DNA of 64,000 bases from Actinoplanes sp. SE50/110 (lineage in GTDB: Bacteria > Actinomycetota > Actinomycetes > Mycobacteriales > Micromonosporaceae). The stretch covers positions 1,906,001 to 1,970,000 of the forward strand of contig NZ_LT827010.1 in the NCBI RefSeq assembly GCF_900119315.1, in the 5' to 3' direction. Below the pieces are notes generated by a model. That model had not been told where the DNA came from and made no database searches. It worked only from the letters and a program-made list of their open reading frames with translations. Shown here piece by piece: positions 1 to 64,000 of this stretch (within the stretch, counting starts at the first letter, position 1; each line of letters opens with the position of its first letter). The position numbers and the translations under genes are program-made.

Positions 1-1046
1 ACGACTTCCGGATCGGCATCCCGGACGCGTCGCTGTTCCCGTTCGACACCTGGCGGCGGATGGTCGCCGCCGAGCTGCGGCTGCGGGCGAACGGGCCGGG
101 CACCTACGCCGACCCGTACGGTCATCCCGCCCTGCGCGCCGCGATCGCCCGCTACCTCGGGTACGCCCGGTCGATCCGGGTCACCGAGGATGAGGTGCTG
201 GTCACCAACGGGGTGCAGCACGCGCTGGACCTGATCGGGCGGGTGCTGCTGCGGCCCGGGGACACGGTCGCGGTGGAGGAGCCGGGATATCCGCCGGCCC
301 GGGCGCTGTTCGCCTCGCTCGGCGCGCGGGTGGTGGGCGTGCCGGTGGACGATGCCGGGCTGGTCGTCGACCGGCTGCCGGCGCACGCGCGGATCGTCTA
401 CGTGACGCCGTCGCACCAGTTTCCGCTCGGGGCGGTTCTCAGCCTGGATCGACGGCGGCAGCTGCTGGACTGGGCGCGGCGGCGGCAGAGCGCGATCGTC
501 GAGGACGACTACGACAGTGAGTTCCGGTTCGGGAGCCGTCCGCTCGAACCCCTGCGGGCCCTCGACCGGTGCGGGCGGGTGCTCTACGTGGGCACCTTCT
601 CCAAAACCATGCTGCCCACCATCCGTACGGGGTTCGTGCTGACCCCGCCGGGACTGCGGGATGCGCTGGCCGCCGCCCGGCAGCTCGGGGACGGGCACGG
701 GCAGGTGGCGATGCAGGCGGCGCTGGCCCGGTTCATCGACGAGGGGCAGCTGGCCCGGCACGTGCGGCGGGCCCGCCGGGAGTACGCGGCACGCCACGCC
801 CGGATCGCCGGGCTTCTGAGCGATATTTCGGGATGTGAAGTGCTGCCGTCGGCCGCGGGGCTGCACGTCACCGTGCTGATGCCCCGCGACCAGCCCGACA
901 TTTCCGAAATCGCGGGCAAGAGAGGGCTAGCGGTCGACGACCTGAGCCGGTACGGCGGCGACCGGCCGGGCCTCGTCCTCGGCTTCGGCGCCGTCGACCC
1001 CGCGCTCATCGACGAGGGCCTGGCACTTCTGGCCGAACTGCTCTGA
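1..1046 (+). CDS. MocR/PdxR-type aminotransferase domain protein (5' truncated by window edge)
   Basis: The reading frame is open from base 3, so the gene starts upstream; 347 residues are visible. This is a fold-type I PLP-dependent aminotransferase. The first visible residues (DFRIGIPDASLFPFDTWRR) are the usual start of the aminotransferase domain in MocR regulators, which carry an N-terminal GntR winged helix; that helix would lie outside the window. PLP-site features are visible: EDDYDSEFRF near base 510 and the Schiff-base lysine in GTFSKTMLP (codon at base 603). Family members bind PLP and regulate PLP synthesis, GABA use or transport genes. The neighbouring amino acid permease converges on it and is a plausible target. 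Whether the wHTH is present cannot be seen. Confidence 0.85.
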   Translation, partial: DFRIGIPDASLFPFDTWRRMVAAELRLRANGPGTYADPYGHPALRAAIARYLGYARSIRVTEDEVLVTNGVQHALDLIGRVLLRPGDTVAVEEPGYPPARALFASLGARVVGVPVDDAGLVVDRLPAHARIVYVTPSHQFPLGAVLSLDRRRQLLDWARRRQSAIVEDDYDSEFRFGSRPLEPLRALDRCGRVLYVGTFSKTMLPTIRTGFVLTPPGLRDALAAARQLGDGHGQVAMQAALARFIDEGQLARHVRRARREYAARHARIAGLLSDISGCEVLPSAAGLHVTVLMPRDQPDISEIAGKRGLAVDDLSRYGGDRPGLVLGFGAVDPALIDEGLALLAELL

Positions 1047-2372
1047 CCCCGCGCGAGCGCCCGACGCCGGGTGGGTGTCAGGCGCCGCGCCGATGGCGGA
1101 CCCGGCGCCCGCGTCCGTACGGGAGGCGGCGGCACCGGCGCCGGACCGTACGGTGCCGGCCCGGCCGGCCGCCCGGTCGACGGCGAAGCGGTAGATCAGC
1201 GCGCCCGCCGCGAACACCAGGCTGAGCAGCGCCGGCCACCCGTTCAGCCAGAACAGTCCGCACACCGCCACGAACGCCACCCCGGCCACCGCCCGCGACC
1301 AGCCCCGCGGCAGCAGGCGTACCGCGGCGGCCGTGCCGAACACGTACACCAGGGTGAAGCATCCGGTGACCAGCAGCGCCGAGGTTCGCAGTCCGAGCGG
1401 CAGCAGCGCGCACAGGATGCTCGCCACGTAGATGAAGGTCAGCGAGCGGCGCCGGCCCCCGAAGACCCGGGCCGGCAAGGCGCCGTCCGCGGCCAGTGCC
1501 ACCCCCAACCGGCTCGACCCGGCGTAGTACGCGTTCACCGCCCCGAGGGTGAGCACCACCGACACCACCGCGGTGATCGCCCGCACCGGCCCGCCCAGCC
1601 CGATCGCCAGCAGGTCGGCCAGCGGCGCGCGGCTGCCGGCCAGGGCGGGACCGAGGGCCAGCACGCTGACCGCGGCCACCGCCAGGTAGAGCACGCCGAC
1701 CACGGCGACCGCGAGCATGGTGGCCCGGGGCACGTCGCGGCGCGGGTTCCGGTATTCCGCGGACAGCGAGGACAGTGCTTCCCAGCCGGCGAAGCCCCAG
1801 ACCAGCAGGGCGGTGGCCGAGCCGATCCCGGCGAGGCCGTGCGGGGCGAACGGGTGCAGGTTGCCGAGGTCGAGGTGGGGGAGCGCGGCCAGCACGGTCA
1901 CCACCAGCAGGGTGGCCAGGGTGCCGGTGAGCACCAGCTGGACCCGGCCGGAGACGCGCAGGCCGAACCAGTTCATCGCGTAGCCCGCGGTGACCACCCC
2001 GAGGAAGGTGACGAATTCGGTGGTCCGGCCGCCGCCGACGGCGCCCGCCACGTACCCGCCGGTGAAGGCCGCGGCGACCGGGGCGCCGAGCGGAACGGCG
2101 AAGTAGAAGCACCAGCCCACCGCGGCGGACGCCCGGCGGCCGAAGGCCATGCCGGCGTACGTGGCGACCCCGCCGCCGTCCGGATAGCGCGCGCCGAGCG
2201 CGGCGAAGGTCCAGGCCAGTGGCGCGGAGAGGACGATCAGGGCGAGCCAGGCGACCAGCGCGGCGGGGCCGGCGGCCGCGGCGGCCAGGGCGGGCAGCGA
2301 GATCAGGCCGGTGCCCAGGACGGCGCCGATGGAGAGGGCGGCACCCTGGGACACCGAGAGTCGGGCGGTCAT
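927..2372 (-). CDS. APC-family amino acid permease
   Basis: A 481-residue polytopic membrane protein. From the start (MTARLSVSQGAALSIG) it shows the APC-superfamily helix 1 motif GAVLGTGLISLP and about 12 hydrophobic segments up to roughly residue 410, followed by an Ala/Gly-rich hydrophilic tail of about 70 residues. The ATG at 2372 is chosen because the open frame upstream is hydrophilic and not permease-like. The last 120 bases run antisense through the end of the convergent aminotransferase gene. This tail is probably under weak constraint. The role is likely uptake or exchange of an amino acid or amine across the cytoplasmic membrane; the substrate is not determinable. Confidence 0.85.
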   Translation of the reverse strand: MTARLSVSQGAALSIGAVLGTGLISLPALAAAAAGPAALVAWLALIVLSAPLAWTFAALGARYPDGGGVATYAGMAFGRRASAAVGWCFYFAVPLGAPVAAAFTGGYVAGAVGGGRTTEFVTFLGVVTAGYAMNWFGLRVSGRVQLVLTGTLATLLVVTVLAALPHLDLGNLHPFAPHGLAGIGSATALLVWGFAGWEALSSLSAEYRNPRRDVPRATMLAVAVVGVLYLAVAAVSVLALGPALAGSRAPLADLLAIGLGGPVRAITAVVSVVLTLGAVNAYYAGSSRLGVALAADGALPARVFGGRRRSLTFIYVASILCALLPLGLRTSALLVTGCFTLVYVFGTAAAVRLLPRGWSRAVAGVAFVAVCGLFWLNGWPALLSLVFAAGALIYRFAVDRAAGRAGTVRSGAGAAASRTDAGAGSAIGAAPDTHPASGARAGSEQFGQKCQALVDERGVDGAEAEDEARPVAAVPAQVVDR

Positions 2373-2440
2373 GACCTTGAATCTAGAGCCGGATTGGCCT
2401 CGGCGGGAAAGCCAATCCGGGCCGTTCCGGGTGGGCCAAT

Positions 2441-3067
2441 TCAGAAGCCGAGCCTGGCGCCCCGCAACCGTTCGGCGGTCGCCGGGTCGCCGTCGATCCG
2501 CACCGTCGCGACCCGCTGCCGCCCGGAGAAGAACAGGGCGAGCTCGCCGGCGTCCCCGGTGATCCGGACCTGCGGGGCCGGCCCGGTGCGCACCGGCGGG
2601 AACCCGTCGGCGATCACCTCGGCCTGCACCCCGGCCCGGCGCAGGGCGACCCGGGCGGTGAGTCGGACGCTGCGCCAGAGCGCGGCCTGGTGCCCGGCGG
2701 GCAGCGGTCGCGGCTCCCACGACGCCCCGGCGCGGCGGACGTCCTCGTGGTGGATGAAGAATTCCAGGGTGTTGGTCAGGCCGTCGGTCAGCGGGTTGCT
2801 GACCGGGCTCCACACCGGGGGCTGGCGCACCTCGGCGATCAGGGCGGGGTAGGGCAGGGCGGCCTTGGCCGTCCGCACCCGCTCGGCGTAGGGGTGCAGG
2901 GCCGGGATGAACATTCCGGCGCCGGCGTCCGGACGGCGGTCCCGGACCACCAGATGGGCGGCCAGATCCCGGGTGGTCCAGCCGGCGCAGAGCGTCGGCG
3001 CGTCCGGACCCTCGCGCAGCAGCAGGTCGGCGAGGAGCCGGCGTTCCTGACGGGCGTAGTCGTTCAT
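2441..3067 (-). CDS. TIGR03085-like DinB/maleylpyruvate isomerase-family protein
   Basis: 208 residues from ATG at 3067 (MNDYARQERRLLADLLLREG). The pattern with LCAGWTTRDLAAHLVVRD near residue 40 and FFIHHEDVRRAG near residue 110 is typical of the TIGR03085 actinobacterial branch of the DinB-like four-helix metal-binding proteins, related to mycothiol-dependent maleylpyruvate isomerase. The histidines in AAHL and IHHED are the likely metal ligands. Biochemical function is unknown for this branch. It lies 68 bases upstream of the APC permease start on the same strand and could share its transcript. The open frame extends 39 codons further upstream, but those residues do not resemble the family. 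Confidence 0.8.
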   Translation of the reverse strand: MNDYARQERRLLADLLLREGPDAPTLCAGWTTRDLAAHLVVRDRRPDAGAGMFIPALHPYAERVRTAKAALPYPALIAEVRQPPVWSPVSNPLTDGLTNTLEFFIHHEDVRRAGASWEPRPLPAGHQAALWRSVRLTARVALRRAGVQAEVIADGFPPVRTGPAPQVRITGDAGELALFFSGRQRVATVRIDGDPATAERLRGARLGF

Positions 3068-3206
3068 CGGCCGATGGTATGCGCGCTCGCGGTGACCGGT
3101 GTAATTGTCACCACAATGTAAACGGTGGGCTGGCGGGCCGCGGTTCGGCAGGATGGGATCGGTAAGGCCGGAAACCCCGGCCAATGCTTACCAGTCAGGT
3201 AGGAAA

Positions 3207-4982
3207 TTGACCAGCAGCGCCAGCCGTGACGTGCTGGGACGGGGTCTGCGGGTGCTCGGCCACGCGATCCGCACGGAGCCTCGGCTCTTCACCGTCGGCA
3301 CGATCGGCAGCAGCCTCTTCGGGCTGCTCATCATCGCCAACTCATACGTGGTCGGCTGGGTGATCGGCCATGTCGTCGTGCCCGCCTTCGCCGAGCACCG
3401 GGCCACCGCTAGCCGGCTCGGCCTGGTCGCCGCGATCTTCCTGGGTGTCAGCGCGCTGCGGGTGGCCAGCATCTTCGGCCGCCGGCTCGGCGCCGGGTAC
3501 ATGCAGTTCCGGCTGCAGGCGCGGTACCGGGCCGCGGTCACCCGGCGCTACCTGTCGCTGCCGCCGGCCTGGCACCAGCGGCACGCCACCGGCACCCTGC
3601 TGTCCAATGCGAACTCCGACGTGGAGGCCGCCTGGGCGCCGATCGCGCCGCTGCCGTTCGCGGTCGGCACCGTGGTGATGCTGGCCGGCGCGCTGGTCTC
3701 GCTGTTCCTCACCGACTGGGTGCTGGCCCTGGTCGGAGCCACCCTGTTCCCCGCGCTGTTCGGGCTCAACCTGGTCTACTCCCGGCGGATGTCGCCGCGG
3801 CAGATCCGGGTCCAGCAGAACCGGGCCACGGTCAGCGCGGTCGCGCACGAGAGCTTCGACGGCGCCCTGGTGGTCAAGACGATGGGCCGGGAGGCCGACG
3901 AGTCCCGCCGGTTCGGGGTGTTCGTCGACGAGCTGCGCGACTCGCTGATCGCGGTCGGCCGGCTCCGCGGCCTGTTCGACCCGCTGATGGACAGCCTGCC
4001 CAGCCTGGGCACGCTGGCCGTGCTGCTGCTCGGCACCTGGCGGCTGCGGTCCGGCGCGATCGGGGTCGCCGACCTGGTCAGTGTCGCGTTCCTGTTCACC
4101 GTGCTGGCCTTCCCGGTGCGCGCGATCGGCTGGGTGGTGGGCGAGCTGCCGCGCAGCGTGGCCGGTTGGGACCGGGTCCAGGCGGTCCTCGGCGCGGAGG
4201 GCGACCTGGCGTACGGCGAGGGCACGCTGCCCGGCACCGGCCCCGCCGAGCTGCGCTTCGACCGGGTCTCCTACCGGTACGCGGACGGCCCCGAGGTGTT
4301 GCACGACGTGAGTTTCACCGTCCCGGCCGGCCGGACCGTGGCGCTGGTCGGCGCGACCGGCTCGGGCAAGTCGACGATCGCCTCGCTCGCCGTCCGGCTG
4401 GTCGACCCGGAGTCCGGCACGGTCGCCGTGGACGGCGTGAAACTTCCCGACCTGGCGCTGTCCGCGCTGGCCGGGTCCACCGCGCTGGTCCCGCAGATCC
4501 CGTTCGTCTTCGACGACACGGTGCGCGGCAACATCGCCCTGGACCGGCCGGAGGTGGACGACACGCGGGTCCGGACGGCGCTGGAACTGGCCCAGGCCGC
4601 CCGGTTCGTCGACGGGCTGCCGGCCGGGCTGGACACCCCGGTCGGCGAGCGCGGCACGTCGCTCTCCGGCGGGCAGCGGCAGCGGCTCACCCTGGCCCGG
4701 GCACTGGCCGGCAAGCCGCGGCTGCTGGTGCTCGACGACGCGACCAGCGCGGTCGACCCGCGGGTGGAGGCGGCCGTGCTCGGCGCGCTGCGCGGGGCGG
4801 ACGCCGGCGCGTCGATCCTGGTGGTGGCATATCGGCGGGCCACCATCGCGCTCGCCGACGAGGTGGTCTACCTGAACCGCGGGCGGGTGGTGGCGACCGG
4901 GACGCACACCGGGCTGATGGCGGCGCACGAGGGCTATCGCGAGCTGGTCACCGCATACGAGAAGGCCGAGGAGCGGCGATGA
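3207..4982 (+). CDS. ABC exporter, transmembrane-ATPase half transporter (degenerate NBD partner)
   Basis: About 591 residues: an N-terminal six-helix type I exporter domain (residues ~1-310) and a nucleotide-binding domain. Walker A is GATGSGKS, the signature is the canonical LSGGQRQR, but Walker B ends in LLVLDDATS with Asp in place of the catalytic Glu, and the H-loop His is replaced by Tyr (VVAYRRAT). Together with the next gene this fits a heterodimeric exporter with one dead ATP site. The TTG at 3207 is preferred because AGGTAGGAA sits just upstream; an in-frame ATG at 3153 and TTG at 3105 are alternatives. Its stop overlaps the next start (ATGA). Substrate unknown; lipid or drug export is typical of the family. 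Confidence 0.85.
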   Translation: MTSSASRDVLGRGLRVLGHAIRTEPRLFTVGTIGSSLFGLLIIANSYVVGWVIGHVVVPAFAEHRATASRLGLVAAIFLGVSALRVASIFGRRLGAGYMQFRLQARYRAAVTRRYLSLPPAWHQRHATGTLLSNANSDVEAAWAPIAPLPFAVGTVVMLAGALVSLFLTDWVLALVGATLFPALFGLNLVYSRRMSPRQIRVQQNRATVSAVAHESFDGALVVKTMGREADESRRFGVFVDELRDSLIAVGRLRGLFDPLMDSLPSLGTLAVLLLGTWRLRSGAIGVADLVSVAFLFTVLAFPVRAIGWVVGELPRSVAGWDRVQAVLGAEGDLAYGEGTLPGTGPAELRFDRVSYRYADGPEVLHDVSFTVPAGRTVALVGATGSGKSTIASLAVRLVDPESGTVAVDGVKLPDLALSALAGSTALVPQIPFVFDDTVRGNIALDRPEVDDTRVRTALELAQAARFVDGLPAGLDTPVGERGTSLSGGQRQRLTLARALAGKPRLLVLDDATSAVDPRVEAAVLGALRGADAGASILVVAYRRATIALADEVVYLNRGRVVATGTHTGLMAAHEGYRELVTAYEKAEERR

Positions 4983-6742
4983 GCGCCGAGGGGACGCTGG
5001 CCACCATCCGGCGCGGGCTGGCGCTCTCGCCGGAGCTGCGGACCGGGCTGGGCGGCACGATGGTCCTGGCGTTGCTGCAGATGGCCGGGCGGGTGGCCGT
5101 GCCGATCGCGGTGCAGCAGGGCATCGACCACGGGGTGCGCGCCCCGGGCGGCCCGGACGTCGGTGTCGTGGTGCGGATCGTCGGGCTGACCCTGGGCGCG
5201 CTGCTGATCTCGACGCTCTGCGGCTATCTGATGACCCGGCGGCTGTTCACGGTCAGCGAGACCGCGCTGGGCGGGCTGCGGTCGCGGACCTTCCGGCACG
5301 TGCACGACCTGTCGATGCTGCACCAGCAGTCCGAGCGGCGCGGTTCGATGGTGTCCCGGGTGACCAGCGACGTCGACCAGATCTCCCAGTTCCTGCAGAC
5401 CGGCGGGGTGCAGCTGCTGCTGGCGGCCGGGCAGCTTCTGGTGTCGGCGGCGGTGATGTTCGCGTACAGCTGGCAGTTGGCCCTTGTGGTTCTCCTCGCC
5501 TTCGGGCCGGCCCTGGGGGTGAGCCGCCTGTTCCAGCGGCGGCTGCGCGCGGTCTATCAGGCGTCCCGCGAGCGCACCGGCGTGATGCTGGGCGCGGTCG
5601 CGGAGAGCGTCGTGGGCGCCACGGTGATCCGGGCGTACGGGGTGGCCGGCCGCACCCAGGCCCGGCTGGACACCTCGATCGACTCGCTCCGGGTGGCCCA
5701 GCAGAAAGCCCTGCGGACCAGCGTGACCAGCTTCTCCAGCGGCGAGATCGGGGCCGGTCTGGCGCTGGCCGGGGTGGTGGTGACCGGGGTCTGGCTCGGC
5801 GTGGACGGGAAGCTCACGGTCGGGCAGCTGACCGCGTTCCTGTTCCTGGTCACGCTCTTCATCCAGCCCGTGCAGATCGCCACCGACATGCTGAACGAGG
5901 CGCAGAACGCGGTGGCCGGCTGGCGCCGCATCCTGGACGTGCTGGACGTCGAGCCGGACGTCGCCGACCCGGACGACCGCGGTGTCGAACTGCCCGCCGG
6001 GCCGCTGTCGGTGCGCTTCGCCGACGTGTCGTTCCGCTATCCGGGCGGTCCGATCGTGCTCGCCGGCGTCGACCTGGATCTGCCGGCCCGGCGCAAGTAT
6101 GCGGTGGTGGGCGAGACCGGCAGCGGCAAGACCACGTTCGCCAAGCTGCTGACCCGGCTGATGGATCCGGCGCAGGGGCGGGTGCTGCTCTCCGGTACGC
6201 CGCTGACCTCGGTGCGGTTCTCGTCGCTGCGGTCGCGGGTGGTGATGGTGCCGCAGGACGGGTTCCTGTTCGACGCGACGATCGCGGAGAACATCCGGTT
6301 CGCCGAGCCGTCGCTGACCGACGGGCAGCTCACCGCGGCCTTCGCCGAGCTCGGGCTCGGCGACTGGTTGGCCGGGCTGCCGGCCGGCCTGCAAACCCCG
6401 GTGGGGGAGCGCGGAGAGGCGCTCAGCGTCGGCGAGCGGCAGCTGGTGGCGCTGGTCCGGGCGTACGTGGCGGACCCCGACCTGCTCGTCCTGGACGAGG
6501 CGACCAGTGCGGTCGATCCGGCCACCGAGGTGCGCCTGCAGCACGCGCTGGACCTGGTCACCCGCGGGCGGACGACGGTGGCCATCGCGCACCGGCTGTC
6601 CACCGCCCAGGCCGCCGACGAGGTGATCGTGGTGGACGCGGGCCGCGTCGTGCAACGCGGCCCGCATGCCCGGCTCGTGGCCGAGGAGGGCTCGACCTAC
6701 GCGAAGCTCTATGCCAGCTGGTTGGAACAGACCCGCAGTTAG
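4979..6742 (+). CDS. ABC exporter, transmembrane-ATPase half transporter (catalytic NBD partner)
   Basis: 587 residues, translationally coupled to the preceding half transporter through a 4-base ATGA overlap. It has a six-helix membrane domain followed by an NBD with Walker A GETGSGKT, an intact Walker B with catalytic Glu (LLVLDEATS) and the H-loop His (IAHRLST). Its signature motif is the degenerate LSVGERQ instead of LSGGQ. The lesions are complementary to those in the upstream partner: the good composite site pairs this Walker A/Glu with the partner's LSGGQ. This is the textbook arrangement of heterodimeric exporters of the TM287/288 class. It converges with the S4 gene, the stop codons overlapping. 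Confidence 0.87.
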
Positions 6743-7347
6743 CGGGCGTAGTACTCGACGACCAGCTGTTCGTCGCAGAGGACCGGCACCTCGGTGCGCT
6801 GCGGGACGCGCACCACCGTGGTGCGCAGCTCCGCCAGGGCGGTGGACAGGTAGGGCGCGGTCGGCCCGTCGAGGTGCGCGCCGGTGGCGGCGATCTGAAA
6901 CGGCGGCTTCTGCCGGCTGGACTCGCGCACCTCGATCACCTGACCGGGCTGCACGCGGTAGCCGGGCCGGTCCACCTTCCTGCCGTCGACCGTGAAGTGG
7001 CCGTGCACCACCAGCTGGCGGGCCTGGTAGATGGTGCGGGCCAGCCCGGCCCGGTAGACGGTGGCATCCAGCCGGCGCTCCAGCAGGGTGACCATGTTCT
7101 CGCCGGTCTTGCCCCCGGCCCGGTGGGCGGCGTCGTACGCGGCCCGCATCTGCACCTCGCTGATGTTGTACTGGTGCCGCAGGCGCTGCTTCTCCAGCAG
7201 CCGGACCTGGTAGTCCGAGCTCTTGCGCCGGCCGCGGCCGTGCACGCCCGGCGGGAACGGGCGCCGCTCGAAGTACTTCACACACTTGCGGGTCAGCGGG
7301 ATGCCCAGCGCCCGGGACAGCTTCGCTTTGGGTCGGGAGTTGTTCAA
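6739..7347 (-). CDS. rpsD: 30S ribosomal protein S4 (probable second copy)
   Basis: 202 residues, full length for S4. The start is TTG at 7347, preceded by AGGAG at the right distance, giving (M)[14 protein letters not shown]. Family blocks are clear: [34 protein letters not shown], the S4 RNA-binding fold around residues 90-150 ([30 protein letters not shown]) and the C-terminal [13 protein letters not shown]4 nucleates 30S assembly on 16S rRNA. In actinobacteria the housekeeping rpsD sits in the rpoA-rplQ ribosomal operon, which is absent here, so I infer this is a paralog. It is monocistronic, convergent with the exporter and divergent from the DUF2470 gene, with iron-box-like sites 15 bases ahead of its start codon. 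Confidence 0.93.
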
Positions 7348-7361
7348 CGCGGTTCTCCTGT

Positions 7362-7400
7362 TACGGTTAGCCTTGCCTAACTTAGGTAAGCCTAACCGGT
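7362..7400. promoter_or_regulatory. Two adjacent iron-box-like (DtxR/IdeR-type) operators between divergent genes
   Basis: Bases 7365-7380 and 7382-7397 form an inverted repeat of 16-base arms around one central C with 14 of 16 positions matching. Each arm region also resembles the 19-base IdeR/DmdR iron box (TTAGGTTAGSCTAACCTAA). Site A is 7362-7380 and site B 7382-7400; by eye each matches about 15-16 of 19 positions. The pair sits 15 bases from the S4 start and 18 bases from the DUF2470 start, so a bound repressor could control both genes. Iron control is inferred from the motif only. Confidence 0.7.
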
Positions 7401-7417
7401 GCCCGGAGGTGCTCGTC

Positions 7418-8143
7418 ATGCAACCCAGTCCCGCCGAGATCGCGCGAACCCTCGCCGCCGGTCACCTGCCCGCCGTCGCCCACATCGCCTGCCACCCCGG
7501 GCCGCTGCCGGTCCGGCACGTCACCGACGCGCAGGGGCGGCCGCTGCTCCTGGTGCCGGCCGGCAGCGCGCTGGCCGCCGCGCTGCGGCCGCAGCCGGGC
7601 AACGACGACGCCGCGCTGGTGCTGGACATCCGGGACGTGCCGCCGATGGTGACCTCGCCGGTGATCGGACGGGTCTGGGTGTCCGGCTGGGCGGCCCGGC
7701 TCGACGGCGACGAGGAGCGGGCCGCGGCCCTCGACTACGCCGACACGGATGCCTGCGGGGACCTGCTCGACGTGGGCGGGACACAGGCGATCTACCGGCT
7801 GGACGTGGCCGAGGTGCGCTTCGAGCGCGGTGGGCACCTGGTCGAGATCGACCCTGACGACTACGCCGCGGCGGCGCCCGATCCGTTGCGCGCCGTCGAA
7901 TTCGATCTGATCGCTGACCTCGCCGACCATCATTCCGCCGAGATGGGCGATTACGTACGACGTCAGCTGGGCCCCGCCGCGCATCCCGGCGACGAGCCGC
8001 GCGTGGTGCGGATGGACCGCTACGGGTTCGTGGTCCGTCTGAACGGCCGCAGCGCCCGGCTGGCGTTTCCCCGCCCGGTCAGCGACCGGCAGGACCTCGC
8101 CCACCTCCTGCACCCCATCCTCTGCCGCCGCTGCGCCGCCTGA
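7418..8143 (+). CDS. DUF2470 domain protein, HugZ-like flavin/heme-fold
   Basis: 241 residues from ATG at 7418, with CGGAGGT seven bases upstream. The N-terminal part (residues ~1-150) looks like a split-barrel pyridoxamine-oxidase-type fold ([27 protein letters not shown]). The C-terminal part ([26 protein letters not shown], then [22 protein letters not shown]) is a DUF2470 domain, which occurs at the C-terminus of heme-degrading HugZ/HutZ proteins. Heme or iron use is therefore a reasonable guess and fits the iron-box-like sequences directly upstream. Activity has not been established for this actinobacterial form. Confidence 0.78.
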
Positions 8144-8225
8144 CCCGGGATCCCGTCGCCCACCCACTGCCGCTGCCGGGCGGTGGGATCCCGCCCCGCT
8201 CACCGATGCCGCGGTGAAGCGGGCA

Positions 8226-8272
8226 GCGAGAAAAGCGGGCGGCCCGCTGCCCGGGCCGCCCGCTTTTCTCGC
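8226..8272. terminator. Bidirectional hairpin terminator
   Basis: A perfect 21-base stem (arms 8226-8246 and 8252-8272) with a 5-base loop lies between two converging genes. The outer part of the arms is GCGAGAAAAGC / GCTTTTCTCGC, giving a T-run on either strand. It probably ends both the DUF2470 transcript and the opposing large-protein transcript. Confidence 0.9.
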
Positions 8273-8290
8273 GTCTCTGCGACGAACTGC

Positions 8291-10387
8291 TTACAGGGAG
8301 AGGATGCGCTCCAGGAATTCCCGGTAACCGCGCATCGCCATCCGCATGCTCTCGGTGTCCGGGGTGTCGGTGCCGCGCAGCGGGTCGAGGTCGTCGCGTT
8401 CGGCCAGCAGGACCTCGGTCAGCTCGTTGACCGCGTCGGTGAGCAGGTCGTGTGCCCTGGTCAGGGCGTTGACCGGGTCGTCGACGAACTCCGCTTTCAC
8501 CTCGTGCCAGGCGGCGCGGAAGTGGCGGGCGGCGTCCTCGTCCCAGACCGTGGGGCGGATGACCGCCGCGCTCTCCTCGTCGCCGGCGGCGCCGTCCAGG
8601 CCGGTGTCGTCGGTGTCGGGCACGGCGCGCCGACCCGGGCGGCGGACCGGCTCGGCGTCCTCCAGGCTGGCCGAGCGACGGGCGGCGGGGCCCGGCTCGC
8701 CGTCGGTGAGACCGCGGTTCAGCTCGCCGTCGGCGAGGCTGCGCAGGGCCTCATCGGTCAGGCCGCGGGGGGCGTCAGGCGCCGGGACGCGGTAGACGTC
8801 GTCGATCAGCCCACGGCCGGCATTGCCGGACGCGCCACGCAGCGTCTCGTCGGCCAGGCCGCGGGTCGTGTCGGCGGCACCGTCGAGCGGGGTCCCGTCG
8901 AGCGGCGTCCCGTCCGGAGCACCGTGCGGGGCGTCGTCGGTGCGGCCGCGGCGGCCGGTGCCGACCGAGATGCCGCTCAGGCCGGACTCCGGGAACGGCT
9001 GGAACTCCAGCGGCGGCGGGGTGACCGAGCCGGGCTGCGGCGCGGACGGGCCGGCCGGGGTGACCGAGGCGACCCCGTACACCTCGCCGGAGCGGCCCAG
9101 GCTGTAACCGGTGGTGGCCGGCGAGCCGAACGCGAAGCTGGTGTCCGGGGCGGCCGGCGGCTGGTCGACCGGGGTGCGGCTGGCCGGGATCTGCGGCGTG
9201 GCCGGCGTCGGCGGAGCGGCCGGCGGCAGCGGGAACCGCAGGTCGGGAGCGGGCACGCTGGCCGAGCCGGTGGCCGGGGGCGCCGGCGGGAACGGGGGGA
9301 AGCCGGGCTGCGCGGGGGAGACCGGCGCGGCCGACGCGGCCGGGTCATGGGCCGGCTGTTCCGCGGCCGTCGGCTCCGGGACCGCCGGGTGGTCCGGGGT
9401 GAAGTCGGTGGCCAGGTACGGCGCCGGGGCGTAGCCGGGGGACACCGGTGCGCCGGAGACCGGGCCGGTGGACCCGGCCGGCGCGCCCGAGGTGGGCGGC
9501 GGCACCGGGACCGACGCCCAGCCGGCGGCCGGGTGCGGCTCGGCGGCGTCGTCGAGCGGGCCGTCCGCCGCGGGTGCCTCCGCCGGGCCCGGCATGTCGG
9601 GGGCCTGGGCGTACCCGGGGGCTCCTGCCCGTCCGTTCATGTGCTCACGTCCGTTCTCGTCGCGTTCCGCCGCGTCGGCGGTGTCCTGCCCGGCCTCCGG
9701 CGGAGCGTCGTCCGCCGGCTCGTCCTCCGGAGCGGTCCCGGTGGACTCCTCGTCGACCGGTGCTTCGGCGACCTGAGCGTCGCCGGGAGTCTCCTCCGCG
9801 GCCGATGACTCCTCCGCGGGGCCGTGCCCGTTGACGCCCGGTTGCGCGTCGTGGGTCCGTCCGCCGAAGAGGAAGCGCCCGGTGCCGCCGAGCCGGAATC
9901 CCCCGAAAGAGGTCTCCCGGACGGGTGAACCGGCCGCGGGCTCCTGGGACTCTACGTCCTGGGTGCCCTCCGGTTCAGGGTCCGAAGGGGTCGAGTGATC
10001 AGAATCGCCGTGCCGGGAACGGGCCGGCGGGCGGCCGCTGTGGTCACCCCGGGCGGCGCCGGGGCCCCGGCTCGCGGCCCGGTTCAGGCCGAACGGATCG
10101 CCGGCCGGCGGATCGCCCGGTTCCCCGGCGGAGCCGTTGGCGCCGTGTGGCCCGTCGGCCGCGGCGACCGGGCCGAACGGGGACGCGCCACGCACGCTGA
10201 ACGCCATGGATGCGCCGGTCAGCAGGTCGGTGGGCAGCCCGAGCTCCAGCGGGTCGACCGGCCGGCGGTGCTCCGTCGGGGCGGCCACCGGGATCTCCGC
10301 GGCGCTGTCCGGGTGGGGCCGGACCTGCCAGAAACGGGCGAGTCCCGGGGCCGGCCGGGGGTTGTCGGGGCTGGACGTCGGCTCCAT
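8291..10387 (-). CDS. Large Pro/Ala/Gly-rich hypothetical protein with conserved C-terminal helical domain
   Basis: 698 residues from ATG at 10387 ([20 protein letters not shown]), with GGGAG seven bases upstream. Residues ~60-610 are low-complexity and acidic (Pro, Ala, Gly, Asp, Glu), probably disordered, with short recurring elements such as RGLTDE/RGLADE around residues 500-590. The last ~85 residues look folded: [40 protein letters not shown] and [16 protein letters not shown]. This resembles a C-terminal module seen in other actinobacterial hypothetical proteins. No signal peptide or membrane segment is visible. It is divergent from hisI with a 195-base intergenic region. Function unknown. 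Confidence 0.75.
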
Positions 10388-10582
10388 GTGACCACTCCCG
10401 TCGCGAGGCGCGCCACCGAGGCCAGGAGCTGCGCAGACACACCGGCGGCGGGCGCCGGGGCATCTGTGGCGGTGCGGCGCCCCGCCGACGGTACCGTCCC
10501 GATCGGCCCGGCACATCCCCTGTGCCCGGATCGTGGCCCCTCCCCGGCCGGTGCCGGGTGGCGCCGGCGGTGGGGGAGAATC

Positions 10583-10948
10583 GTGATCGTGTCAGATGCA
10601 GAGACCTCACTAGACGCGTCGATCGCCGCCCGGCTCAAACGCACCCCCGACGGCCTGGTCGCCGCGATCGTCCAGGAGCACGGCACCGGCGAGGTGCTGA
10701 TGCTGGCCTGGATGGACGACGAGGCGCTGCATCGGACGCTGACCACCGGCCGGGCCACCTACTGGTCGCGCAGCCGCGGGGAGTACTGGGTGAAGGGCGC
10801 CACCTCCGGGCACCACCAGCGGGTCCGCCGGGTGGCGCTGGACTGCGACGGCGACGCGCTGCTGCTGACCGTCGAGCAGACCGGGGCGGCGTGCCACACC
10901 GGAGCGCACAACTGCTTCTTCGACGAGCTGCCTCGGGAGGGCCAGTGA
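10583..10948 (+). CDS. hisI: Phosphoribosyl-AMP cyclohydrolase
   Basis: About 121 residues. HisI opens the adenine ring of phosphoribosyl-AMP in histidine biosynthesis (cytosolic, Zn-dependent). Signature blocks are present: [10 protein letters not shown], the [18 protein letters not shown] block, the metal-binding [13 protein letters not shown] and the C-terminal [10 protein letters not shown] with the catalytic/zinc cysteines. GTG at 10583 is chosen (GGGGGAG just upstream); GTG at 10589 is an alternative. The stop overlaps the trpE start (GTGA), so histidine and tryptophan genes are translationally coupled, as in other actinobacteria where hisI precedes trpE. Confidence 0.95.
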
Positions 10949-12453
10949 CCAGCGGAGCGACCCTTCCGGACGAGGCGGCGTTCGTCCGGATCCACCGCCG
11001 GGTCGTGCCGGTCACCCGGAAACTGCTGGCCGACGGGGAGACGCCGGTGGGCGTCTACACCAAGCTGGCCGGCGGCCCGGGCACCTTCCTGCTGGAGTCG
11101 GCCGAGCAGGGCCTGGCCTGGTCGCGGTATTCGTTCATCGGGGTGCGCAGCGCCGCCACCCTGGTCGAGCGGGACGGCCAGGCGGCCTGGCTGGGCACGC
11201 CGCCGGACGGGGTGCCGCTGGACGGTGACCCGGTGGCCGCGCTGCGGGCGACGGTGGCCGCGCTGACCGGCGGCGCCGTTCCGGACGCCGGCCTGCCCCC
11301 GCTGACCGGCGGGATGGTCGGCTATCTCAGCTACGACCTGGTCCGCCGCTTCGAGCGGCTGCCGGCCACCGCGGCCGACGACGTGCCGCTGCCCGAGCTG
11401 GGCATGATGCTCGCCACCGACCTGGTGGTGCTCGACCACCACGACGGCTCGGCGCTGCTGGTCGCCAACGCGGTGCTGGCCGAGGACGCGAGCGAGGCGG
11501 ACCGGCGCGCGGCGTACCACCACGCGGTCGGCCGGCTGGACGCGATGACCACCGCGCTGTCCCGGCCCACCCCGCCGATGGTCTCCACGGTGGAGCGCCG
11601 CCCGCCCGGCGAGCCGGTCAGCCGGACCGCGCCGGGCGACTACCAGAAAGCGGTGGAGCAGGCCAAGGAGGCGATCCGGGCCGGCGAGTGCTTCCAGATC
11701 GTGGTGGCCCAGCGGTTCGAGCGGCCGACCGACGCGAACGCGCTGGACATCTACCGGGTGCTGCGGGCGACCAACCCGAGCCCGTACATGTACCTGCTGC
11801 GCTTCGACGACTTCGACATCGTCGGCTCGTCGCCGGAGGCGCACCTCAAGGTCAGCGCGAACCGGACCGCGCTGCTGCACCCGATCGCCGGCACCCGCTG
11901 GCGCGGCGCCACCCCGGAGCAGGACGCCGCGCTCGCCGCCGAGCTGCTGGCCGACCCGAAGGAGCGCGCCGAGCACGTGATGCTGGTCGACCTGGGCCGC
12001 AACGACCTGGGCCGGGTCTGCGAGCCGGGCAGCGTCGAGGTGCCGGAGTTCGCCCGGATCGAGCGGTACAGCCACGTCATGCACATCGTCTCCACGGTGG
12101 TCGGCCGGCTGCGCGCGGACCGGACCGCGTTCGACGCGCTGGCCGCGACGTTCCCGGCCGGCACGCTGTCCGGCGCGCCCAAGGTGCGGGCCATGGAGAT
12201 CATCGAGGAACTGGAGCCGACACGTCGCGGGCTGTACGGCGGCACGGTCGGCTACTTCGGCTTCGCCGGGGACATGGACATGGCGATCGCCATCCGGACC
12301 GCGCTGGTCAAGGACGGGGTGGCGTACGTCGGCGCCGGCGCCGGCATCGTCGCCGACTCCGACCCGGTGGCCGAGGAGCAGGAGACCCGGAACAAGGCGG
12401 CCGCCGTGCTGGCCGCGATCGCCGCCGCGGAGACCCGGCGCGCCGCCCGATGA
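10945..12453 (+). CDS. trpE: Anthranilate synthase component I
   Basis: 502 residues, GTG start overlapping hisI with GGGAGG upstream. TrpE makes anthranilate from chorismate, using ammonia from a TrpG glutaminase subunit that is not encoded in this window. The chorismate-binding C-terminal half is clear: [67 protein letters not shown] and [10 protein letters not shown]. The N-terminal region contains [18 protein letters not shown], the usual feedback-site block (LLES). Length is normal. It starts the tryptophan segment hisI-trpE-membrane protein. Confidence 0.97.
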
Positions 12454-12977
12454 GCCGCCGCTCGCACGCCGCGTCGGTGCTCGGGTGCCTGGCCGGGGCC
12501 GGGCTGACGCTGTACGCCGTCACCCGGACGTGGTCGCTGACCGTGGAACACCGCCCCGGCCTGTCCGATCTGAGCACCGGGCGCACCGGCGCCGACGACC
12601 AGCCGTGGCTGATCGGGCTGGCCGTGGTCGCGCTGGCCGGGGCCGGCGCCCTGCTGGCCACCCGGGGGGTGGCCCGGCGGGCGCTGGGCGTCCTGCTGGC
12701 CGCCGCGGGCGCCGGGATCGCGGCGGGCGCGCTGCTGGCCCGCGCCGGGATGCCGGTCGGTGCGGCCGGCGCCGGGGCGGTCGTCTGGGCGGTCACGGCG
12801 GTGCTGGGCGGCCTCGTGGTCGCGGCAGGCGGGGTGCTCGCCGCCCGCCACGGCCACGAGTGGGCCGCGATGTCCGCCCGATATGAGCGCAAGCCGCAGG
12901 TCAGCGCGGTCTCCGCGCCCGACGGCAACCGGGCGGTCTGGGACGCGCTGGACCGCGGGGACGATCCGACCGCTTAA
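12450..12977 (+). CDS. Trp-biosynthesis-associated membrane protein (TIGR02234-like)
   Basis: 175 residues, coupled to trpE by an ATGA overlap. It has about four hydrophobic helices (residues ~8-25, 52-70, 78-97, 103-128) and a loop after the first helix containing the Trp-rich RTWSLTVEH. The C-terminal tail is hydrophilic (YERKPQVSAVSAPDGNRAVWDALDRGDDPT), with the end pattern typical of the actinobacterial TIGR02234 family found between trpE and trpC. Function unknown; the conserved location implies a role in tryptophan metabolism or its membrane environment. Confidence 0.88.
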   Translation: MSRRSHAASVLGCLAGAGLTLYAVTRTWSLTVEHRPGLSDLSTGRTGADDQPWLIGLAVVALAGAGALLATRGVARRALGVLLAAAGAGIAAGALLARAGMPVGAAGAGAVVWAVTAVLGGLVVAAGGVLAARHGHEWAAMSARYERKPQVSAVSAPDGNRAVWDALDRGDDPTA

Positions 12978-12993
12978 GAGACTTTCCGCATCA

Positions 12994-13272
12994 TCAGCGG
13001 ACCGTGGCGGCGACCTGCCGGGTGCGGTGGCGGGTGGCCGCGACCGTCCGTCGGGTCCGGCCGGAGGCCAGCATGGCGGCGACCGCCCGGCTGGTCTCGG
13101 CGCGGGCCGCGGCCCGCGCCCGGTCGGCCTCGATGGCCGACCACGCGTTGTCCCGCGCGGTGCGCATGTTGTCCGGACCCACCACCACGCGCTGCACGCC
13201 GGTCACGACGTCAGCGGCGATGGCGACGAGGGCCCGCGAAACCTCGGCGAAACCGTTCTGATCAGTGGCCAT
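12994..13272 (-). CDS. Small conserved-looking hypothetical protein inside the trp cluster
   Basis: 92 residues from ATG at 13272 (MATDQNGFAEVSRALVAIAADV), with GCGGAG upstream. The N-terminal half could form an amphipathic helix (VSRALVAIAADVVTGVQRVVVG); the C-terminal half is very basic, ending RTRRTVAATRHRTRQVAATVR, which suggests nucleic-acid or membrane contact. It runs opposite to the trp genes and separates hisI-trpE-membrane protein from trpC-trpB-trpA. No family recognised. Codon use and the ribosome-binding site favour a real gene, but it is short. Confidence 0.55.
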   Translation of the reverse strand: MATDQNGFAEVSRALVAIAADVVTGVQRVVVGPDNMRTARDNAWSAIEADRARAAARAETSRAVAAMLASGRTRRTVAATRHRTRQVAATVR

Positions 13273-13593
13273 TGGTCGACTCCGCATCATCGTCCGGGTG
13301 GCGGCGCCGTCGACGCCGTGGACAAGTCTGCCCGAGACATACGATGCCGGAGTCGTATTTCCGCTCGGTGACGCCCGTGTCAACGCTGCGTGGGGGTGGG
13401 CCGATCGGGGGAGGGGTCCCAGCACACGCGGGGGAGGGCCGCTCGCCGGATGTGAGCGACGTGACAGCCGAAGCGGGCAGCCTGGCATTATGCCCCAGTC
13501 CACCTCGTGAGGCGCGCCATACCCCGGGAGCCCGGGGAGAGGCCTGGCCGCCTAGCATCGGGCCGAAGACACCCGGAGAGGGGAGTCATTACG
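13273..13593. other. Intergenic region upstream of trpC
   Basis: 321 bases with no convincing gene. It should hold the divergent promoters for the small minus-strand gene and for trpC. A short G/C hairpin (CCCCGGG/CCCGGGG, near 13530) lies about 60 bases before trpC. A TGG-GGG-TGG stretch at 13391-13399 hinted at a Trp-codon leader, but no start codon and ribosome-binding site in that frame support one. Confidence 0.6.
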
Positions 13594-14451
13594 GTGACAT
13601 CCGATCAGGCGGAAGCGGGCAGTGGCGGACCCGTGCGGCCGCAGAACGTTCTCGAGGAGATCCTCGCCGGTGTGCGCGAGGATGTGGCGGCACGCCAGGC
13701 GCGGACACCGCTGGAGCAGGTGCGTGAGCTCGCGGCGGCCGCGCCGCCGGCGATCGACGCCTACGCGGCGCTGCGCAAGCCCGGCGTGGCGGTGATCGCC
13801 GAGGTGAAGCGGGCGTCGCCGTCCAAGGGCGCGCTGGCCGACATCCCCGACCCGGCCGAGCTGGCCGGGGAGTACGCGGCCGGGGGCGCCCGGTGCATCA
13901 GCGTGCTCACCGAGGGCCGGTGGTTCGGCGGCTCGCTGGACGACCTGGACGCGGTGCGTGCCGCGGTCAAGATCCCGGTGCTCCGCAAGGACTTCGTGAT
14001 CTCCAGCTACCAGGTGCACGAGGCGCGGGCGCACGGCGCCGACATGGTGCTGCTGATCGTCGCCGCGCTGGAGCAGAACGCGCTGGTCGGCCTGCTGGAG
14101 CGGATCGAGTCGCTGGGGATGACCGCTCTCGTCGAGGTGCACAACGAGGAGGAGGCGGACCGCGCCCTGGAGGCGAACGCGAAGGTGATCGGCGTGAACG
14201 CCCGTGACCTGCGCACCCTCGAGGTGGACCGGTCGGTCTTCGAGCGGATCGCCCCCGGCCTTCCGCAGAACGTCGTGAAGATCGCCGAGTCCGGCGTCCG
14301 CGGCCCGCACGACCTGATCCGCTACGCGTCGGCCGGCGCCGACGCGGTGCTGGTCGGCGAGGGCCTGGTGACCCAGAAGTCGCCGCGGGACGCGGTGGCC
14401 GAGCTGGTCAACGCCGGCAACCATCCGGCGACCCCGAGGCCGGTCCGATGA
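13594..14451 (+). CDS. trpC: Indole-3-glycerol phosphate synthase
   Basis: 285 residues from GTG at 13594, with GAGAGGGGAG upstream. TrpC closes the indole ring, converting carboxyphenylamino-deoxyribulose phosphate to indole-3-glycerol phosphate. The TIM-barrel active-site blocks are complete: [13 protein letters not shown] with catalytic Lys, [75 protein letters not shown]-like IAESGVRG and [11 protein letters not shown]. Normal length, not fused to trpF. The stop overlaps the trpB start (ATGA). Confidence 0.97.
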
Positions 14452-15689
14452 CCGTCCCGACGCTGCCCGACCTGGCCGGCCACTTCGGCCGGTACGGCGG
14501 CCGGTTCGTCCCCGAGGCGCTGATCAAGGCGCTGGACGAGCTGGAGGCGGCCTACCGTTCGGCCAAGGTGGACGAGGCCTTCCAGGCGCAGTTCACGGAT
14601 CTGCTGCTGAACTACGCGGGCACCCCGTCGCTGCTCTACCGGGCGACGCGGCTGTCCGAGCGGCTCGGCGCCGACATCTGGCTCAAGCGCGAGGACCTGA
14701 ACCACACCGGCGCCCACAAGGTGCGCAACGTGCTGGGTCAGGCGCTGCTCGCCAAGCGGATGGGCAAGCCGCGGGTGATCGCCGAGACCGGCGCCGGCCA
14801 GCACGGTGTGGCCAGCGCGACCGCGGCCGCCCTGCTCGACCTCGAGTGTGTGGTCTACATGGGGGAGACCGACACCGAGCGGCAGGCGCTCAACGTGGCC
14901 CGGATGCGGATGCTGGGCGCCACCGTGGTGCCGGTCACCAACGGCTCGCGCACCCTGAAGGACGCGCTGAACGAGGCGCTGCGCGACTGGGTCTCCACCG
15001 TCGAGACCACGCACTACCTGCTCGGCACGGCGGCCGGCCCGCACCCGTTCCCGGAGATCGTCCGGGACTTCGTGGGCGGGATCGGCGTCGAGGCCCGGCA
15101 GCAGTGCCTGGACCAGATCGGCCGGCTGCCGGACGCGGTCGCGGCGTGCGTCGGCGGCGGCTCCAACGCGATCGGCATCTTCCACGCGTTCGTGCCGGAT
15201 TCCGCGGTGCGGCTGTACGGCTTCGAGGCCGGCGGCGACGGCGTGGAGACCGGCCGGCACGCGGCGTCGATCACCGGCGGGTCGGTCGGCGTGCTGCACG
15301 GCAACCGCACCTACCTGCTGCAGGACGAGGACGGGCAGACCGTCGAGTCACACTCGATCTCGGCCGGCCTGGACTATCCGGGCGTCGGCCCGGAGCACGC
15401 CTGGCTGCACGACACCGGCCGGGCCAGCTACGAGCCGGTCACCGACGCCGAGGCGATGGCCGCGTTCCAGCTGCTCTGCCGCACCGAGGGGATCATCCCG
15501 GCGATCGAGAGCTCGCATGCGCTGGCCGGCGTTGCGAAGATCGCCCCGCGGCTGCGCGAGGAGCTGGGCCGCACCCCGACCATCGTGGTCAACCTGTCCG
15601 GCCGCGGTGACAAGGACGTGCACACCGCCGGCGCGTACTTCGGCATCCTCGACCCGGTCGAGACGGTCGTCCCCGGGGAGAACACGTGA
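14448..15689 (+). CDS. trpB: Tryptophan synthase beta chain
   Basis: 413 residues, ATG overlapping the end of trpC. TrpB condenses indole with serine using PLP. The PLP lysine is in [10 protein letters not shown] (about Lys91); the phosphate-binding loop is [22 protein letters not shown] and [17 protein letters not shown] are diagnostic for TrpB1. The usual catalytic partner TrpA follows immediately with a GTGA overlap, as expected for subunits of one alpha2-beta2 complex that channels indole between sites. Confidence 0.98.
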
Positions 15690-16510
15690 GCGGCACCGTG
15701 CGCATCGCCGAGACCTTCGCCAAGGCCCGGTCGGAGGACCGCGCGGTGCTGGTCGGCTGCATGCCGGCCGGCTTCCCGACGATCGACTACAGCATCGAGC
15801 AGATGATCGCGATGCACGAGGCCGGCTGCGACGTGATCGAGGTCGAGCTGCCGTACTCGGACCCGGTGATGGACGGCCCGGTGATCCAGAAGGCCAGTGA
15901 CATCGCGCTGGCCGGCGGGGTCCGTACCCGGGACACGCTGAAGATCATCGAGGCGGTGGCCTCGGCCGGCGCCACGGTCGTGCTGATGACGTACTGGAAC
16001 CCGATCGAGAAGTACGGGGTGGACGCGTTCGCCCGCGACCTCGCCGCGGCCGGGGCCACCGGGTTGATCACGCCCGACCTGATCCCGGACGAGGCGGGCG
16101 ACTGGATCGCCGCCTCCGACCGGCACCGGATCGACCGCACCTTCCTGGTCGCCCCGTCCTCCACCGACGAGCGGATCGCGATGACCCTGGGCAACTGCCG
16201 GGGCTTCGTGTACGCGACCGCGCTGATGGGCGTCACCGGCGCCCGCAAGACGGTCTCCTCGCAGGCGCCCGACCTGGTCTCCCGGATCCGGGCGATCGAC
16301 CCGGACCTGCCGGTCGGGGTGGGGCTGGGCGTCGGCAACGGCGCGCAGGCCGCCGAGGTGGCCGCCTTCGCCGACGGGGTGATCGTGGGCAGCGCGCTGA
16401 TCCGCTGCGTGCTGGAGGCGCCCGACCGCACGGCCGGGCTGGACCGCCTGCGGGCGCTCAGCACCGAGCTGGCCGAGGGCGTGCGCGGCCGCTTCGACGC
16501 CGCGAGCTGA
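15686..16510 (+). CDS. trpA: Tryptophan synthase alpha chain
   Basis: 274 residues, GTG start coupled to trpB. TrpA cleaves indole-3-glycerol phosphate to indole and glyceraldehyde phosphate. The catalytic Glu and Asp are in the block [19 protein letters not shown]; other family blocks are [43 protein letters not shown] and the phosphate-binding [13 protein letters not shown] and [10 protein letters not shown]. Length is normal. Its stop and the next start share one base (TGATG), so the PNPOx-like gene is probably in the same operon. Confidence 0.97.
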
Positions 16511-17163
16511 TGGGGGACATCGGCTGGTTGCTGCGGAGCCTGCCGGTCATGGCGGGCGACCTGCCCCGCTTCGACCCGGGCGACACCCCGGACGACCCGT
16601 TCCAGCTGTTCCGGTGCTGGCTCGGGGCGGCGGTGGTCGCCGGGGTGCGCGAGCCGCACACCATGTTCCTCAGCACCGTCGATGAGCAGGCCCGGCCCGA
16701 CACCCGGGTGGTGATGCTGCGCGACCTGGACGCCCGGGGCTGGCAGTTCGTGGCGAACCGGACCAGCGCCAAGGGCCGGCAGCTCACCGCGAACCCGGCC
16801 GCCGCCCTCGGCTTGCACTGGCACGAGCAGGGCCGGCAGATCCGGGTCCGCGGCACCGTGGTCGACCTCGGCCCGGAGGCCGCCGCCGCGGACTTCCTCG
16901 GCCGCCCCCAGGGGAGCCGGCTGGCCACCCTGAACAGCGCGCAGAGCGACGTGATCGCCGACCCGGCCGACGTGGGCCTGGCCGCCGCCGAAGCGGAGCG
17001 ACTGCTCGCCGAGCATCCGGATTTCGTCCCGGCCAGTCACGTCCTCTATGCCGTGGCCCCGGACAGCGTCGAATTCTGGCAGGGTGACGCATCCCGGCGG
17101 CACGTCCGGCTGCGCTATCGCCGGACCTCCGACGGGTGGCACCGGGAACAGCTCTGGCCCTGA
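16510..17163 (+). CDS. pdxH: Pyridoxamine 5'-phosphate oxidase family protein
   Basis: 217 residues, the usual PdxH length. PdxH oxidises pyridoxamine or pyridoxine phosphate to PLP with FMN. Blocks matching the family are MFLSTVDEQARPDTRVVMLRDLD, WQFVANRTSAKGRQLTANPAAAL, WHEQGRQIRVRGTV, GRPQGSRLATLNSAQSDVI and the C-terminal HVRLRYRRTSDGWHREQLWP, which corresponds to the R-L-x10-W substrate site. It is coupled to trpA, whose partner TrpB needs PLP. I call it PdxH by sequence pattern; a related flavin oxidoreductase cannot be excluded. Confidence 0.8.
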   Translation: MGDIGWLLRSLPVMAGDLPRFDPGDTPDDPFQLFRCWLGAAVVAGVREPHTMFLSTVDEQARPDTRVVMLRDLDARGWQFVANRTSAKGRQLTANPAAALGLHWHEQGRQIRVRGTVVDLGPEAAAADFLGRPQGSRLATLNSAQSDVIADPADVGLAAAEAERLLAEHPDFVPASHVLYAVAPDSVEFWQGDASRRHVRLRYRRTSDGWHREQLWP

Positions 17164-17183
17164 GCCGGGACCGCCCCGGGGCA

Positions 17184-17211
17184 TTGCCAACGAGTCGCGC
17201 GACGGTAGCCT
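17184..17211 (+). promoter_or_regulatory. Promoter of lgt, probably leaderless
   Basis: TTGCCA (17184-17189) and TAGCCT (17206-17211) are separated by 16 bases, a reasonable sigma-70-type pair. The GTG start of lgt lies seven bases after the -10 element and no Shine-Dalgarno sequence is visible, so the transcript probably begins at the start codon. Confidence 0.5.
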
Positions 17212-17217
17212 GCACCC

Positions 17218-18414
17218 GTGAACTTCGCCCTCATCCCCAGTCCCACCACGTCGGTGTGGCACCTGGGCCCGTTGCCGATCCGGGCCTACGCGCTCTGCAT
17301 CATCGCCGGCATGGTCGTCAGCACCCTGCTCATGGAGCAGCGGCTGCGTCACCGGGGTGTCGCGCCCTGGGTGTCGCTGGACCTGGTGGTGTGGGCGGTG
17401 CCGTTCGGCATCATCGGCGCCCGCATCTATCACCTGATTACCTCGCCGCAGGACTACTTCGGCTCCGGTGGTGACCCGGTCCGCGCCCTGTACATCTGGG
17501 AGGGCGGCCTCGGCATCTGGGGTGCGGTGGCCGGCGGCGCGCTCGGCGCGTGGATCGCGGCTCGCCAGATCGGCCTGCCGCTGAGCATCTTCGCCGACTC
17601 GCTCGCCCCGGCCCTGCCGATCGCGCAGGCCATCGGTCGGTTCGGCAACTGGTTCAACAACGAGTTGTACGGCAAGGTCACCACCGCGCCGTGGGGCCTG
17701 CAGGTGCACGAGATGGACTCGGCCAACCCGGGGCACGCCTCGCAGGTCGACGGCCAGCCGATCACGCTGCCCGACCTCTACCACCCCACCTTCCTGTACG
17801 AGGCGATCTGGGACCTCGGCGTCGGCGGCCTGGTGTGGCTGCTGGACCGGAGATTCAAGTTCGGTCGGGGCCGGGCCTTCGCCCTGTACGTGATGGCATA
17901 CACCGCGGGCCGCTGCTGGATCGAGGCGTTGCGCACCGACGAGGCGAACCACTTCTTCGGCATCCGGCTCAACGTCTTCACCTCGATCGTCGTCTTCCTC
18001 GGCGCGCTGATCTACTTCATCGTGGTGCGTGGCCCGCGGGCGTACGCGGTGCCGATCGACGCCCCGGACACCGAGCCGGTCGCCGCCGCCCCCGCCGCTT
18101 CCGCCGCTGAGGGCGGGGTCTCCACCGTCGACGTCGACGCCACCCCGGCGGTGAAGAAGGCGCCGGTCGCCTATCAGATCGTCACCGAGGACCGTTTCCG
18201 GGCGTACCAGGAGACCGGCGTGCTCCCTCCGGAGACCACCGCCGGTCATGACGACTCCGCGCCGCAGGCAACGCCGGTGGTCGACCGCGCCGACGAGCCC
18301 GCCTCGTCGGCGGCCCCGGCGGCTCCGGTGGTCGATCGTGCGGACAGGTCGGGCGAGCCGGAGGAGCCCGCCGGGCCGGTGGAAACGGCCGACCGCCCCG
18401 CCGGCGACCGCTGA
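17218..18414 (+). CDS. lgt: Prolipoprotein diacylglyceryl transferase
   Basis: 398 residues. Lgt transfers diacylglycerol from phosphatidylglycerol to the lipobox cysteine of prolipoproteins in the cytoplasmic membrane. It has seven hydrophobic segments over residues ~1-285; the signature GRFGNWFNNELYG follows the conserved GARIYHLIT and YIWEGGLGIWGAVAGG segments, and HPTFLYEAIWDL is also typical. Residues ~285-398 form an acidic Ala/Pro-rich tail, a common actinobacterial extension. Lipoprotein substrates in this window include the two importer binding proteins and the lytic transglycosylase. GTG start at 17218 gives the standard N-terminus. Confidence 0.96.
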   Translation: MNFALIPSPTTSVWHLGPLPIRAYALCIIAGMVVSTLLMEQRLRHRGVAPWVSLDLVVWAVPFGIIGARIYHLITSPQDYFGSGGDPVRALYIWEGGLGIWGAVAGGALGAWIAARQIGLPLSIFADSLAPALPIAQAIGRFGNWFNNELYGKVTTAPWGLQVHEMDSANPGHASQVDGQPITLPDLYHPTFLYEAIWDLGVGGLVWLLDRRFKFGRGRAFALYVMAYTAGRCWIEALRTDEANHFFGIRLNVFTSIVVFLGALIYFIVVRGPRAYAVPIDAPDTEPVAAAPAASAAEGGVSTVDVDATPAVKKAPVAYQIVTEDRFRAYQETGVLPPETTAGHDDSAPQATPVVDRADEPASSAAPAAPVVDRADRSGEPEEPAGPVETADRPAGDR

Positions 18415-18443
18415 CCGGCGGATCGCGGAAAGGCGAGCGGCGC

Positions 18444-19634
18444 ATGCGGACGGCCGTGGTGGTGGGCGCGGGACCGGCCGGTCTGGCCACGGCCGGCGCG
18501 CTGGCGCGCACCGGCTGGCAGGTCACGCTTGTGGAGCGCGCCGAGCGGATCGCCGCCCCGCCCACCGCCGTGGTCCTCTGGCCCAACGGCCGCCGTGCCC
18601 TGGACTCGCTCGACCCGGACGGTGCCTGGTCGGCCTCGGCCGCCCCGCTGCCGGACGGCGGCGTCCGCCGCCCGGACGGCCAGTGGCTGGTGCCGCCCCG
18701 CCAGCGGACCGGCGCCGGCGGCCCGGCCCCGGCCGTGGCGCACCTGGAGGACCTTTACGACGCGCTGGTCGCGGGCCTCGGCGACACCGAGATCCGGACC
18801 GGTTTCGAGGTGACCACGGTCCGCACCGGCCCGCGGGACCGCCCGGCGGTCGGTGACGGCCGCACCCTGATCGAAGCCGACCTGCTGGTCGCCGCGGACG
18901 GCATCGACAGCCGGATCCGCGCCGCGCTGGCGCCGGAGTCGGTCGCGGTCGGTTCCGGTTTCGCCGCCTGGCAGGCGGTCATCCCGGGATACCGGGTGCC
19001 GCGACTGATCGGCGGCCGGGCGCTGGGCGGCGAGACGCTCGGCGCCGGATACCGTTTCGTCAGCATCCCGCTCGGCGCGCACGCCGCCGGCAAGGGCGGC
19101 ATCTACTGGGTCGCGACGGCGGCCGGTGCGGCCCGCCCGGAGCCGCCGGCCACCCAGCTCGCCCTGCTGCAGCGGTGGTTCGCCGGCTGGCACGAGCCGG
19201 TCGGTGAGCTGCTGTCGCTGACCCGGCCGGAGGAGCTCGTCCCGCAGGGTGTCCGCGAGCTGCGGCCGCTGCCCCGCACCTACGCCTTTCCCAGTGGTCC
19301 GGGCGGCGTCCTGCTGATCGGTGATGCCGCGCACGCCATGCCGCACCACCTGGGTCAGGGCGCGTGCCTCGCCTTCGAGGACGCGGCGACCCTGCGCGCG
19401 CTGCTGGCCGACGCCGCGCCGGGGGAGGCGCTGCTGCGGGCGATGGCCGGATACACCCGGCTGCGGCAGCCGCGGACCACGACCGTGGTGCGGCAGAACC
19501 GCCGGATGTCCGCGGTGGTCCAGGCTCGGGGGCGGCTGGCGCTGCGGGCCCGGGACGCCGCCCTGAACCACATGCGCCCCCGCATCCTGGGGCGCACCCT
19601 CGACCCGGTGTCGGACTGGTCGCCACCGGACTGA
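18444..19634 (+). CDS. FAD-dependent monooxygenase (PHBH class)
   Basis: 396 residues from ATG at 18444, with GGAAAGG upstream. An N-terminal Rossmann motif (VVVGAGPAGLATAGALARTG), a DG motif (VAADGIDSRIRAAL) and the second FAD-binding motif GGVLLIGDAAHAMPHHLGQGACLAFEDA place it in the group A flavin monooxygenases, which hydroxylate aromatic or polyketide substrates with NAD(P)H and O2. The substrate is unknown. It lies 29 bases after lgt on the same strand and may be co-transcribed. Confidence 0.87.
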   Translation: MRTAVVVGAGPAGLATAGALARTGWQVTLVERAERIAAPPTAVVLWPNGRRALDSLDPDGAWSASAAPLPDGGVRRPDGQWLVPPRQRTGAGGPAPAVAHLEDLYDALVAGLGDTEIRTGFEVTTVRTGPRDRPAVGDGRTLIEADLLVAADGIDSRIRAALAPESVAVGSGFAAWQAVIPGYRVPRLIGGRALGGETLGAGYRFVSIPLGAHAAGKGGIYWVATAAGAARPEPPATQLALLQRWFAGWHEPVGELLSLTRPEELVPQGVRELRPLPRTYAFPSGPGGVLLIGDAAHAMPHHLGQGACLAFEDAATLRALLADAAPGEALLRAMAGYTRLRQPRTTTVVRQNRRMSAVVQARGRLALRARDAALNHMRPRILGRTLDPVSDWSPPD

Positions 19635-19960
19635 TCCGGAGTCGTCCGGCCCGGACCGGTGGCCTGGAGGGGTGTGTGCCATGCGGCCAGGATCCCCGCT
19701 TCGCGTCCGGCCCGCCCGGACCCTGTGGACAACGCGACGGGCCGTGAAGCCGGTTGTCCACAGGTGGATCGAGAGCCGAACTTCGTACGCTGCAAAGCCG
19801 GCCATGGCCGAAGATTCTTAGGCTAGAGCCCCGCTATGCTTCCGAATTCTGGGACGAATGATCCACTTCACAGTCGTTTTCCCGGCCGCCGCGGGAGAGG
19901 GCGGCGCGCCGGTAGCCGCGGATCGATCTCAGAAGTTGGGAAGTGTGAGCCATTCCCCGA
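19635..19960. other. Convergent intergenic region
   Basis: 326 bases between two converging genes with no gene seen. Its main feature is the inverted pair of DnaA-box-like sequences at 19722-19764, annotated separately. Confidence 0.6.
19722..19764. repeat. Inverted pair of DnaA-box-like 9-mers
   Basis: CCTGTGGACAAC (19722-19733) and GTTGTCCACAGG (19753-19764) are perfect reverse complements with a 19-base spacer. Each contains TTGTCCACA, the form of DnaA box preferred in GC-rich actinobacteria. As RNA they would form a 12-base-pair hairpin, so a terminator role for the convergent genes is an alternative reading. Confidence 0.6.
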
Positions 19961-20830
19961 TCACAGCGGCGCCGCCGCCGGTTCGGCGATGCAGGCCGTC
20001 CCGATCCGCCGGAAACCCACCCGCGTGTACAGCCGCGCCACGTCGTCGTCGCCCGCCGAGAGGAAGACCAGCTCGACGCCGCGGCCCAGCAGATTCCGGG
20101 CGAGCGTCGCGGTGAGCTGGGACGCGTAGCCGCGCCCGCGCGCGGCCGGCAGCGTCGCCACCCCGGCGATCTCCGCCACGTCGCCCACCCGCTGACTGAT
20201 CCCGGTGGCCAGGGTGCCCTCGGCCGGCGACTCGACGACCGCCATCTCGTAATCCCCGCCGGCCAGCATCTCGCGCGTCTGCCGCACCTGCTCCTCGCTG
20301 ACCCCCAGGCCCGCCGCGGCATCCCGTTCGGTACCGCCCGCACCGTCGATGACCAGGGCGACCTCGGCCGGGGTGCGATACGCCGGCGCGGCGAAGGCGA
20401 GCCGCGCGACGGCCCGCGAGGCGGCCAGCCGGGCGGCCAGATCGGGGTCGTCGGGGTCCAGCAGCCGGATCGTCGCGCCGGGCACCGGCAGGTCCGGGAC
20501 CAGGGCCTGCGGGTCGAGGCTGAGCAGCGGCGCGAGCAGCACCTCCAGGCCGGCCGACCGGGCCACCGCGAGCAGGTCGGGGGTGGTCTCGTGAACCCAC
20601 TCGAAGGACTCCGGGACGCCCAGCTCCCGCTGCCGGGCGCGGGCCGCGGTGAGGTCGGCCGCGGAGGGGGTGGGCGCGCCGCGGCGGGGCCGGGCATAGT
20701 AGGGCCAGCCCTCGCCGTCGCGGACGAAGAGCACCAGGGAACCGATCTCCTCGGTCCGCGCCCACGGCCGGGGCAAAGCATCGTAGAACTGTTCGAGCCG
20801 GTCGAAGTGGTCGGATTCCGCTCGTGCCAT
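19961..20830 (-). CDS. GNAT-family N-acetyltransferase
   Basis: 289 residues from ATG at 20830. The C-terminal GNAT domain (residues ~170-285) has the acetyl-CoA-binding motif VATLPAARGRGYASQLTATLARNLL and the final beta strand pattern VELVFLSAGDDDVARLYTRVGFRRIG. The N-terminal ~150 residues are a second, weaker GNAT-like or substrate-recognition half. The acceptor substrate is unknown. It is divergent from gltB. Confidence 0.82.
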   Translation of the reverse strand: MARAESDHFDRLEQFYDALPRPWARTEEIGSLVLFVRDGEGWPYYARPRRGAPTPSAADLTAARARQRELGVPESFEWVHETTPDLLAVARSAGLEVLLAPLLSLDPQALVPDLPVPGATIRLLDPDDPDLAARLAASRAVARLAFAAPAYRTPAEVALVIDGAGGTERDAAAGLGVSEEQVRQTREMLAGGDYEMAVVESPAEGTLATGISQRVGDVAEIAGVATLPAARGRGYASQLTATLARNLLGRGVELVFLSAGDDDVARLYTRVGFRRIGTACIAEPAAAPL

Positions 20831-21021
20831 CGCGCGAGACTACCGGCCGCCGGTCCGGCTGTGCTATTCAGTTCGTCCACACAATGCCGAGATCCCGGCG
20901 CAAGGTGTGATCAATCCGCACCTGGCGGAGATCAGTGTCTCTTAACGTAGACTCAAGAGACTTTGCAGGGCCGACGTCGTCCCGACCTTGATCCGAAACA
21001 CCAGAGACGACAGGAGGCCCG

Positions 21022-24000
21022 GTGGCATATCCGCATCCCCAGGGGTTGTACGACCCGGCGTTCGAGCGTGACGCCTGCGGCGTGGCCTTTGTTGCCGACA
21101 TTCACGGCCGTCGTAGCCATGACGTGGTTGCCAAAGGCCTGTCGGCGCTCATCCGCCTGGACCACCGGGGCGCGCGTGGCGCCGAGCAGAACACCGGCGA
21201 CGGTGCCGGGATCATGATTCAGGTCCCGGACGAGTTCTACCGCGCGGTCACCGATTTCGACCTGCCCGAGGCGGGCGCCTACGCGACCGGTCTGGCATTC
21301 CTGCCGACCGATCCGGATGAGGCGGCCCGGGCGATCAAAGTCTTCGAGAAGTACGCCCTGGTCGAGGGCGGCGATCTGCTCGGCTGGCGCGACGTCCCGG
21401 TGAACCCCGCCGATCTGGGCGCCACCGCCGAGGACGCGCGCCCGGCCATCCGCCAGGTGTTCCTGGCCGCGCACCGGCTGGTCGACTCGCCGGCCGGGCG
21501 GGCCGGCGAGCGCCTGACCGGCATCGAGCTGGACCGGGTGGCGTTCTGCATCCGCAAGCAGGCGGAGCGGGAGAGCTCGCAGCGCGGCGTCGCGGCGTAC
21601 TTCCCGTCGCTGTCCTCGCGGACGATCACGTTCAAGGGCATGCTCACGCCCGAGCAGCTGCCGGAGTTCTTCCCGGACCTGACCGACGAGCGGGTCACCA
21701 GCGCGATCGCCCTGGTGCACTCCCGGTTCTCGACGAACACGTTCCCGTCCTGGCCGCTGGCGCACCCGTACCGGCTGATCGCGCACAACGGCGAGATCAA
21801 CACGATCCGCGGCAACAAGAACTGGATGGCCGCCCGCGAGGCGCTGCTGTCCACGCCTAACCTGCCGGGCAACATCAAGCGGCTGTTCCCGATCAACTCG
21901 CCGGAGGCGTCCGACTCGGCCAGCTTCGACGAGGTGCTGGAGCTGCTGCACCTGGGCGGTCGCAGCCTGCCGCACGCGATGCTGATGATGATCCCGGAGG
22001 CGTGGGAGAACGACCCGGGCATGGACCCGGCGCGGCGTGCCTTCTACCGCTTCCACGCGAGCCTGATGGAGCCGTGGGACGGTCCCGCCGCGGTCGCCTT
22101 CACCGACGGCACCGTGATCGGCGCGGTGCTGGACCGCAACGGCCTGCGCCCGGGCCGCTGGTGGCACACCCGGGACGGCCTGGTCGTGCTCGGCTCCGAG
22201 GCCGGGGTGATCGACCTGGACCCGGCCGACGTGGTCGCCAAGGGTCGCCTGCAGCCCGGCAAGATGTTCCTGGTCGACACCGCGGCCGGACGGATCGCGC
22301 ACGACGACGAGATCAAGGCCGAGCTGGCCGCCGCCGAGCCGTACGCGGAGTGGCTGCACGCCGGGCTGATCGAGCTGGCCGACCTGCCGCCGCGCGAGCA
22401 CGTGATCTACACGCACGACTCGGTGCTGCGCCGCCAGCAGGTGTTCGGGTACTCCGAGGAGGAGCTGAAGATCCTGGTCGGCCCGATGGCCCGCAGCGGC
22501 GCGGAGCCGCTGGGCTCGATGGGCACGGACACCCCGATCTCGCCGCTGTCCAGCCGGCCGCGCCTGCTGTTCGACTACTTCCACCAGCTGTTCGCGCAGG
22601 TCACCAACCCGCCGCTGGACGCCATCCGGGAGGAGTTGGTCACCAGCCTGGGCACCACGATCGGCCCGGAGGCGAACCTGCTCAAGCCCGGTCCGGCCAG
22701 CTGCCGTCAGGTGGTGCTGCCGTACCCGGTGATCGACAACGACGAGCTGGCCAAGCTGCTCTCCATCGACGAGGACGGCGACCTGCCCGGCTTCAAGGCG
22801 GTCCGGGTCTCCGGCCTGTACCCGCTGCGCGACGGCGCCGCCGGGATCAAGGCCCGGCTCACCCAGATCTGCCGGCACGTCTCCGAGGCGATCGAGGACG
22901 GCGTCCGGATCCTGGTGCTCTCCGACCGGGACTCCAACGCCGACCTGGCGCCGATCCCGTCGCTGCTGCTCACCGCCGCGGTGCACCAGCACCTGGTGCG
23001 CGAGCAGACCCGCACCCAGGTGGCCCTGGTGGTGGAGTCCGGTGACTGCCGCGAGGTGCACCACGCGGCGGTGCTGATCGGCTTCGGGGCGGCCGCGGTC
23101 AACCCGTACCTGGCCTTCGAGAGCGTCGACGACCTGATCGCCACCGGCGCGCTGGCCGGCATCGAGGCGCGCAAGGCGGTCCGCAACTACGTCAAGGCGC
23201 TCGGCAAGGGCGTCCTGAAGATCATGTCGAAGATGGGCATCTCCACGGTGTCCTCGTACTGCGGCGCACAGGTGTTCGAGGCCGTCGGCCTGGACAACAA
23301 GCTGCTCCAGCGGTATTTCGCGGGCACCTCGGGCCGGATCGGCGGGGTCGGCCTGGCCGAGATCCACGCCGAGGTCAAGGCGCGCCACGAGAAGGCGTAC
23401 CCGGCGAACCCGGCCGAGCGGGCGCACCGCCGCCTCGAGGTCGGCGGCGAGTACCAGTGGCGCCGCGAGGGTGAGATCCACCTGTTCAACCCGGAGACCG
23501 TCTTCCTGCTGCAGCACGCCACCCGCAGCAAGCAGTACGACGTGTTCAAGCGCTACACCAGCAAGGTCGACGAGCTGGCCGGCGCCGCGGGTTCGTTGCG
23601 CGGGCTGTTCCGGTTCGACAGCGACCGTACGCCGGTTCCGATCGACGAGGTCGAGCCGGCCGCCGAGATCGTCAAGCGGTTCTCCACCGGCGCGATGAGC
23701 TACGGCTCGATCTCCGCGGAGTCGCACGAGACCCTGGCGATCGCGATGAACCGGCTCGGCGCCAAGTCGAACACCGGCGAGGGCGGCGAGGACGTCGAGC
23801 GCCTGTACGACCCGGAGCGGCGCTCGGCGATCAAGCAGATCGCGTCCGGCCGCTTCGGTGTGACCAGCGAATACCTCGTCAACGCGGACGACCTGCAGAT
23901 CAAGATGGCGCAGGGCGCGAAGCCCGGCGAGGGCGGCCAGCTGCCCGGCAACAAGGTGTGGCCGTGGATCGCCAAGACCCGGCACGCCACCCCGGGCGTC

Positions 24001-25575
24001 GGCCTGATCTCGCCGCCGCCGCACCACGACATCTACTCGATCGAGGACCTGGCGCAGCTGGTCCACGACCTGAAGATGGTCAACCCGGCCTCCCGGGTGC
24101 ACGTCAAGCTGGTCTCCGAGATCGGCGTCGGCACGGTCGCGGCGGGGGTCGCCAAGCTCAAGGCCGACGTCATCCTGATCTCCGGCCACGACGGCGGCAC
24201 CGGCGCGTCCCCGCTGAACTCGCTCAAGCACGCCGGCACCCCGTGGGAGCTGGGCCTGGCCGAGGCGCAGCAGACCCTGCTGCTGAACAAGCTGCGGGAC
24301 CGGGTCACCGTGCAGGTCGACGGCCAGCTCAAGACCGGCCGGGACGTGGTGGTCGCGGCCCTGCTCGGAGCCGAGGAGTTCGGTTTCGCGACGGCGCCGC
24401 TGATCGTCTCGGGCTGCATCATGATGCGGGTCTGCCACCTGGACACCTGTCCGGTCGGCATCGCGACGCAGAACCCGGTGCTGCGCGAGCGGTTCACCGG
24501 CAAGCCGGAGTTCGTCGAGAACTTCTTCCTCTTCCTCGCCGAGGAGGTCCGTGAGCTCCTCGCCGAGCTGGGCTTCCGCAGCATCGAGGAGGCGATCGGG
24601 CACGCCGAGATCCTCAACGTGACCGAGGCGATCGACCACTGGAAGGCCAAGGGTCTCGACCTGGCGCCGATCCTGTACGTTCCCGAGCTGCCCGAGAACG
24701 CGGCCCGCCGCGGCGTGGTGGCCCAGGACCACGGCCTGGAGAAGGCTCTGGACAACGAGCTGATCGCGCTGGCCCAGCCGGCCCTGATCAAGGGCAAGCC
24801 GGTCCGTGCCGCGCTGCGCACCCGTAACGACCAGCGCAGTGTCGGCGCCATGCTGGGCGGCGAGGTGAGCCGGCGCTACGGCGGCAACGGCCTGCCCGAC
24901 GACACCATCGAGTTCACCCTGCGGGGCACCGGTGGCCAGTCGTTCGGCGCCTTCCTGCCGCGCGGTGTCACCCTGCGGCTGATCGGCGACAGCAACGACT
25001 ACGTCGCCAAGGGCCTGTCCGGCGGCCGGGTGATCGTCCGGCCGGCCGAGGACGCGCCGTTCACGGCGGAGGACAACACCATCGCCGGAAACACGATCCT
25101 GTACGGAGCGACCGCGGGCGAGCTGTTCCTGCGCGGGCGCGTCGGCGAACGGTTCGCCGTCCGCAACTCCGGCGGCGCCGCGGTCGTCGAGGGCGTCGGC
25201 GACCACGGCTGCGAGTACATGACCGGTGGCACGGTGGTGGTGCTCGGCCCGATCGGGCGCAACTTCGCGGCCGGCATGAGCGGTGGCAAGGCGTTCGTGC
25301 TCGACCTGTTCCAGGATCTGGTGAACCCGGAGCTGGTCGACCTCGCGCCGCTGACCGACGAGGAGCGCGACACGCTGCGCTCGTTGGTCGAGAAGCACCA
25401 CGCGGAGACCGAGTCGGCGGTGGCCGAGCGTCTGCTCAAGGACTGGCCGGCCGCGGTCGAGCGGTTCACCGCGGTGGTGCCGCGCGACTACAAGCGTGTG
25501 ATGGAGCTGATCAGGACCGCCGAAGCCGCCGGTCACAACGTGGACGAGGCGGTCATGGGGGTCACCGGTGCCTGA
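21022..25575 (+). CDS. gltB: Glutamate synthase (NADPH) large subunit
   Basis: 1517 residues from GTG at 21022 with AGGAGG upstream. GOGAT converts glutamine and 2-oxoglutarate to two glutamates. Domain order: class II glutaminase (catalytic Cys in [45 protein letters not shown]), a central domain, the FMN-binding synthase domain ([40 protein letters not shown]) with the 3Fe-4S cysteine cluster in [21 protein letters not shown], and the GXGXG beta-helix domain near the C-terminus ([21 protein letters not shown]). The small subunit gene follows with an 8-base overlap. Confidence 0.98.
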
Positions 25576-27037
25576 TCCGAACGGTTTCCTGCGCTACGAG
25601 CGCCAGCTGCCCCGGCGGCGTCCGGTCCCGGTGCGGATCATGGACTGGAAAGAGGTCTACCCGCCCGCGGGCGAGGAGCTGATCCGCGACCAGGCCACCC
25701 GCTGCATGGACTGCGGCATCCCGTTCTGTCACGACGGCTGCCCGCTGGGCAACCGCATCCCGGACTGGAACGACCTGGTGCGCACCGGGGCGTGGGACGC
25801 GGCGATCGAGTCGCTGCACGCCACGAACAACTTCCCGGAGTTCACCGGCCGGCTCTGCCCGGCGCCGTGCGAGGCGGCCTGCGTGCTGGGCATCGCCGAC
25901 GACCCGGTGACGATCAAGCAGGTCGAGGTCGAGATCGCGAACCACGCGTTCGCGCGGGGTCTGGTGCCGCAGCCGGCGCCGGCCGCGTCCGGCAAGTCGG
26001 TCGCGGTGGTCGGCTCCGGCCCGGCCGGTCTGGCCGCCGCCCAGCAGCTGGCCCGGGCCGGGCACGCGGTCACCGTCTACGAGCGGGACGACCGGATCGG
26101 TGGCCTGCTGCGCTACGGGATCCCGGACTTCAAGATCGAGAAGCACGTGATCGACGAGCGGCTCGCCCAGATGTCCGCCGAGGGCGTGGAGTTCCAGACC
26201 GGCGTCGAGGTGGGTGTCGACATCACCGCCGACGACCTGCGCGAGCGGTACGACGCGGTGCTGCTCGCCGCGGGCGCGCTGGCCGGCCGGGACACCCCGG
26301 AAACCCCGGGCCGCCACCTCAACGGCGTGCACCTGGCCATGGACCACCTGGTCCCGGCCAACCGGATCGTCGCCGGCCTGCAGGACACCACGCCGATCGA
26401 CGCCAAGGGCAAGCACGTGATCATCATCGGCGGCGGCGACACCGGGGCGGACTGCCTCGGCGTCGCGCACCGTCAGGGCGCCGCCTCGGTCACCCAGCTC
26501 GACCAGTACCCGCTGCCCCCGGAGTTCCGCACCGGCGTCAAGGACCCGTGGCCCACCTGGCCGGTCATCCTGCGCAACTACGCGGCGCACGAGGAGGGTG
26601 GCGACCGGGTCTTCGGCGTCGCGGTCCAGGAATTCGTCGGCGACGCGGACGGCAACCTGGTCGCGATCCGGCTGGCCGAGGTGTCGGTGCGCCGGATCGA
26701 CGGGGTCCGCACGGTCTCCGTGGTCCCGGGTTCGGAGCGCGAGCTGCGCGCCGACCTGGTGCTGCTGGCGATCGGCTTCGAGGGCACCGAGGACCAGCCG
26801 CTGCTGGCCCAGTTCGGGCTGACCCGCAACCGGCGCAACGTGCTGGACGCGGACGCCGGCTGGCAGACCGGGGCCGAGGGGGTCTTCGTGGCCGGCGACA
26901 TGCACAAGGGCGCGTCGCTGATCGTGTGGGCGATCGCCGAGGGCCGGTCGGCCGCGTCGGCGATCCACGACTACCTGGGTTCGGCGGGGGAACTGCCCGC
27001 ACCGGTCCGCTCCGACCAGCAGCCCCTGTCGGTCTGA
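25568..27037 (+). CDS. gltD: Glutamate synthase (NADPH) small subunit
   Basis: 489 residues, GTG start overlapping gltB by 8 bases. GltD passes electrons from NADPH through FAD and Fe-S clusters to GltB. The N-terminal cysteines [17 protein letters not shown] and [12 protein letters not shown] bind 4Fe-4S clusters; the FAD motif is [22 protein letters not shown]; the NADPH motif is [21 protein letters not shown]; the C-terminal FAD block is [24 protein letters not shown]. Standard length. Confidence 0.98.
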
Positions 27038-27052
27038 GTCGACGTTCACTGC

Positions 27053-27089
27053 GGCCCGTCACCCGAAAGCGCGGGTGACGGGCCTCTTT
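27053..27089 (+). terminator. gltBD terminator
   Basis: A perfect 13-base stem (GGCCCGTCACCCG at 27053-27065; CGGGTGACGGGCC at 27072-27084) with a 6-base loop, followed by TCTTT, 15 bases after the gltD stop. Confidence 0.88.
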
Positions 27090-27307
27090 GTGCAGGTCGG
27101 CTCCTTGATCGACGTACCCGGAAAGGTGTTGTGGCATGTGACGGCGGTCGCCGGAAGGCGACCGATAAGCTGGTCCGGCGGTCGCTGAAGCCCGCGGACG
27201 ACGTAGCGTTCCCGTGTTTTCCCGGGTTTACCTCGCCGTCGACACCCGCAATTCATGCCGAGGACGGGGGTCGCTCGCCGAGCCGCCCCAGGAGAAGGAC
27301 TAGCCTG

Positions 27308-28747
27308 ATGGCCGTGACACGCCGCGTAAAAATCGTCTGCACGATGGGCCCCGCCACCAAGTCACCCGAGCGGATGCTCGGCCTGGTCGAGGCGGGCATG
27401 AACGTGGCCCGGATGAACTTCAGCCACGACACCCGGGAGAACCACCGGGAGATGTACGAGCTGGTCCGGTCCGCCGCCACGCAGGCCGACCGCCCGGTCG
27501 CCATCCTCGCCGACCTGCAGGGTCCGAAGATCCGGCTCGGCAAGTTCGCCGACGGCCCGCACCGTTGGGAGACCGGTGACCGGGTCGTCATCACCAGCGA
27601 CGACATCCTCGGCACCAAGGACCGGGTCTCCTGCACCTACACGCCGCTGCCGCTGGAGGTCAAGGCGGGCGACCGGCTGCTGATCGACGACGGCAAGGTC
27701 GCCGTCGAGGTCACCGGCGTGGTCGACGGCAAGGACATCCAGTGCCTGGTGACCGAGGGTGGCCCGGTCAGCAACAACAAGGGTGTCTCGCTGCCGAACG
27801 TCGCGGTCAGCGTCCCGGCGATGAGCGACAAGGACGAGGAGGACCTGCGCTTCGCCCTGAAGCTCGGCGTCGACCTGGTCGCGCTCTCGTTCGTCCGCTC
27901 GCCGGAGGACATCAAGCTCGTCCACAAGGTGATGGACGAGGAGGGCCGCCGTGTCCCGGTGATCGCCAAGGTGGAGAAGCCGGAGGCGGTCGACCACCTG
28001 GAGGCGATCGTGCTGGCCTTCGACGGCGTCATGGTCGCCCGCGGTGACCTCGGGGTCGAGCTGCCGCTGGACCAGGTCCCGCTGGTGCAGAAGCGCGCCG
28101 TGCAGCTGTGCCGGGAGAACGCGAAGCCGGTCATCGTCGCCACCCAGATGCTCGACTCGATGATCGAGAATTCCCGCCCCACCCGCGCCGAGGCCTCCGA
28201 CGTGGCCAACGCGGTGCTCGACGGCGCCGACGCGGTGATGCTCTCCGGCGAGACCAGCGTCGGCAAGTACCCGGTGCTCACGGTGAGCACGATGGCCAAG
28301 ATCGTGGCCACCACCGAGGGCGGCGGCCTGGGCGTGGCCCGGCTGCAGCACGACCCGAAGACGCACGGTGGCGCGCTCACCATCGCCGCCTCGCAGATCG
28401 CCCGCAACATCGGCGCCAAGGCGCTGGTGGCCTTCTCGCAGACCGGCGACACCGTGCGCCGTCTCGCCCGGCTGCACTGCGACCTGCCGCTCTACGCGTT
28501 CACCCCGGTCTCCGAGGTGCGCAACACGCTGGCCCTGAGCTGGGGTGTGGAGACCTTCCTGACCGACTTCGTCGAGCACACCGACGACATGTTCCGCCAG
28601 GTCGACGCGAAGATGCTGGGCCTGGGCCTGGCCAAGCCGGGCGAGTACGTGGTCGTCGTGGCCGGCTCCCCGCCGAACGCCCCGGGTTCCACCAACACCC
28701 TGCGCGTGCACCAGCTGGGCTCCCTCGTGGACCCGTCCGCCGTATGA
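27308..28747 (+). CDS. pyk: Pyruvate kinase
   Basis: 479 residues from ATG at 27308 (MAVTRRVKIVCTMGPA), with AGGAGAAGG upstream. It catalyses the last step of glycolysis, PEP plus ADP to pyruvate plus ATP. The signature VIAKVEKPEAVDHLEAI contains the catalytic Lys; MVARGDLGVELPL, VIVATQMLDSMI and the PTRAEASDVANAVLDGADAVMLSGET block are canonical. The C-terminal regulatory domain (residues ~350-479) is present. The stop overlaps tesB (ATGA). The 270-base leader after gltD has no gene. Confidence 0.98.
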   Translation: MAVTRRVKIVCTMGPATKSPERMLGLVEAGMNVARMNFSHDTRENHREMYELVRSAATQADRPVAILADLQGPKIRLGKFADGPHRWETGDRVVITSDDILGTKDRVSCTYTPLPLEVKAGDRLLIDDGKVAVEVTGVVDGKDIQCLVTEGGPVSNNKGVSLPNVAVSVPAMSDKDEEDLRFALKLGVDLVALSFVRSPEDIKLVHKVMDEEGRRVPVIAKVEKPEAVDHLEAIVLAFDGVMVARGDLGVELPLDQVPLVQKRAVQLCRENAKPVIVATQMLDSMIENSRPTRAEASDVANAVLDGADAVMLSGETSVGKYPVLTVSTMAKIVATTEGGGLGVARLQHDPKTHGGALTIAASQIARNIGAKALVAFSQTGDTVRRLARLHCDLPLYAFTPVSEVRNTLALSWGVETFLTDFVEHTDDMFRQVDAKMLGLGLAKPGEYVVVVAGSPPNAPGSTNTLRVHQLGSLVDPSAV

Positions 28748-29625
28748 CGCAGCAGCCTCTGCAGGGCCAGGCCGCCGTCGACCAGCTTCTGGAGATCCTC
28801 GACCTGAAGCAGGTCGACGCGGCCACCTTCACCGGGGACAGCCCGCAGACCGGTGCCCAGCGCGTGTTCGGCGGCCAGGTCGCCGGGCAGGCGCTGGTCG
28901 CCGCCGGCCGCACCGTCGATCCGGCCCGCATCGTCCATTCACTGCACGGCTATTTCGTACGACCCGGGGACCCGACCGAGCCGATCACCTTCCACGTGGA
29001 GACGATCCGGGACGGGCGCTCGTTCTCGGTCCGCCGGTCGACCGCCCAGCAGTACGGTAAGACGATCTTCTTCATGTCGGCGTCGTTCCAGGCGCTCGAG
29101 GACGGTCTCGACCACCATGAGCCGGCCCCGTCCGGGGTGCCCGCCCCGGAGGACGTGCCCACCATGCGTGACTGGGTGGCCCGGTATCCGAGCCGGCGGG
29201 CCGCGTTCAACGCCAGCCCGCAGGCGGTCGACGTGCGATACGTCGGCCAACCCGGCTGGGTGCCGCCCGGCGACCGGGATGCCGAGCCGCAGCAGCGGGT
29301 CTGGATGCGGATCGACGGCAGGTTGCCGGACGACCCGCTGATCCACGCCTGCGCGCTGACCTACGCCTCCGACCTGTCGCTGCTGGACGCGGTGCTGTCC
29401 TATCACGGCGAGGTGTGGGGGCCCGGTGGAGTGGTCGGCGCCAGCCTCGACCACGCGCTCTGGTTCCACCGCACGTTCCGGGCCGACGAGTGGTTCCTCT
29501 ACGACAGCGCCAGCCCGTCGGCCGGCCGCTCCCGTGGCCTGGCCAGCGGGCGGATGTTCACCCGTGACGGCCGGCACATCGCCTCGGCCGTCCAGGAAGG
29601 CCTGTTGCGCCGCGTCGGCGCCTGA
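28744..29625 (+). CDS. tesB: Acyl-CoA thioesterase II
   Basis: 293 residues, coupled to pyk by a 4-base overlap. It is a double hot-dog thioesterase that hydrolyses acyl-CoAs. The first hot-dog has RVFGGQVAGQALVAAGRTV, HSLHGYFVRPGDPTEPI and GRSFSVRRSTAQQ; the second has ASLDHALWFHRTFRADEWFLYDSASPSAGRSRGLASGRMFT. The catalytic Asp/Thr/Gln pattern of TesB fits the AxLDHALWFH and RGLASGR blocks. The pyk-tesB order is conserved in mycobacteria. Confidence 0.95.
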   Translation: MTQQPLQGQAAVDQLLEILDLKQVDAATFTGDSPQTGAQRVFGGQVAGQALVAAGRTVDPARIVHSLHGYFVRPGDPTEPITFHVETIRDGRSFSVRRSTAQQYGKTIFFMSASFQALEDGLDHHEPAPSGVPAPEDVPTMRDWVARYPSRRAAFNASPQAVDVRYVGQPGWVPPGDRDAEPQQRVWMRIDGRLPDDPLIHACALTYASDLSLLDAVLSYHGEVWGPGGVVGASLDHALWFHRTFRADEWFLYDSASPSAGRSRGLASGRMFTRDGRHIASAVQEGLLRRVGA

Positions 29626-29638
29626 CCCGTCCACTGGT

Positions 29639-29700
29639 GCTCCGCCGGTGGCGGATCCGGCCTGGCGACCGGCCGACTTGCGATCCACCACCGGCGGAGC
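29639..29700. terminator. Long hairpin between converging genes
   Basis: Arms 29639-29657 and 29682-29700 pair over 19 bases with one G-U position, and the 24-base loop contains a further CGGCC/GGCCG hairpin. It lies between the ends of tesB and the HdeD-like gene, 12 bases from the latter's stop, and could terminate both. Confidence 0.8.
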
Positions 29701-29711
29701 CGGGGACTTTC

Positions 29712-30554
29712 CTAGTGACCGCCGGCGGATTTCTCCGGCGCGGCGGCGTTCTCGATACCCTCCAGCGTGTCGGGCGCCGGCGGCAGGTCCTGGATGTCCG
29801 GAGCCTTCTTCTTCGGCACCCGGGGCCCGGTGATCCCGGCCTCGGCCAGCATCCTGTCGAGGTCGGCGGTGGTCCGCACCACCTGGTCGTGGAACGACTC
29901 GGTGGCGCCCTGCCTCGCCCGGTGTTTGGGCCCCTCATAGTCGGCGTGCCCGGCGGAGTAGCCGGTCAGCCCGGTCGCCCGTTCCGGCGGCAACTCCAGC
30001 AGGTCCCGGCCCTTGGCCGCGATCTCCCGCAGCCGCAGGGCGGTGACCAGGTCGGCGATCGCCCGCAACACCCCCAGCGCGCCGAGGATCACCACGATCG
30101 TCTGCGCGCCGCGGGCCAGCGGGCTCGCGGCCAGGAATCCGAGGGCGGTCTCCAGCACGCCGACCGTGACCACCAGGCTCCACACCCGGTCGACGCCCCG
30201 TGTCATGATCCCGACAGCCACGTCGACGGCGCCGCGGACCAGCAGATACCAGCCGATCAGCGAGGCCGTGGTGGTCCAGCCGGTGTCGTCGCTGAGCAGC
30301 ATCACCGTCCCGGTCGCGGCGAACAGCACGGTCAGCACCGCGTTCAGCCACCAGGTCCGGGTGCCGGCCAGTGCGCGCAGCCCCTCGCAGACCGCGCCGA
30401 ACAGCACGATCGGGCCGGCCACCCGGGCCAGGTCGGTCGGTTCCAGACGCAGCACGCTCCAGCCGACGACCAGCCACGCGGCCCCGGCGAACATCAGGAA
30501 CCCCCACATGCCCGCCCGCGCGGCGGTCAGTGGTGAGGAACCGGACCACAACAT
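29712..30554 (-). CDS. HdeD-like (DUF308) membrane protein with hydrophilic C-terminal tail
   Basis: 280 residues from ATG at 30554 with GGGAGG upstream. About six transmembrane helices in three short repeats (MWGFLMFAGAAWLVVGWSVL, VAGPIVLFGAVCEGLRALAG, WLNAVLTVLFAATGTVMLL, ASLIGWYLLVRGAVDVAVGI, VVTVGVLETALGFLAASPL, IVVILGALGVLRAIADLVTA) match the DUF308/HdeD pattern. Residues ~190-280 are cytosolic, charged and Pro-rich. HdeD was named for acid resistance in enterobacteria, but the function in actinobacteria is unknown. Confidence 0.8.
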   Translation of the reverse strand: MLWSGSSPLTAARAGMWGFLMFAGAAWLVVGWSVLRLEPTDLARVAGPIVLFGAVCEGLRALAGTRTWWLNAVLTVLFAATGTVMLLSDDTGWTTTASLIGWYLLVRGAVDVAVGIMTRGVDRVWSLVVTVGVLETALGFLAASPLARGAQTIVVILGALGVLRAIADLVTALRLREIAAKGRDLLELPPERATGLTGYSAGHADYEGPKHRARQGATESFHDQVVRTTADLDRMLAEAGITGPRVPKKKAPDIQDLPPAPDTLEGIENAAAPEKSAGGH

Positions 30555-30871
30555 GAGGCCTCCCGTGATGCTGTCCCTGCCATGACAGCACCCGGGGCAG
30601 GCGACGGCGGGGCGAACGCTCAGATTGGCCAGGGCCGGCCGACGATTATGGGACGCTTTTCGGACGGGGTGACCGCGTACCGGAAAATTGCCGGACCGGG
30701 CCGCGGCCCGGCGCAGAAAAGGCTTTTCCCGGATGATCGCGGCGTTGTGTTTCCGGTGTGTCCCACGCCATCCCCGACGGCAGTGCTGACGTCCCTGAAT
30801 GTTTCGGCGAGATGTGTCGCGTATCACCGATGAATGCGCGACTCGCCAGCGGCGGCGCGAGGTGGTATTTC
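30555..30871. other. Intergenic region between HdeD-like gene and tRNA
   Basis: 317 bases, no gene recognised. It must hold the promoter of the minus-strand HdeD-like gene and the 3' flank of the tRNA. It is somewhat less GC-rich than its surroundings. No terminator or operator stands out. Confidence 0.5.
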
Positions 30872-30948
30872 TGGTGTCCCCGGTGGGATTCGAACCCACA
30901 CTGAATGGATTTTGAGTCCATCGACTCTGCCGGTTGGTCTACGGGGAC
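30872..30948 (-). tRNA. tRNA with anticodon CAA (Leu by anticodon), short variable loop
   Basis: The minus strand folds as a tRNA: acceptor GTCCCCG/CGGGGAC, a 3-base-pair D stem GAC/GTC with GG in the loop, anticodon stem ATGGA/TCCAT with loop CTCAAAA (anticodon CAA, codon UUG), variable loop TCAGT, T arm GTGGG-TTCGAAT-CCCAC, discriminator A and an encoded CCA. The variable region is only five bases, class I, whereas leucine tRNAs normally carry a long variable arm. A leucine call therefore rests on the anticodon and A73. Confidence 0.9.
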
Positions 30949-31079
30949 AGGTCATTGGGCGGCACCGCTGGAAGCGGTGATGCCAAGCTCAGCGAGAGAC
31001 AGCCTACCTACTACGCTGAGGACGGTGACACCCAGATACCGGGGTGTCGCGTCAGAAGAGGTTTGGGGGAAGAGGTTCC

Positions 31080-31700
31080 GTGGCCGACACGCAGGCTGGC
31101 GCCGAGCGCAGGCGGGTGCTCATCGCCGAGGACGAGGCCCTGATCCGGTTGGATCTCGCCGAGATGCTCGTCGAGGAGGGCTACGACGTCGTCGGTGAGG
31201 CCGGTGACGGTGAGACGGCCGTCCGGCTGGCCGAGGAGCTGAAGCCCGACCTGGTGATTCTGGACATCAAGATGCCGATCATGGACGGCCTGGCCGCCGC
31301 CGAGCGGATCGCCGGCGGGCGGATCGCGCCGGTCGTCATCCTCACCGCGTTCAGCCAGCGGGACCTGGTCGAGCGGGCCCGGGCCGCCGGCGCGATGGCC
31401 TACCTGGTCAAGCCGTTCCAGAAATCCGACCTGGTGCCGGCCATCGAGATCGCCCTCTCCCGGTACTCGGAGATCGCCGCCCTGGAGTCCGAGGTCGCCG
31501 GCCTCACCGACCGGCTGGAGACGCGCAAGTCGGTCGAGCGCGCCAAGGGCGAGCTGATGACGAAGTACGCGATGACCGAGCCGCAGGCCTTCAAATGGAT
31601 CCAGCGCACCGCGATGGATCACCGGATGACCATGCGCGAGGTAGCAGACCGGATCCTCGCCGAGGGACAGGAATCCGGCGGCGCTCCTCAGCCGAGTTGA
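31080..31700 (+). CDS. pdtaR: ANTAR-domain response regulator (PdtaR)
   Basis: 206 residues from GTG at 31080, with GGGGGAAGAGG upstream. The receiver domain (residues ~12-125) has the acidic pair in LIAEDEALIRLD, the phosphoacceptor Asp62 in LVILDIKMPIMDG and the Lys in YLVKPFQKSDL. The C-terminal ANTAR domain (KSVERAKGELMTKYAMTEPQ, RTAMDHRMTMREVADRIL) binds RNA hairpins and acts by antitermination. It matches mycobacterial PdtaR (Rv1626), whose kinase PdtaS is encoded elsewhere. The gene order tRNA, pdtaR, later polA, is the conserved one. Confidence 0.93.
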   Translation: MADTQAGAERRRVLIAEDEALIRLDLAEMLVEEGYDVVGEAGDGETAVRLAEELKPDLVILDIKMPIMDGLAAAERIAGGRIAPVVILTAFSQRDLVERARAAGAMAYLVKPFQKSDLVPAIEIALSRYSEIAALESEVAGLTDRLETRKSVERAKGELMTKYAMTEPQAFKWIQRTAMDHRMTMREVADRILAEGQESGGAPQPS

Positions 31701-31908
31701 CCTTGACAGGCAGCCGCTCGTAACACTCTCCTCGTGCATCCGATCACCGGACGTAACGGTTCGGTGAAAGCCGGTTCGAACGCTATCCACCCGTGACTCA
31801 CCTGGGATAGCGTCCCGCCCCATGACGGGCCGACGGCACCGCGGGGTTGGCAAGAGCCAATCCGGGTGCGGTGGCCCGGTGGGTTCGGTTATGAGGAGGG
31901 TTCCAACC

Positions 31909-33072
31909 TTGAAGCAGGTTCTCGCGCGTGCGATCGGCGGGGTGGCCCTGATCGGCCTGCTCGCCGGTACTGCAGCTTGTAACAAGGATACGAGCAGCGA
32001 CACGGCGTCAGGTTCGAACTGCGGCTACAAGCTCGCGTTCTTCGGCGCGCTCACCGGTTCGGCCGCCAACCTCGGCGTGAACATCGAGCACGGTTTCGAG
32101 CTGGCCGTGAACCAGTACAACGAGAAGAAGGGCTCGACCTGCATCACCGTCGAGAAGTTCGACTCGCAGGGCGCGGCTGAGGTGGCTCCCGGTGTGGCCC
32201 GGAAGCTGGTCACCGACAAGAAGATCCTCGGCATCGTCGGCCCGCCGTTCTCCGGCGAGTCCGAGGCCGCCGACCCGATCTTCCAGGAGGCCGGGATCCC
32301 GACGATCACCCCGTCGGCGACCCGCACCTCGCTGTCGACCAAGAACTGGAAGATCTTCCACCGCGCCGTCGCCAACGACGACGCGCAGGGCCCGGCCGCC
32401 GCGTCCTACATCAAGGACGTCCTGAAGGCGCAGAAGGTCTTCGTGGCCGACGACCAGTCGGCGTACGGCGCCGGCCTGGCCGACGTGGTGAAGACCAAGC
32501 TGGGCAGCCTGGTCGTCCAGTCGGACAAGACCGAGGGCGACGGCAAGCAGGCCGACTTCTCGGCGCTGGTCCAGAAGGTGACCTCGAGCGGCGCGACCGC
32601 GTTCTTCTACGGTGGCTACTACACCAACGCCGGTCTGATCCGTAAGCAGCTGACCGGGGCCGGTTGGAAGGGCACCCTGCTCGGCGGCGACGGCATGAAG
32701 GACCCGGGCCTGGCCAAGGCGTCCGGCAACGCCGCCGCGGTCGGCACCGTGGTGACCTGCCCCTGCTCCCCGCCGGAGCAGGCGGGCCAGGACTTCAACA
32801 ACGCCTACAAGACCAAGTGGGGCGAGGCCGCGGGCACGTACTCGGACGTCGCGTTCGACGCCGCGAACATCCTCCTGCAGGGCATCGACGCGGGTAACAC
32901 CACCGCGGACAAGCTCAACACCTACCTGTCGACGGTGAACTACAAGGGCATCGCGAACACGTACAAGTGGACCGACAAGGGCGAGCTCGACCCGACCCTG
33001 ATCAAGGTCTGGGCCTTCAAGTTCGACGAGTCGGGCGACACCAAGGCCGACCAGGAGATCAAGGCCTCCTGA
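31909..33072 (+). CDS. livJ: Branched-chain amino acid ABC transporter, substrate-binding lipoprotein
   Basis: About 387 residues. A signal peptide with lipobox LAGTAAC (Cys ~24) marks it as a lipoprotein processed by Lgt. The mature part is a Leu/Ile/Val-binding periplasmic-type fold (LAFFGALTGSAANLGVNIEHG, ILGIVGPPFSGESEAADPIF, ASYIKDVLKAQKVFVADDQSAYG, AFFYGGYYTNAGLIRKQL). TTG at 31909 is preferred because AGGAGGG lies nine bases upstream; ATG at 31891 and an earlier start at 31822 are alternatives, the first overlapping that ribosome-binding site. It heads the livJHMGF operon. Confidence 0.92.
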   Translation: MKQVLARAIGGVALIGLLAGTAACNKDTSSDTASGSNCGYKLAFFGALTGSAANLGVNIEHGFELAVNQYNEKKGSTCITVEKFDSQGAAEVAPGVARKLVTDKKILGIVGPPFSGESEAADPIFQEAGIPTITPSATRTSLSTKNWKIFHRAVANDDAQGPAAASYIKDVLKAQKVFVADDQSAYGAGLADVVKTKLGSLVVQSDKTEGDGKQADFSALVQKVTSSGATAFFYGGYYTNAGLIRKQLTGAGWKGTLLGGDGMKDPGLAKASGNAAAVGTVVTCPCSPPEQAGQDFNNAYKTKWGEAAGTYSDVAFDAANILLQGIDAGNTTADKLNTYLSTVNYKGIANTYKWTDKGELDPTLIKVWAFKFDESGDTKADQEIKAS

Positions 33073-33154
33073 TCGCTTTGCGGTAACTCTCTGTAGGGCC
33101 GGTGTGGCCGGATGATCTCCGGCCGCACCGACCTCGTCGTTTTGGAGCCCACTT

Positions 33155-34101
33155 GTGAATGTTTCCGGTCTGATTCAGAACTTCGGGCCGCTGACGATTA
33201 CCGGCCTTGCGCAGGGCGCCATCATCGCCCTGTTCGCCCTGGGCTACACCCTCGTCTACGGCGTGCTCCGGCTGATCAACTTCGCCCACTCCGAGGTCTT
33301 CCTCCTCGGCACCTACGCCTGTCTCATCGTCTGGGGCTGGCTCGGCCTCGACCAGAACTCGGCCACCCCGTCGGTCGGCGGGGTCCTGCTGTACCTGGTC
33401 ATCGGGCTGGTCGTGGCGATCGTCGCCTCCGGTCTCACCGCGCTGGCGGTCGAGCTCGTCGCGTACCGGCCGCTGCGCAAGCGCAACGCCCCCCCGCTCG
33501 CCTTCCTGATCACCGCGATCGGCGCCTCGCTGGTCATCTCCGAGGTGGTCGGCGTGGCCACGCACCGCAATCCGCGCGGTGTGCCCCCGCTGATCCAGCC
33601 GAAAGACGTGATCAGCATCGGCAACACGCACATCACCAACCTGCAGCTCCTGATCATCGGGCTGGCCCTGGTGATGATGTTCCTGCTGGACCGCTTCATC
33701 AACACCTCCCGGCTGGGTCGTGGCATCCGGGCGGTCGCACAGAACCCGGACAGTGCCGCCCTGATGGGCGTCAACAAGTCCCGGGTGATCGCGCTGGTCT
33801 TCCTCCTGGGCGGCCTGATGGCCGGTATCGCGGCGGTGATGTACGACCTGAAGATCGGCGTCACCAAGTACGACGCCGGCTTCCTGCTCGGGATCGAGGC
33901 GTTCACCGCCGCCGTCCTGGGCGGCATCGGCAACCTGCGCGGCGCGCTGCTCGGTGGCCTGCTGCTGGGCCTGCTGCAGAACTACGCGGCCGGCCTGTTC
34001 GGCACCCAGTGGTTGCACCTCGCGTCGTTCGTGGCGCTGGTGCTGATCCTGCTGTTCCGCCCGACCGGTCTGTTGGGTGAGTCTCTCGGGAGGGCGCGCG
34101 C

Positions 34102-34105
<4 letters not shown>
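33155..34105 (+). CDS. livH: Branched-chain amino acid ABC transporter permease LivH
   Basis: 316 residues, GTG start. About eight membrane helices with the LivH pattern: GLAQGAIIALFALGYTLVYGVLRLINFAHSE, LVISEVVG, RFINTSRLGRGIRAVAQNPDSAALMGVNKSRVIALVF (the cytoplasmic EAA-like loop) and AFTAAVLGGIGNLRGALLGGLLLGLLQ. It forms the membrane channel with LivM. The stop overlaps livM (ATGA). Confidence 0.95.
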
Positions 34106-35225
<1,120 letters not shown>

Positions 35226-35229
<4 letters not shown>

Positions 35230-36095
35230 GCGAGCCGCACATCGAGACGCCCGAAGAGGCCGATCGGGCCAACAGCGAGCCGGTCTCCTTCAGCAAGCCC
35301 GACCCGGACGTCAAGCCGGCCGGCGACGTGCTTTTGGAGATGGACGACGTCACGCTGCGCTTCGGCGGCGTCGTGGCCCTCAACGGGATCAGCTTCGCCT
35401 TGCGCCGCGGTGAGATCTTCGGTCTGATCGGCCCGAACGGCGCCGGCAAGACCACCTGCTTCAACGCGATGACCGGTGTCTACAGCCCGACCAGCGGTCA
35501 GATCCGCTTCCAGGGCCAGTCGCTGATCGGCAAGAAGAAGCACGAGATCACCCGCGGCGGGATCGCCCGGACGTTCCAGAACGTCCGGCTCTTCCCGGAG
35601 ATGACCGCGCTGGAGAACGTGATGGTGGGTGCCGACGCCCACTTCAAGACCAGCGTGCTCAGCGCCCTGTTCCGGCTGCCCCGCTTCTGGCGGGAGGAGC
35701 GCGAGGGCCGGGCCAAGTCGCTGGAACTGCTCCGCTTCGTCGGCATCGCGCACCGGGCCGGCGAGGTCAGCCGCAACCTCTCCTACGGCGAGCAGCGCCG
35801 CCTGGAGATCGCCCGCGCGCTGGCCACCAACCCCACCCTGCTCTGCCTGGACGAGCCGGCCGCCGGCTTCAACCCGGCGGAGAAGGAGGACCTGCTCAAC
35901 CTGATCCGGAAGATCCGGGACTCGGGCGTCACCGTGCTCCTCATCGAGCACGACATGCGCCTGGTGATGGGCGTCACCGACCGGATCGTCGTGCTCGAGT
36001 TCGGCAAGAAGATCGCCGAGGGCACGCCGGCCGAGGTGCGCGACAACCCGGCGGTCATCGCCGCCTACCTGGGGGTGCCCACCGATGCTGCTTGA
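35226..36095 (+). CDS. livG: Branched-chain amino acid ABC transporter ATPase LivG
   Basis: 289 residues, ATG overlapping livM. Walker [11 protein letters not shown]-loop [12 protein letters not shown], signature [15 protein letters not shown], Walker [14 protein letters not shown] and H-loop [10 protein letters not shown] are all intact. The insert between Q-loop and signature ([19 protein letters not shown]) is the LivG subtype mark. A 40-residue acidic N-terminal extension precedes the ATPase core. It overlaps livF by 11 bases. Confidence 0.96.
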
Positions 36096-36795
36096 GCTGA
36101 AGGACATCACGCTGCTGTACGGGCGGATCCAGGCCCTGCACGGCATCAGCCTGACCGTGGGCCAGGGTGAGATCGTCGCGCTGATCGGCGCGAACGGCGC
36201 GGGCAAGTCGACCACCATGCGGGCGATCTCCGGCCTGCGCCCGGTCGCCCAGGGTTCGATCATGTTCGACGGCGAGGACATCACCAAGCTGCGCGCCGAC
36301 CTGCGGGTGGTGCGCGGGGTGTCGCAGTCGCCGGAGGGCCGCGGGGTCTTCCCCGGCATGACGGTGCGCGAAAACCTGGAGATGGGCGCCTACACCCGGC
36401 GCAACCGTGCCGAGATCAATGAGGACATGGAGCGGGCCTTCACCCTGTTCCCCCGGCTCAAGGAGCGGGAGAAGCAGGTCAGCGGAACGATGTCCGGCGG
36501 CGAGCAGCAGATGCTCGCGGTCGGCCGGGCGCTGATGAGCCGGCCCAAGCTGCTGCTGCTCGACGAGCCGTCGATGGGCCTCGCGCCGATGCTGATCCAG
36601 CAGATCTTCGACATCATCGTGGAGATCAACCAGCAGGGCACCACGGTGCTGCTGGTCGAGCAGAACGCGCAGCAGGCGCTCTCCCGGGCGCACCGGGCGT
36701 ACGTGCTGGAGACCGGCCGGATCGTGAAGCAGGGCACCGGTCAGGAGCTCCTGCACGACCCCGCGGTCAAGGACGCCTACCTCGGCGTCGCCTAA
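36085..36795 (+). CDS. livF: Branched-chain amino acid ABC transporter ATPase LivF
   Basis: 236 residues. Walker A GANGAGKST, the LivF-type QSPEGRGVFPGMTVRENLEMG Q-loop region, signature MSGGEQQMLAVGRALM, Walker B LLLLDEPSMGLAP and H-loop-position LLVEQNAQQAL (Gln-Asn, usual for LivF). It is the second ATPase subunit of the importer and the last gene of livJHMGF. Confidence 0.96.
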   Translation: MLLELKDITLLYGRIQALHGISLTVGQGEIVALIGANGAGKSTTMRAISGLRPVAQGSIMFDGEDITKLRADLRVVRGVSQSPEGRGVFPGMTVRENLEMGAYTRRNRAEINEDMERAFTLFPRLKEREKQVSGTMSGGEQQMLAVGRALMSRPKLLLLDEPSMGLAPMLIQQIFDIIVEINQQGTTVLLVEQNAQQALSRAHRAYVLETGRIVKQGTGQELLHDPAVKDAYLGVA

Positions 36796-36827
36796 CCATC
36801 TGCACAACCCCCCCTCTAGGAGTACCC

Positions 36828-37730
36828 ATGTTCCGCATCACCCCCGGCCGGCGGGCGATCCTCGGTGTGGCCGTGGCGGCGGCGCTCACCGTGTCGCTGT
36901 CCGCCTGCGGCAAGGAGACCGACACGAGCAGCGGCTCGGCTGCCGCGCCGAGCGCCTCCACCGACACCTCGCTCGCGGGTAAGGTCCCGGCCGACATCAA
37001 GGCGGCCGGCAAGCTGGTCATCGGCACCGACTCGTCGTACGCGCCGAGTGAGTTCCTGGACACCGACGGCAAGACGGTCACCGGTTTCGACGTCGACCTG
37101 TTCAACGCGGTCGGCCAGAAGCTGGGCCTGACCACCGAGTGGCAGTCGGCCACCTTCGACAGCATCATCCCGGGCGTCAGCAGCGGGAAGTACACCGTCG
37201 GGGTGTCGTCGTTCACGATCAACCCGGACCGCCTCAAAGTGGTCAACATGATCTCCTACTTCTCGGCCGGCACCCAGTGGGCCGCCAAGGCGGGCTCCAC
37301 GCTGAGCCTGGACGACGCGTGTGGCAAGAAGATCGCGGTGCAGACCGCGACCGTGCAGGTGGACGACCTGACCGCCCGGTCGAAGAAGTGCACCACGGCG
37401 GGCAAGGCCAAGATCACCGTGGACCAGTACCAGAAGCAGTCGGACGCCACCAACGCCGTGGTCACCGGCAAGGACGAGGCTATGCTGGCCGACTCCCCGG
37501 TGGTCGCCTACGCGGTCAAGCAGACCAACGGTCAGCTGGCGCTGCTCGGCGACATCTACGACTCGGCGCCGTACGGCTACGTCGTGGACAAGAAGCAGAC
37601 CGAGTTCGCGAACGTGATCGCCGAGGCGGTCAAGTCGCTGATCGCGGACGGCACCTACAAGACGATCCTCGACAAGTGGGGCGTCGCGGCCGGCGGGATC
37701 ACCACTCCCGCGGTGAACCCGGCGAGCTGA
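36828..37730 (+). CDS. Polar amino acid ABC transporter, substrate-binding lipoprotein
   Basis: 300 residues from ATG at 36828 with AGGAG upstream. The signal peptide ends in lipobox LSAC (Cys27). The mature protein is family 3 (SBP_bac_3): KLVIGTDSSYAPSEFLDTDG, GFDVDLFNAVGQKLGL, SIIPGVSSGKYTVGVSSFTI, KIAVQTATVQVDD, DEAMLADSPVVAYAV, PYGYVVDKKQTEFANVIAEAV. Such proteins bind glutamate, glutamine or basic amino acids; the exact ligand is not readable. It begins a three-gene importer operon 32 bases after livF. Confidence 0.92.
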   Translation: MFRITPGRRAILGVAVAAALTVSLSACGKETDTSSGSAAAPSASTDTSLAGKVPADIKAAGKLVIGTDSSYAPSEFLDTDGKTVTGFDVDLFNAVGQKLGLTTEWQSATFDSIIPGVSSGKYTVGVSSFTINPDRLKVVNMISYFSAGTQWAAKAGSTLSLDDACGKKIAVQTATVQVDDLTARSKKCTTAGKAKITVDQYQKQSDATNAVVTGKDEAMLADSPVVAYAVKQTNGQLALLGDIYDSAPYGYVVDKKQTEFANVIAEAVKSLIADGTYKTILDKWGVAAGGITTPAVNPAS

Positions 37731-37743
37731 TCGTCGCCCGGGC

Positions 37744-38751
37744 ATGACACAAGCGACAGAGTCCGAGCGGGCACGGCCGGCAGCGATCAAGGCCGTGCCC
37801 GTCCGGCATCCCGGCAGGTGGGCGGCGATCGTCGTCCTCATGGTGCTGGTCGCCATGTTCCTGCATCTGATCATTACGAACCACGCGTTCAACTGGTCGT
37901 TCATCTTCTCCTCGTACGCCCCCGGCAAGCGCGGCGTGATGTTCACCGAGCCGGTTCTGGAGGGTCTGCGGGGCACCATCCTGCTGACCATCCTGTCGAT
38001 GTTGATCGGCGTCACCCTGGGCGTCGTGATCGCGATCATGCGGCTCTCGCCGAACAAGGTGCTGTCCTCGGTCGCCTGGGCCTACACCTGGTTCTTCCGG
38101 GCCGCGCCGCGCCTGGTGCTCGCGGTGATCTTCGGCAACCTGAACATCCTGTGGAGCCGGATCGGCTTCGGCCTGCCGTTCGACCGGCAGATCGGCCGGC
38201 TGTTCGGGATCGACAACTTCGACGGCCAGTTCTTCAGCATCAGGTCGGTCGACCTGCTCGCCGGGTTCGTGGCCGGCATGATCGCGCTCGGGCTCTCCGA
38301 GGCGGCCTACATGGCCGAGATCGTCCGGGCCGGCATCCAGTCGATCGACACCGGGCAGTCCGAGGCCGCCGTGGCCCTGGGCATGTCCCGTGGCCAGGTG
38401 TTGCGCCGGGTGGTGCTGCCGCAGGCGATGCGGGTGATCGTGCCGCCGACCGGCAACGAGGTGATCGCGATGGTCAAGGACACCTCGCTGGTGGCCTACG
38501 TGCCGGTGGCCGGGGAGCTGTTCTTCCAGCTCACCCAGGTCGAGGCACGGACCTTCATCGTGCTGCCCTGCCTGGTGGCCGCGCTGATCTGGTATCTGAT
38601 CATCTGCAGCGTGCTGATGATCGTCCAGTTCTTCGTGGAACGGCACTTCGGCAAGGGGTACGGCGCGGCCGGACAGGCCCGTCAGCGGCTCCGGGACATC
38701 CAGGTGGAGCAGGGTGGCCGGATGACCGTCACCGGGGAGGGGGCGCCGTGA
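37744..38751 (+). CDS. Polar amino acid ABC transporter permease
   Basis: 335 residues, HisM/GlnP type. After a ~20-residue cytosolic N-terminus there are six hydrophobic segments. The EAA loop that contacts the ATPase is [20 protein letters not shown] followed by [14 protein letters not shown], and [19 protein letters not shown] is typical. A long external loop (residues ~45-75 and ~140-175) is larger than in minimal permeases. The stop overlaps the ATPase start (GTGA). Confidence 0.93.
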
Positions 38752-39509
38752 CCGAGATGGTGCGTGCGGAGAACGTCCACAAGTCCTTCGGGGCTCTGGA
38801 GGTTCTCAAGGGTGTCGATCTGGTCGTGCCGCAGGGCGGGGTGAGCTGCGTGCTCGGCCCGTCCGGGTCCGGCAAGTCGACCTTCCTGCGCTGTATCAAC
38901 CACCTGGAGAAACTCAACGCCGGCCGGATCCTGGTCGACGGCGAGCTGGTCGGTTACCGGGAGCGTGGCGGCAAACTGCACGAGCTGGGCGAGCGTGAGG
39001 TCGCCCGGCAGCGGCAGTCGATCGGCATGGTCTTCCAGCGCTTCAACCTCTTCCCGCACATGACCGTCCTGGACAACGTCATGGAGGCCCCGTGCCGGGT
39101 CAAGGGGGAGAACAAGGGTGAGGTGCGCGAGCGCGCCCTGTCCCTGCTCGACCGGGTCGGCCTGGCCGCCAAGGTCGGCAACTACCCGGGGCAGCTCTCC
39201 GGCGGTCAGCAGCAGCGGGTGGCGATCGCCCGGGCGCTGGCCATGCGGCCCAAGGTGATGCTCTTCGACGAGCCGACCAGCGCCCTCGACCCGGAACTGG
39301 TCGGTGAGGTGCTCGAAGTGATGAAGGGCCTGGCCCGGGACGGCATGACGATGGTCGTGGTGACCCACGAGATCGGTTTCGCCCGTGAGGTGGCCGACGA
39401 GGTGGTCTTCATGGACGGCGGCGTGGTGGTGGAGAAGGGCGCTCCGGCCGAGGTGATCACCAACCCGCAGCAGGAGCGGACCAAGGCGTTCCTCAGCAAG
39501 GTGCTCTGA
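38748..39509 (+). CDS. Polar amino acid ABC transporter ATPase
   Basis: 253 residues, GlnQ/HisP type. Walker [11 protein letters not shown]-loop [18 protein letters not shown], signature [15 protein letters not shown], Walker [17 protein letters not shown] and H-loop [11 protein letters not shown] are all intact. It completes the SBP-permease-ATPase set. No terminator is evident before polA 55 bases downstream. Confidence 0.95.
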
Positions 39510-39532
39510 AGCGGGCGGGGCGGTCGCCGTTT

Positions 39533-39555
39533 CTGTCGTACGGTCGGTCTAGAGT
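39533..39555 (+). promoter_or_regulatory. DNA-damage (RecA-NDp/PafBC-type) promoter of polA
   Basis: CTGTCG (39533-39538), an 11-base spacer, then TAGAGT (39550-39555). This fits the actinobacterial RecA-independent damage promoter TTGTCR-N11-TAGNNT with one mismatch in the core. The polA GTG is nine bases after the -10 and has no ribosome-binding site, suggesting a leaderless or nearly leaderless transcript. Confidence 0.6.
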
Positions 39556-39563
39556 TCCTGGAC

Positions 39564-42263
39564 GTGAGCGACGACGCGACGACCCCCCGCCTGCTGCTGC
39601 TGGACGGCCACTCGCTGGCCTACCGGGCCTATCACGCGCTGCCGGTGGACAACTTCTCCACGGTCACCGGGCAGGCCACCAACGCGGTGTTCGGCTTCAC
39701 GTCGATGCTCATCAACATGCTGCGCGACGAGAAGCCGACGCACATCGTGGTCTCCTTCGACCTCTCCCGGAAATCGTTCCGCACCGAGAGATACGCGGAA
39801 TACAAGGCCGGCCGCTCGGAGACCCCGGCGCCGTTCCAGGGCCAGGTCAGCCTGATCCAGGAGGTGCTGCAGGCGCTGCGCATCCCGGTGGTCACCAAGG
39901 AGAACTACGAGGCCGACGACGTCATCGCCACCCTCGCCACCCAGGCCCGCGCGGCCGGCATGGAGGTGCTGATCTCCTCCGGCGACCGGGACGCGTTCCA
40001 GCTGGCCGACGAGCACGTCACCATCCTCTACCCGGTCCGCGGCGTCTCCGAGGTCTGGCGGATGACCCCCGAGGCGATCGAGGCGAAATACTTCGTGCCG
40101 CCGTCGCGCTACCGGGACAAGGCCGCCCTGGTCGGCGAGAGCAGCGACAACCTGATCGGTGTCCCCGGCGTCGGGGACAAGACCGCCGCCAAGTGGATCA
40201 ATGAGTACGGCGGCCTCGACGGCGTCATCGCCCAGGCCGACAAGATCAAGGGCAAGGCCGGCGAGAGTCTGCGCGCCCACCTCGCCGACGTGATCCGCAA
40301 CTACGACCTCAACGCTCTGGTGTGCGATCTGGAGCTGCCGCTGCGTCCCGAGGACGTCCGCTGGACCGGGTGGGACCGCGAGGCCGTGCACCAGGTCTTC
40401 GACGCGCTCGAGTTCCGCGTCCTGCGCGAGCGCCTCTACTCGTACCTGGAGGCCGTCGAGCCCGAGGCCGAGTCCGGCTTCGACCTGGAGGCCCGCGTGC
40501 TGCGCGCCGGCGAGGTGGCCGGCTGGCTCACCGAGCACGCCGCGGCGGCTCCGGTCGGCGTCGCCGTGACCGGCGCCTTCGGCCGCGGCACCGGCCAGGT
40601 CACCGGCATCGCGGTGGCCACCGGCAGCGGTCCGGCCGCCTGGTTCGACCCGGCCGCGCTGGACGAGGCGGACGAGCAGGCGGTCGCCGCCTGGCTCGCC
40701 GACCCGGCCCGGCCCAAGGTCATCCACGACGCCAAACCGGCGCTGCTGGCCTTCCGCGCGCACGGCTGGGAGCTGGCCGGCGTCACCACCGATACCGCGC
40801 TCGCCGCCTATCTGGCCAAGCCCGACCAGCGGGGGTACGACCTGACCGACCTCGCCCTGCGCTACCTCAAGCGCGAGCTGAAGGTCGACGCTCCCGACAA
40901 CGGCGGCCAGCTGGCCCTGTCGTTCGGTGACGAGGCCGAGGACACCGCCGCCGAGGAGGGGGTGATGCTGCGCGCCCGGGCCACCCTCGACCTGGCCGAC
41001 GTGCTGATCGCCGAGCTCTCCCAGGACGGCGGCGAGTCGCAGCGCCTGCTCGCCGAGGTGGAGCAGCCGCTCTCGGTGGTGCTCGCCGAGATGGAGGGCA
41101 AGGGCATCGCCGCCGACACGGAGTATCTCTCCGAGCTGGAGTCCACCTTCGGCGCCGAGGTGAAAGCCGCTCAGCAGGCCGCCCACGAGGTGCACGGCCG
41201 GGAGTTCAACCTGGGCTCGCCCAAGCAGCTGCAGGAGATCCTCTTCGTCGAACGCAACCTGCCCAAGACGAAGAAGATCAAGTCCGGCTACACCACCGAC
41301 GCGGACGCCCTGCAGGACCTGTTCGCCAAGACCGAGGACCCGCTGCTCGCCCACCTGCTGCGCTACCGCGACATGGCCAAGCTCAAGTCGACGGTCGACG
41401 GGCTGCTCAAGTCGGTCTCCGACGACGGGCGCATCCACACCACGTTCAACCAGACGGTCGCCGCCACCGGCCGGCTCTCGTCCACCGACCCCAACCTGCA
41501 GAACATCCCGATCCGCACCGAGGAGGGCCGGCGGATCCGCCGCGCGTTCGTCGTCGGCGGTGGGTTCGAGCAGCTGATGACCGCCGACTACAGCCAGATC
41601 GAGATGCGGATCATGGCGCACCTGTCCGAGGACGCGGCGCTGATCGCGGCGTTCAACTCGGGCGCCGACTTCCACGCGGTCACCGCGTCGTCGGTCTTCC
41701 AGGTGGAGCTCGGCGAGGTCACCGCCGATCAGCGCCGCAAGATCAAGGCGATGAACTACGGCCTGGCGTACGGGTTGAGTTCCTACGGCCTGTCCAACCA
41801 GCTCACCATCTCCAACGACGAGGCCAAGACGCTGATGGAGGAGTACTTCCAGCGTTTCGGCGGCGTCCGGGACTACCTGCAGTCGGTCGTCGCCCAGGCC
41901 GGCAAGGACGGGTACACCGCGACCATCCTCGGCCGCCGGCGCTACCTGCCCGACCTGAGCAGCGACAACCGGCAGCGGCGCGAGATGGCCCAGCGGATGG
42001 CGCTGAACGCGCCGATCCAGGGCTCGGCCGCCGACATCATCAAGGTCGCGATGCTCAAGGTCGACGCGGCGCTGCGGGCTTCCGGGCTGACCTCCCGGAT
42101 GCTGCTGCAGGTGCACGACGAGCTGGTCTTCGAGGTGGCGCCGGGGGAGCGGGAGCCGCTGGAGGAGCTGGTCCGGCGGGAGATGGGCGGGGCCTACCCG
42201 CTCGCGGTCCCGCTGGAGGTGTCGGTCGGTACCGGCCGCGACTGGAACGGTGCGGACCACTAG
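39564..42263 (+). CDS. polA: DNA polymerase I
   Basis: 899 residues, GTG start. Domain order: 5'-nuclease (residues ~1-300: LLLDGHSLAYRAYHAL, YEADDVIATLA, SGDRDAFQL, GVPGVGDKTAAKW), a 3'-5' exonuclease-like domain (~310-500) and the family A polymerase (~510-899: TVAATGRLSSTDPNLQNIPIRTEEGRRIR, ADYSQIEMRIMAHLS, RRKIKAMNYGLAYGLSSYGL, LQVHDELVFEV). The exonuclease metal residues are missing (no DxE in VAVTGAFG; HDAKPALL lacks the ExoII Asp), as in mycobacterial PolA, so it should lack proofreading. It acts in gap filling, excision repair and Okazaki-fragment maturation. Confidence 0.97.
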   Translation: MSDDATTPRLLLLDGHSLAYRAYHALPVDNFSTVTGQATNAVFGFTSMLINMLRDEKPTHIVVSFDLSRKSFRTERYAEYKAGRSETPAPFQGQVSLIQEVLQALRIPVVTKENYEADDVIATLATQARAAGMEVLISSGDRDAFQLADEHVTILYPVRGVSEVWRMTPEAIEAKYFVPPSRYRDKAALVGESSDNLIGVPGVGDKTAAKWINEYGGLDGVIAQADKIKGKAGESLRAHLADVIRNYDLNALVCDLELPLRPEDVRWTGWDREAVHQVFDALEFRVLRERLYSYLEAVEPEAESGFDLEARVLRAGEVAGWLTEHAAAAPVGVAVTGAFGRGTGQVTGIAVATGSGPAAWFDPAALDEADEQAVAAWLADPARPKVIHDAKPALLAFRAHGWELAGVTTDTALAAYLAKPDQRGYDLTDLALRYLKRELKVDAPDNGGQLALSFGDEAEDTAAEEGVMLRARATLDLADVLIAELSQDGGESQRLLAEVEQPLSVVLAEMEGKGIAADTEYLSELESTFGAEVKAAQQAAHEVHGREFNLGSPKQLQEILFVERNLPKTKKIKSGYTTDADALQDLFAKTEDPLLAHLLRYRDMAKLKSTVDGLLKSVSDDGRIHTTFNQTVAATGRLSSTDPNLQNIPIRTEEGRRIRRAFVVGGGFEQLMTADYSQIEMRIMAHLSEDAALIAAFNSGADFHAVTASSVFQVELGEVTADQRRKIKAMNYGLAYGLSSYGLSNQLTISNDEAKTLMEEYFQRFGGVRDYLQSVVAQAGKDGYTATILGRRRYLPDLSSDNRQRREMAQRMALNAPIQGSAADIIKVAMLKVDAALRASGLTSRMLLQVHDELVFEVAPGEREPLEELVRREMGGAYPLAVPLEVSVGTGRDWNGADH

Positions 42264-42349
42264 CCACTTTTGTGCTCGTTCGGGGGTCTCCGGCACTTTT
42301 CGGTGACCCGGAGGCCTCGGACGTTGCCGTGATCTGACAGGCTGAACAG

Positions 42350-42745
42350 ATGTCGATGGAGCAGACCGTGATCACGGCCGTGCCCCGGCCCGCCGGCGGC
42401 TTGGGGATCGAGTTCGATGACGCGATCCTGATCGAGGGGCCCGGGCTGGCCGCCGCGCCGCTGGAGGCGCCGCGGGCCACCGCGTTCGCCGCGATGTTCA
42501 AGGCTCTCGGCGACCCGGTCCGGCTCCGGCTGCTGTCGATGATCGCCTCGGCGCCCGACGGGGAGGCCTGTGTCTGCGACCTGAGCAGCGCCTTCCACCT
42601 GACCGGCCCGACCATCTCGCACCACCTGCGAATTCTGCGCGAGGCCGGCCTGGTCGACAGCGACCGGCGCGGCACCTGGGTCTACTACCGGGCGGTCCCG
42701 GCGACGCTGATTCTGCTGGCGGGCCTGCTCCAGCCGGCGTCCTGA
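42350..42745 (+). CDS. ArsR/SmtB-family metalloregulator
   Basis: 131 residues. A winged helix covers residues ~45-120: MFKALGDPVRLRLLSMIASA, GEACVCDLSSAFHLTGPTISHHLRILREAGLV, RRGTWVYYRAVP. The helix-3 motif CVCDL matches the thiol metal-binding site of ArsR repressors sensing As(III)/Sb(III) or related metals. A ~40-residue Pro/Gly-containing N-terminal extension precedes it. No arsenic transporter or reductase is adjacent, so its target is elsewhere or itself. ATG at 42350 or 42356. Confidence 0.9.
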   Translation: MSMEQTVITAVPRPAGGLGIEFDDAILIEGPGLAAAPLEAPRATAFAAMFKALGDPVRLRLLSMIASAPDGEACVCDLSSAFHLTGPTISHHLRILREAGLVDSDRRGTWVYYRAVPATLILLAGLLQPAS

Positions 42746-42762
42746 CCGTCGCGGCCGGTCGT

Positions 42763-43086
42763 TCAGTCCCTCAGCGGGTCGTGCCCCCAGTTCATCAGGG
42801 AGTAACGCCACTTCGTCTCCCGGACGTCACCGGCGGGGCGCTGGGCGAGGTGGCGGTGTACGTAGCCGACGACCTTGCGCATGTGCTCCTCGTCGTCCGC
42901 GGTCAGCTCGGACTTCTTCTTCTCCAGCAGACGCAGGATCCGGCGGCCGGAGTCGTGGCCGACCGACTCGGCGCCCGCCGACGACTTCTGGCCGACCTCC
43001 TTCGACTCCTCGGTGCCGAGCCAGGTGCGCAAGGCGGCCGGGGTCATGGTGACCGCTGCGCGGAAGTCGGCGTAGAGGTCAGCCAC
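42763..43086 (-). CDS. DUF3140 family protein
   Basis: 107 residues from GTG at 43086. The pattern (M)ADLYADFRAAVTMTPAALRTWL followed by SVGHDSGRRILRLLEKKKSEL and DEEHMRKVVGYVHRHLAQRP, KWRYSLMNWGHDPL is that of the DUF3140 family, small DNA-binding-like proteins of actinobacteria and others. The helix and basic KKK cluster are compatible with DNA contact, but no function is proven. It overlaps the DUF2945 gene by 8 bases; the two are commonly paired. Confidence 0.88.
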   Translation of the reverse strand: MADLYADFRAAVTMTPAALRTWLGTEESKEVGQKSSAGAESVGHDSGRRILRLLEKKKSELTADDEEHMRKVVGYVHRHLAQRPAGDVRETKWRYSLMNWGHDPLRD

Positions 43087-43291
43087 GGTGCAGCGATCCG
43101 GGCTTGTGCACCGCGTCCCGGCCGGTCTTGTCGCTGCGCACCCGGTACTGCGGGTCGTCCGAGGAGGCGGCGACCGTCCGTCCGGCGGCCTCGGTGCGCT
43201 TGGTGATCTTCTGTTCGACCTGGCCGTGGACGGTCTCGCCGTGGCTGCGCCAAGTGACCTTGTCGCCCTTTTTCAGGTTCTCTTCTGCCAT
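43079..43291 (-). CDS. DUF2945 / hypervirulence-associated TUDOR-domain protein
   Basis: 70 residues. The small barrel pattern is KKGDKVTWRSHGETVHGQVEQKITKRTE, then DPQYRVRSDKTGRDAVHKPGSL, which is the DUF2945 (HVA1/TUDOR) signature. Family members are found in fungi and bacteria; in bacteria their role is unknown. It is the first gene of a two-gene unit with DUF3140. Confidence 0.88.
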   Translation of the reverse strand: MAEENLKKGDKVTWRSHGETVHGQVEQKITKRTEAAGRTVAASSDDPQYRVRSDKTGRDAVHKPGSLHRG

Positions 43292-43347
43292 GTCCGGCGA
43301 ATACCCCGCTGGTTCGGGCTCAACCGGGCGGGTCGCTCTCCCTCTGC

Positions 43348-43450
43348 CGGGCAGGTCGCCGGCCCCCAGTCGGGCAGGTCGCCGGCCCTCAGTCGGGCAG
43401 GTCGCCGGCCCTCAGTCGGGCAGGTCGCCGGCCTCAGCCGGGCAGGTCGC
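43348..43450. repeat. 23-bp tandem repeat at the 3' end of the methyltransferase gene
   Basis: The core GGGCAGGTCGC recurs at 43349, 43372, 43395, 43418 and 43440 (period 23, last 22). The copy at 43440 lies inside the final codons of the methyltransferase (DLPG), so the array seems to have grown outward from the gene end. Confidence 0.9.
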
Positions 43451-44270
43451 ACACGAAGATGGCGGTGCCGGGGAAGAGGCGGCCGCGCAGCGGGCTCCAC
43501 TGGCCCCAGATCCCCTCGTGGCCCTCCGGCCACTCCGGCTCCACCAGGTCCCGCAGCACGAACCCGGCGGCGACCAGCTCGCGGATCCGGTCGCCGAGCG
43601 TCCGGTGCTGCTCCAGGTACGTCATCCGGCCGTCGTCGCCCCGCTCGACGTACGGCGAACGGTTGAAATAGGAGTTGCGGGCCACCAGCCCGTCCTCGCC
43701 CGGCTCGTCCCAGAAGATCCACCGCATCGGGTGAGTGACCGAGAACACCCAACTGCCGCCGGGCCGCAGCACCCGGGCCACCTCGCGCATCGCGGCGGCC
43801 GAGTCCGCCACGAACGGGATCGCGCCGAACGCGGTGCAGACGATGTCGAAAGCCCCGTCCCGGAACGGCAGCGCCAGCGCGTCGGCCTGGACCAGCGGCA
43901 CCTCGACACCGCTGCGGGCGGCCGCCGCCCGGGCGTGCCGCAGCATCCCGGCGGACAGGTCCATGGCCGCGACCTCGGCGCCCTGCCGGCGCAACCACCG
44001 GGCTCCGGCCGCGGCGCCGGCACCGAGTTCCAGGACCTTCCTGCCGTGTACGTCACCCAGCAGCCCCGCGTCGGCCTCGCGCAGCCGCTCCGGGCACCAG
44101 ACGAAGTCGACGTCGCCCAGGAAGGCCCCGTGCTCGTCCTGGTAGTCGTCGGCGTCCAGGTCCCACCAGGACCGGTTGGCGTGGCGCGTCTCATCCTCGA
44201 ACGCCCGGGAGCGCTCGTCGGCGGCCGGCCGGGCGGACGCGGCTTTCTCGATCGTGGGGATCTCGGTCAC
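43434..44270 (-). CDS. Class I SAM-dependent methyltransferase
   Basis: 278 residues from GTG at 44270. SAM-binding motif I is KVLELGAGAAAGARWLRRQG (residues ~78-97), motif II VAAMDLSAGMLRHA, motif III-IV VQADALALPFRDGAFDIVCTAFGAIPFV and post-motif LRPGGSWVFSVTHPMRW. The N-terminal RSWWDLDADDYQDEHGAFLG segment is typical of a group of actinobacterial methyltransferases of unknown substrate. The gene is monocistronic and divergent from rpsA; its 3' end merges into a tandem repeat. Confidence 0.9.
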   Translation of the reverse strand: MTEIPTIEKAASARPAADERSRAFEDETRHANRSWWDLDADDYQDEHGAFLGDVDFVWCPERLREADAGLLGDVHGRKVLELGAGAAAGARWLRRQGAEVAAMDLSAGMLRHARAAAARSGVEVPLVQADALALPFRDGAFDIVCTAFGAIPFVADSAAAMREVARVLRPGGSWVFSVTHPMRWIFWDEPGEDGLVARNSYFNRSPYVERGDDGRMTYLEQHRTLGDRIRELVAAGFVLRDLVEPEWPEGHEGIWGQWSPLRGRLFPGTAIFVCDLPG

Positions 44271-44592
44271 TCGGCAACGGTACGACAGGCGTGGCGGCCG
44301 TCCTGATTCGGTTCAAAACGGGCATGCTGACGGGTTCTTCCCGAACAATGTGCCGCGCTCCTCAGGAGGGCTTGCAACCTGTGGTAATGCGCACGGTAAG
44401 CTAGTCGATGCGCTCGCGGAACGTGTGCCTCGGCAGGGAGCAGGTTCCGTGGTCGCCGGTCTCGGCATGATCGACTGGCAATGATCAGACTGCTCCTGGG
44501 TTGGTCGTCTCGTTCGTTCGTGCCGCTTCCGGTGGCAGTTCCGTCGAGCGCGGGAGACACCACGAATCCATCCGTTCGGAGCAACTGTCCAC
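44271..44592. other. Intergenic region / rpsA leader
   Basis: 322 bases without a gene, between the divergent methyltransferase and rpsA. TTGCAA at 44372 and TAAGCT at 44397 could form an rpsA promoter with a long (19-base) spacer, which would leave a leader of about 185 bases. No ribosome-binding site stands out just before the rpsA ATG. Ribosomal protein S1 often autoregulates through its own leader, but no specific structure was recognised here. Confidence 0.4.
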
Positions 44593-46095
44593 ATGACGAG
44601 CAGCATCGAGGCCACCTCGAGCGCCAACAAGGTCACCGTCGACGACCTCGGCTCTGAGGAAGCTTTCCTCGCGGCCATCGACGAGACCATCAAGTACTTC
44701 AACGACGGCGACATTGTCGAAGGCACCGTCGTCAAGGTCGATCGGGACGAGGTCCTGCTCGACATCGGCTACAAGACCGAGGGCGTCATCCCCTCGCGCG
44801 AGTTGTCGATCAAGCATGACGTGGACCCCGCGGAAGTGGTGTCGGTCGGTGACCACATCGAAGCCCTCGTCCTCACCAAGGAGGACAAGGAAGGCCGTCT
44901 GATCCTCTCGAAGAAGCGCGCTCAGTACGAGCGGGCTTGGGGCACCATCGAGAAGATCAAGGAGGACGACGGCGTCGTCCGCGGCTCGGTCATCGAGGTC
45001 GTCAAGGGTGGTCTCATCCTGGACATCGGCCTCCGTGGCTTCCTGCCGGCCTCCCTGGTCGAGATGCGTCGCGTCCGCGACCTGCAGCCGTACGTCGGCC
45101 GCGAGCTCGAGGCGAAGATCATCGAGCTGGACAAGAACCGCAACAACGTGGTTCTGTCCCGCCGCGCCTGGCTCGAGCAGACGCAGTCCGAGGTTCGCAC
45201 CGAGTTCCTCAACAAGCTGCAGAAGGGCCAGGTCCGCAAGGGCGTCGTGTCCTCCATCGTCAACTTCGGCGCGTTCGTCGACCTGGGCGGTGTGGACGGC
45301 CTGGTGCACGTCTCCGAGCTCTCCTGGAAGCACATCGACCACCCCTCCGAGGTCGTCGAGGTCGGCCAGGAGGTCGAGGTCGAGGTGCTGGACGTCGACC
45401 TGGACCGCGAGCGCGTCTCGCTGTCGCTGAAGGCGACCCAGGAGGACCCGTGGCGTCAGTTCGCCCGGACCCACGCGATCAACCAGATCGTGCCCGGTAA
45501 GGTCACCAAGCTCGTCCCGTTCGGCGCGTTCGTCCGCGTCGACGACGGCATCGAGGGCCTGGTGCACATCTCCGAGCTGGCCGAGCGTCACGTCGAGCTG
45601 CCCGAGCAGGTCGTCCAGGTCGGCTCCGACGTCCTGGTCAAGGTCATCGACATCGACCTGGAGCGCCGCCGGATCTCGCTGTCGCTCAAGCAGGCCAACG
45701 AGGGCTTCGTCGAGGGCGAGGAGCACTTCGACCCGACCCTCTACGGCATGGCCGCGACGTACGACGCCGAGGGCAACTACATCTACCCGGAGGGCTTCGA
45801 CCCGGAGACGGGCGAGTGGCTCGAGGGCTTCGAGAAGCAGCGCGAGACGTGGGAGAAGCAGTACGCCGACGCCCGCGAGCGCTGGGAGGCCCACACCAAG
45901 CAGGTGCAGGCGTCCCGCGACGCCGACGCCGAGGCCGCGCTCAACCCGGCTCCGGCCGGCGGCGTGACCACCTCGTCCTCGACCTCGTCGAGCACGTCGA
46001 CCCCGGCGCGCTCCGCCGAGGAGCCCGCGGGCACCCTGGCCACCGACGAGGCTCTCGCCGCCCTGCGCGAGAAGCTTGCCGGCGGCAAGAACTGA
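44593..46095 (+). CDS. rpsA: 30S ribosomal protein S1
   Basis: 500 residues with four S1/OB RNA-binding repeats: GDIVEGTVVKVDRDEVLLDIG, GVVRGSVIEVVKGGLILDIGLRGFLP, GQVRKGVVSSIVNFGAFVDLGGVDGLVHVSEL and NQIVPGKVTKLVPFGAFVRVDDGIEGLVHISEL. The four-domain form is usual in actinobacteria (six in E. coli). The ~140-residue C-terminal tail is acidic, then Ser/Thr-Ala rich, ending LREKLAGGKN. S1 brings mRNA to the 30S subunit and is best placed between polA and coaE as in mycobacteria. Confidence 0.98.
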   Translation: MTSSIEATSSANKVTVDDLGSEEAFLAAIDETIKYFNDGDIVEGTVVKVDRDEVLLDIGYKTEGVIPSRELSIKHDVDPAEVVSVGDHIEALVLTKEDKEGRLILSKKRAQYERAWGTIEKIKEDDGVVRGSVIEVVKGGLILDIGLRGFLPASLVEMRRVRDLQPYVGRELEAKIIELDKNRNNVVLSRRAWLEQTQSEVRTEFLNKLQKGQVRKGVVSSIVNFGAFVDLGGVDGLVHVSELSWKHIDHPSEVVEVGQEVEVEVLDVDLDRERVSLSLKATQEDPWRQFARTHAINQIVPGKVTKLVPFGAFVRVDDGIEGLVHISELAERHVELPEQVVQVGSDVLVKVIDIDLERRRISLSLKQANEGFVEGEEHFDPTLYGMAATYDAEGNYIYPEGFDPETGEWLEGFEKQRETWEKQYADARERWEAHTKQVQASRDADAEAALNPAPAGGVTTSSSTSSSTSTPARSAEEPAGTLATDEALAALREKLAGGKN

Positions 46096-46143
46096 CGCTG
46101 ACCCGGGCCACGGCCTGAGTCCGCATCGGTGACAGCGACAAAG

Positions 46144-46177
46144 AAAGACCGTCCCGGCTTCGGCCGGGGCGGTCTTT
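46144..46177 (+). terminator. rpsA terminator
   Basis: AAAGACCGTCCCGGC (46144-46158), loop TTCG, GCCGGGGCGGTCTTT (46163-46177): a 15-base-pair stem with one G-U pair, a stable TTCG tetraloop and a terminal T-run. Confidence 0.93.
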
Positions 46178-46320
46178 CCGCATTTCCGGCCCCGGCCCAC
46201 CGCCCCGTCTCCGGTGGGTGGGGGTCCCTGCCCCCGTCACGGGCATCTGCCTCCGGTTCGGTGGAACGGTCTCGGTAGCGGGTGGGCAGCTACTTCCCAG
46301 GGGCTCCGGCGGCGAGGGCG

Positions 46321-46419
46321 CGGCATCCGCCCCGGCGTGATCGGGGTGCGGCGCGGCATCCGCCCCGGCGTGATCGGGGTGCGGCGCGGCATCCGGCCCA
46401 GCGTGATCGGGGTGCGGTG
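46321..46419. repeat. 33-bp tandem repeat, three copies
   Basis: Copies begin CGGCATCCG at 46321, 46354 and 46387; the third has diverged (GGCCCAGC for GCCCCGGC). The unit is a multiple of three, so it stays open in several frames, but no gene signals flank it. No spacers, so not CRISPR. Confidence 0.9.
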
Positions 46420-46484
46420 CGGCGGGCGGCGGCCGGCCGGGATACTGGCCTCATGCTGATGGTCGGTCGTGCTGGGGGCACCAC

Positions 46485-47690
46485 GTGCTGAGGGTCGGGC
46501 TCACCGGGGGGATCGGCGCGGGCAAGAGTGCGGTGTCGGCGCGGCTGGCGGAACTCGGAGCGGTGATCATCGATGCCGACCGGCTGGCGCGTGAGGTGGT
46601 GGCGCCCGGGACGGACGGGCTCGCCGAGATCGTGGCGGCGTTCGGCGACGGGATTCTCGGTGCGGACGGCGGGCTGGACCGGCCGGCGCTCGGGGCCAAG
46701 GTCTTCGGCGACGAGCCGGCCCGCCGCCGGCTGGAGCAGATCATCCACCCGCGGGTGCGGGCGCGCACCGCCGAGATGATCGAGGAGGCGCCCGCCGGCG
46801 CGATCGTGGTCAACGACGTACCGCTCCTGGTGGAGACCGGGCTGGCACCGACGTACCACCTGGTCGTCGTGGTGACGGCGAACCGTGAGGTGCGCATCGG
46901 GCGTCTCGTCCGCGATCGTGGCATGTCGGCGGCGGAGGCCGCCGCCCGGATCGGCGCCCAGGCCGACGATGCCACCCGGCAGGCCGCCGCCGACGTGATC
47001 CTGCCCAACGAGGATGATCTTGCTGCGTTGCGCGCCCGGGTCGACGCGCTGTGGCGTGACCGGCTGCTCCCCTTCGAGCGGAACGTCCGGGCCGGGACCG
47101 CCGCCCGCAAAGCCCCCGAACTGCACATCGTACCGCCCGATCCGGGCTGGCCGCAGGCCGCCGAGCGACTGATCACGCGGATCCGGCACCAGCTCGGCGA
47201 CGCCGACGTGCGGCACATCGGATCGACGGCCGTCCCGGGCCTGCCGGCCAAGGACATCATCGACCTGATGCTGTCCGTGCGAACCCTCGACGAGGCCGAT
47301 GCGCTCGCCGGTCGCCTGGCCGCCGCCGGATTCCCGGCGCGATCGGGGGAGTGGGCCGACAACGCGCGCGGACTGCCCGGGCAGACGTGGCCGAAACGGG
47401 TGCACGGGTCGTCGGATCCGGGACGGCCGGTGATTCTGCACGTGCGGGTCGCCGGATCGCCGGGGTGGCGGTTCGCCCTGCTGATGCGGGACCACCTGCG
47501 GGCGGTGCCGGCGGCGCGGGACGCCTACGCGGCGGCGAAGGCCGAGCTGGCGCTGCGCTTCCCGGACCGGGCCGGGTATGCGGCGGCGAAGGAGCCGTGG
47601 TTCGACGAGGAGGCTGCGGCGGCCGAGGCCTGGGCGACCGCGACGGGCTGGCAGCCGGCTGCCGGCGAGAGCTCGCCTCGGGCGGATTAG
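46485..47690 (+). CDS. coaE: Dephospho-CoA kinase fused to a GrpB-like domain
   Basis: 401 residues. Residues ~1-200 are CoaE, the last enzyme of CoA synthesis: P-loop GLTGGIGAGKS, VIIDADRLAREVV, RLEQIIHPRVR, VVNDVPLLVETGL and a lid region RDRGMSAAEAAARIGAQ. Residues ~215-395 are a GrpB/UPF0157 domain of the nucleotidyltransferase fold: HIVPPDPGWPQAAERLITRI, VRHIGSTAVPGLPAKDIIDLM, VHGSSDPGRPVILHVRV, RDHLRAVPAARDAYAAAKAEL. The same fusion is known in mycobacteria (Rv1631), where the extra domain supports CoaE folding. GTG start at 46485. Confidence 0.95.
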   Translation: MLRVGLTGGIGAGKSAVSARLAELGAVIIDADRLAREVVAPGTDGLAEIVAAFGDGILGADGGLDRPALGAKVFGDEPARRRLEQIIHPRVRARTAEMIEEAPAGAIVVNDVPLLVETGLAPTYHLVVVVTANREVRIGRLVRDRGMSAAEAAARIGAQADDATRQAAADVILPNEDDLAALRARVDALWRDRLLPFERNVRAGTAARKAPELHIVPPDPGWPQAAERLITRIRHQLGDADVRHIGSTAVPGLPAKDIIDLMLSVRTLDEADALAGRLAAAGFPARSGEWADNARGLPGQTWPKRVHGSSDPGRPVILHVRVAGSPGWRFALLMRDHLRAVPAARDAYAAAKAELALRFPDRAGYAAAKEPWFDEEAAAAEAWATATGWQPAAGESSPRAD

Positions 47691-47981
47691 CGGCGCTCGC
47701 GGCGGCCAGTCGCAAGGCGCGACCTCCCCGGGTGCGCGCGCCGGGTGCCGGGGCGCATCGACCGTGGTGCGGCACGGCTGGACCGTTGGCTGGTCCCGAC
47801 CGTGCTCGGCGGCCGCCGCGAGCGGCCTACCCCGCCAGGGTAGGCGGCCGGGTGAAGACCCGACAATGCCGCACGCCACGGCCGAATGTGCACCATCGGC
47901 ACGATCCCGCGGCAGTGGTTCGCCGGGCGGTCGGCGGGCGGGTGCGAAAAAAGTGTCAGACCCCCGACGTACGGTGTGTGC
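47691..47981. other. Intergenic region upstream of uvrB
   Basis: 291 bases; apart from the uvrB promoter at its end (47953-47975) no gene, terminator or repeat was recognised. Confidence 0.5.
47953..47975 (+). promoter_or_regulatory. DNA-damage (RecA-NDp/PafBC-type) promoter of uvrB, leaderless
   Basis: GTGTCA (47953-47958), 11 bases, TACGGT (47970-47975): close to TTGTCR-N11-TAGNNT with one mismatch in each half. The ATG is seven bases downstream of the -10 and has no Shine-Dalgarno sequence, so transcription probably starts at the A of the ATG. Confidence 0.55.
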
Positions 47982-50087
47982 ATGGCGCTCGACATCCCAC
48001 GACTCGACGGCCGGTTCGAGGTCGTCAGCGACTACCAGCCGGCCGGTGACCAGCCCGCGGCGATCGATGAGCTGGAGCGGCGGGTCCGCCGCGGCGACCG
48101 GCACACCGTGCTGCTCGGCGCCACCGGCACCGGTAAGAGCGCGACCACCGCCTGGCTGATCGAGCGGTTGCAGCGGCCCGCCCTGGTGCTCGCGCCCAAC
48201 AAGACGCTCTGCGCCCAGCTGGCCAAGGAGTTCCGCGAGCTCCTCCCGCACAACGCGGTGGAGTATTTCGTCAGCTATTACGACTACTACCAGCCCGAGG
48301 CGTACATCGCCCAGTCCGACACCTACATCGAGAAGGACTCCTCGGTCAACGAGGAGGTCGAGCGGCTCCGGCACTCGGCCACCATGTCCCTGCTCACCCG
48401 GCGCGACACCATCGTGGTCGCCACCGTCAGCGCGATCTACGGCCTCGGCACCCCGCAGGAGTACATCGAGCGCGCCGTGAAGGTGAAGGTCGGCGGCGAG
48501 ATCGACCGGGACAAGCTGCTGCGCCGCCTGGTCGACATCCAGTACACCCGCAACGACGTCGCCTTCCAGCGCGGCACGTTCCGGGTCCGCGGCGACACCC
48601 TGGAGATCATCCCGGCGTACGAGGAGCTCGCCGTCCGGGTCGAGCTCTTCGGCGACGAGGTGGAGAAGCTCTACTACCTGCACCCGCTCACCGGTGAGGT
48701 GATCCGCGAGGTCGACGAGCTGATCATCTTCCCGGCCACCCACTACGTGGCCGGCCCGGAGCGGATGGAGCGGGCGATCCGCGACATCGAGGCGGAGCTC
48801 GCCGACCGGCTGGCCGAGTTCGAGCGGCAGGGCAAGCTGCTGGAGGCGCAACGACTGCGGATGCGCACCACCTACGACATCGAGATGATGCGCCAGGTCG
48901 GCTTCTGCAACGGCATCGAGAACTATTCGATGCACATGGACGGGCGCACCTTCGGCGAGCCGGCCTACACCCTGCTCGACTACTTCCCCGACGACTTCAT
49001 CACCGTCATCGACGAGTCGCACGTCTCGATCCCGCAGATCGGCGGGATGTATGAGGGGGACGCCTCCCGGAAACGGATCCTGATCGAGCACGGGTTCCGG
49101 CTGCCCAGCGCCGCCGACAACCGGCCGCTGCGGTTCGACGAGTTCCTGGAGCGGGTCGGCCAGATGGTCTTCCTCTCCGCGACCCCGGGCAACTGGGAGA
49201 TGGAGCAGGCACAGGGAGAGTTCGTCGAGCAGGTGATCCGGCCGACCGGTCTGGTCGACCCGCAGGTCGTGGTGAAACCCACCAAGGGACAGATCGACGA
49301 CCTGATGCACGAGATCAAGCTGCGCACCGAGCGGGATGAGCGGGTCCTGGTCACCACACTGACCAAGAAGATGGCCGAGGACCTGACCGACTACCTGCTG
49401 GAAAACGGGATCCGGGTGCGCTATCTGCACTCCGAGGTGGACACGCTGCGCCGGGTGGAGCTGCTCAAGGAGCTGCGAAAAGGCGACTACGACGTGCTCG
49501 TCGGCATCAACCTGCTGCGGGAGGGTCTCGACCTGCCCGAGGTGTCGCTGGTGGCGATCCTCGACGCGGACAAGGAGGGCTTCCTGCGCAGCGGCCGGTC
49601 GCTGATCCAGACGATCGGGCGGGCGGCGCGCAACGTGTCCGGCGAGGTCCACATGTACGCCGACAAGATCACGCCGTCGATGCGGGACGCGATCGACGAG
49701 ACGGACCGCCGGCGGGCCAAGCAGATCGCCCACAACGAGGCGAACGGGATCAAGCCGCAGGCGCTGCGGAAGAAGATCCACGACATCCTGGACGACATCT
49801 ACCGCGAGGCGGAGGACACCGACTCGGCGATCGTGGGGGGCGCGGGGCGGCAGATGTCCCGCGGCAAGGCCCCGGTTCCGGAAACCCGATCCAAGGCCCG
49901 GGCGGGCAACGGGCCGGCCCGCGAGGGGATGGCGCGGGCCGAGCTGGCGCAGCTCATCCAGGACCTGAACGAGCAGATGCTGGGGGCGGCCCGGGAGCTG
50001 CAGTTCGAGCTTGCGGCTCGGATCCGGGACGAGGTTTCCGAGCTGAAGAAGGAGCTGCGGGGAATGGATGCCGCTGGGGTGAAGTAA
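47982..50087 (+). CDS. uvrB: Excinuclease ABC subunit B
   Basis: 701 residues. UvrB verifies DNA damage handed over by UvrA and recruits UvrC. Walker A is GATGTGKS (residues 46-53); the beta-hairpin inserted in DNA is in [17 protein letters not shown]; helicase motifs include [69 protein letters not shown] and QTIGRAARN. The C-terminal UVR motif ([11 protein letters not shown]-like [22 protein letters not shown]) contacts UvrC. ATG at 47982 gives the standard N-terminus. uvrA begins at the end of this window. Confidence 0.98.
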
Positions 50088-51089
50088 CGCCGTCCGGATC
50101 TTTGGTGCCTCGGTGTGGCGCCAGGTGGGGCGGTTTCGCGCGGGGTCGCCTTCCGAAGCCCGTCAGTCTCGATGTCTTCGGGGGCGCCCCGTCCGTAACC
50201 TTGGCTGGTGGGGAGCGTTGTGGGCACGGGCTTGTGGCCTGTGGGGTGGGCTGACCGTGGCCCGGATCGGGCGAGGGAATGGTGCGGGCCCGGGAGGACA
50301 AGTCGGGGAGCGTCTCTGTTTCCAGCGCGGCCGGCCAATCCCCGGAGCCGGCACTTCGGATCGGTCACTTCCCGGGCCCGCCGAGACCACCTTAGACCAG
50401 TGGTGCACGTGACAGCCCGTCGAAGTACGCATTCCGGCCCGGGAAACAAGCGTCCGTGGCTACTCGACAGCGGCCATTTTAGAGCGTTTTGGCTGCTCAG
50501 CGACCACTGCGGAGGGTGCGCAGGCGAAGCCGATCGCGACCGTGGTCGCCCTGGGAGGGCACGGCAGGGGTCGTGGACTCCACCGGTCGAGTGACGATAC
50601 GGCCGGTCGGCGTCGGCACGGCATCGGCATGCTGGGTTCCGGCCGCCGGGATTCGTACGGAGCCATATCTGCCCGCGCTGCCCGCGCTGCCCGCGCTGCC
50701 CGTGCTGCCCGTGCTGCCCGTGCTGCCCGTGCTGCCCGTGCTGCCCGTGCTGCCCGTGCTGCCCGTGCTGCCCGTGCTGCCCGTGCTGCCCGCGCTGCCC
50801 GCGCTGCCCGCGCTGCCCGCGCTGCCCGCGCTGCCCGCGCTGCCCGCGCTGCCCGCGCTGCCCGCGCTGCCTCTCGGCGGCAGGCTGGATGTGGAGATGG
50901 CAGGTGGGCCGGTCGGGGGCCCTGAGGGCTGAGGCGAGTCTGGTGCCGGCCGGTGGCGGCGTCGGTGAGGTGGCGGTGGTTGAGCCCAACTGGTCGCCGG
51001 TCGTGCCGCTGTGATGGCTCAGGCCGCCGGAAGGCCGGGTTGAGGATGGCGGTCACATGTTGGGCGTCCGGTGGAGGCCGCGGGGCGGG
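50088..51089. other. 1-kb intergenic region with 9-bp repeat array
   Basis: No credible gene on either strand. The first ~580 bases show no recognised element. The 9-bp array (50669-50866) opens long reading frames in all six frames, so open length carries no weight here. The remaining ~220 bases lie downstream of the minus-strand ABM-domain gene and no terminator was recognised in them. Confidence 0.55.
50669..50866. repeat. 9-bp tandem repeat, 22 copies
   Basis: The unit CTGCCCGYG is repeated 22 times without interruption: three copies with GCG, ten with GTG, then nine with GCG. The blockwise arrangement suggests expansion by slippage of two variants. Reading frames through it would encode (LPA/LPV)n on the plus strand or Gly-Gln-Arg/His triplets on the minus strand. 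Confidence 0.97.
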
Positions 51090-51422
51090 TCAGGCGAAGA
51101 AGTCGTGGTCGGCGTCGGGGCGACCGGCCAAGGCGGGCAGGTCGGTGAAGTATTCGGTCAGCGGGGGCTGAGCGAGCGTGGCGGCGATCGAGGCGCGCCA
51201 CTGGGCGAAGCGTTCGGTGCGGCGGAAATTGTGGTCGTGGGCGTCCATGGAGTCCCATTCGACCAGGAGGAGGAAGCGGTTGGAGGACTCGTGGCCGCGC
51301 TTGAGTCGCAGACCGTGGCAGCCCTCGGCGCCGGCGATCAGGGGGCGGGCGAGCTGGTAGGCGGCGGCGAAATCGTCCTCCCGGCCGGGGAGGATGTCGA
51401 TAAGTGTGACTTCGAGGATCAT
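51090..51422 (-). CDS. Antibiotic biosynthesis monooxygenase (ABM)-domain protein
   Basis: 110 residues from ATG at 51422. The single ferredoxin-like ABM domain is recognisable: MILEVTLIDILPGREDDFAAAYQLARPLIAGAEGCHGLRL, then FLLLVEWDSMDAHDHNFRRTERFAQWRASI and the C-terminal FTDLPALAG. Homologues are small dimeric enzymes or heme/quinone-acting monooxygenases, many of unknown substrate. The gene stands alone. Confidence 0.88.
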   Translation of the reverse strand: MILEVTLIDILPGREDDFAAAYQLARPLIAGAEGCHGLRLKRGHESSNRFLLLVEWDSMDAHDHNFRRTERFAQWRASIAATLAQPPLTEYFTDLPALAGRPDADHDFFA

Positions 51423-52120
51423 GCCCGCAAGCGTCCCATACGCACCAGATGGCTAGCCTACTAGGATGCCCGAGAGTATCCGGTCCGGCCGGGCGGCGCC
51501 AGTGGGAGACGCGGCCGCGGATGAAGTCTCTGCAGCTTAACGGCCTCTTTTGAGGAAGCGGGCGGAGGTGGGCCGGTGGCCGTACCGCCGCGGAAGTTAA
51601 CGCAGTGTGATTTTCGGTATGCGATCTTGCAGTCGGTGGACCGCCCGAGGCGCGCGTGACATGAGTGAAACGGGCGATGGGCGGGTTCGGTCGTTGCGTC
51701 ACGGCGGTCGGCGCGGAGTGGCGGGTAGTGGACGGAAAGTGAACGGCGCGAGCGAAGTGACTGCTGAGGGCCTTGATCGCCCTGTTGTGTAAGTGAAGGT
51801 GACCCGGCTCGGGGGTTACCGGGTGGTAATCGGCGGGCCGGGTGGTTTGGAAAGCGAGTCGGCCCACTCTTCGGCTCCCGAGGTGTCGATCGGGGGTCGG
51901 ATGCGCAACAATGGCAGTGTGGGAGGGGAGTATTCCCCCGCCCCGGTCTCGTCAACACGGAACGCTCGCTCGGGTGACCAGCGGGTGAACCCGGGGCCGG
52001 GGGTCGCGGCGAAGTTCCGCGGCGGAAGAGACCTCCGACAGCCGCACGTCACTGTCCGTTCCTGAGGTCGATGATCTCGACAATCGGACAGCGGCGCCTC
52101 GTGTCTGCCGGAGGTTCGTC
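51423..52120. other. Intergenic region with terC leader
   Basis: 698 bases. The distal part (about 51917-52040) holds the yybP-ykoY-like riboswitch annotated separately. The proximal 500 bases, somewhat less GC-rich than the flanks, contain only short open frames without ribosome-binding sites or familiar protein patterns; I see no gene there. The terC promoter should lie just before 51917. Confidence 0.55.
51917..52040 (+). ncRNA. yybP-ykoY (manganese) riboswitch-like leader of terC
   Basis: The two conserved loop sequences of this class are present in the right order: GGGGAGTA (51925-51932) and CGTCAACA (51950-51957). The closing stem pairs GGGAGG (51921-51926) with CCTCC (52032-52036) preceded by AGA, and CCCCGG (51941-51946) pairs with CCGGGG (51991-51996). 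In other bacteria this RNA binds Mn2+ and turns on TerC/Alx or MntP-type exporters; here it lies 80 bases upstream of a TerC gene. Confidence 0.75.
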
Positions 52121-53122
52121 TTGAACGTTTCAGCCTGGATCTGGTTCGCCACCCTGGTGGCGTTGGTGGCCGTGCTAGCCGTCGATCTTCTGATCATCGG
52201 GCGCCGGCCACATGAGCCGACCATGAAAGAGGCCGGTGGCTGGGTCGCCTTCTATGTCGCCTTCGCGCTGCTCTTCGGGGTGGGTGTGTGGGCGGTCTCC
52301 GGGGGGCGGGCCGCGGGCGAGTTCTACACCGGCTGGCTCACCGAATACTCATTGAGCGTCGACAATCTCTTCGTCTTCGTCATCATCATGGGCCGGTTCG
52401 CGGTCCCGCGCCGCTTCCAGCAGAAGGTGCTGCTGATCGGCATCGTTCTGGCACTGGTCATGCGGGGCGCGTTCATCGCCGCCGGGGCCGCGCTGATCTC
52501 GCAGTTCTCCTGGGTGTTCTACATCTTCGGTGCGTTCCTGGTGTACACCGCCGTGACCCTGGTCAAGGGCGGCGAGGGCGACGAGGACGAATTCAAGGAG
52601 AACCTGCTGATCCGCTGGGCGAAGCGGGCGCTGCCGCTCTCCTCGTCCTTCGGCGACGGGCAGTTCCGGGTGGTCACCGCGGCCGGCAAACGCCTGTTCA
52701 CGCCGATGCTGATCGTGATGATCGCGATCGGCACCACCGACCTGATCTTCGCGCTCGACTCGATTCCGGCCATCTTCGGCATCACCAAGGAGCCGTACCT
52801 GGTCTTCACCGCGAACGTCTTCGCGCTGATGGGTCTGCGGCAGTTGTTCTTCCTGCTCGGTGGATTGCTGGAACGCCTGGTCTACCTGAACGTCGGCCTG
52901 GCCGTGGTGCTCGCGTTCATCGGCGTCAAACTGTTCCTCGAAGCCCTGCACACCAACAGCCTGTCGTTCATCAACGGCGGCGACGGCCTGCACTGGGCGC
53001 CGGAAATCCCGATCTGGCTGTCCCTGCTGGTGATCCTCGGCACGCTGGGCGCCGCCACCGTCGCCAGCCTGGCCAAATCGGCGCGAGACCGGAAAAGTGA
53101 CCTGATCACCGCCGGGCGCTGA
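52121..53122 (+). CDS. TerC/Alx family membrane protein
   Basis: 333 residues. TTG at 52121 is the start, with GGAGG six bases upstream. About nine membrane helices; family hallmarks are the acidic membrane residues in FYTGWLTEYSLSVDNLFVFVIIMGRF and TDLIFALDSIPAIFGITKEPYLVFTANVFALMGLRQLFF. TerC/Alx proteins export Mn2+ and other metals, load exoenzymes or contribute to tellurite resistance. The Mn-riboswitch-like leader supports a manganese role. Confidence 0.93.
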   Translation: MNVSAWIWFATLVALVAVLAVDLLIIGRRPHEPTMKEAGGWVAFYVAFALLFGVGVWAVSGGRAAGEFYTGWLTEYSLSVDNLFVFVIIMGRFAVPRRFQQKVLLIGIVLALVMRGAFIAAGAALISQFSWVFYIFGAFLVYTAVTLVKGGEGDEDEFKENLLIRWAKRALPLSSSFGDGQFRVVTAAGKRLFTPMLIVMIAIGTTDLIFALDSIPAIFGITKEPYLVFTANVFALMGLRQLFFLLGGLLERLVYLNVGLAVVLAFIGVKLFLEALHTNSLSFINGGDGLHWAPEIPIWLSLLVILGTLGAATVASLAKSARDRKSDLITAGR

Positions 53123-53137
53123 ACCACGATCCGCACT

Positions 53138-53168
53138 CGAGCCCGGGCGACCCGTTCGCCCGGGCTCG
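53138..53168. terminator. terC terminator
   Basis: CGAGCCCGGGCGA (53138-53150) and TCGCCCGGGCTCG (53156-53168) form a perfect 13-base stem with a 5-base loop, 16 bases after the terC stop. There is no T-run, as is common for actinobacterial terminators. Confidence 0.8.
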
Positions 53169-53209
53169 TGGCATCCGGTTCGACTTCCGAAGTTTTCCGG
53201 CCGCGCCAC

Positions 53210-53404
53210 GGAACGGTCGGCGCGGCGTCGTCCCGCCCGGAACGGTCGGCCTGGCGTCGCGCCACCCCGGAACGGTCGGCCTGGCGTCGCGCCACCCCGG
53301 AACGGACGGCGCGGCGTCGCGCCACCCCGGAACGGTCGGCCCGGCGTCGCGCCACCCCGGAACGGACGGCGCGGCGTCGCGCCACCCCGGAACGGTCGGC
53401 CCGG
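53210..53404. repeat. 30-bp tandem repeat, about 6.5 copies
   Basis: GGAACGG recurs at 53210, 53239, 53269, 53299, 53329, 53359 and 53389. From 53269 the units alternate between two variants (TCGGCC and ACGGCGC after GGAACGG), giving a 60-bp higher-order period. Each unit carries a short GGCG/CGCC palindrome. There are no unique spacers. Confidence 0.95.
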
Positions 53405-53462
53405 TGTGGAAAAGCGGAACGCCCCCGCCGATCGGCGAGGGCGTTCCGGGGGGAAGCGCGGG

Positions 53463-55325
53463 TTACTGGTGCTTGCGCCGGGCGGCGGTGCGGGCACGGG
53501 CCGTCTGGTCCAGGACGACCTTGCGGATCCGGATCGCGTTCGGGGTGACCTCCACGCACTCGTCCTCGCGGCAGAACTCGAGCGACTGCTCCAGCGACAG
53601 CCTGCGCGGCGGGATCACCTTCTCGGTGTTGTCCGCGCTGGCGGCGCGCATGTTGGTGAGCTTCTTCTCCTTGGTGATGTTGACGTCCATGTCGTCCTCA
53701 CGGGAGTTCTCACCCACGATCATGCCCTCGTAGACCTCGGTGGTGGGCTCGACGAAGAGCTGACCGCGCTCCTGGATGTTGATCATCGCGAACGGGGTGA
53801 CCGCGCCGGCCCGGTCGGCCACCAGCGACCCGTTCTGCCGGGTGCGGAGGTCGCCGAACCACGGCTCGTGGTCCTCGTACAGGTGGTGCATGATGCCGGT
53901 GCCGCGGGTCTCGGTGAGGAACTCGGTGCGGAAGCCGATCAGGCCGCGCGCCGGGACCAGCCACTCCATCCGGAGCCAGCCGGTGCCGTGGTTGGTCAGG
54001 TGCTCCATCCGGCCCTTGCGGGTGGCGAGCAGGGTGGTGATGGCGCCCATGTACTCGTCGGGGGCGTCGATGGTCAGACGCTCGACCGGCTCGTGCACCT
54101 TGCCGTCGATGACCTTGGTGACCACCTGCGGCTTGCCGACGGTCAGCTCGTACGACTCGCGACGCATCTGCTCGACCAGGATGGCCAGGGCGAGCTCGCC
54201 ACGGCCCTGCACCTCCCACGCGTCCGGACGCTCGGTCGGCAGGACGCGCAGCGAGACGTTGCCGATCAGTTCCTTGTCCAGCCGGTCCTTCACCATGCGG
54301 GCGGTGACCTTGGCGCCCTTGACCTTGCCGACCAGCGGCGAGGTGTTGGTGCCGATGACCATCGAGATGGCCGGCTCGTCGACCGTGATCAGGGGCAGCG
54401 GGATCGGGTTCTCCGCGTCGGCCAGGGTCTCGCCGATCATGATCTCCGGGATGCCGGCGACGGCCATGATGTCGCCCGGACCGGCGCTCTCGGCCGGCTT
54501 GCGCTCCAGGCCCTCGGTGATCAGCAGCTCGGAGATCCGGACGTTGGCGATCGTGCCGTCGGTCTTGCACCAGGCGACGGTCTGACCCTTGCGGATGGTG
54601 CCCTGGTGCACGCGGCAGAGCGCGAGACGGCCCAGGAACGGCGACGCGTCCAGGTTGACCACGTGCGCCTGCAGCGGGGCGCCCTCGGTGTAGGTGGGCG
54701 CCGGGATGGTGTTCAGGATCGTGCTGAACAGCGGCTCCAGATCGGCGCTGTCGCTCGGGACGGCGCCGTCGGCCGGCTGGTTCAGCGAGGCGATGCCGTC
54801 GCGCGCGCAGGCGTAGACGATCGGGAACTCGATCTGGTCCTCGTCGGCGTCCAGGTCGAAGAAGAGGGCGTACGTGTCGTCGACGACCTCCTTGATCCGG
54901 GCGTCCGGCCGGTCCACCTTGTTGATCACCAGGATGATCGGCAGTTTGGCGGAGAGCGCCTTGCGGAGCACGAAGCGGGTCTGCGGCAGCGGGCCCTCGG
55001 ACGCGTCGACCAGCAGCACCACGCCGTCGACCATGGTCAGGCCGCGCTCCACCTCGCCACCGAAGTCGGCGTGGCCCGGAGTGTCGATGATGTTGATGAC
55101 GACCGGGTCGCCCTCGGCCGGCTGGTAACTGATCGCGGTGTTCTTGGCGAGAATGGTGATGCCCTTTTCCCGCTCCAGGTCCATGGAGTCCATGGCGCGT
55201 TCGGCCATCTCTCCACGTGCGTGGGACTGACCGCCCTGTCGGAGCATGGCGTCGACCAGGGTGGTTTTGCCATGGTCGACGTGAGCGATGATGGCGACAT
55301 TACGGAGGTCGGTGCGGGTCTGCAT
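53463..55325 (-). CDS. typA: Translational GTPase TypA/BipA
   Basis: 620 residues from ATG at 55325 (MQTRTDLRNVAIIAHVDHGKTT); an ATG three codons earlier is possible. G-domain motifs: AHVDHGKT (G1), GITILAKN (G2), DTPGHADF (G3), NKVDRPDAR (G4). EF-G-like domains II, III and V follow, with the C-terminal TypA-specific domain (VEPTTEVYEGMIVGENSREDD, KKLTNMRAASADN, RLSLEQSLEFCREDECVEVTP). BipA binds ribosomes and helps 50S assembly and growth at low temperature or stress. Full length; divergent from the lytic transglycosylase gene. Confidence 0.97.
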   Translation of the reverse strand: MQTRTDLRNVAIIAHVDHGKTTLVDAMLRQGGQSHARGEMAERAMDSMDLEREKGITILAKNTAISYQPAEGDPVVINIIDTPGHADFGGEVERGLTMVDGVVLLVDASEGPLPQTRFVLRKALSAKLPIILVINKVDRPDARIKEVVDDTYALFFDLDADEDQIEFPIVYACARDGIASLNQPADGAVPSDSADLEPLFSTILNTIPAPTYTEGAPLQAHVVNLDASPFLGRLALCRVHQGTIRKGQTVAWCKTDGTIANVRISELLITEGLERKPAESAGPGDIMAVAGIPEIMIGETLADAENPIPLPLITVDEPAISMVIGTNTSPLVGKVKGAKVTARMVKDRLDKELIGNVSLRVLPTERPDAWEVQGRGELALAILVEQMRRESYELTVGKPQVVTKVIDGKVHEPVERLTIDAPDEYMGAITTLLATRKGRMEHLTNHGTGWLRMEWLVPARGLIGFRTEFLTETRGTGIMHHLYEDHEPWFGDLRTRQNGSLVADRAGAVTPFAMINIQERGQLFVEPTTEVYEGMIVGENSREDDMDVNITKEKKLTNMRAASADNTEKVIPPRRLSLEQSLEFCREDECVEVTPNAIRIRKVVLDQTARARTAARRKHQ

Positions 55326-55476
55326 GGCACCCATTGTCCCCGGTCCAGGTTGCCGATCGTGACACGGGGTCATGTCTGGGGGTCGGGAAAATTTTTTGAG
55401 ATATTCCCGCGCCCCATGCAAAGAGATCGCCACTGTTAGCGTCTTCATCGATATACCTACGGGGAGGACTACGTCG

Positions 55477-56277
55477 ATGAAGGTGCGCTTGTTCGCCGTG
55501 GTGGCGATGCTGGCGATGACGGCGGGCTGCGGCCTGTTCGGTGGTGGGGACGACCAGAAGTCGGCGGGCAGCGCGCCGGTGGCGCAGTCGGTGCCGTCCG
55601 ACTCGCCGGCGCCCGAGCAGAGCAGTCCGGAGCCGGCGGAAACCACCCCCTCGCCGACCCCGCCGACGGCCACCCCGACGAGGAAGCCGACCACCAGGGC
55701 GGCCACCCCGCCGGAGGACGTGAACAACTTCGAGGTGTCCGCCTGCTCCACCAAGAAGGGCACCGCGGTCGCCAAGACCAAGGTGAAGGCGGCGCTGAAG
55801 ACGGCGGCCGGCAAGACCTACTGGACGCACGAGGCGCCCCAGCTGAAGCTGAACTACCCGCTGGTCAAGGCGATCGCCTGGCACGAGAGCGGCTGGCAGA
55901 CCAACGTCTTCAACTGTGACGGCGGGCAGGGCCTGATGCAGCTGATGCCGGACACGGTCAACATGATCAACGGCCGGTTCGGGGTGAGCTACAACGTGTC
56001 GAACTACCAGGAGAACGCCACCGCGGGCGCCAACTATCTCGCCTGGCTGACCCGGTACATGTCGCAGAAGGCCTTCGACCAGGACAAGGTCTTCGACCTG
56101 AGCCCCGGCAAGTGCCGGACGCACAGCTCGTGGTGCCTGCTCAACATCACCATCGCGGCCTACCAGGCGGGCCCGGACGCCGTGCTGCAGAACCTCAAGA
56201 CCAAGAAACTTCCCAATCCGGCGTACGTCGACTCGGTGCGGTCGCTGATGGCCGACTGCTTCTGCGACAAGTACTGA
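55477..56277 (+). CDS. Lytic transglycosylase-like lipoprotein
   Basis: 266 residues from ATG at 55477 with GGGGAGG upstream. Signal peptide with lipobox MTAGC (Cys18), then a Pro/Ser/Thr/Glu linker (residues ~25-85) and an SLT/lysozyme-fold domain: the catalytic Glu in KAIAWHESGWQTN, CDGGQGLMQLMPDTVNM, ENATAGANYLAWL and ITIAAYQAGPDAV. It should cleave peptidoglycan glycan strands at the outer face of the membrane, anchored by Lgt-dependent lipidation. Cysteines at the domain ends may form disulfides. Confidence 0.9.
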   Translation: MKVRLFAVVAMLAMTAGCGLFGGGDDQKSAGSAPVAQSVPSDSPAPEQSSPEPAETTPSPTPPTATPTRKPTTRAATPPEDVNNFEVSACSTKKGTAVAKTKVKAALKTAAGKTYWTHEAPQLKLNYPLVKAIAWHESGWQTNVFNCDGGQGLMQLMPDTVNMINGRFGVSYNVSNYQENATAGANYLAWLTRYMSQKAFDQDKVFDLSPGKCRTHSSWCLLNITIAAYQAGPDAVLQNLKTKKLPNPAYVDSVRSLMADCFCDKY

Positions 56278-56285
56278 TCCGGGGT

Positions 56286-56306
56286 GGTCCCGGAGTCCCC
56301 GGGACC
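56286..56306 (+). terminator. Terminator of the lytic transglycosylase gene
   Basis: GGTCCCGG (56286-56293) and CCGGGACC (56299-56306) form an 8-base stem with a 5-base loop just after the stop codon. Confidence 0.65.
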
Positions 56307-56328
56307 GCGAGCTACACTGGTCGGCGGA

Positions 56329-56389
56329 CCCGAGACCCCGCTTACCAGCCGTTTTGACCCTCTCGTCACAGCGGTAGTAAGGTCTCGGG
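56329..56389 (+). promoter_or_regulatory. Promoter inside an inverted repeat, upstream of the L11 paralog
   Basis: TTGACC (56354-56359) and TAAGGT (56378-56383) with an 18-base spacer form a good sigma-70 promoter. It is framed by CCCGAGACC (56329-56337) and its complement GGTCTCGGG (56381-56389), the second arm overlapping the -10. A nested CCGCT/AGCGG pair (56338-56342/56370-56374) also exists. This could be an operator or a structured DNA/RNA element. Confidence 0.5.
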
Positions 56390-56461
56390 GTTGTCGTGTG
56401 TCGTTGATGCTGGCGAGCTGCGTTGTCTCGGCCCGCAGCTCACCCTAAGGAGCCTTACCCG

Positions 56462-56887
56462 ATGCCTCCCAAGAAGAAGACCCATGAGGTAACCCTCGCG
56501 CTTGAGGCGGGTAACGCCGCGATGGTCGACCTCGGTAAGATGCTCGGCCCGACCGGTGCCAACATGCGTGCCGTCAAGGTCGAGTACGACGAGGCCACCG
56601 CGAAGAACCGGGGCGAGATCATCCCGGTCATCGTGTCGGTCTACGAGGACCGCAGCCACACGCTGGCCTACAAGACGCCGCCGACCAGCTTCCTCATCCG
56701 GAAGACGCTGGGTATCCAGTCCGGCGCGTCGAACCCGCTCACCCAGAACGTCGGCACCCTCAGTGCCACCCAGGTCCGCGAGATCGCGGAGCGCAAGCTC
56801 CCCGACCTGAACGCGAACGACCTGGACGCCGCCATCAAGATCGTGGCCGGCACCGCGCGTTCGATGGGCGTCAAGGTCGCCTCTTGA
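56462..56887 (+). CDS. Ribosomal protein L11 paralog (divergent)
   Basis: 141 residues from ATG at 56462 with AAGGAG upstream. The C-terminal rRNA-binding half is clearly L11: YEDRSHTLAYKTPPTSFLIRKTLGI and VREIAERKLPDLNANDLDAAIKIVAGTARSMG. The N-terminal domain is unusual: the standard block PAPPVGPALGQHGVNI is replaced by AMVDLGKMLGPTGANM, lacking the paired prolines that contact thiopeptide antibiotics and the GTPase centre. The main rplK is expected next to rplA, absent here, so this is inferred to be a second copy. It is monocistronic with its own promoter and terminator. Confidence 0.88.
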   Translation: MPPKKKTHEVTLALEAGNAAMVDLGKMLGPTGANMRAVKVEYDEATAKNRGEIIPVIVSVYEDRSHTLAYKTPPTSFLIRKTLGIQSGASNPLTQNVGTLSATQVREIAERKLPDLNANDLDAAIKIVAGTARSMGVKVAS

Positions 56888-56905
56888 TCCCGCAGTTCTG
56901 ACGGA

Positions 56906-56933
56906 ACGGCCCCGGGCATGCGCCCGGGGCCGT
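56906..56933 (+). terminator. L11-paralog terminator
   Basis: ACGGCCCCGGGC (56906-56917), loop ATGC, GCCCGGGGCCGT (56922-56933): a perfect 12-base stem that extends further with one bulged base, followed by TT. Confidence 0.9.
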
Positions 56934-56938
56934 TTCCG

Positions 56939-57140
56939 TTACCGCGGGCGGTGGCCTGTCTCGTTGCGGCCGGGCGGTGGCCTGTCCCGGTTACCGCGGG
57001 CGGCGGCCTGTCTCGTTGCGGCCGGGCGGTGGCCTGTCCCGGTTACCGCGGGCGGCGCCCTGTCCCGGTTGCGGCCGGGCGGTGGCCTGTCCCGGTTACC
57101 GCGGGCGGCGCCCTGTCCCGGTTGCGGCGGGTGGCGGCTC
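56939..57140. repeat. 52-bp tandem repeat built of two related half-units
   Basis: TTACCGCGGGCGG recurs at 56939, 56991, 57043 and 57096; between these lie copies of TTGCGGCCGGGCGGTGGCC. Each 52-bp unit therefore has two similar ~26-bp halves ending in CCTGTCYCG. About 3.8 units are present. Confidence 0.92.
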
Positions 57141-57190
57141 GGTCAAGGGCGCGCGGCGCGGGGGAGTGGGCGCGGTGGCGGTGGTGGCGC

Positions 57191-57802
57191 TCAGCGGGCC
57201 TTCGGCGTGATGACCTCGTCGAGCAGGCCGTAGTCGAGGGCCTCGGTGGCGCTCAGACTCCGGCCGCCGGACAGGTCGTCCTCGATCCGGCTGCGCGGTT
57301 TCCCGGTCAGCTCGGCGAGGCGGACCACGACCTCCTCCAGTTCGCGCAGGTGCTGCCCGGCCGCCGCGGCCACCTCGTCAGCCGTTCCGGTGACCCCGGC
57401 CGCCCGGGGCTCGCTGAGTTTGAACCGGGCGTGCCGATAGCCGGCCCGTCGGTCGGCCGCGGTCAGCACGGCCAGGGCCGCCCCACCGGCCTCCGCGGTG
57501 ACCAGCGCGTGCACCGGCGACACCAGCGCGTCGATCACGTCGACCACGGCGAGCGCCGCGCTCAGATCGCCGCCCGGACAGGCCACGTGCAGCTGGATCG
57601 GCGCCTGGCCGGCCGCGTCCAGGGTGAGCAGCGCCGCCGAGATGCTGGTCGACGCCTCGCTGCTGAGATGCCCGCGGAGCATCACGATCCGCTGGTCGAA
57701 CAGGCGCTCCTCGAGCCAGCCGGGGAAGAGCGGCCCGGGAGCCGGCACCGGGGGCTGCTGCTGGGGCACGCCCCACCGCGACGGGTCGTGTCTGAGATTC
57801 AT
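57191..57802 (-). CDS. ClpP-like protein lacking catalytic Ser and His
   Basis: 203 residues from ATG at 57802 with GGGAGG upstream. The fold is that of ClpP/crotonase: LFDQRIVMLRGHLSSEASTSISAALLTLDAAG, HVACPGGDLSAALAVVDVIDAL, then VTAEAGGAALAVLTAADRRAG and the C-terminal LSATEALDYGLLDEVI. By alignment to ClpP, the active-site Ser (AASMG) is replaced by Gly in EAGGAAL and the His (MIHQP) by Ser in KLSEP; the Asp in IEDDL remains. It is probably a proteolytically inactive ClpP relative. An N-terminal Pro/Gln-rich segment (residues ~10-25) is extra. Confidence 0.85.
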   Translation of the reverse strand: MNLRHDPSRWGVPQQQPPVPAPGPLFPGWLEERLFDQRIVMLRGHLSSEASTSISAALLTLDAAGQAPIQLHVACPGGDLSAALAVVDVIDALVSPVHALVTAEAGGAALAVLTAADRRAGYRHARFKLSEPRAAGVTGTADEVAAAAGQHLRELEEVVVRLAELTGKPRSRIEDDLSGGRSLSATEALDYGLLDEVITPKAR

Positions 57803-58143
57803 CGACGCCTCCCTGGTCCCGCGTGATCGACAGGACGGACCCTGACGCCAGCGTACGCGCGTTACCCGTGGATCACCGGAAGCCGCCGGAGTCGGCAGCG
57901 GCGCCGGCGGTGCTCACCGCCGGCACGCGTCCACGTTCCGGCTGCCGCAGCAGAGCCGCCTTTTCGCGGCGGAGACGGATCTCACATCGTCCACTGTGCC
58001 GGGTCACGGGTCGCGTCGCTTCTCCGGTGGAGCGGGCCGGTCCCCGGACGGCGACGGCGACGAGTTCGCCGCCTGTTTCCGCCGGGCGTGCAACCCGGGG
58101 GTGGCCGGGACCGTCAGGGAGGTGTGACAGCGAAGGAGGACTC
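57803..58143. other. Divergent intergenic region upstream of the sigma factor
   Basis: 341 bases. It must carry promoters for the ClpP-like gene and the sigma-factor gene. A perfect 10-base inverted repeat GCCGGCGGTG/CACCGCCGGC with a 2-base loop lies at 57903-57924. No gene recognised. Confidence 0.5.
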
Positions 58144-58656
58144 GTGAGAAGCGAGCGCGACGAACAGTTCCACCGCTTCGTGGTGTCCCGGAGATCCGGC
58201 CTGGTGCGGACCGCCACTCTGCTCACCGCGGGGGACGCGCACCTGGCCGAGGACCTGGTCCAGTCGGTGCTGACCAAGTTGTACGTGGCGTGGCCGGCGT
58301 TCCAGCGGGCCGACAACCCGGACGGATATCTGCGCCGGGTGCTGGTCAACGCGTTGACCGACGAACGGCGGCGCTGGTGGCGGCGGCGGGAGGAGTCGAT
58401 GGCAGACGTGCCGGACGTGCCCGCGGCTGACCCGGGCGGGACCGGGGAGACGACCGACGGGCTGCGCGCGGCCCTGCGGCAGCTGCCTCCGCGGATGCGG
58501 GCGGCCCTGGTCTTCCGTTATTTCTACGACCTCGACGTCGCTGCCACCGCCGACGCCCTCGGCTGTTCCGAGGGCACGGTGAAGAGCCAGACCGCCCGGG
58601 CCCTCGACCGGCTCCGGGCCGTCATCGGCCCGTCCCTGACCACCGTTCAACGCTGA
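58144..58656 (+). CDS. SigE-family RNA polymerase sigma factor
   Basis: 170 residues from GTG at 58144 with AGGAGGA upstream. Sigma region 2 (residues ~8-75: FHRFVVSRRSGLVRTATLLTAGDAHLAEDLVQSVLTKLY, NPDGYLRRVLVNALTDERRR) and region 4 (~100-165: ALRQLPPRMRAALVFRYFYDLDVAATADALGCSEGTVKSQTARAL) are complete, with a short Ala/Pro/Gly linker. This is the ECF-like SigE (TIGR02983) family common in Actinoplanes and Streptomyces. The next gene probably encodes its partner. Confidence 0.93.
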   Translation: MRSERDEQFHRFVVSRRSGLVRTATLLTAGDAHLAEDLVQSVLTKLYVAWPAFQRADNPDGYLRRVLVNALTDERRRWWRRREESMADVPDVPAADPGGTGETTDGLRAALRQLPPRMRAALVFRYFYDLDVAATADALGCSEGTVKSQTARALDRLRAVIGPSLTTVQR

Positions 58657-58669
58657 GAAGGCACATCTC

Positions 58670-59383
58670 ATGACCACTTTGCGTGACCAGCTCGCCGACC
58701 TCGCCGGGTCGCCGGGCGCACCCACCACCGTCCAGGCCGAGGCCGACCTGGCCCGGGGCCGCGCCGCGCTGCGCCGCCGCCGGATCCTGCAGTCCGCGGC
58801 CGGCTCCGCCCTCGTCGTCGCGGTCGCCGCCGCGGCCGTCGGCTTCGGCTCAGCCGGCGGGCCGTCCGGTGCCGGCACCCCCCTGGCCGGCGGCACCACG
58901 GCGGCCGCGACCAGCGCGCCGGCCGGTACCGCGGCGTTCGACCTGGTGTCCTACACCGGCAAGCAGCCTGCCGGTTTCTCGGTGGACAGGGTGCCGGCCG
59001 GTTGGGAGGTGCAGGGCGTCACCGAGTCCTCGCTGACCCTGGCCCCGGTCGGCGCCAAGCCGCACAACAGCGCCGTGCCGCAGGGTGACGTCGCCGACTC
59101 CGACCCGAACAGCTACGTCGGCAAGGTCGCCGTGATGCTGCAGTCGGTCGACGAGCACGGCGCGATGCCGGGCAAGCCGGAGAAGGTGAGCGTCGGCGGC
59201 CGGGAGGGCTTCTTCGCCAAGCGGTCCGACGCCGGTGACGGCATCACCCTGTTCGTCAAGCAGCCGAACGGGATCAACCTGGAGGTCCAGGTCTGGGACG
59301 GCATCCACTGGAGCCGCGACCAGATCGTCGCCTTCACCGCCGGGATCCACGTCAACCCGAACGCCAAGCAGGGCCGGGGCTGA
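58670..59383 (+). CDS. Single-pass membrane protein, candidate partner of the sigma factor
   Basis: 237 residues, 13 bases after the sigma-factor gene. A short basic cytosolic N-terminus (residues ~1-39) is followed by one transmembrane helix (SALVVAVAAAAVGFG) and an extracytoplasmic domain of ~180 residues with no family I recognise (VSYTGKQPAGFSVDRVPAGWEVQ, GKVAVMLQSVDEHG, GREGFFAKRSDAGDGITLFVKQ). This topology is that of transmembrane anti-sigma or sensor proteins paired with SigE-family factors, but no zinc-finger HxxxCxxC anti-sigma motif is present. Confidence 0.75.
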   Translation: MTTLRDQLADLAGSPGAPTTVQAEADLARGRAALRRRRILQSAAGSALVVAVAAAAVGFGSAGGPSGAGTPLAGGTTAAATSAPAGTAAFDLVSYTGKQPAGFSVDRVPAGWEVQGVTESSLTLAPVGAKPHNSAVPQGDVADSDPNSYVGKVAVMLQSVDEHGAMPGKPEKVSVGGREGFFAKRSDAGDGITLFVKQPNGINLEVQVWDGIHWSRDQIVAFTAGIHVNPNAKQGRG

Positions 59384-59392
59384 CCTGGTGAG

Positions 59393-59427
59393 CCGGGTCC
59401 CGGGCACGCCAATTGCCCGGGACCCGG
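59393..59427. terminator. Bidirectional terminator
   Basis: CCGGGTCCCGGGCA (59393-59406) and TGCCCGGGACCCGG (59414-59427): perfect 14-base stem, 7-base loop, between two converging genes. Confidence 0.9.
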
Positions 59428-59431
59428 GGTT

Positions 59432-60070
59432 TCACCAACCGCGCCGGCGCCACTCGGGCAGGTGCGGGCGCTCGGCGCCGAGCGTCGAGTCCTTGCCGTG
59501 GCCCGGATAGAACCAGGTGTCGTCCGGGAACCGGTCGAACAGCCTGCGCTCGACGTCCTCGATCAGCGACGCGAAATTCTCCTTCACCCCGCGGGTGTTG
59601 CCGACCCCGCCGGGGAACAGGCTGTCGCCGGTGAACAGGTGCACCCGGCCGCCGCCCGGCTCCGGAAGGGCCAGCACGATCGAGCCGGGCGTGTGCCCCA
59701 CCACGTGGATCACCTCGAGCTCGTGGCCACCGACCGTCACCGTATCGCCGTCGCGCAGGGTGCGGGTGACCACCGGCAGCGGGCCGGCGTCCGCCTCGTG
59801 CGCCAGCGACGCCGCGCCGGTCGCCTTGACCACCTCGTCCAGCGCGAACCAGTGGTCCTGATGCTGGTGGGTGGTCACCACGGTGGCCAGCCCGGCCGGA
59901 CCGGCGAGGTCGAGCAGGGTGGCGGCGTCGTTCGCGGCGTCGATCAGCAGCTGCTCGCCGCCGGCGCTCAACAGGTACGCGTTGTTGTCCATCGGGCCGA
60001 CCGAGACCTTGCGCAGCGTGAGACCGCCGCCCAGGTCGCGGGTGCCGGGAGCGGTGCCGTCGTACGTCAC
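59432..60070 (-). CDS. MBL-fold metallo-hydrolase
   Basis: 212 residues from GTG at 60070, which overlaps the upstream stop (GTGA). The metallo-beta-lactamase metal motif is TTHQHQDHWFALD (HxHxDH), followed by HVVGHTPGSIVLAL, FTGDSLFPGGVGN and FYPGHGKDSTLG. The glyoxalase II-like spacing suggests hydrolysis of a thioester, and in mycothiol-using organisms such enzymes may act on mycothiol conjugates. That link is inferred from the coupled upstream MDMPI-type gene. Confidence 0.88.
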   Translation of the reverse strand: MTYDGTAPGTRDLGGGLTLRKVSVGPMDNNAYLLSAGGEQLLIDAANDAATLLDLAGPAGLATVVTTHQHQDHWFALDEVVKATGAASLAHEADAGPLPVVTRTLRDGDTVTVGGHELEVIHVVGHTPGSIVLALPEPGGGRVHLFTGDSLFPGGVGNTRGVKENFASLIEDVERRLFDRFPDDTWFYPGHGKDSTLGAERPHLPEWRRRGW

Positions 60071-60768
60071 TTCCACCTCGCTGGTTGCGGGAGCTCCCCG
60101 TCCGGGGAGACGGTCAGGTCGGCGCCGTCGGCGCGGCCGGCCAGCCACGCCGCGATCGACCGGGTCGGGCCGCCGATCGCCGGGCCGTCACCGGAGCCGA
60201 TCAGCAGCGGGTGGTCGACGCCGGCCGGGTGCAGCACCATGGGCGGCGCGGACTCCGGCAGGTCGCCCGCGATCTCGCGGAGCAGCCGCAGTGCGAACGC
60301 GTCGGACCAGTCGGCCGGCGTGTAGCCGCGGCCCAGGTCCACGTGGTGCACCTCGACCTCGCGCAGGCGCGCCCACGGCACCACGGCCGCGGACGGCATC
60401 AACGAGGGGTAGCGGAACGTCCACGCCTCGGCGGGCATCGCGGCCGCGGCGTCGGCGAACCGCTCGTGCGCGGTGCGGATGTCGGCGAGCTGGTCGGCCA
60501 GCGGCCGCCCGGCACCGGCCTCGATGGCGGCGTCGCGGGCCTCGCGGGACGCGTACGCCGGGGTCTCCACCCCGGTCCGTGCCCAGGTCAGCAGGTTGGT
60601 CAGAGCCTCGGCGTTGCGGGCCAGGTGGGTGAGCACATGGCCCACCGTCCACCCGGGCAGCGCGGAGGGCTCGCCGATCGCCGAGTCGTCCAGCTCCCCG
60701 GCGGCGCGCAGCAGGTTGTCGGTGGCTTGGTCCACGTCGGTCATCAGGACCAGCGGATCGATCGTCAC
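60067..60768 (-). CDS. Maleylpyruvate isomerase (MDMPI)-family protein
   Basis: 233 residues, GTG start at 60768. The DinB-like metal-binding helix bundle has GWTVGHVLTHLARNAEALTNLL (first His ligand) and LREVEVHHVDLGRGYTPADW (Glu and His ligands), matching mycothiol-dependent maleylpyruvate isomerase (TIGR03083). The C-terminal domain (residues ~165-225) ends with GPTRSIAAWLAGRADGADLTV. It is coupled to the MBL-fold hydrolase. Aromatic ring-cleavage genes that would fix the substrate are absent here. Confidence 0.87.
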   Translation of the reverse strand: MTIDPLVLMTDVDQATDNLLRAAGELDDSAIGEPSALPGWTVGHVLTHLARNAEALTNLLTWARTGVETPAYASREARDAAIEAGAGRPLADQLADIRTAHERFADAAAAMPAEAWTFRYPSLMPSAAVVPWARLREVEVHHVDLGRGYTPADWSDAFALRLLREIAGDLPESAPPMVLHPAGVDHPLLIGSGDGPAIGGPTRSIAAWLAGRADGADLTVSPDGELPQPARWK

Positions 60769-60874
60769 GGCACGAGCCTAGCCGCGGAATTCACTTTCCC
60801 GCGGACTCCGGACGGTCGTACCGTCGATCCACAAGACGCGCCACTTGATCGAACCCGCGGAGGAGGTGAGGCAC

Positions 60875-60934
60875 GTGCTGATCGTGGTTGCCGCGTCCCT
60901 TCACCCGGGGGCCTCCGCCCCCTCACGACCGTAA
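60875..60934 (+). CDS. Putative 19-residue leader peptide upstream of rsgA
   Basis: A GTG at 60875 preceded by a near-perfect Shine-Dalgarno (AGGAGGTGA, 60861-60869) opens a frame encoding (M)LIVVAASLHPGASAPSRP with TAA at 60932. The stop overlaps the AAAGGG that serves rsgA, whose ATG is 10 bases further on. The coding stretch contains a GGGGGC/GCCCCC hairpin. It may couple or attenuate rsgA translation. No family is recognised. Confidence 0.5.
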   Translation: MLIVVAASLHPGASAPSRP

Positions 60935-60944
60935 AGGGTTCACC

Positions 60945-61976
60945 ATGTCGTATGACCTGTCCCAGCTCGGCTGGGACGAGCTCTTCGTCTCCGCGTTCCG
61001 TCCCTACGACCGGGCCGACAGCCGCCCCGGCCGGGTGCTGCGCGCCGACCGGGGCGTCAGCACCGTGCTCACCGCGAACGGTGTGACCCGGGCCTCGCTG
61101 GGCGGCAACGCGCTGCTCGACGCCGCGCGCGACCCGTCCCGGCTGCCGTGTTCCGGCGACTGGGTGGTGCTGCGCGACTGGCCCGACCGCCGGGTCACGC
61201 TGGAGCTGGTGCTGCCCCGGCGCACCACGCTGATCCGCCGCACCGCCGACAAGGACTCGTCCGGCCAGGTGCTGGCCGCCAACATGGACACGGTGGCGGT
61301 GGTCGAGCCGATCTTCCCCGAGCCCGGCGACGCCCGGGTGGAGCGGCTGCTCGCCCTGGCCTGGGAGTCCGGCGCCGACCCGGTGCTGGTGCTGACCAAG
61401 AGCGACACCACCCGTGATCCGCGGGCGGTGGCCCGGCAGCTCGGCGAGCTGGCCCCCGGCGTCCCGGTGCTGCCGGTGAGCGTGCAGCGCGGGACCGGGC
61501 TGGAACCGTTGCGCGAGCTGGCCGGCCCGGGCCGCACGCTGGCCCTGCTCGGCCGGTCCGGGGCCGGCAAGTCGACGCTGGCCAACGCGCTGGCCGGGGC
61601 GTCGGTGATGCCGGTGCAGGCGATCCGGGACGCCGACGGCAAGGGGCGGCACACCACGGCGTACCGGAGCCTGGTCACCATCCCGGGCGGGGGTGGCGTG
61701 ATCGACACTCCGGGGATCCGTGGCGTCGGCCTGCTCGACACCGGCTCCGGGCTGGAGCGGGCGTTCGCCGACGTGACCGAGCTGGCCGGACACTGCCGGT
61801 TCGACGACTGCGGGCACGAGTCCGAGCCGGGGTGCGCGGTGCAGGCGGCGCTCGGCGACGGGTCGCTGCCGCCGCGGCGGCTGGCCAGCTGGCGCAAGCT
61901 GCACCGGGAGGTGGTGGTGCAGAGCCGGCGGCGCACGGTGCGGCTGGCGACCGCGCCGCGGCGGCGGGACCGGTGA
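60945..61976 (+). CDS. rsgA: Ribosome small subunit-dependent GTPase A
   Basis: 343 residues from ATG at 60945. RsgA checks late 30S assembly. It has an N-terminal OB fold (residues ~30-100), a circularly permuted GTPase with G4 LVLTKSD before G1 GRSGAGKST and G3 DTPGIRG, and a C-terminal zinc knuckle CRFDDCGHESEPGCAV. The basic tail RRRTVRLATAPRRRDR fits rRNA contact. Confidence 0.95.
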   Translation: MSYDLSQLGWDELFVSAFRPYDRADSRPGRVLRADRGVSTVLTANGVTRASLGGNALLDAARDPSRLPCSGDWVVLRDWPDRRVTLELVLPRRTTLIRRTADKDSSGQVLAANMDTVAVVEPIFPEPGDARVERLLALAWESGADPVLVLTKSDTTRDPRAVARQLGELAPGVPVLPVSVQRGTGLEPLRELAGPGRTLALLGRSGAGKSTLANALAGASVMPVQAIRDADGKGRHTTAYRSLVTIPGGGGVIDTPGIRGVGLLDTGSGLERAFADVTELAGHCRFDDCGHESEPGCAVQAALGDGSLPPRRLASWRKLHREVVVQSRRRTVRLATAPRRRDR

Positions 61977-62018
61977 CGCCGGGGTGATGAACCGGTTCGC
62001 CAACACCTAGGGACGGGC

Positions 62019-63845
62019 TTGTCGCACCCCTCTGGCAGAATCCGGCCGGTGCGTGCGGTGGAGGAAGTGGCGGGGAAACGGGACGAGACGGTCGTCACGG
62101 AGGCGCGGAGCGGCTTCGGCGGCTGGCGGCGGACCGATCTCTGGGTCCTGCTGAGCTTCCTGGCGCTGGCCGGGCTGGTGATGATCCAGCTGTGGATCGA
62201 TCCGAACGGGCGGGTGCTCGCCGGCAACCGGGACGACCACGGGATCTTCCTATTCATGCTGGCCCACGGCGAGCGGGTGGTGTTCCACGGCGCGCCGCTG
62301 TTCTTCGAGAGCCACCTCAACGCGCCGGTCGGCGTGAACATGATGGCCAACACGGCGATCCTCGCGCTGAGCCTGCCGCTCGCCCCGGTCACGCACTTCC
62401 TGGGCGGCGGCTTCTCGGTGGTCTTCCTGATCACCTTCGGCCTGTTCGGCACCGCCGCCGCGTGGTACTGGCTGTTCGCCCGGCACCTGGTGACCAGCCG
62501 GCGGGCCGCGGTGCTCGGGGCGTTCTGGTGCGGGTTCGCGCCGGCGATGATCTCGCACGCCAGCGGCCACGTGAACTTCGTCAACCAGTATCTGGTGCCG
62601 TTCATCGTCTGGCAGGTGCTGCGGCTGCGGGAGCCGGGCCGGGCGGTCCGCGGCGGGCTGATCCTCGGGCTGCTGCTGGTCCTGCAGATCTTCATCAACG
62701 AGGAGACACTGCTCTTCACCGCGCTGACCCTGGGCGTCTTCGTGGTGTCCTGGTCGCTGCTGCGGCGCGACGAGGCGCGGGCGGTGGCCGGGCGGTTCGT
62801 GGCCGGGCTCGCGGTCGCCGCCGGGACCGCGTCGGCCCTCTGCGCGTATCCGTTGTGGTACCAGTTCTTCGCCGCCGGCAACTACCACGGTCAGCCGTTC
62901 GAGCCCGACAAGATCGTCACCGACCTGCTGTCGATCGGGGCGTACCCGCGGCAGGCGGTGGCCGGGATCGGGCCGGTGGCCCGGCGGCTGAGCCTGAGCC
63001 CGACCGAGGACAACACGTTCTTCGGACCGTTCGGCCTCGTCATGATCATCGTGGCGATGCGGATGCTGTGGCGGTCGGCGGCGGCCCGGTCGGCGGCGAT
63101 CGCCGGGCTGGTGCTGCTGGTCATGTCGTTCGGGCCGAGGCTGCAGGTGGCCGGCTTCCGCACCTGGATCCCGATGCCGTTCGCCCTGATCAGTCACCTC
63201 CCGGTGATCGACCTGGTGAGCGTGAGCCGGTTCGCGATGGTGCCCGCGACGATCGCCGGGATCCTGCTGGCCCTCGCCGTCGACCGGGTGGGCGAGCTCA
63301 CCCCGGTGCACCGCCGCCGGTTCTGGATCGGCCTGACACTGGCGCTGGTCCCGCTGATCCCGAAGCCGCTGCCGGTGGTCGCGGGCGACCCGCTGCCGCC
63401 GTTCCTGACCGCCGGCATCTGGAAGCAGTACGTGCCGGCGGGCCGGACCCTGGTGCCGGTGCCGCTGCCGGAGGTCACCTACGGCCGGACCGGGCAGCGC
63501 TGGGCCACCCTGGAGAACCTGGACTTCGCCGTGCCGGGCGGCTACTTCATGGGCCCGGTCAACCCCCCGTCGGACACCACCGGGTCCTGGCGCGCCCCGG
63601 CCACCTTCACGAACACGATCCTCGTCCAGGCGCAGCTGACCGGGCGCCGGCCGGTGCTGACCGGCGCCGACCGGGAGCGGATCGCGGCTGACCTGGCCTA
63701 CTGGCGGGCGGCGGTGGTGGTGCTGGTCCCACAGGCCAAGAACGTGGACGTGCTGCGGGCCACCCTGGTCGACGCGCTGGGCCGGCCGCCGCAGCCCGTC
63801 GGCGGCGTGGAGATCTGGACCGTCCCGGCTCACCCGCAGGAGTGA
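62019..63845 (+). CDS. Large polytopic membrane protein (possible GT-C-type or YfhO-like)
   Basis: 608 residues if TTG at 62019 is used (AGGGACGG upstream); GTG at 62049 is an alternative. A charged ~40-residue N-terminus is followed by about 11-13 transmembrane helices up to residue ~450 and an extracytoplasmic C-terminal domain. The first periplasmic loop has DPNGRVLAGNRDDHGIFLFML and HLNAPVGVNMMANTAI, a pattern seen in actinobacterial membrane proteins resembling GT-C glycosyltransferases, with acidic residues after helix 1. Donor and acceptor are unknown. Confidence 0.75.
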   Translation: MSHPSGRIRPVRAVEEVAGKRDETVVTEARSGFGGWRRTDLWVLLSFLALAGLVMIQLWIDPNGRVLAGNRDDHGIFLFMLAHGERVVFHGAPLFFESHLNAPVGVNMMANTAILALSLPLAPVTHFLGGGFSVVFLITFGLFGTAAAWYWLFARHLVTSRRAAVLGAFWCGFAPAMISHASGHVNFVNQYLVPFIVWQVLRLREPGRAVRGGLILGLLLVLQIFINEETLLFTALTLGVFVVSWSLLRRDEARAVAGRFVAGLAVAAGTASALCAYPLWYQFFAAGNYHGQPFEPDKIVTDLLSIGAYPRQAVAGIGPVARRLSLSPTEDNTFFGPFGLVMIIVAMRMLWRSAAARSAAIAGLVLLVMSFGPRLQVAGFRTWIPMPFALISHLPVIDLVSVSRFAMVPATIAGILLALAVDRVGELTPVHRRRFWIGLTLALVPLIPKPLPVVAGDPLPPFLTAGIWKQYVPAGRTLVPVPLPEVTYGRTGQRWATLENLDFAVPGGYFMGPVNPPSDTTGSWRAPATFTNTILVQAQLTGRRPVLTGADRERIAADLAYWRAAVVVLVPQAKNVDVLRATLVDALGRPPQPVGGVEIWTVPAHPQE

Positions 63846-63911
63846 CGTTCCCGGGTCCGCTCCGCGGGAATGTCCGCCATGTGAGAGGCGCTGCACCTAG
63901 GTCGACGGTTT

Positions 63912-63934
63912 TTGTCATACCCCGTCGTTAGAGT
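63912..63934 (+). promoter_or_regulatory. DNA-damage (RecA-NDp/PafBC-type) promoter of uvrA
   Basis: TTGTCA (63912-63917), 11 bases, TAGAGT (63929-63934) is an exact core match to TTGTCR-N11-TAGNNT. The uvrA GTG lies 41 bases after the -10 and has its own GGAGAGG ribosome-binding site. Confidence 0.75.
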
Positions 63935-63974
63935 GGCCTGTCTGCTTTCAAACACCTGTACGGAGAGGCTAGTA

Positions 63975-64000
63975 GTGGCCGACCGACTGACTATTCGTGG
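63975..64000 (+). CDS. uvrA: Excinuclease ABC subunit A, first codons only
   Basis: GTG at 63975 after GGAGAGG encodes (M)ADRLTIRG, the standard N-terminus of actinobacterial UvrA; the rest lies beyond the window. UvrA is the damage-sensing ATPase that loads UvrB, encoded 16 kb upstream. Identity rests on nine residues plus the conserved polA-rpsA-coaE-uvrB-uvrA order. Confidence 0.75.

Follow-up and report, generated by a model that had tools for sequence, protein, structure and literature searches.

Two adjoining iron boxes of the IdeR/DmdR type lie between a second, cysteine-free gene for ribosomal protein S4 and a divergent gene for a DUF2470 protein in Actinoplanes sp. SE50/110. The double iron box between these genes is real, and its match to the consensus is beyond chance. 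The best explanation, and one we consider likely, is that IdeR represses an S4 free of iron-sulfur, which replaces the iron-sulfur S4 at iron shortage. Many soil actinobacteria appear to keep such a spare metal-free S4 behind an iron switch.

The double iron box and its neighbours

The window, by which we mean the whole 64 kb stretch of DNA that was analysed, spans positions 1906001-1970000 of a single-contig genome of 9.24 Mb (G000). The features of interest, in window coordinates, are as follows.

7362..7380, minus strand: IdeR/DmdR-type iron box on the S4 side, TTAGGCAAGGCTAACCGTA; 15/19 to consensus, kept in relatives
7382..7400, plus strand: IdeR/DmdR-type iron box on the DUF2470 side, TTAGGTAAGCCTAACCGGT; 15/19 to consensus, found in relatives
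7364..7398, strand-neutral: near-palindrome of both boxes, an inverted repeat with 17-base arms and a 1-base spacer
6739..7347, minus strand: C-minus (metal-free) ribosomal protein S4 paralog, 202 aa, TTG start; TIGR01017, PF00163, PF01479; Shine-Dalgarno AGGAG at 7355-7359
7418..8143, plus strand: DUF2470 split-barrel protein of the MSMEG_6519 / HOZ / HugZ kind, 241 aa; PF10615; Shine-Dalgarno GGAGG at 7405-7409

The intergenic region (7348-7417) holds both 19-mers, one base apart as the initial annotation had described. Each half-site scores 15/19 against the IdeR/DmdR consensus TTAGGTTAGSCTAACCTAA, within the range of about 15-16 claimed for them. No other site in the window reaches 15/19, and outside the double-box cluster none reaches 13/19. 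In 200 dinucleotide shuffles of the window the top score was 14/19, and a chance palindrome is ruled out by two scores of 15 against that maximum. The palindrome arms (7364-7380 and 7382-7398) are 88% complementary and span 35 bases, not the 33 first given. Both divergent start codons do lie close to the boxes, but the gaps had been put at 15-18 bases; they measure 14 bases from the S4-side box to the TTG (7347) and 17 bases from the DUF2470-side box to the ATG (7418).

We regard the window shuffle as the fair test of the box; a degenerate pattern searched across the whole 9.24 Mb genome had exact matches at the two half-sites only, on which it was itself partly shaped. Allowing up to three mismatches, the same pattern found 16+20 sites in the genome compared with 26+29 for a reversed control, and thus no excess. 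A sigma-70 promoter scan of 7300-7460 returned none, a result of little weight where promoters are actinobacterial.

This motif is the iron box of the host. We inspected nine further sites of the same kind in the genome, and five of them lie near iron-type genes as judged by Pfam: a ferritin, an FTR1 iron permease, a periplasmic binding protein of the Fe-siderophore type, a siderophore-interacting protein, and a PLP-dependent decarboxylase, which we take to be of the kind used for desferrioxamine. The remaining four have no evident iron gene alongside. A DtxR-family repressor gene at 7885049 has both the DNA-binding and the metal-binding domain (PF01325 and PF02742). The IdeR of Saccharopolyspora is described as binding a 19-bp consensus of the TTAGGTTAGSCTAACCTAA type as two dimers (PMC8464063), and from the sequence we infer that the host's IdeR would bind here as well.

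The gene identities proposed at the outset, an S4 paralog and a DUF2470 protein, were borne out by Pfam and NCBIfam matches. A profile built from 19 DUF2470 proteins matches heme-binding MSMEG_6519 (PDB 5bnc) with an E value of 3.1e-16, also matches plant At3g03890-type proteins, and matches HugZ weakly. The AlphaFold model (pLDDT 91.9) is closest to heme-bound At3g03890 (6m0a, TM 0.77) and near MSMEG_6519. The DUF2470 domain and the overall fold are thus like those of MSMEG_6519, At3g03890 (HOZ) and HugZ, although identity to the solved structures is only about 17-24%. By sequence and fold the protein is of the heme-binding type, and heme binding is predicted. As a heme-iron-type protein it would be a natural member of an iron regulon.

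On its other side the S4 paralog is convergent with an ABC exporter-type gene pair (4166-6742, plus strand), the 3' ends overlapping by 4 bases. This pair stays beside the paralog in many relatives (loci L049-L107) at 72-93% identity. Within 18 kb around the paralog there is no other site of at least 14/19.

Two kinds of S4

The genome has two S4 genes. The housekeeping one sits in the alpha operon rpsM-rpsK-rpsD-rpoA (L037), which rules out the window copy as the main S4 of the genome. Decay to a pseudogene is likewise ruled out, as the paralog is full length, conserved, and scores 205.7 bits with the NCBIfam equivalog TIGR01017 (cut-off 177.2). The housekeeping protein has four N-terminal cysteines in the arrangement CX2C-X13-CX4C, aligned with Cys 9, 12, 26 and 31 of Thermus thermophilus S4. 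The paralog in the window shares 41% identity with it over the whole length, and the invariant S4 columns too, yet is without all four cysteines and without a short insert of the housekeeping form. The same division holds widely. None of 157 paralog-type S4 proteins has a CX2C within its first 45 residues, and CX2C-X13-CX4C is present in 36 of the 38 C-plus genes that were read, the other two being out of frame at the N-terminus.

In Thermus S4 these cysteines hold an Fe4S4 cluster. According to Rozov et al. 2019, it was first assigned by the Steitz group, and their own long-wavelength X-ray data confirm it (PMC6555806). In a 2023 paper on Thermus, eight ribosomal proteins are listed with zinc and a single one, uS4, with an iron-sulfur cluster (PMC10450194); the C-plus S4 pattern is given there as CXXC-CXXXXC. 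By analogy, the Cys4 site of the actinobacterial housekeeping S4 most likely carries a metal centre, Fe4S4 as in Thermus. A second L28 was also sought in the host genome; there is one L28 only, and so no zinc-type paralog for comparison.

Distribution of the box

Within the family, 150 genomes were surveyed, of which 112 had an intact paralog-type S4 in the initial listing; all 112 were examined. A box was scored when a site of at least 15/19 to the consensus, with W at four positions, lay no more than 200 bases upstream. A C-plus S4 was taken as present in the family on a match at E 1e-60 or better, and the cysteines were read directly in 38 C-plus genes in all. By these measures a box lies ahead of the paralog in 91 of the 95 genomes that have the cysteine S4 as well, and in 0 of the 17 in which the paralog type is the only S4. 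Fifteen of the latter belong to one genus and one each to two others. As a control, 50 mononucleotide shuffles of each upstream region gave a top score of 15/19, reached in 2 of the 112 regions. The initial annotation had made its proposal depend on conservation in relatives, and the box is kept across the family and in other families.

The four exceptions in the family, with both S4 types and no box, are three g23 genomes and one g24 genome. At L128, L132 and L138 (g23) and at L144, the paralog of a genome with cysteine S4 has neither an iron box nor a DUF2470 gene detected beside it. Several loci were found later and stand outside the census. In G012 (L303) the paralog-type S4 is in two pieces through a frameshift, either a pseudogene or a sequencing error, and a 16/19 box lies between it and DUF2470. 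The third S4-like copies of G008 and G015 and the second of G141 (L304, L305, L306) are diverged, at 38-47% identity, and have no box. In G091 and G112 the C-plus S4 matches over residues 37-208 only, owing to a frameshift, and was counted as present. These housekeeping S4 frameshifts (L191 and L190, respectively), together with the DUF2470 of Phytohabitans flavus (L094), which is also in two pieces, suggest assembly errors. Where the flank covered was no more than 300-600 bases, the presence of DUF2470 is uncertain, e.g., in G081, G083, G095, G106, G122, G160 and 13 g12 genomes.

A class-wide sample of 128 genomes was also searched, and 39 paralog-type S4 genes of at least 52% identity were examined, G000 and G003 being counted in the family. 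Outside the family the box was present in all 14 genomes with two S4 genes, in which the second S4 was called C-plus from a match of 43-48%, with cysteines read in 9 of the 14. Where there was one paralog-type S4 the box was present in 5 of 25, and none of these 25 yielded another S4 when searched again. In these five (G170, G187, G191, G250, G270; L242, L243, L245, L246, L267) a strong box lies 41-61 bases upstream of the sole S4, and in all five DUF2470 shares the region. Shut-off of a sole S4 by IdeR would leave the cell with no S4, which implies partial repression, a second promoter, or a box that serves DUF2470 only. Four single-S4 genomes of one family (L266, L268, L269, L275) have a remnant-like box of 14/19 at 50-63 bases upstream of S4.

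A strict rule, by which the box is present if and only if the cysteine S4 is, is rejected by contrary cases in 4/109 and 5/42 genomes, where the 109 exclude six loci of Sphaerisporangium, Streptosporangium and Actinomadura that were found through the box itself. The census tables are extreme by statistics meant for unrelated rows, and the rows here are related. On a 99-row tree, the cysteine S4 changes state 6 times and the box 10 times. The tree gives four supported independent contrasts, of which 3.2 on average run in the predicted direction and none in the opposite one, too few for significance.

We also scanned a collection of species genomes for the paired box by exact DNA match, blind to genes, with a pattern shaped on the boxes of relatives. 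Among the 60 places listed, 53 are beside an S4 paralog, 4 beside DUF2470 only, and 3 elsewhere. Since the scan used DNA alone and most matches fell beside these genes, the paired form is close to a signature of the S4 paralog and DUF2470. Six of the 53 are the matches in Sphaerisporangium, Streptosporangium and Actinomadura, all with a cysteine S4 too. The three elsewhere, judged by eye, are presumably beside a DtxR-like/FeoB-like pair (L061:3304), an FTR1-like permease (L078:3567) and a metal ABC transporter (L100:5180). They come from a Chloroflexi MAG, an Actinomycetales MAG and Arcanobacterium, respectively.

Some genomes hold the box without one of the two genes. In three Plantactinospora (L056, L076, L106) and one Micromonospora (L081) the paralog is gone, the cysteine S4 is present, and DUF2470 keeps the double box. 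In G014 the boxed paralog stands alone, upstream of a ribosomal operon that includes the cysteine S4, with no divergent gene; its relatives G013 and genus g12 have neither the cysteine S4 nor the box. The paralog lies beside the same ribosomal genes in G011, G099 and G013 as in G014. In G017 the box is upstream of a paralog that is preceded by a TetR gene in the same direction, again with no divergent gene. Each gene can therefore hold the box without the other. G014 and G017 are the only two genomes with a box at the paralog and no divergent gene at all; the divergent ORFs of G203, G214 and G269 were at first classed as other genes but could encode distant DUF2470 proteins (a weak match for G203, E 1.7e-4; no Pfam hit for G214). 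The converse loss is seen in G030, where S11 is directly followed by RpoA in one contig and the cysteine S4 is gone. The only S4 left there shares 76% identity with the paralog of the window and lies beside DUF2470 across a longer spacer, and the one remaining box (16/19) is at a distance of 58 bases from the start of DUF2470 and 442 bases from that of S4.

Taken together, these distributions lend computational support to the idea, raised in the initial annotation, that iron control of an S4 copy could mean remodelled 30S ribosomes. The box is conserved within and beyond the family and stands before the paralog above all in genomes that have the cysteine-type S4 as well. Some genomes have a close relative of the paralog as their only S4, so the type appears capable of the whole job.

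A possible iron switch in the ribosome

We propose that both divergent genes are controlled from the intergenic region between them and repressed there by IdeR. When iron is sufficient, Fe2+-loaded IdeR would occupy the double box and both genes would be off. With boxes at 14-17 bases from each start codon, IdeR bound there would be expected to cover or obstruct the two promoters. The iron-replete ribosome would use the alpha-operon S4 with its Cys4 metal centre, most likely Fe4S4. As iron falls, IdeR would release, the DUF2470 heme-binding-type protein would be made for the handling of heme iron, and the metal-free S4 would go into new 30S subunits instead of the iron-sulfur S4. The benefit would be four iron atoms spared per ribosome and 30S subunits that can be assembled whatever the Fe-S supply. 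G030 and g12 have the paralog type as their sole S4; an S4 of this type therefore suffices for life. Iron control of the S4 paralog is probably a matter of cofactor sparing. Besides IdeR binding, we infer derepression at low iron, a cluster in actinobacterial S4, incorporation of the paralog in cells with both forms, and the iron-sparing benefit itself.

One rival to this explanation is that the box serves the DUF2470 gene only and the divergent paralog is a bystander, constitutive or otherwise controlled. We think this unlikely, though several observations fit it. The double box is kept with DUF2470 in the Plantactinospora and Micromonospora genomes that miss the paralog, all five boxed single-S4 genomes have an adjoining DUF2470, and the box is missing from all 36 single-S4 genomes for which a nearby DUF2470 was not detected (for 13 of the 36, within a 300-base flank only). 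The divergent ORFs of G203, G214 and G269 would point the same way if they are distant DUF2470 proteins. However, in G014 and G017 a box precedes the paralog although there is no divergent gene for it to serve, and G030, with S4 reduced to a sole copy, keeps the box near DUF2470 and far from S4. It is less likely still that the paralog is iron-controlled for some other benefit, in 30S decoding accuracy, in the response to antibiotics, or in binding RNA away from the ribosome. A uS4 mutant of E. coli is reported to show that S4 affects accuracy and stress tolerance (PMC8141631), and the paralog differs from the housekeeping S4 along its whole length, beyond the cysteine site. Yet the paralog type serves as sole S4 in 17 of 150 family genomes and hence is a general S4, and the box is associated with the Cys4 form, as sparing predicts.

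There is also the question of which metal is spared. We find it very improbable that zinc occupies the Cys4 site of the housekeeping S4 here and that the iron box is cross-talk or a historical accident. S4 was earlier treated as zinc-binding (PMC3087516), and eight other ribosomal proteins of Thermus hold zinc (PMC10450194). Against this, the X-ray data confirm Fe4S4 in Thermus S4 itself (PMC6555806). Zur control is ruled out for the window, which has 0 matches to a Zur consensus at up to three mismatches. Chen et al. 2009 report that Zur sites were sought and none was found near S4 paralogs, while the same two Salinispora genomes had Zur sites at the L33-S14-L28 cluster and at the L31 and L32 paralogs (PMC3087516).

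In its widest form, ribosomes would be an iron pool under genetic control: the iron repressor would set iron-sulfur versus iron-free S4 in a large share of the actinobacteria, the Fe4S4 of S4 would serve living cells as a true cofactor, and in starvation both iron demand and ribosome properties would change with the switch. We see the case for this broad claim as evenly balanced. If true, it would provide genetic evidence from living cells for the iron-sulfur centre of S4, for which the reports we found are Thermus structures only. Among the matches listed in our literature search, which left most subscription journals outside, none describes an iron-controlled S4 paralog, and those on Actinoplanes and iron hold no expression data for the S4 paralog or DUF2470. 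A 2004 prediction places the main rpsD, another gene, inside a long predicted DtxR operon with secY in a corynebacterium (PMC524172).

The system can be set beside known ones. The usual targets of IdeR, DmdR1 and DtxR are siderophores, iron uptake, heme use and storage. The sites here are like the 19-bp TTAGGTTAGSCTAACCTAA-type iron boxes of other actinobacteria but form a tight pair between divergent genes, and whereas no dedicated ribosomal-protein-paralog target of these regulators was found in the literature searched, the candidate target here is an S4 paralog. Remodelling of the ribosome in metal shortage is known for zinc; the iron version is new as far as the literature searched shows. 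As in the Zur systems, there is a metal-binding housekeeping ribosomal protein, a cysteine-free paralog elsewhere, and a metal-repressor site upstream of the paralog. Unlike them, the metal here is iron, the repressor of the IdeR/DtxR type, the protein S4 and the cofactor a presumed Fe4S4, in place of zinc and a Zn2+ cofactor. The same gene kind, with C-plus and C-minus (type IV) S4 in one actinobacterial genome, is known from Frankia and from Salinispora, a member of the same family as the host. For the Zur systems, Chen et al. 2009 describe the C-minus paralogs of S14, S18, L28, L31, L33 and others in Bacillus, Streptomyces and Mycobacterium, and they report C-plus together with C-minus type IV S4 in Salinispora and Frankia EAN1pec, naming both S4 forms in proteobacteria and clostridia too (PMC3087516). 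They explained the S4 pairs by transfer from a Streptomyces source and by zinc economy, and left S4 regulation open; the word iron has 0 occurrences in the main text of that paper (PMC3087516). An iron switch, if true, would account for the poor fit of the S4 paralogs to the zinc model in 2009.
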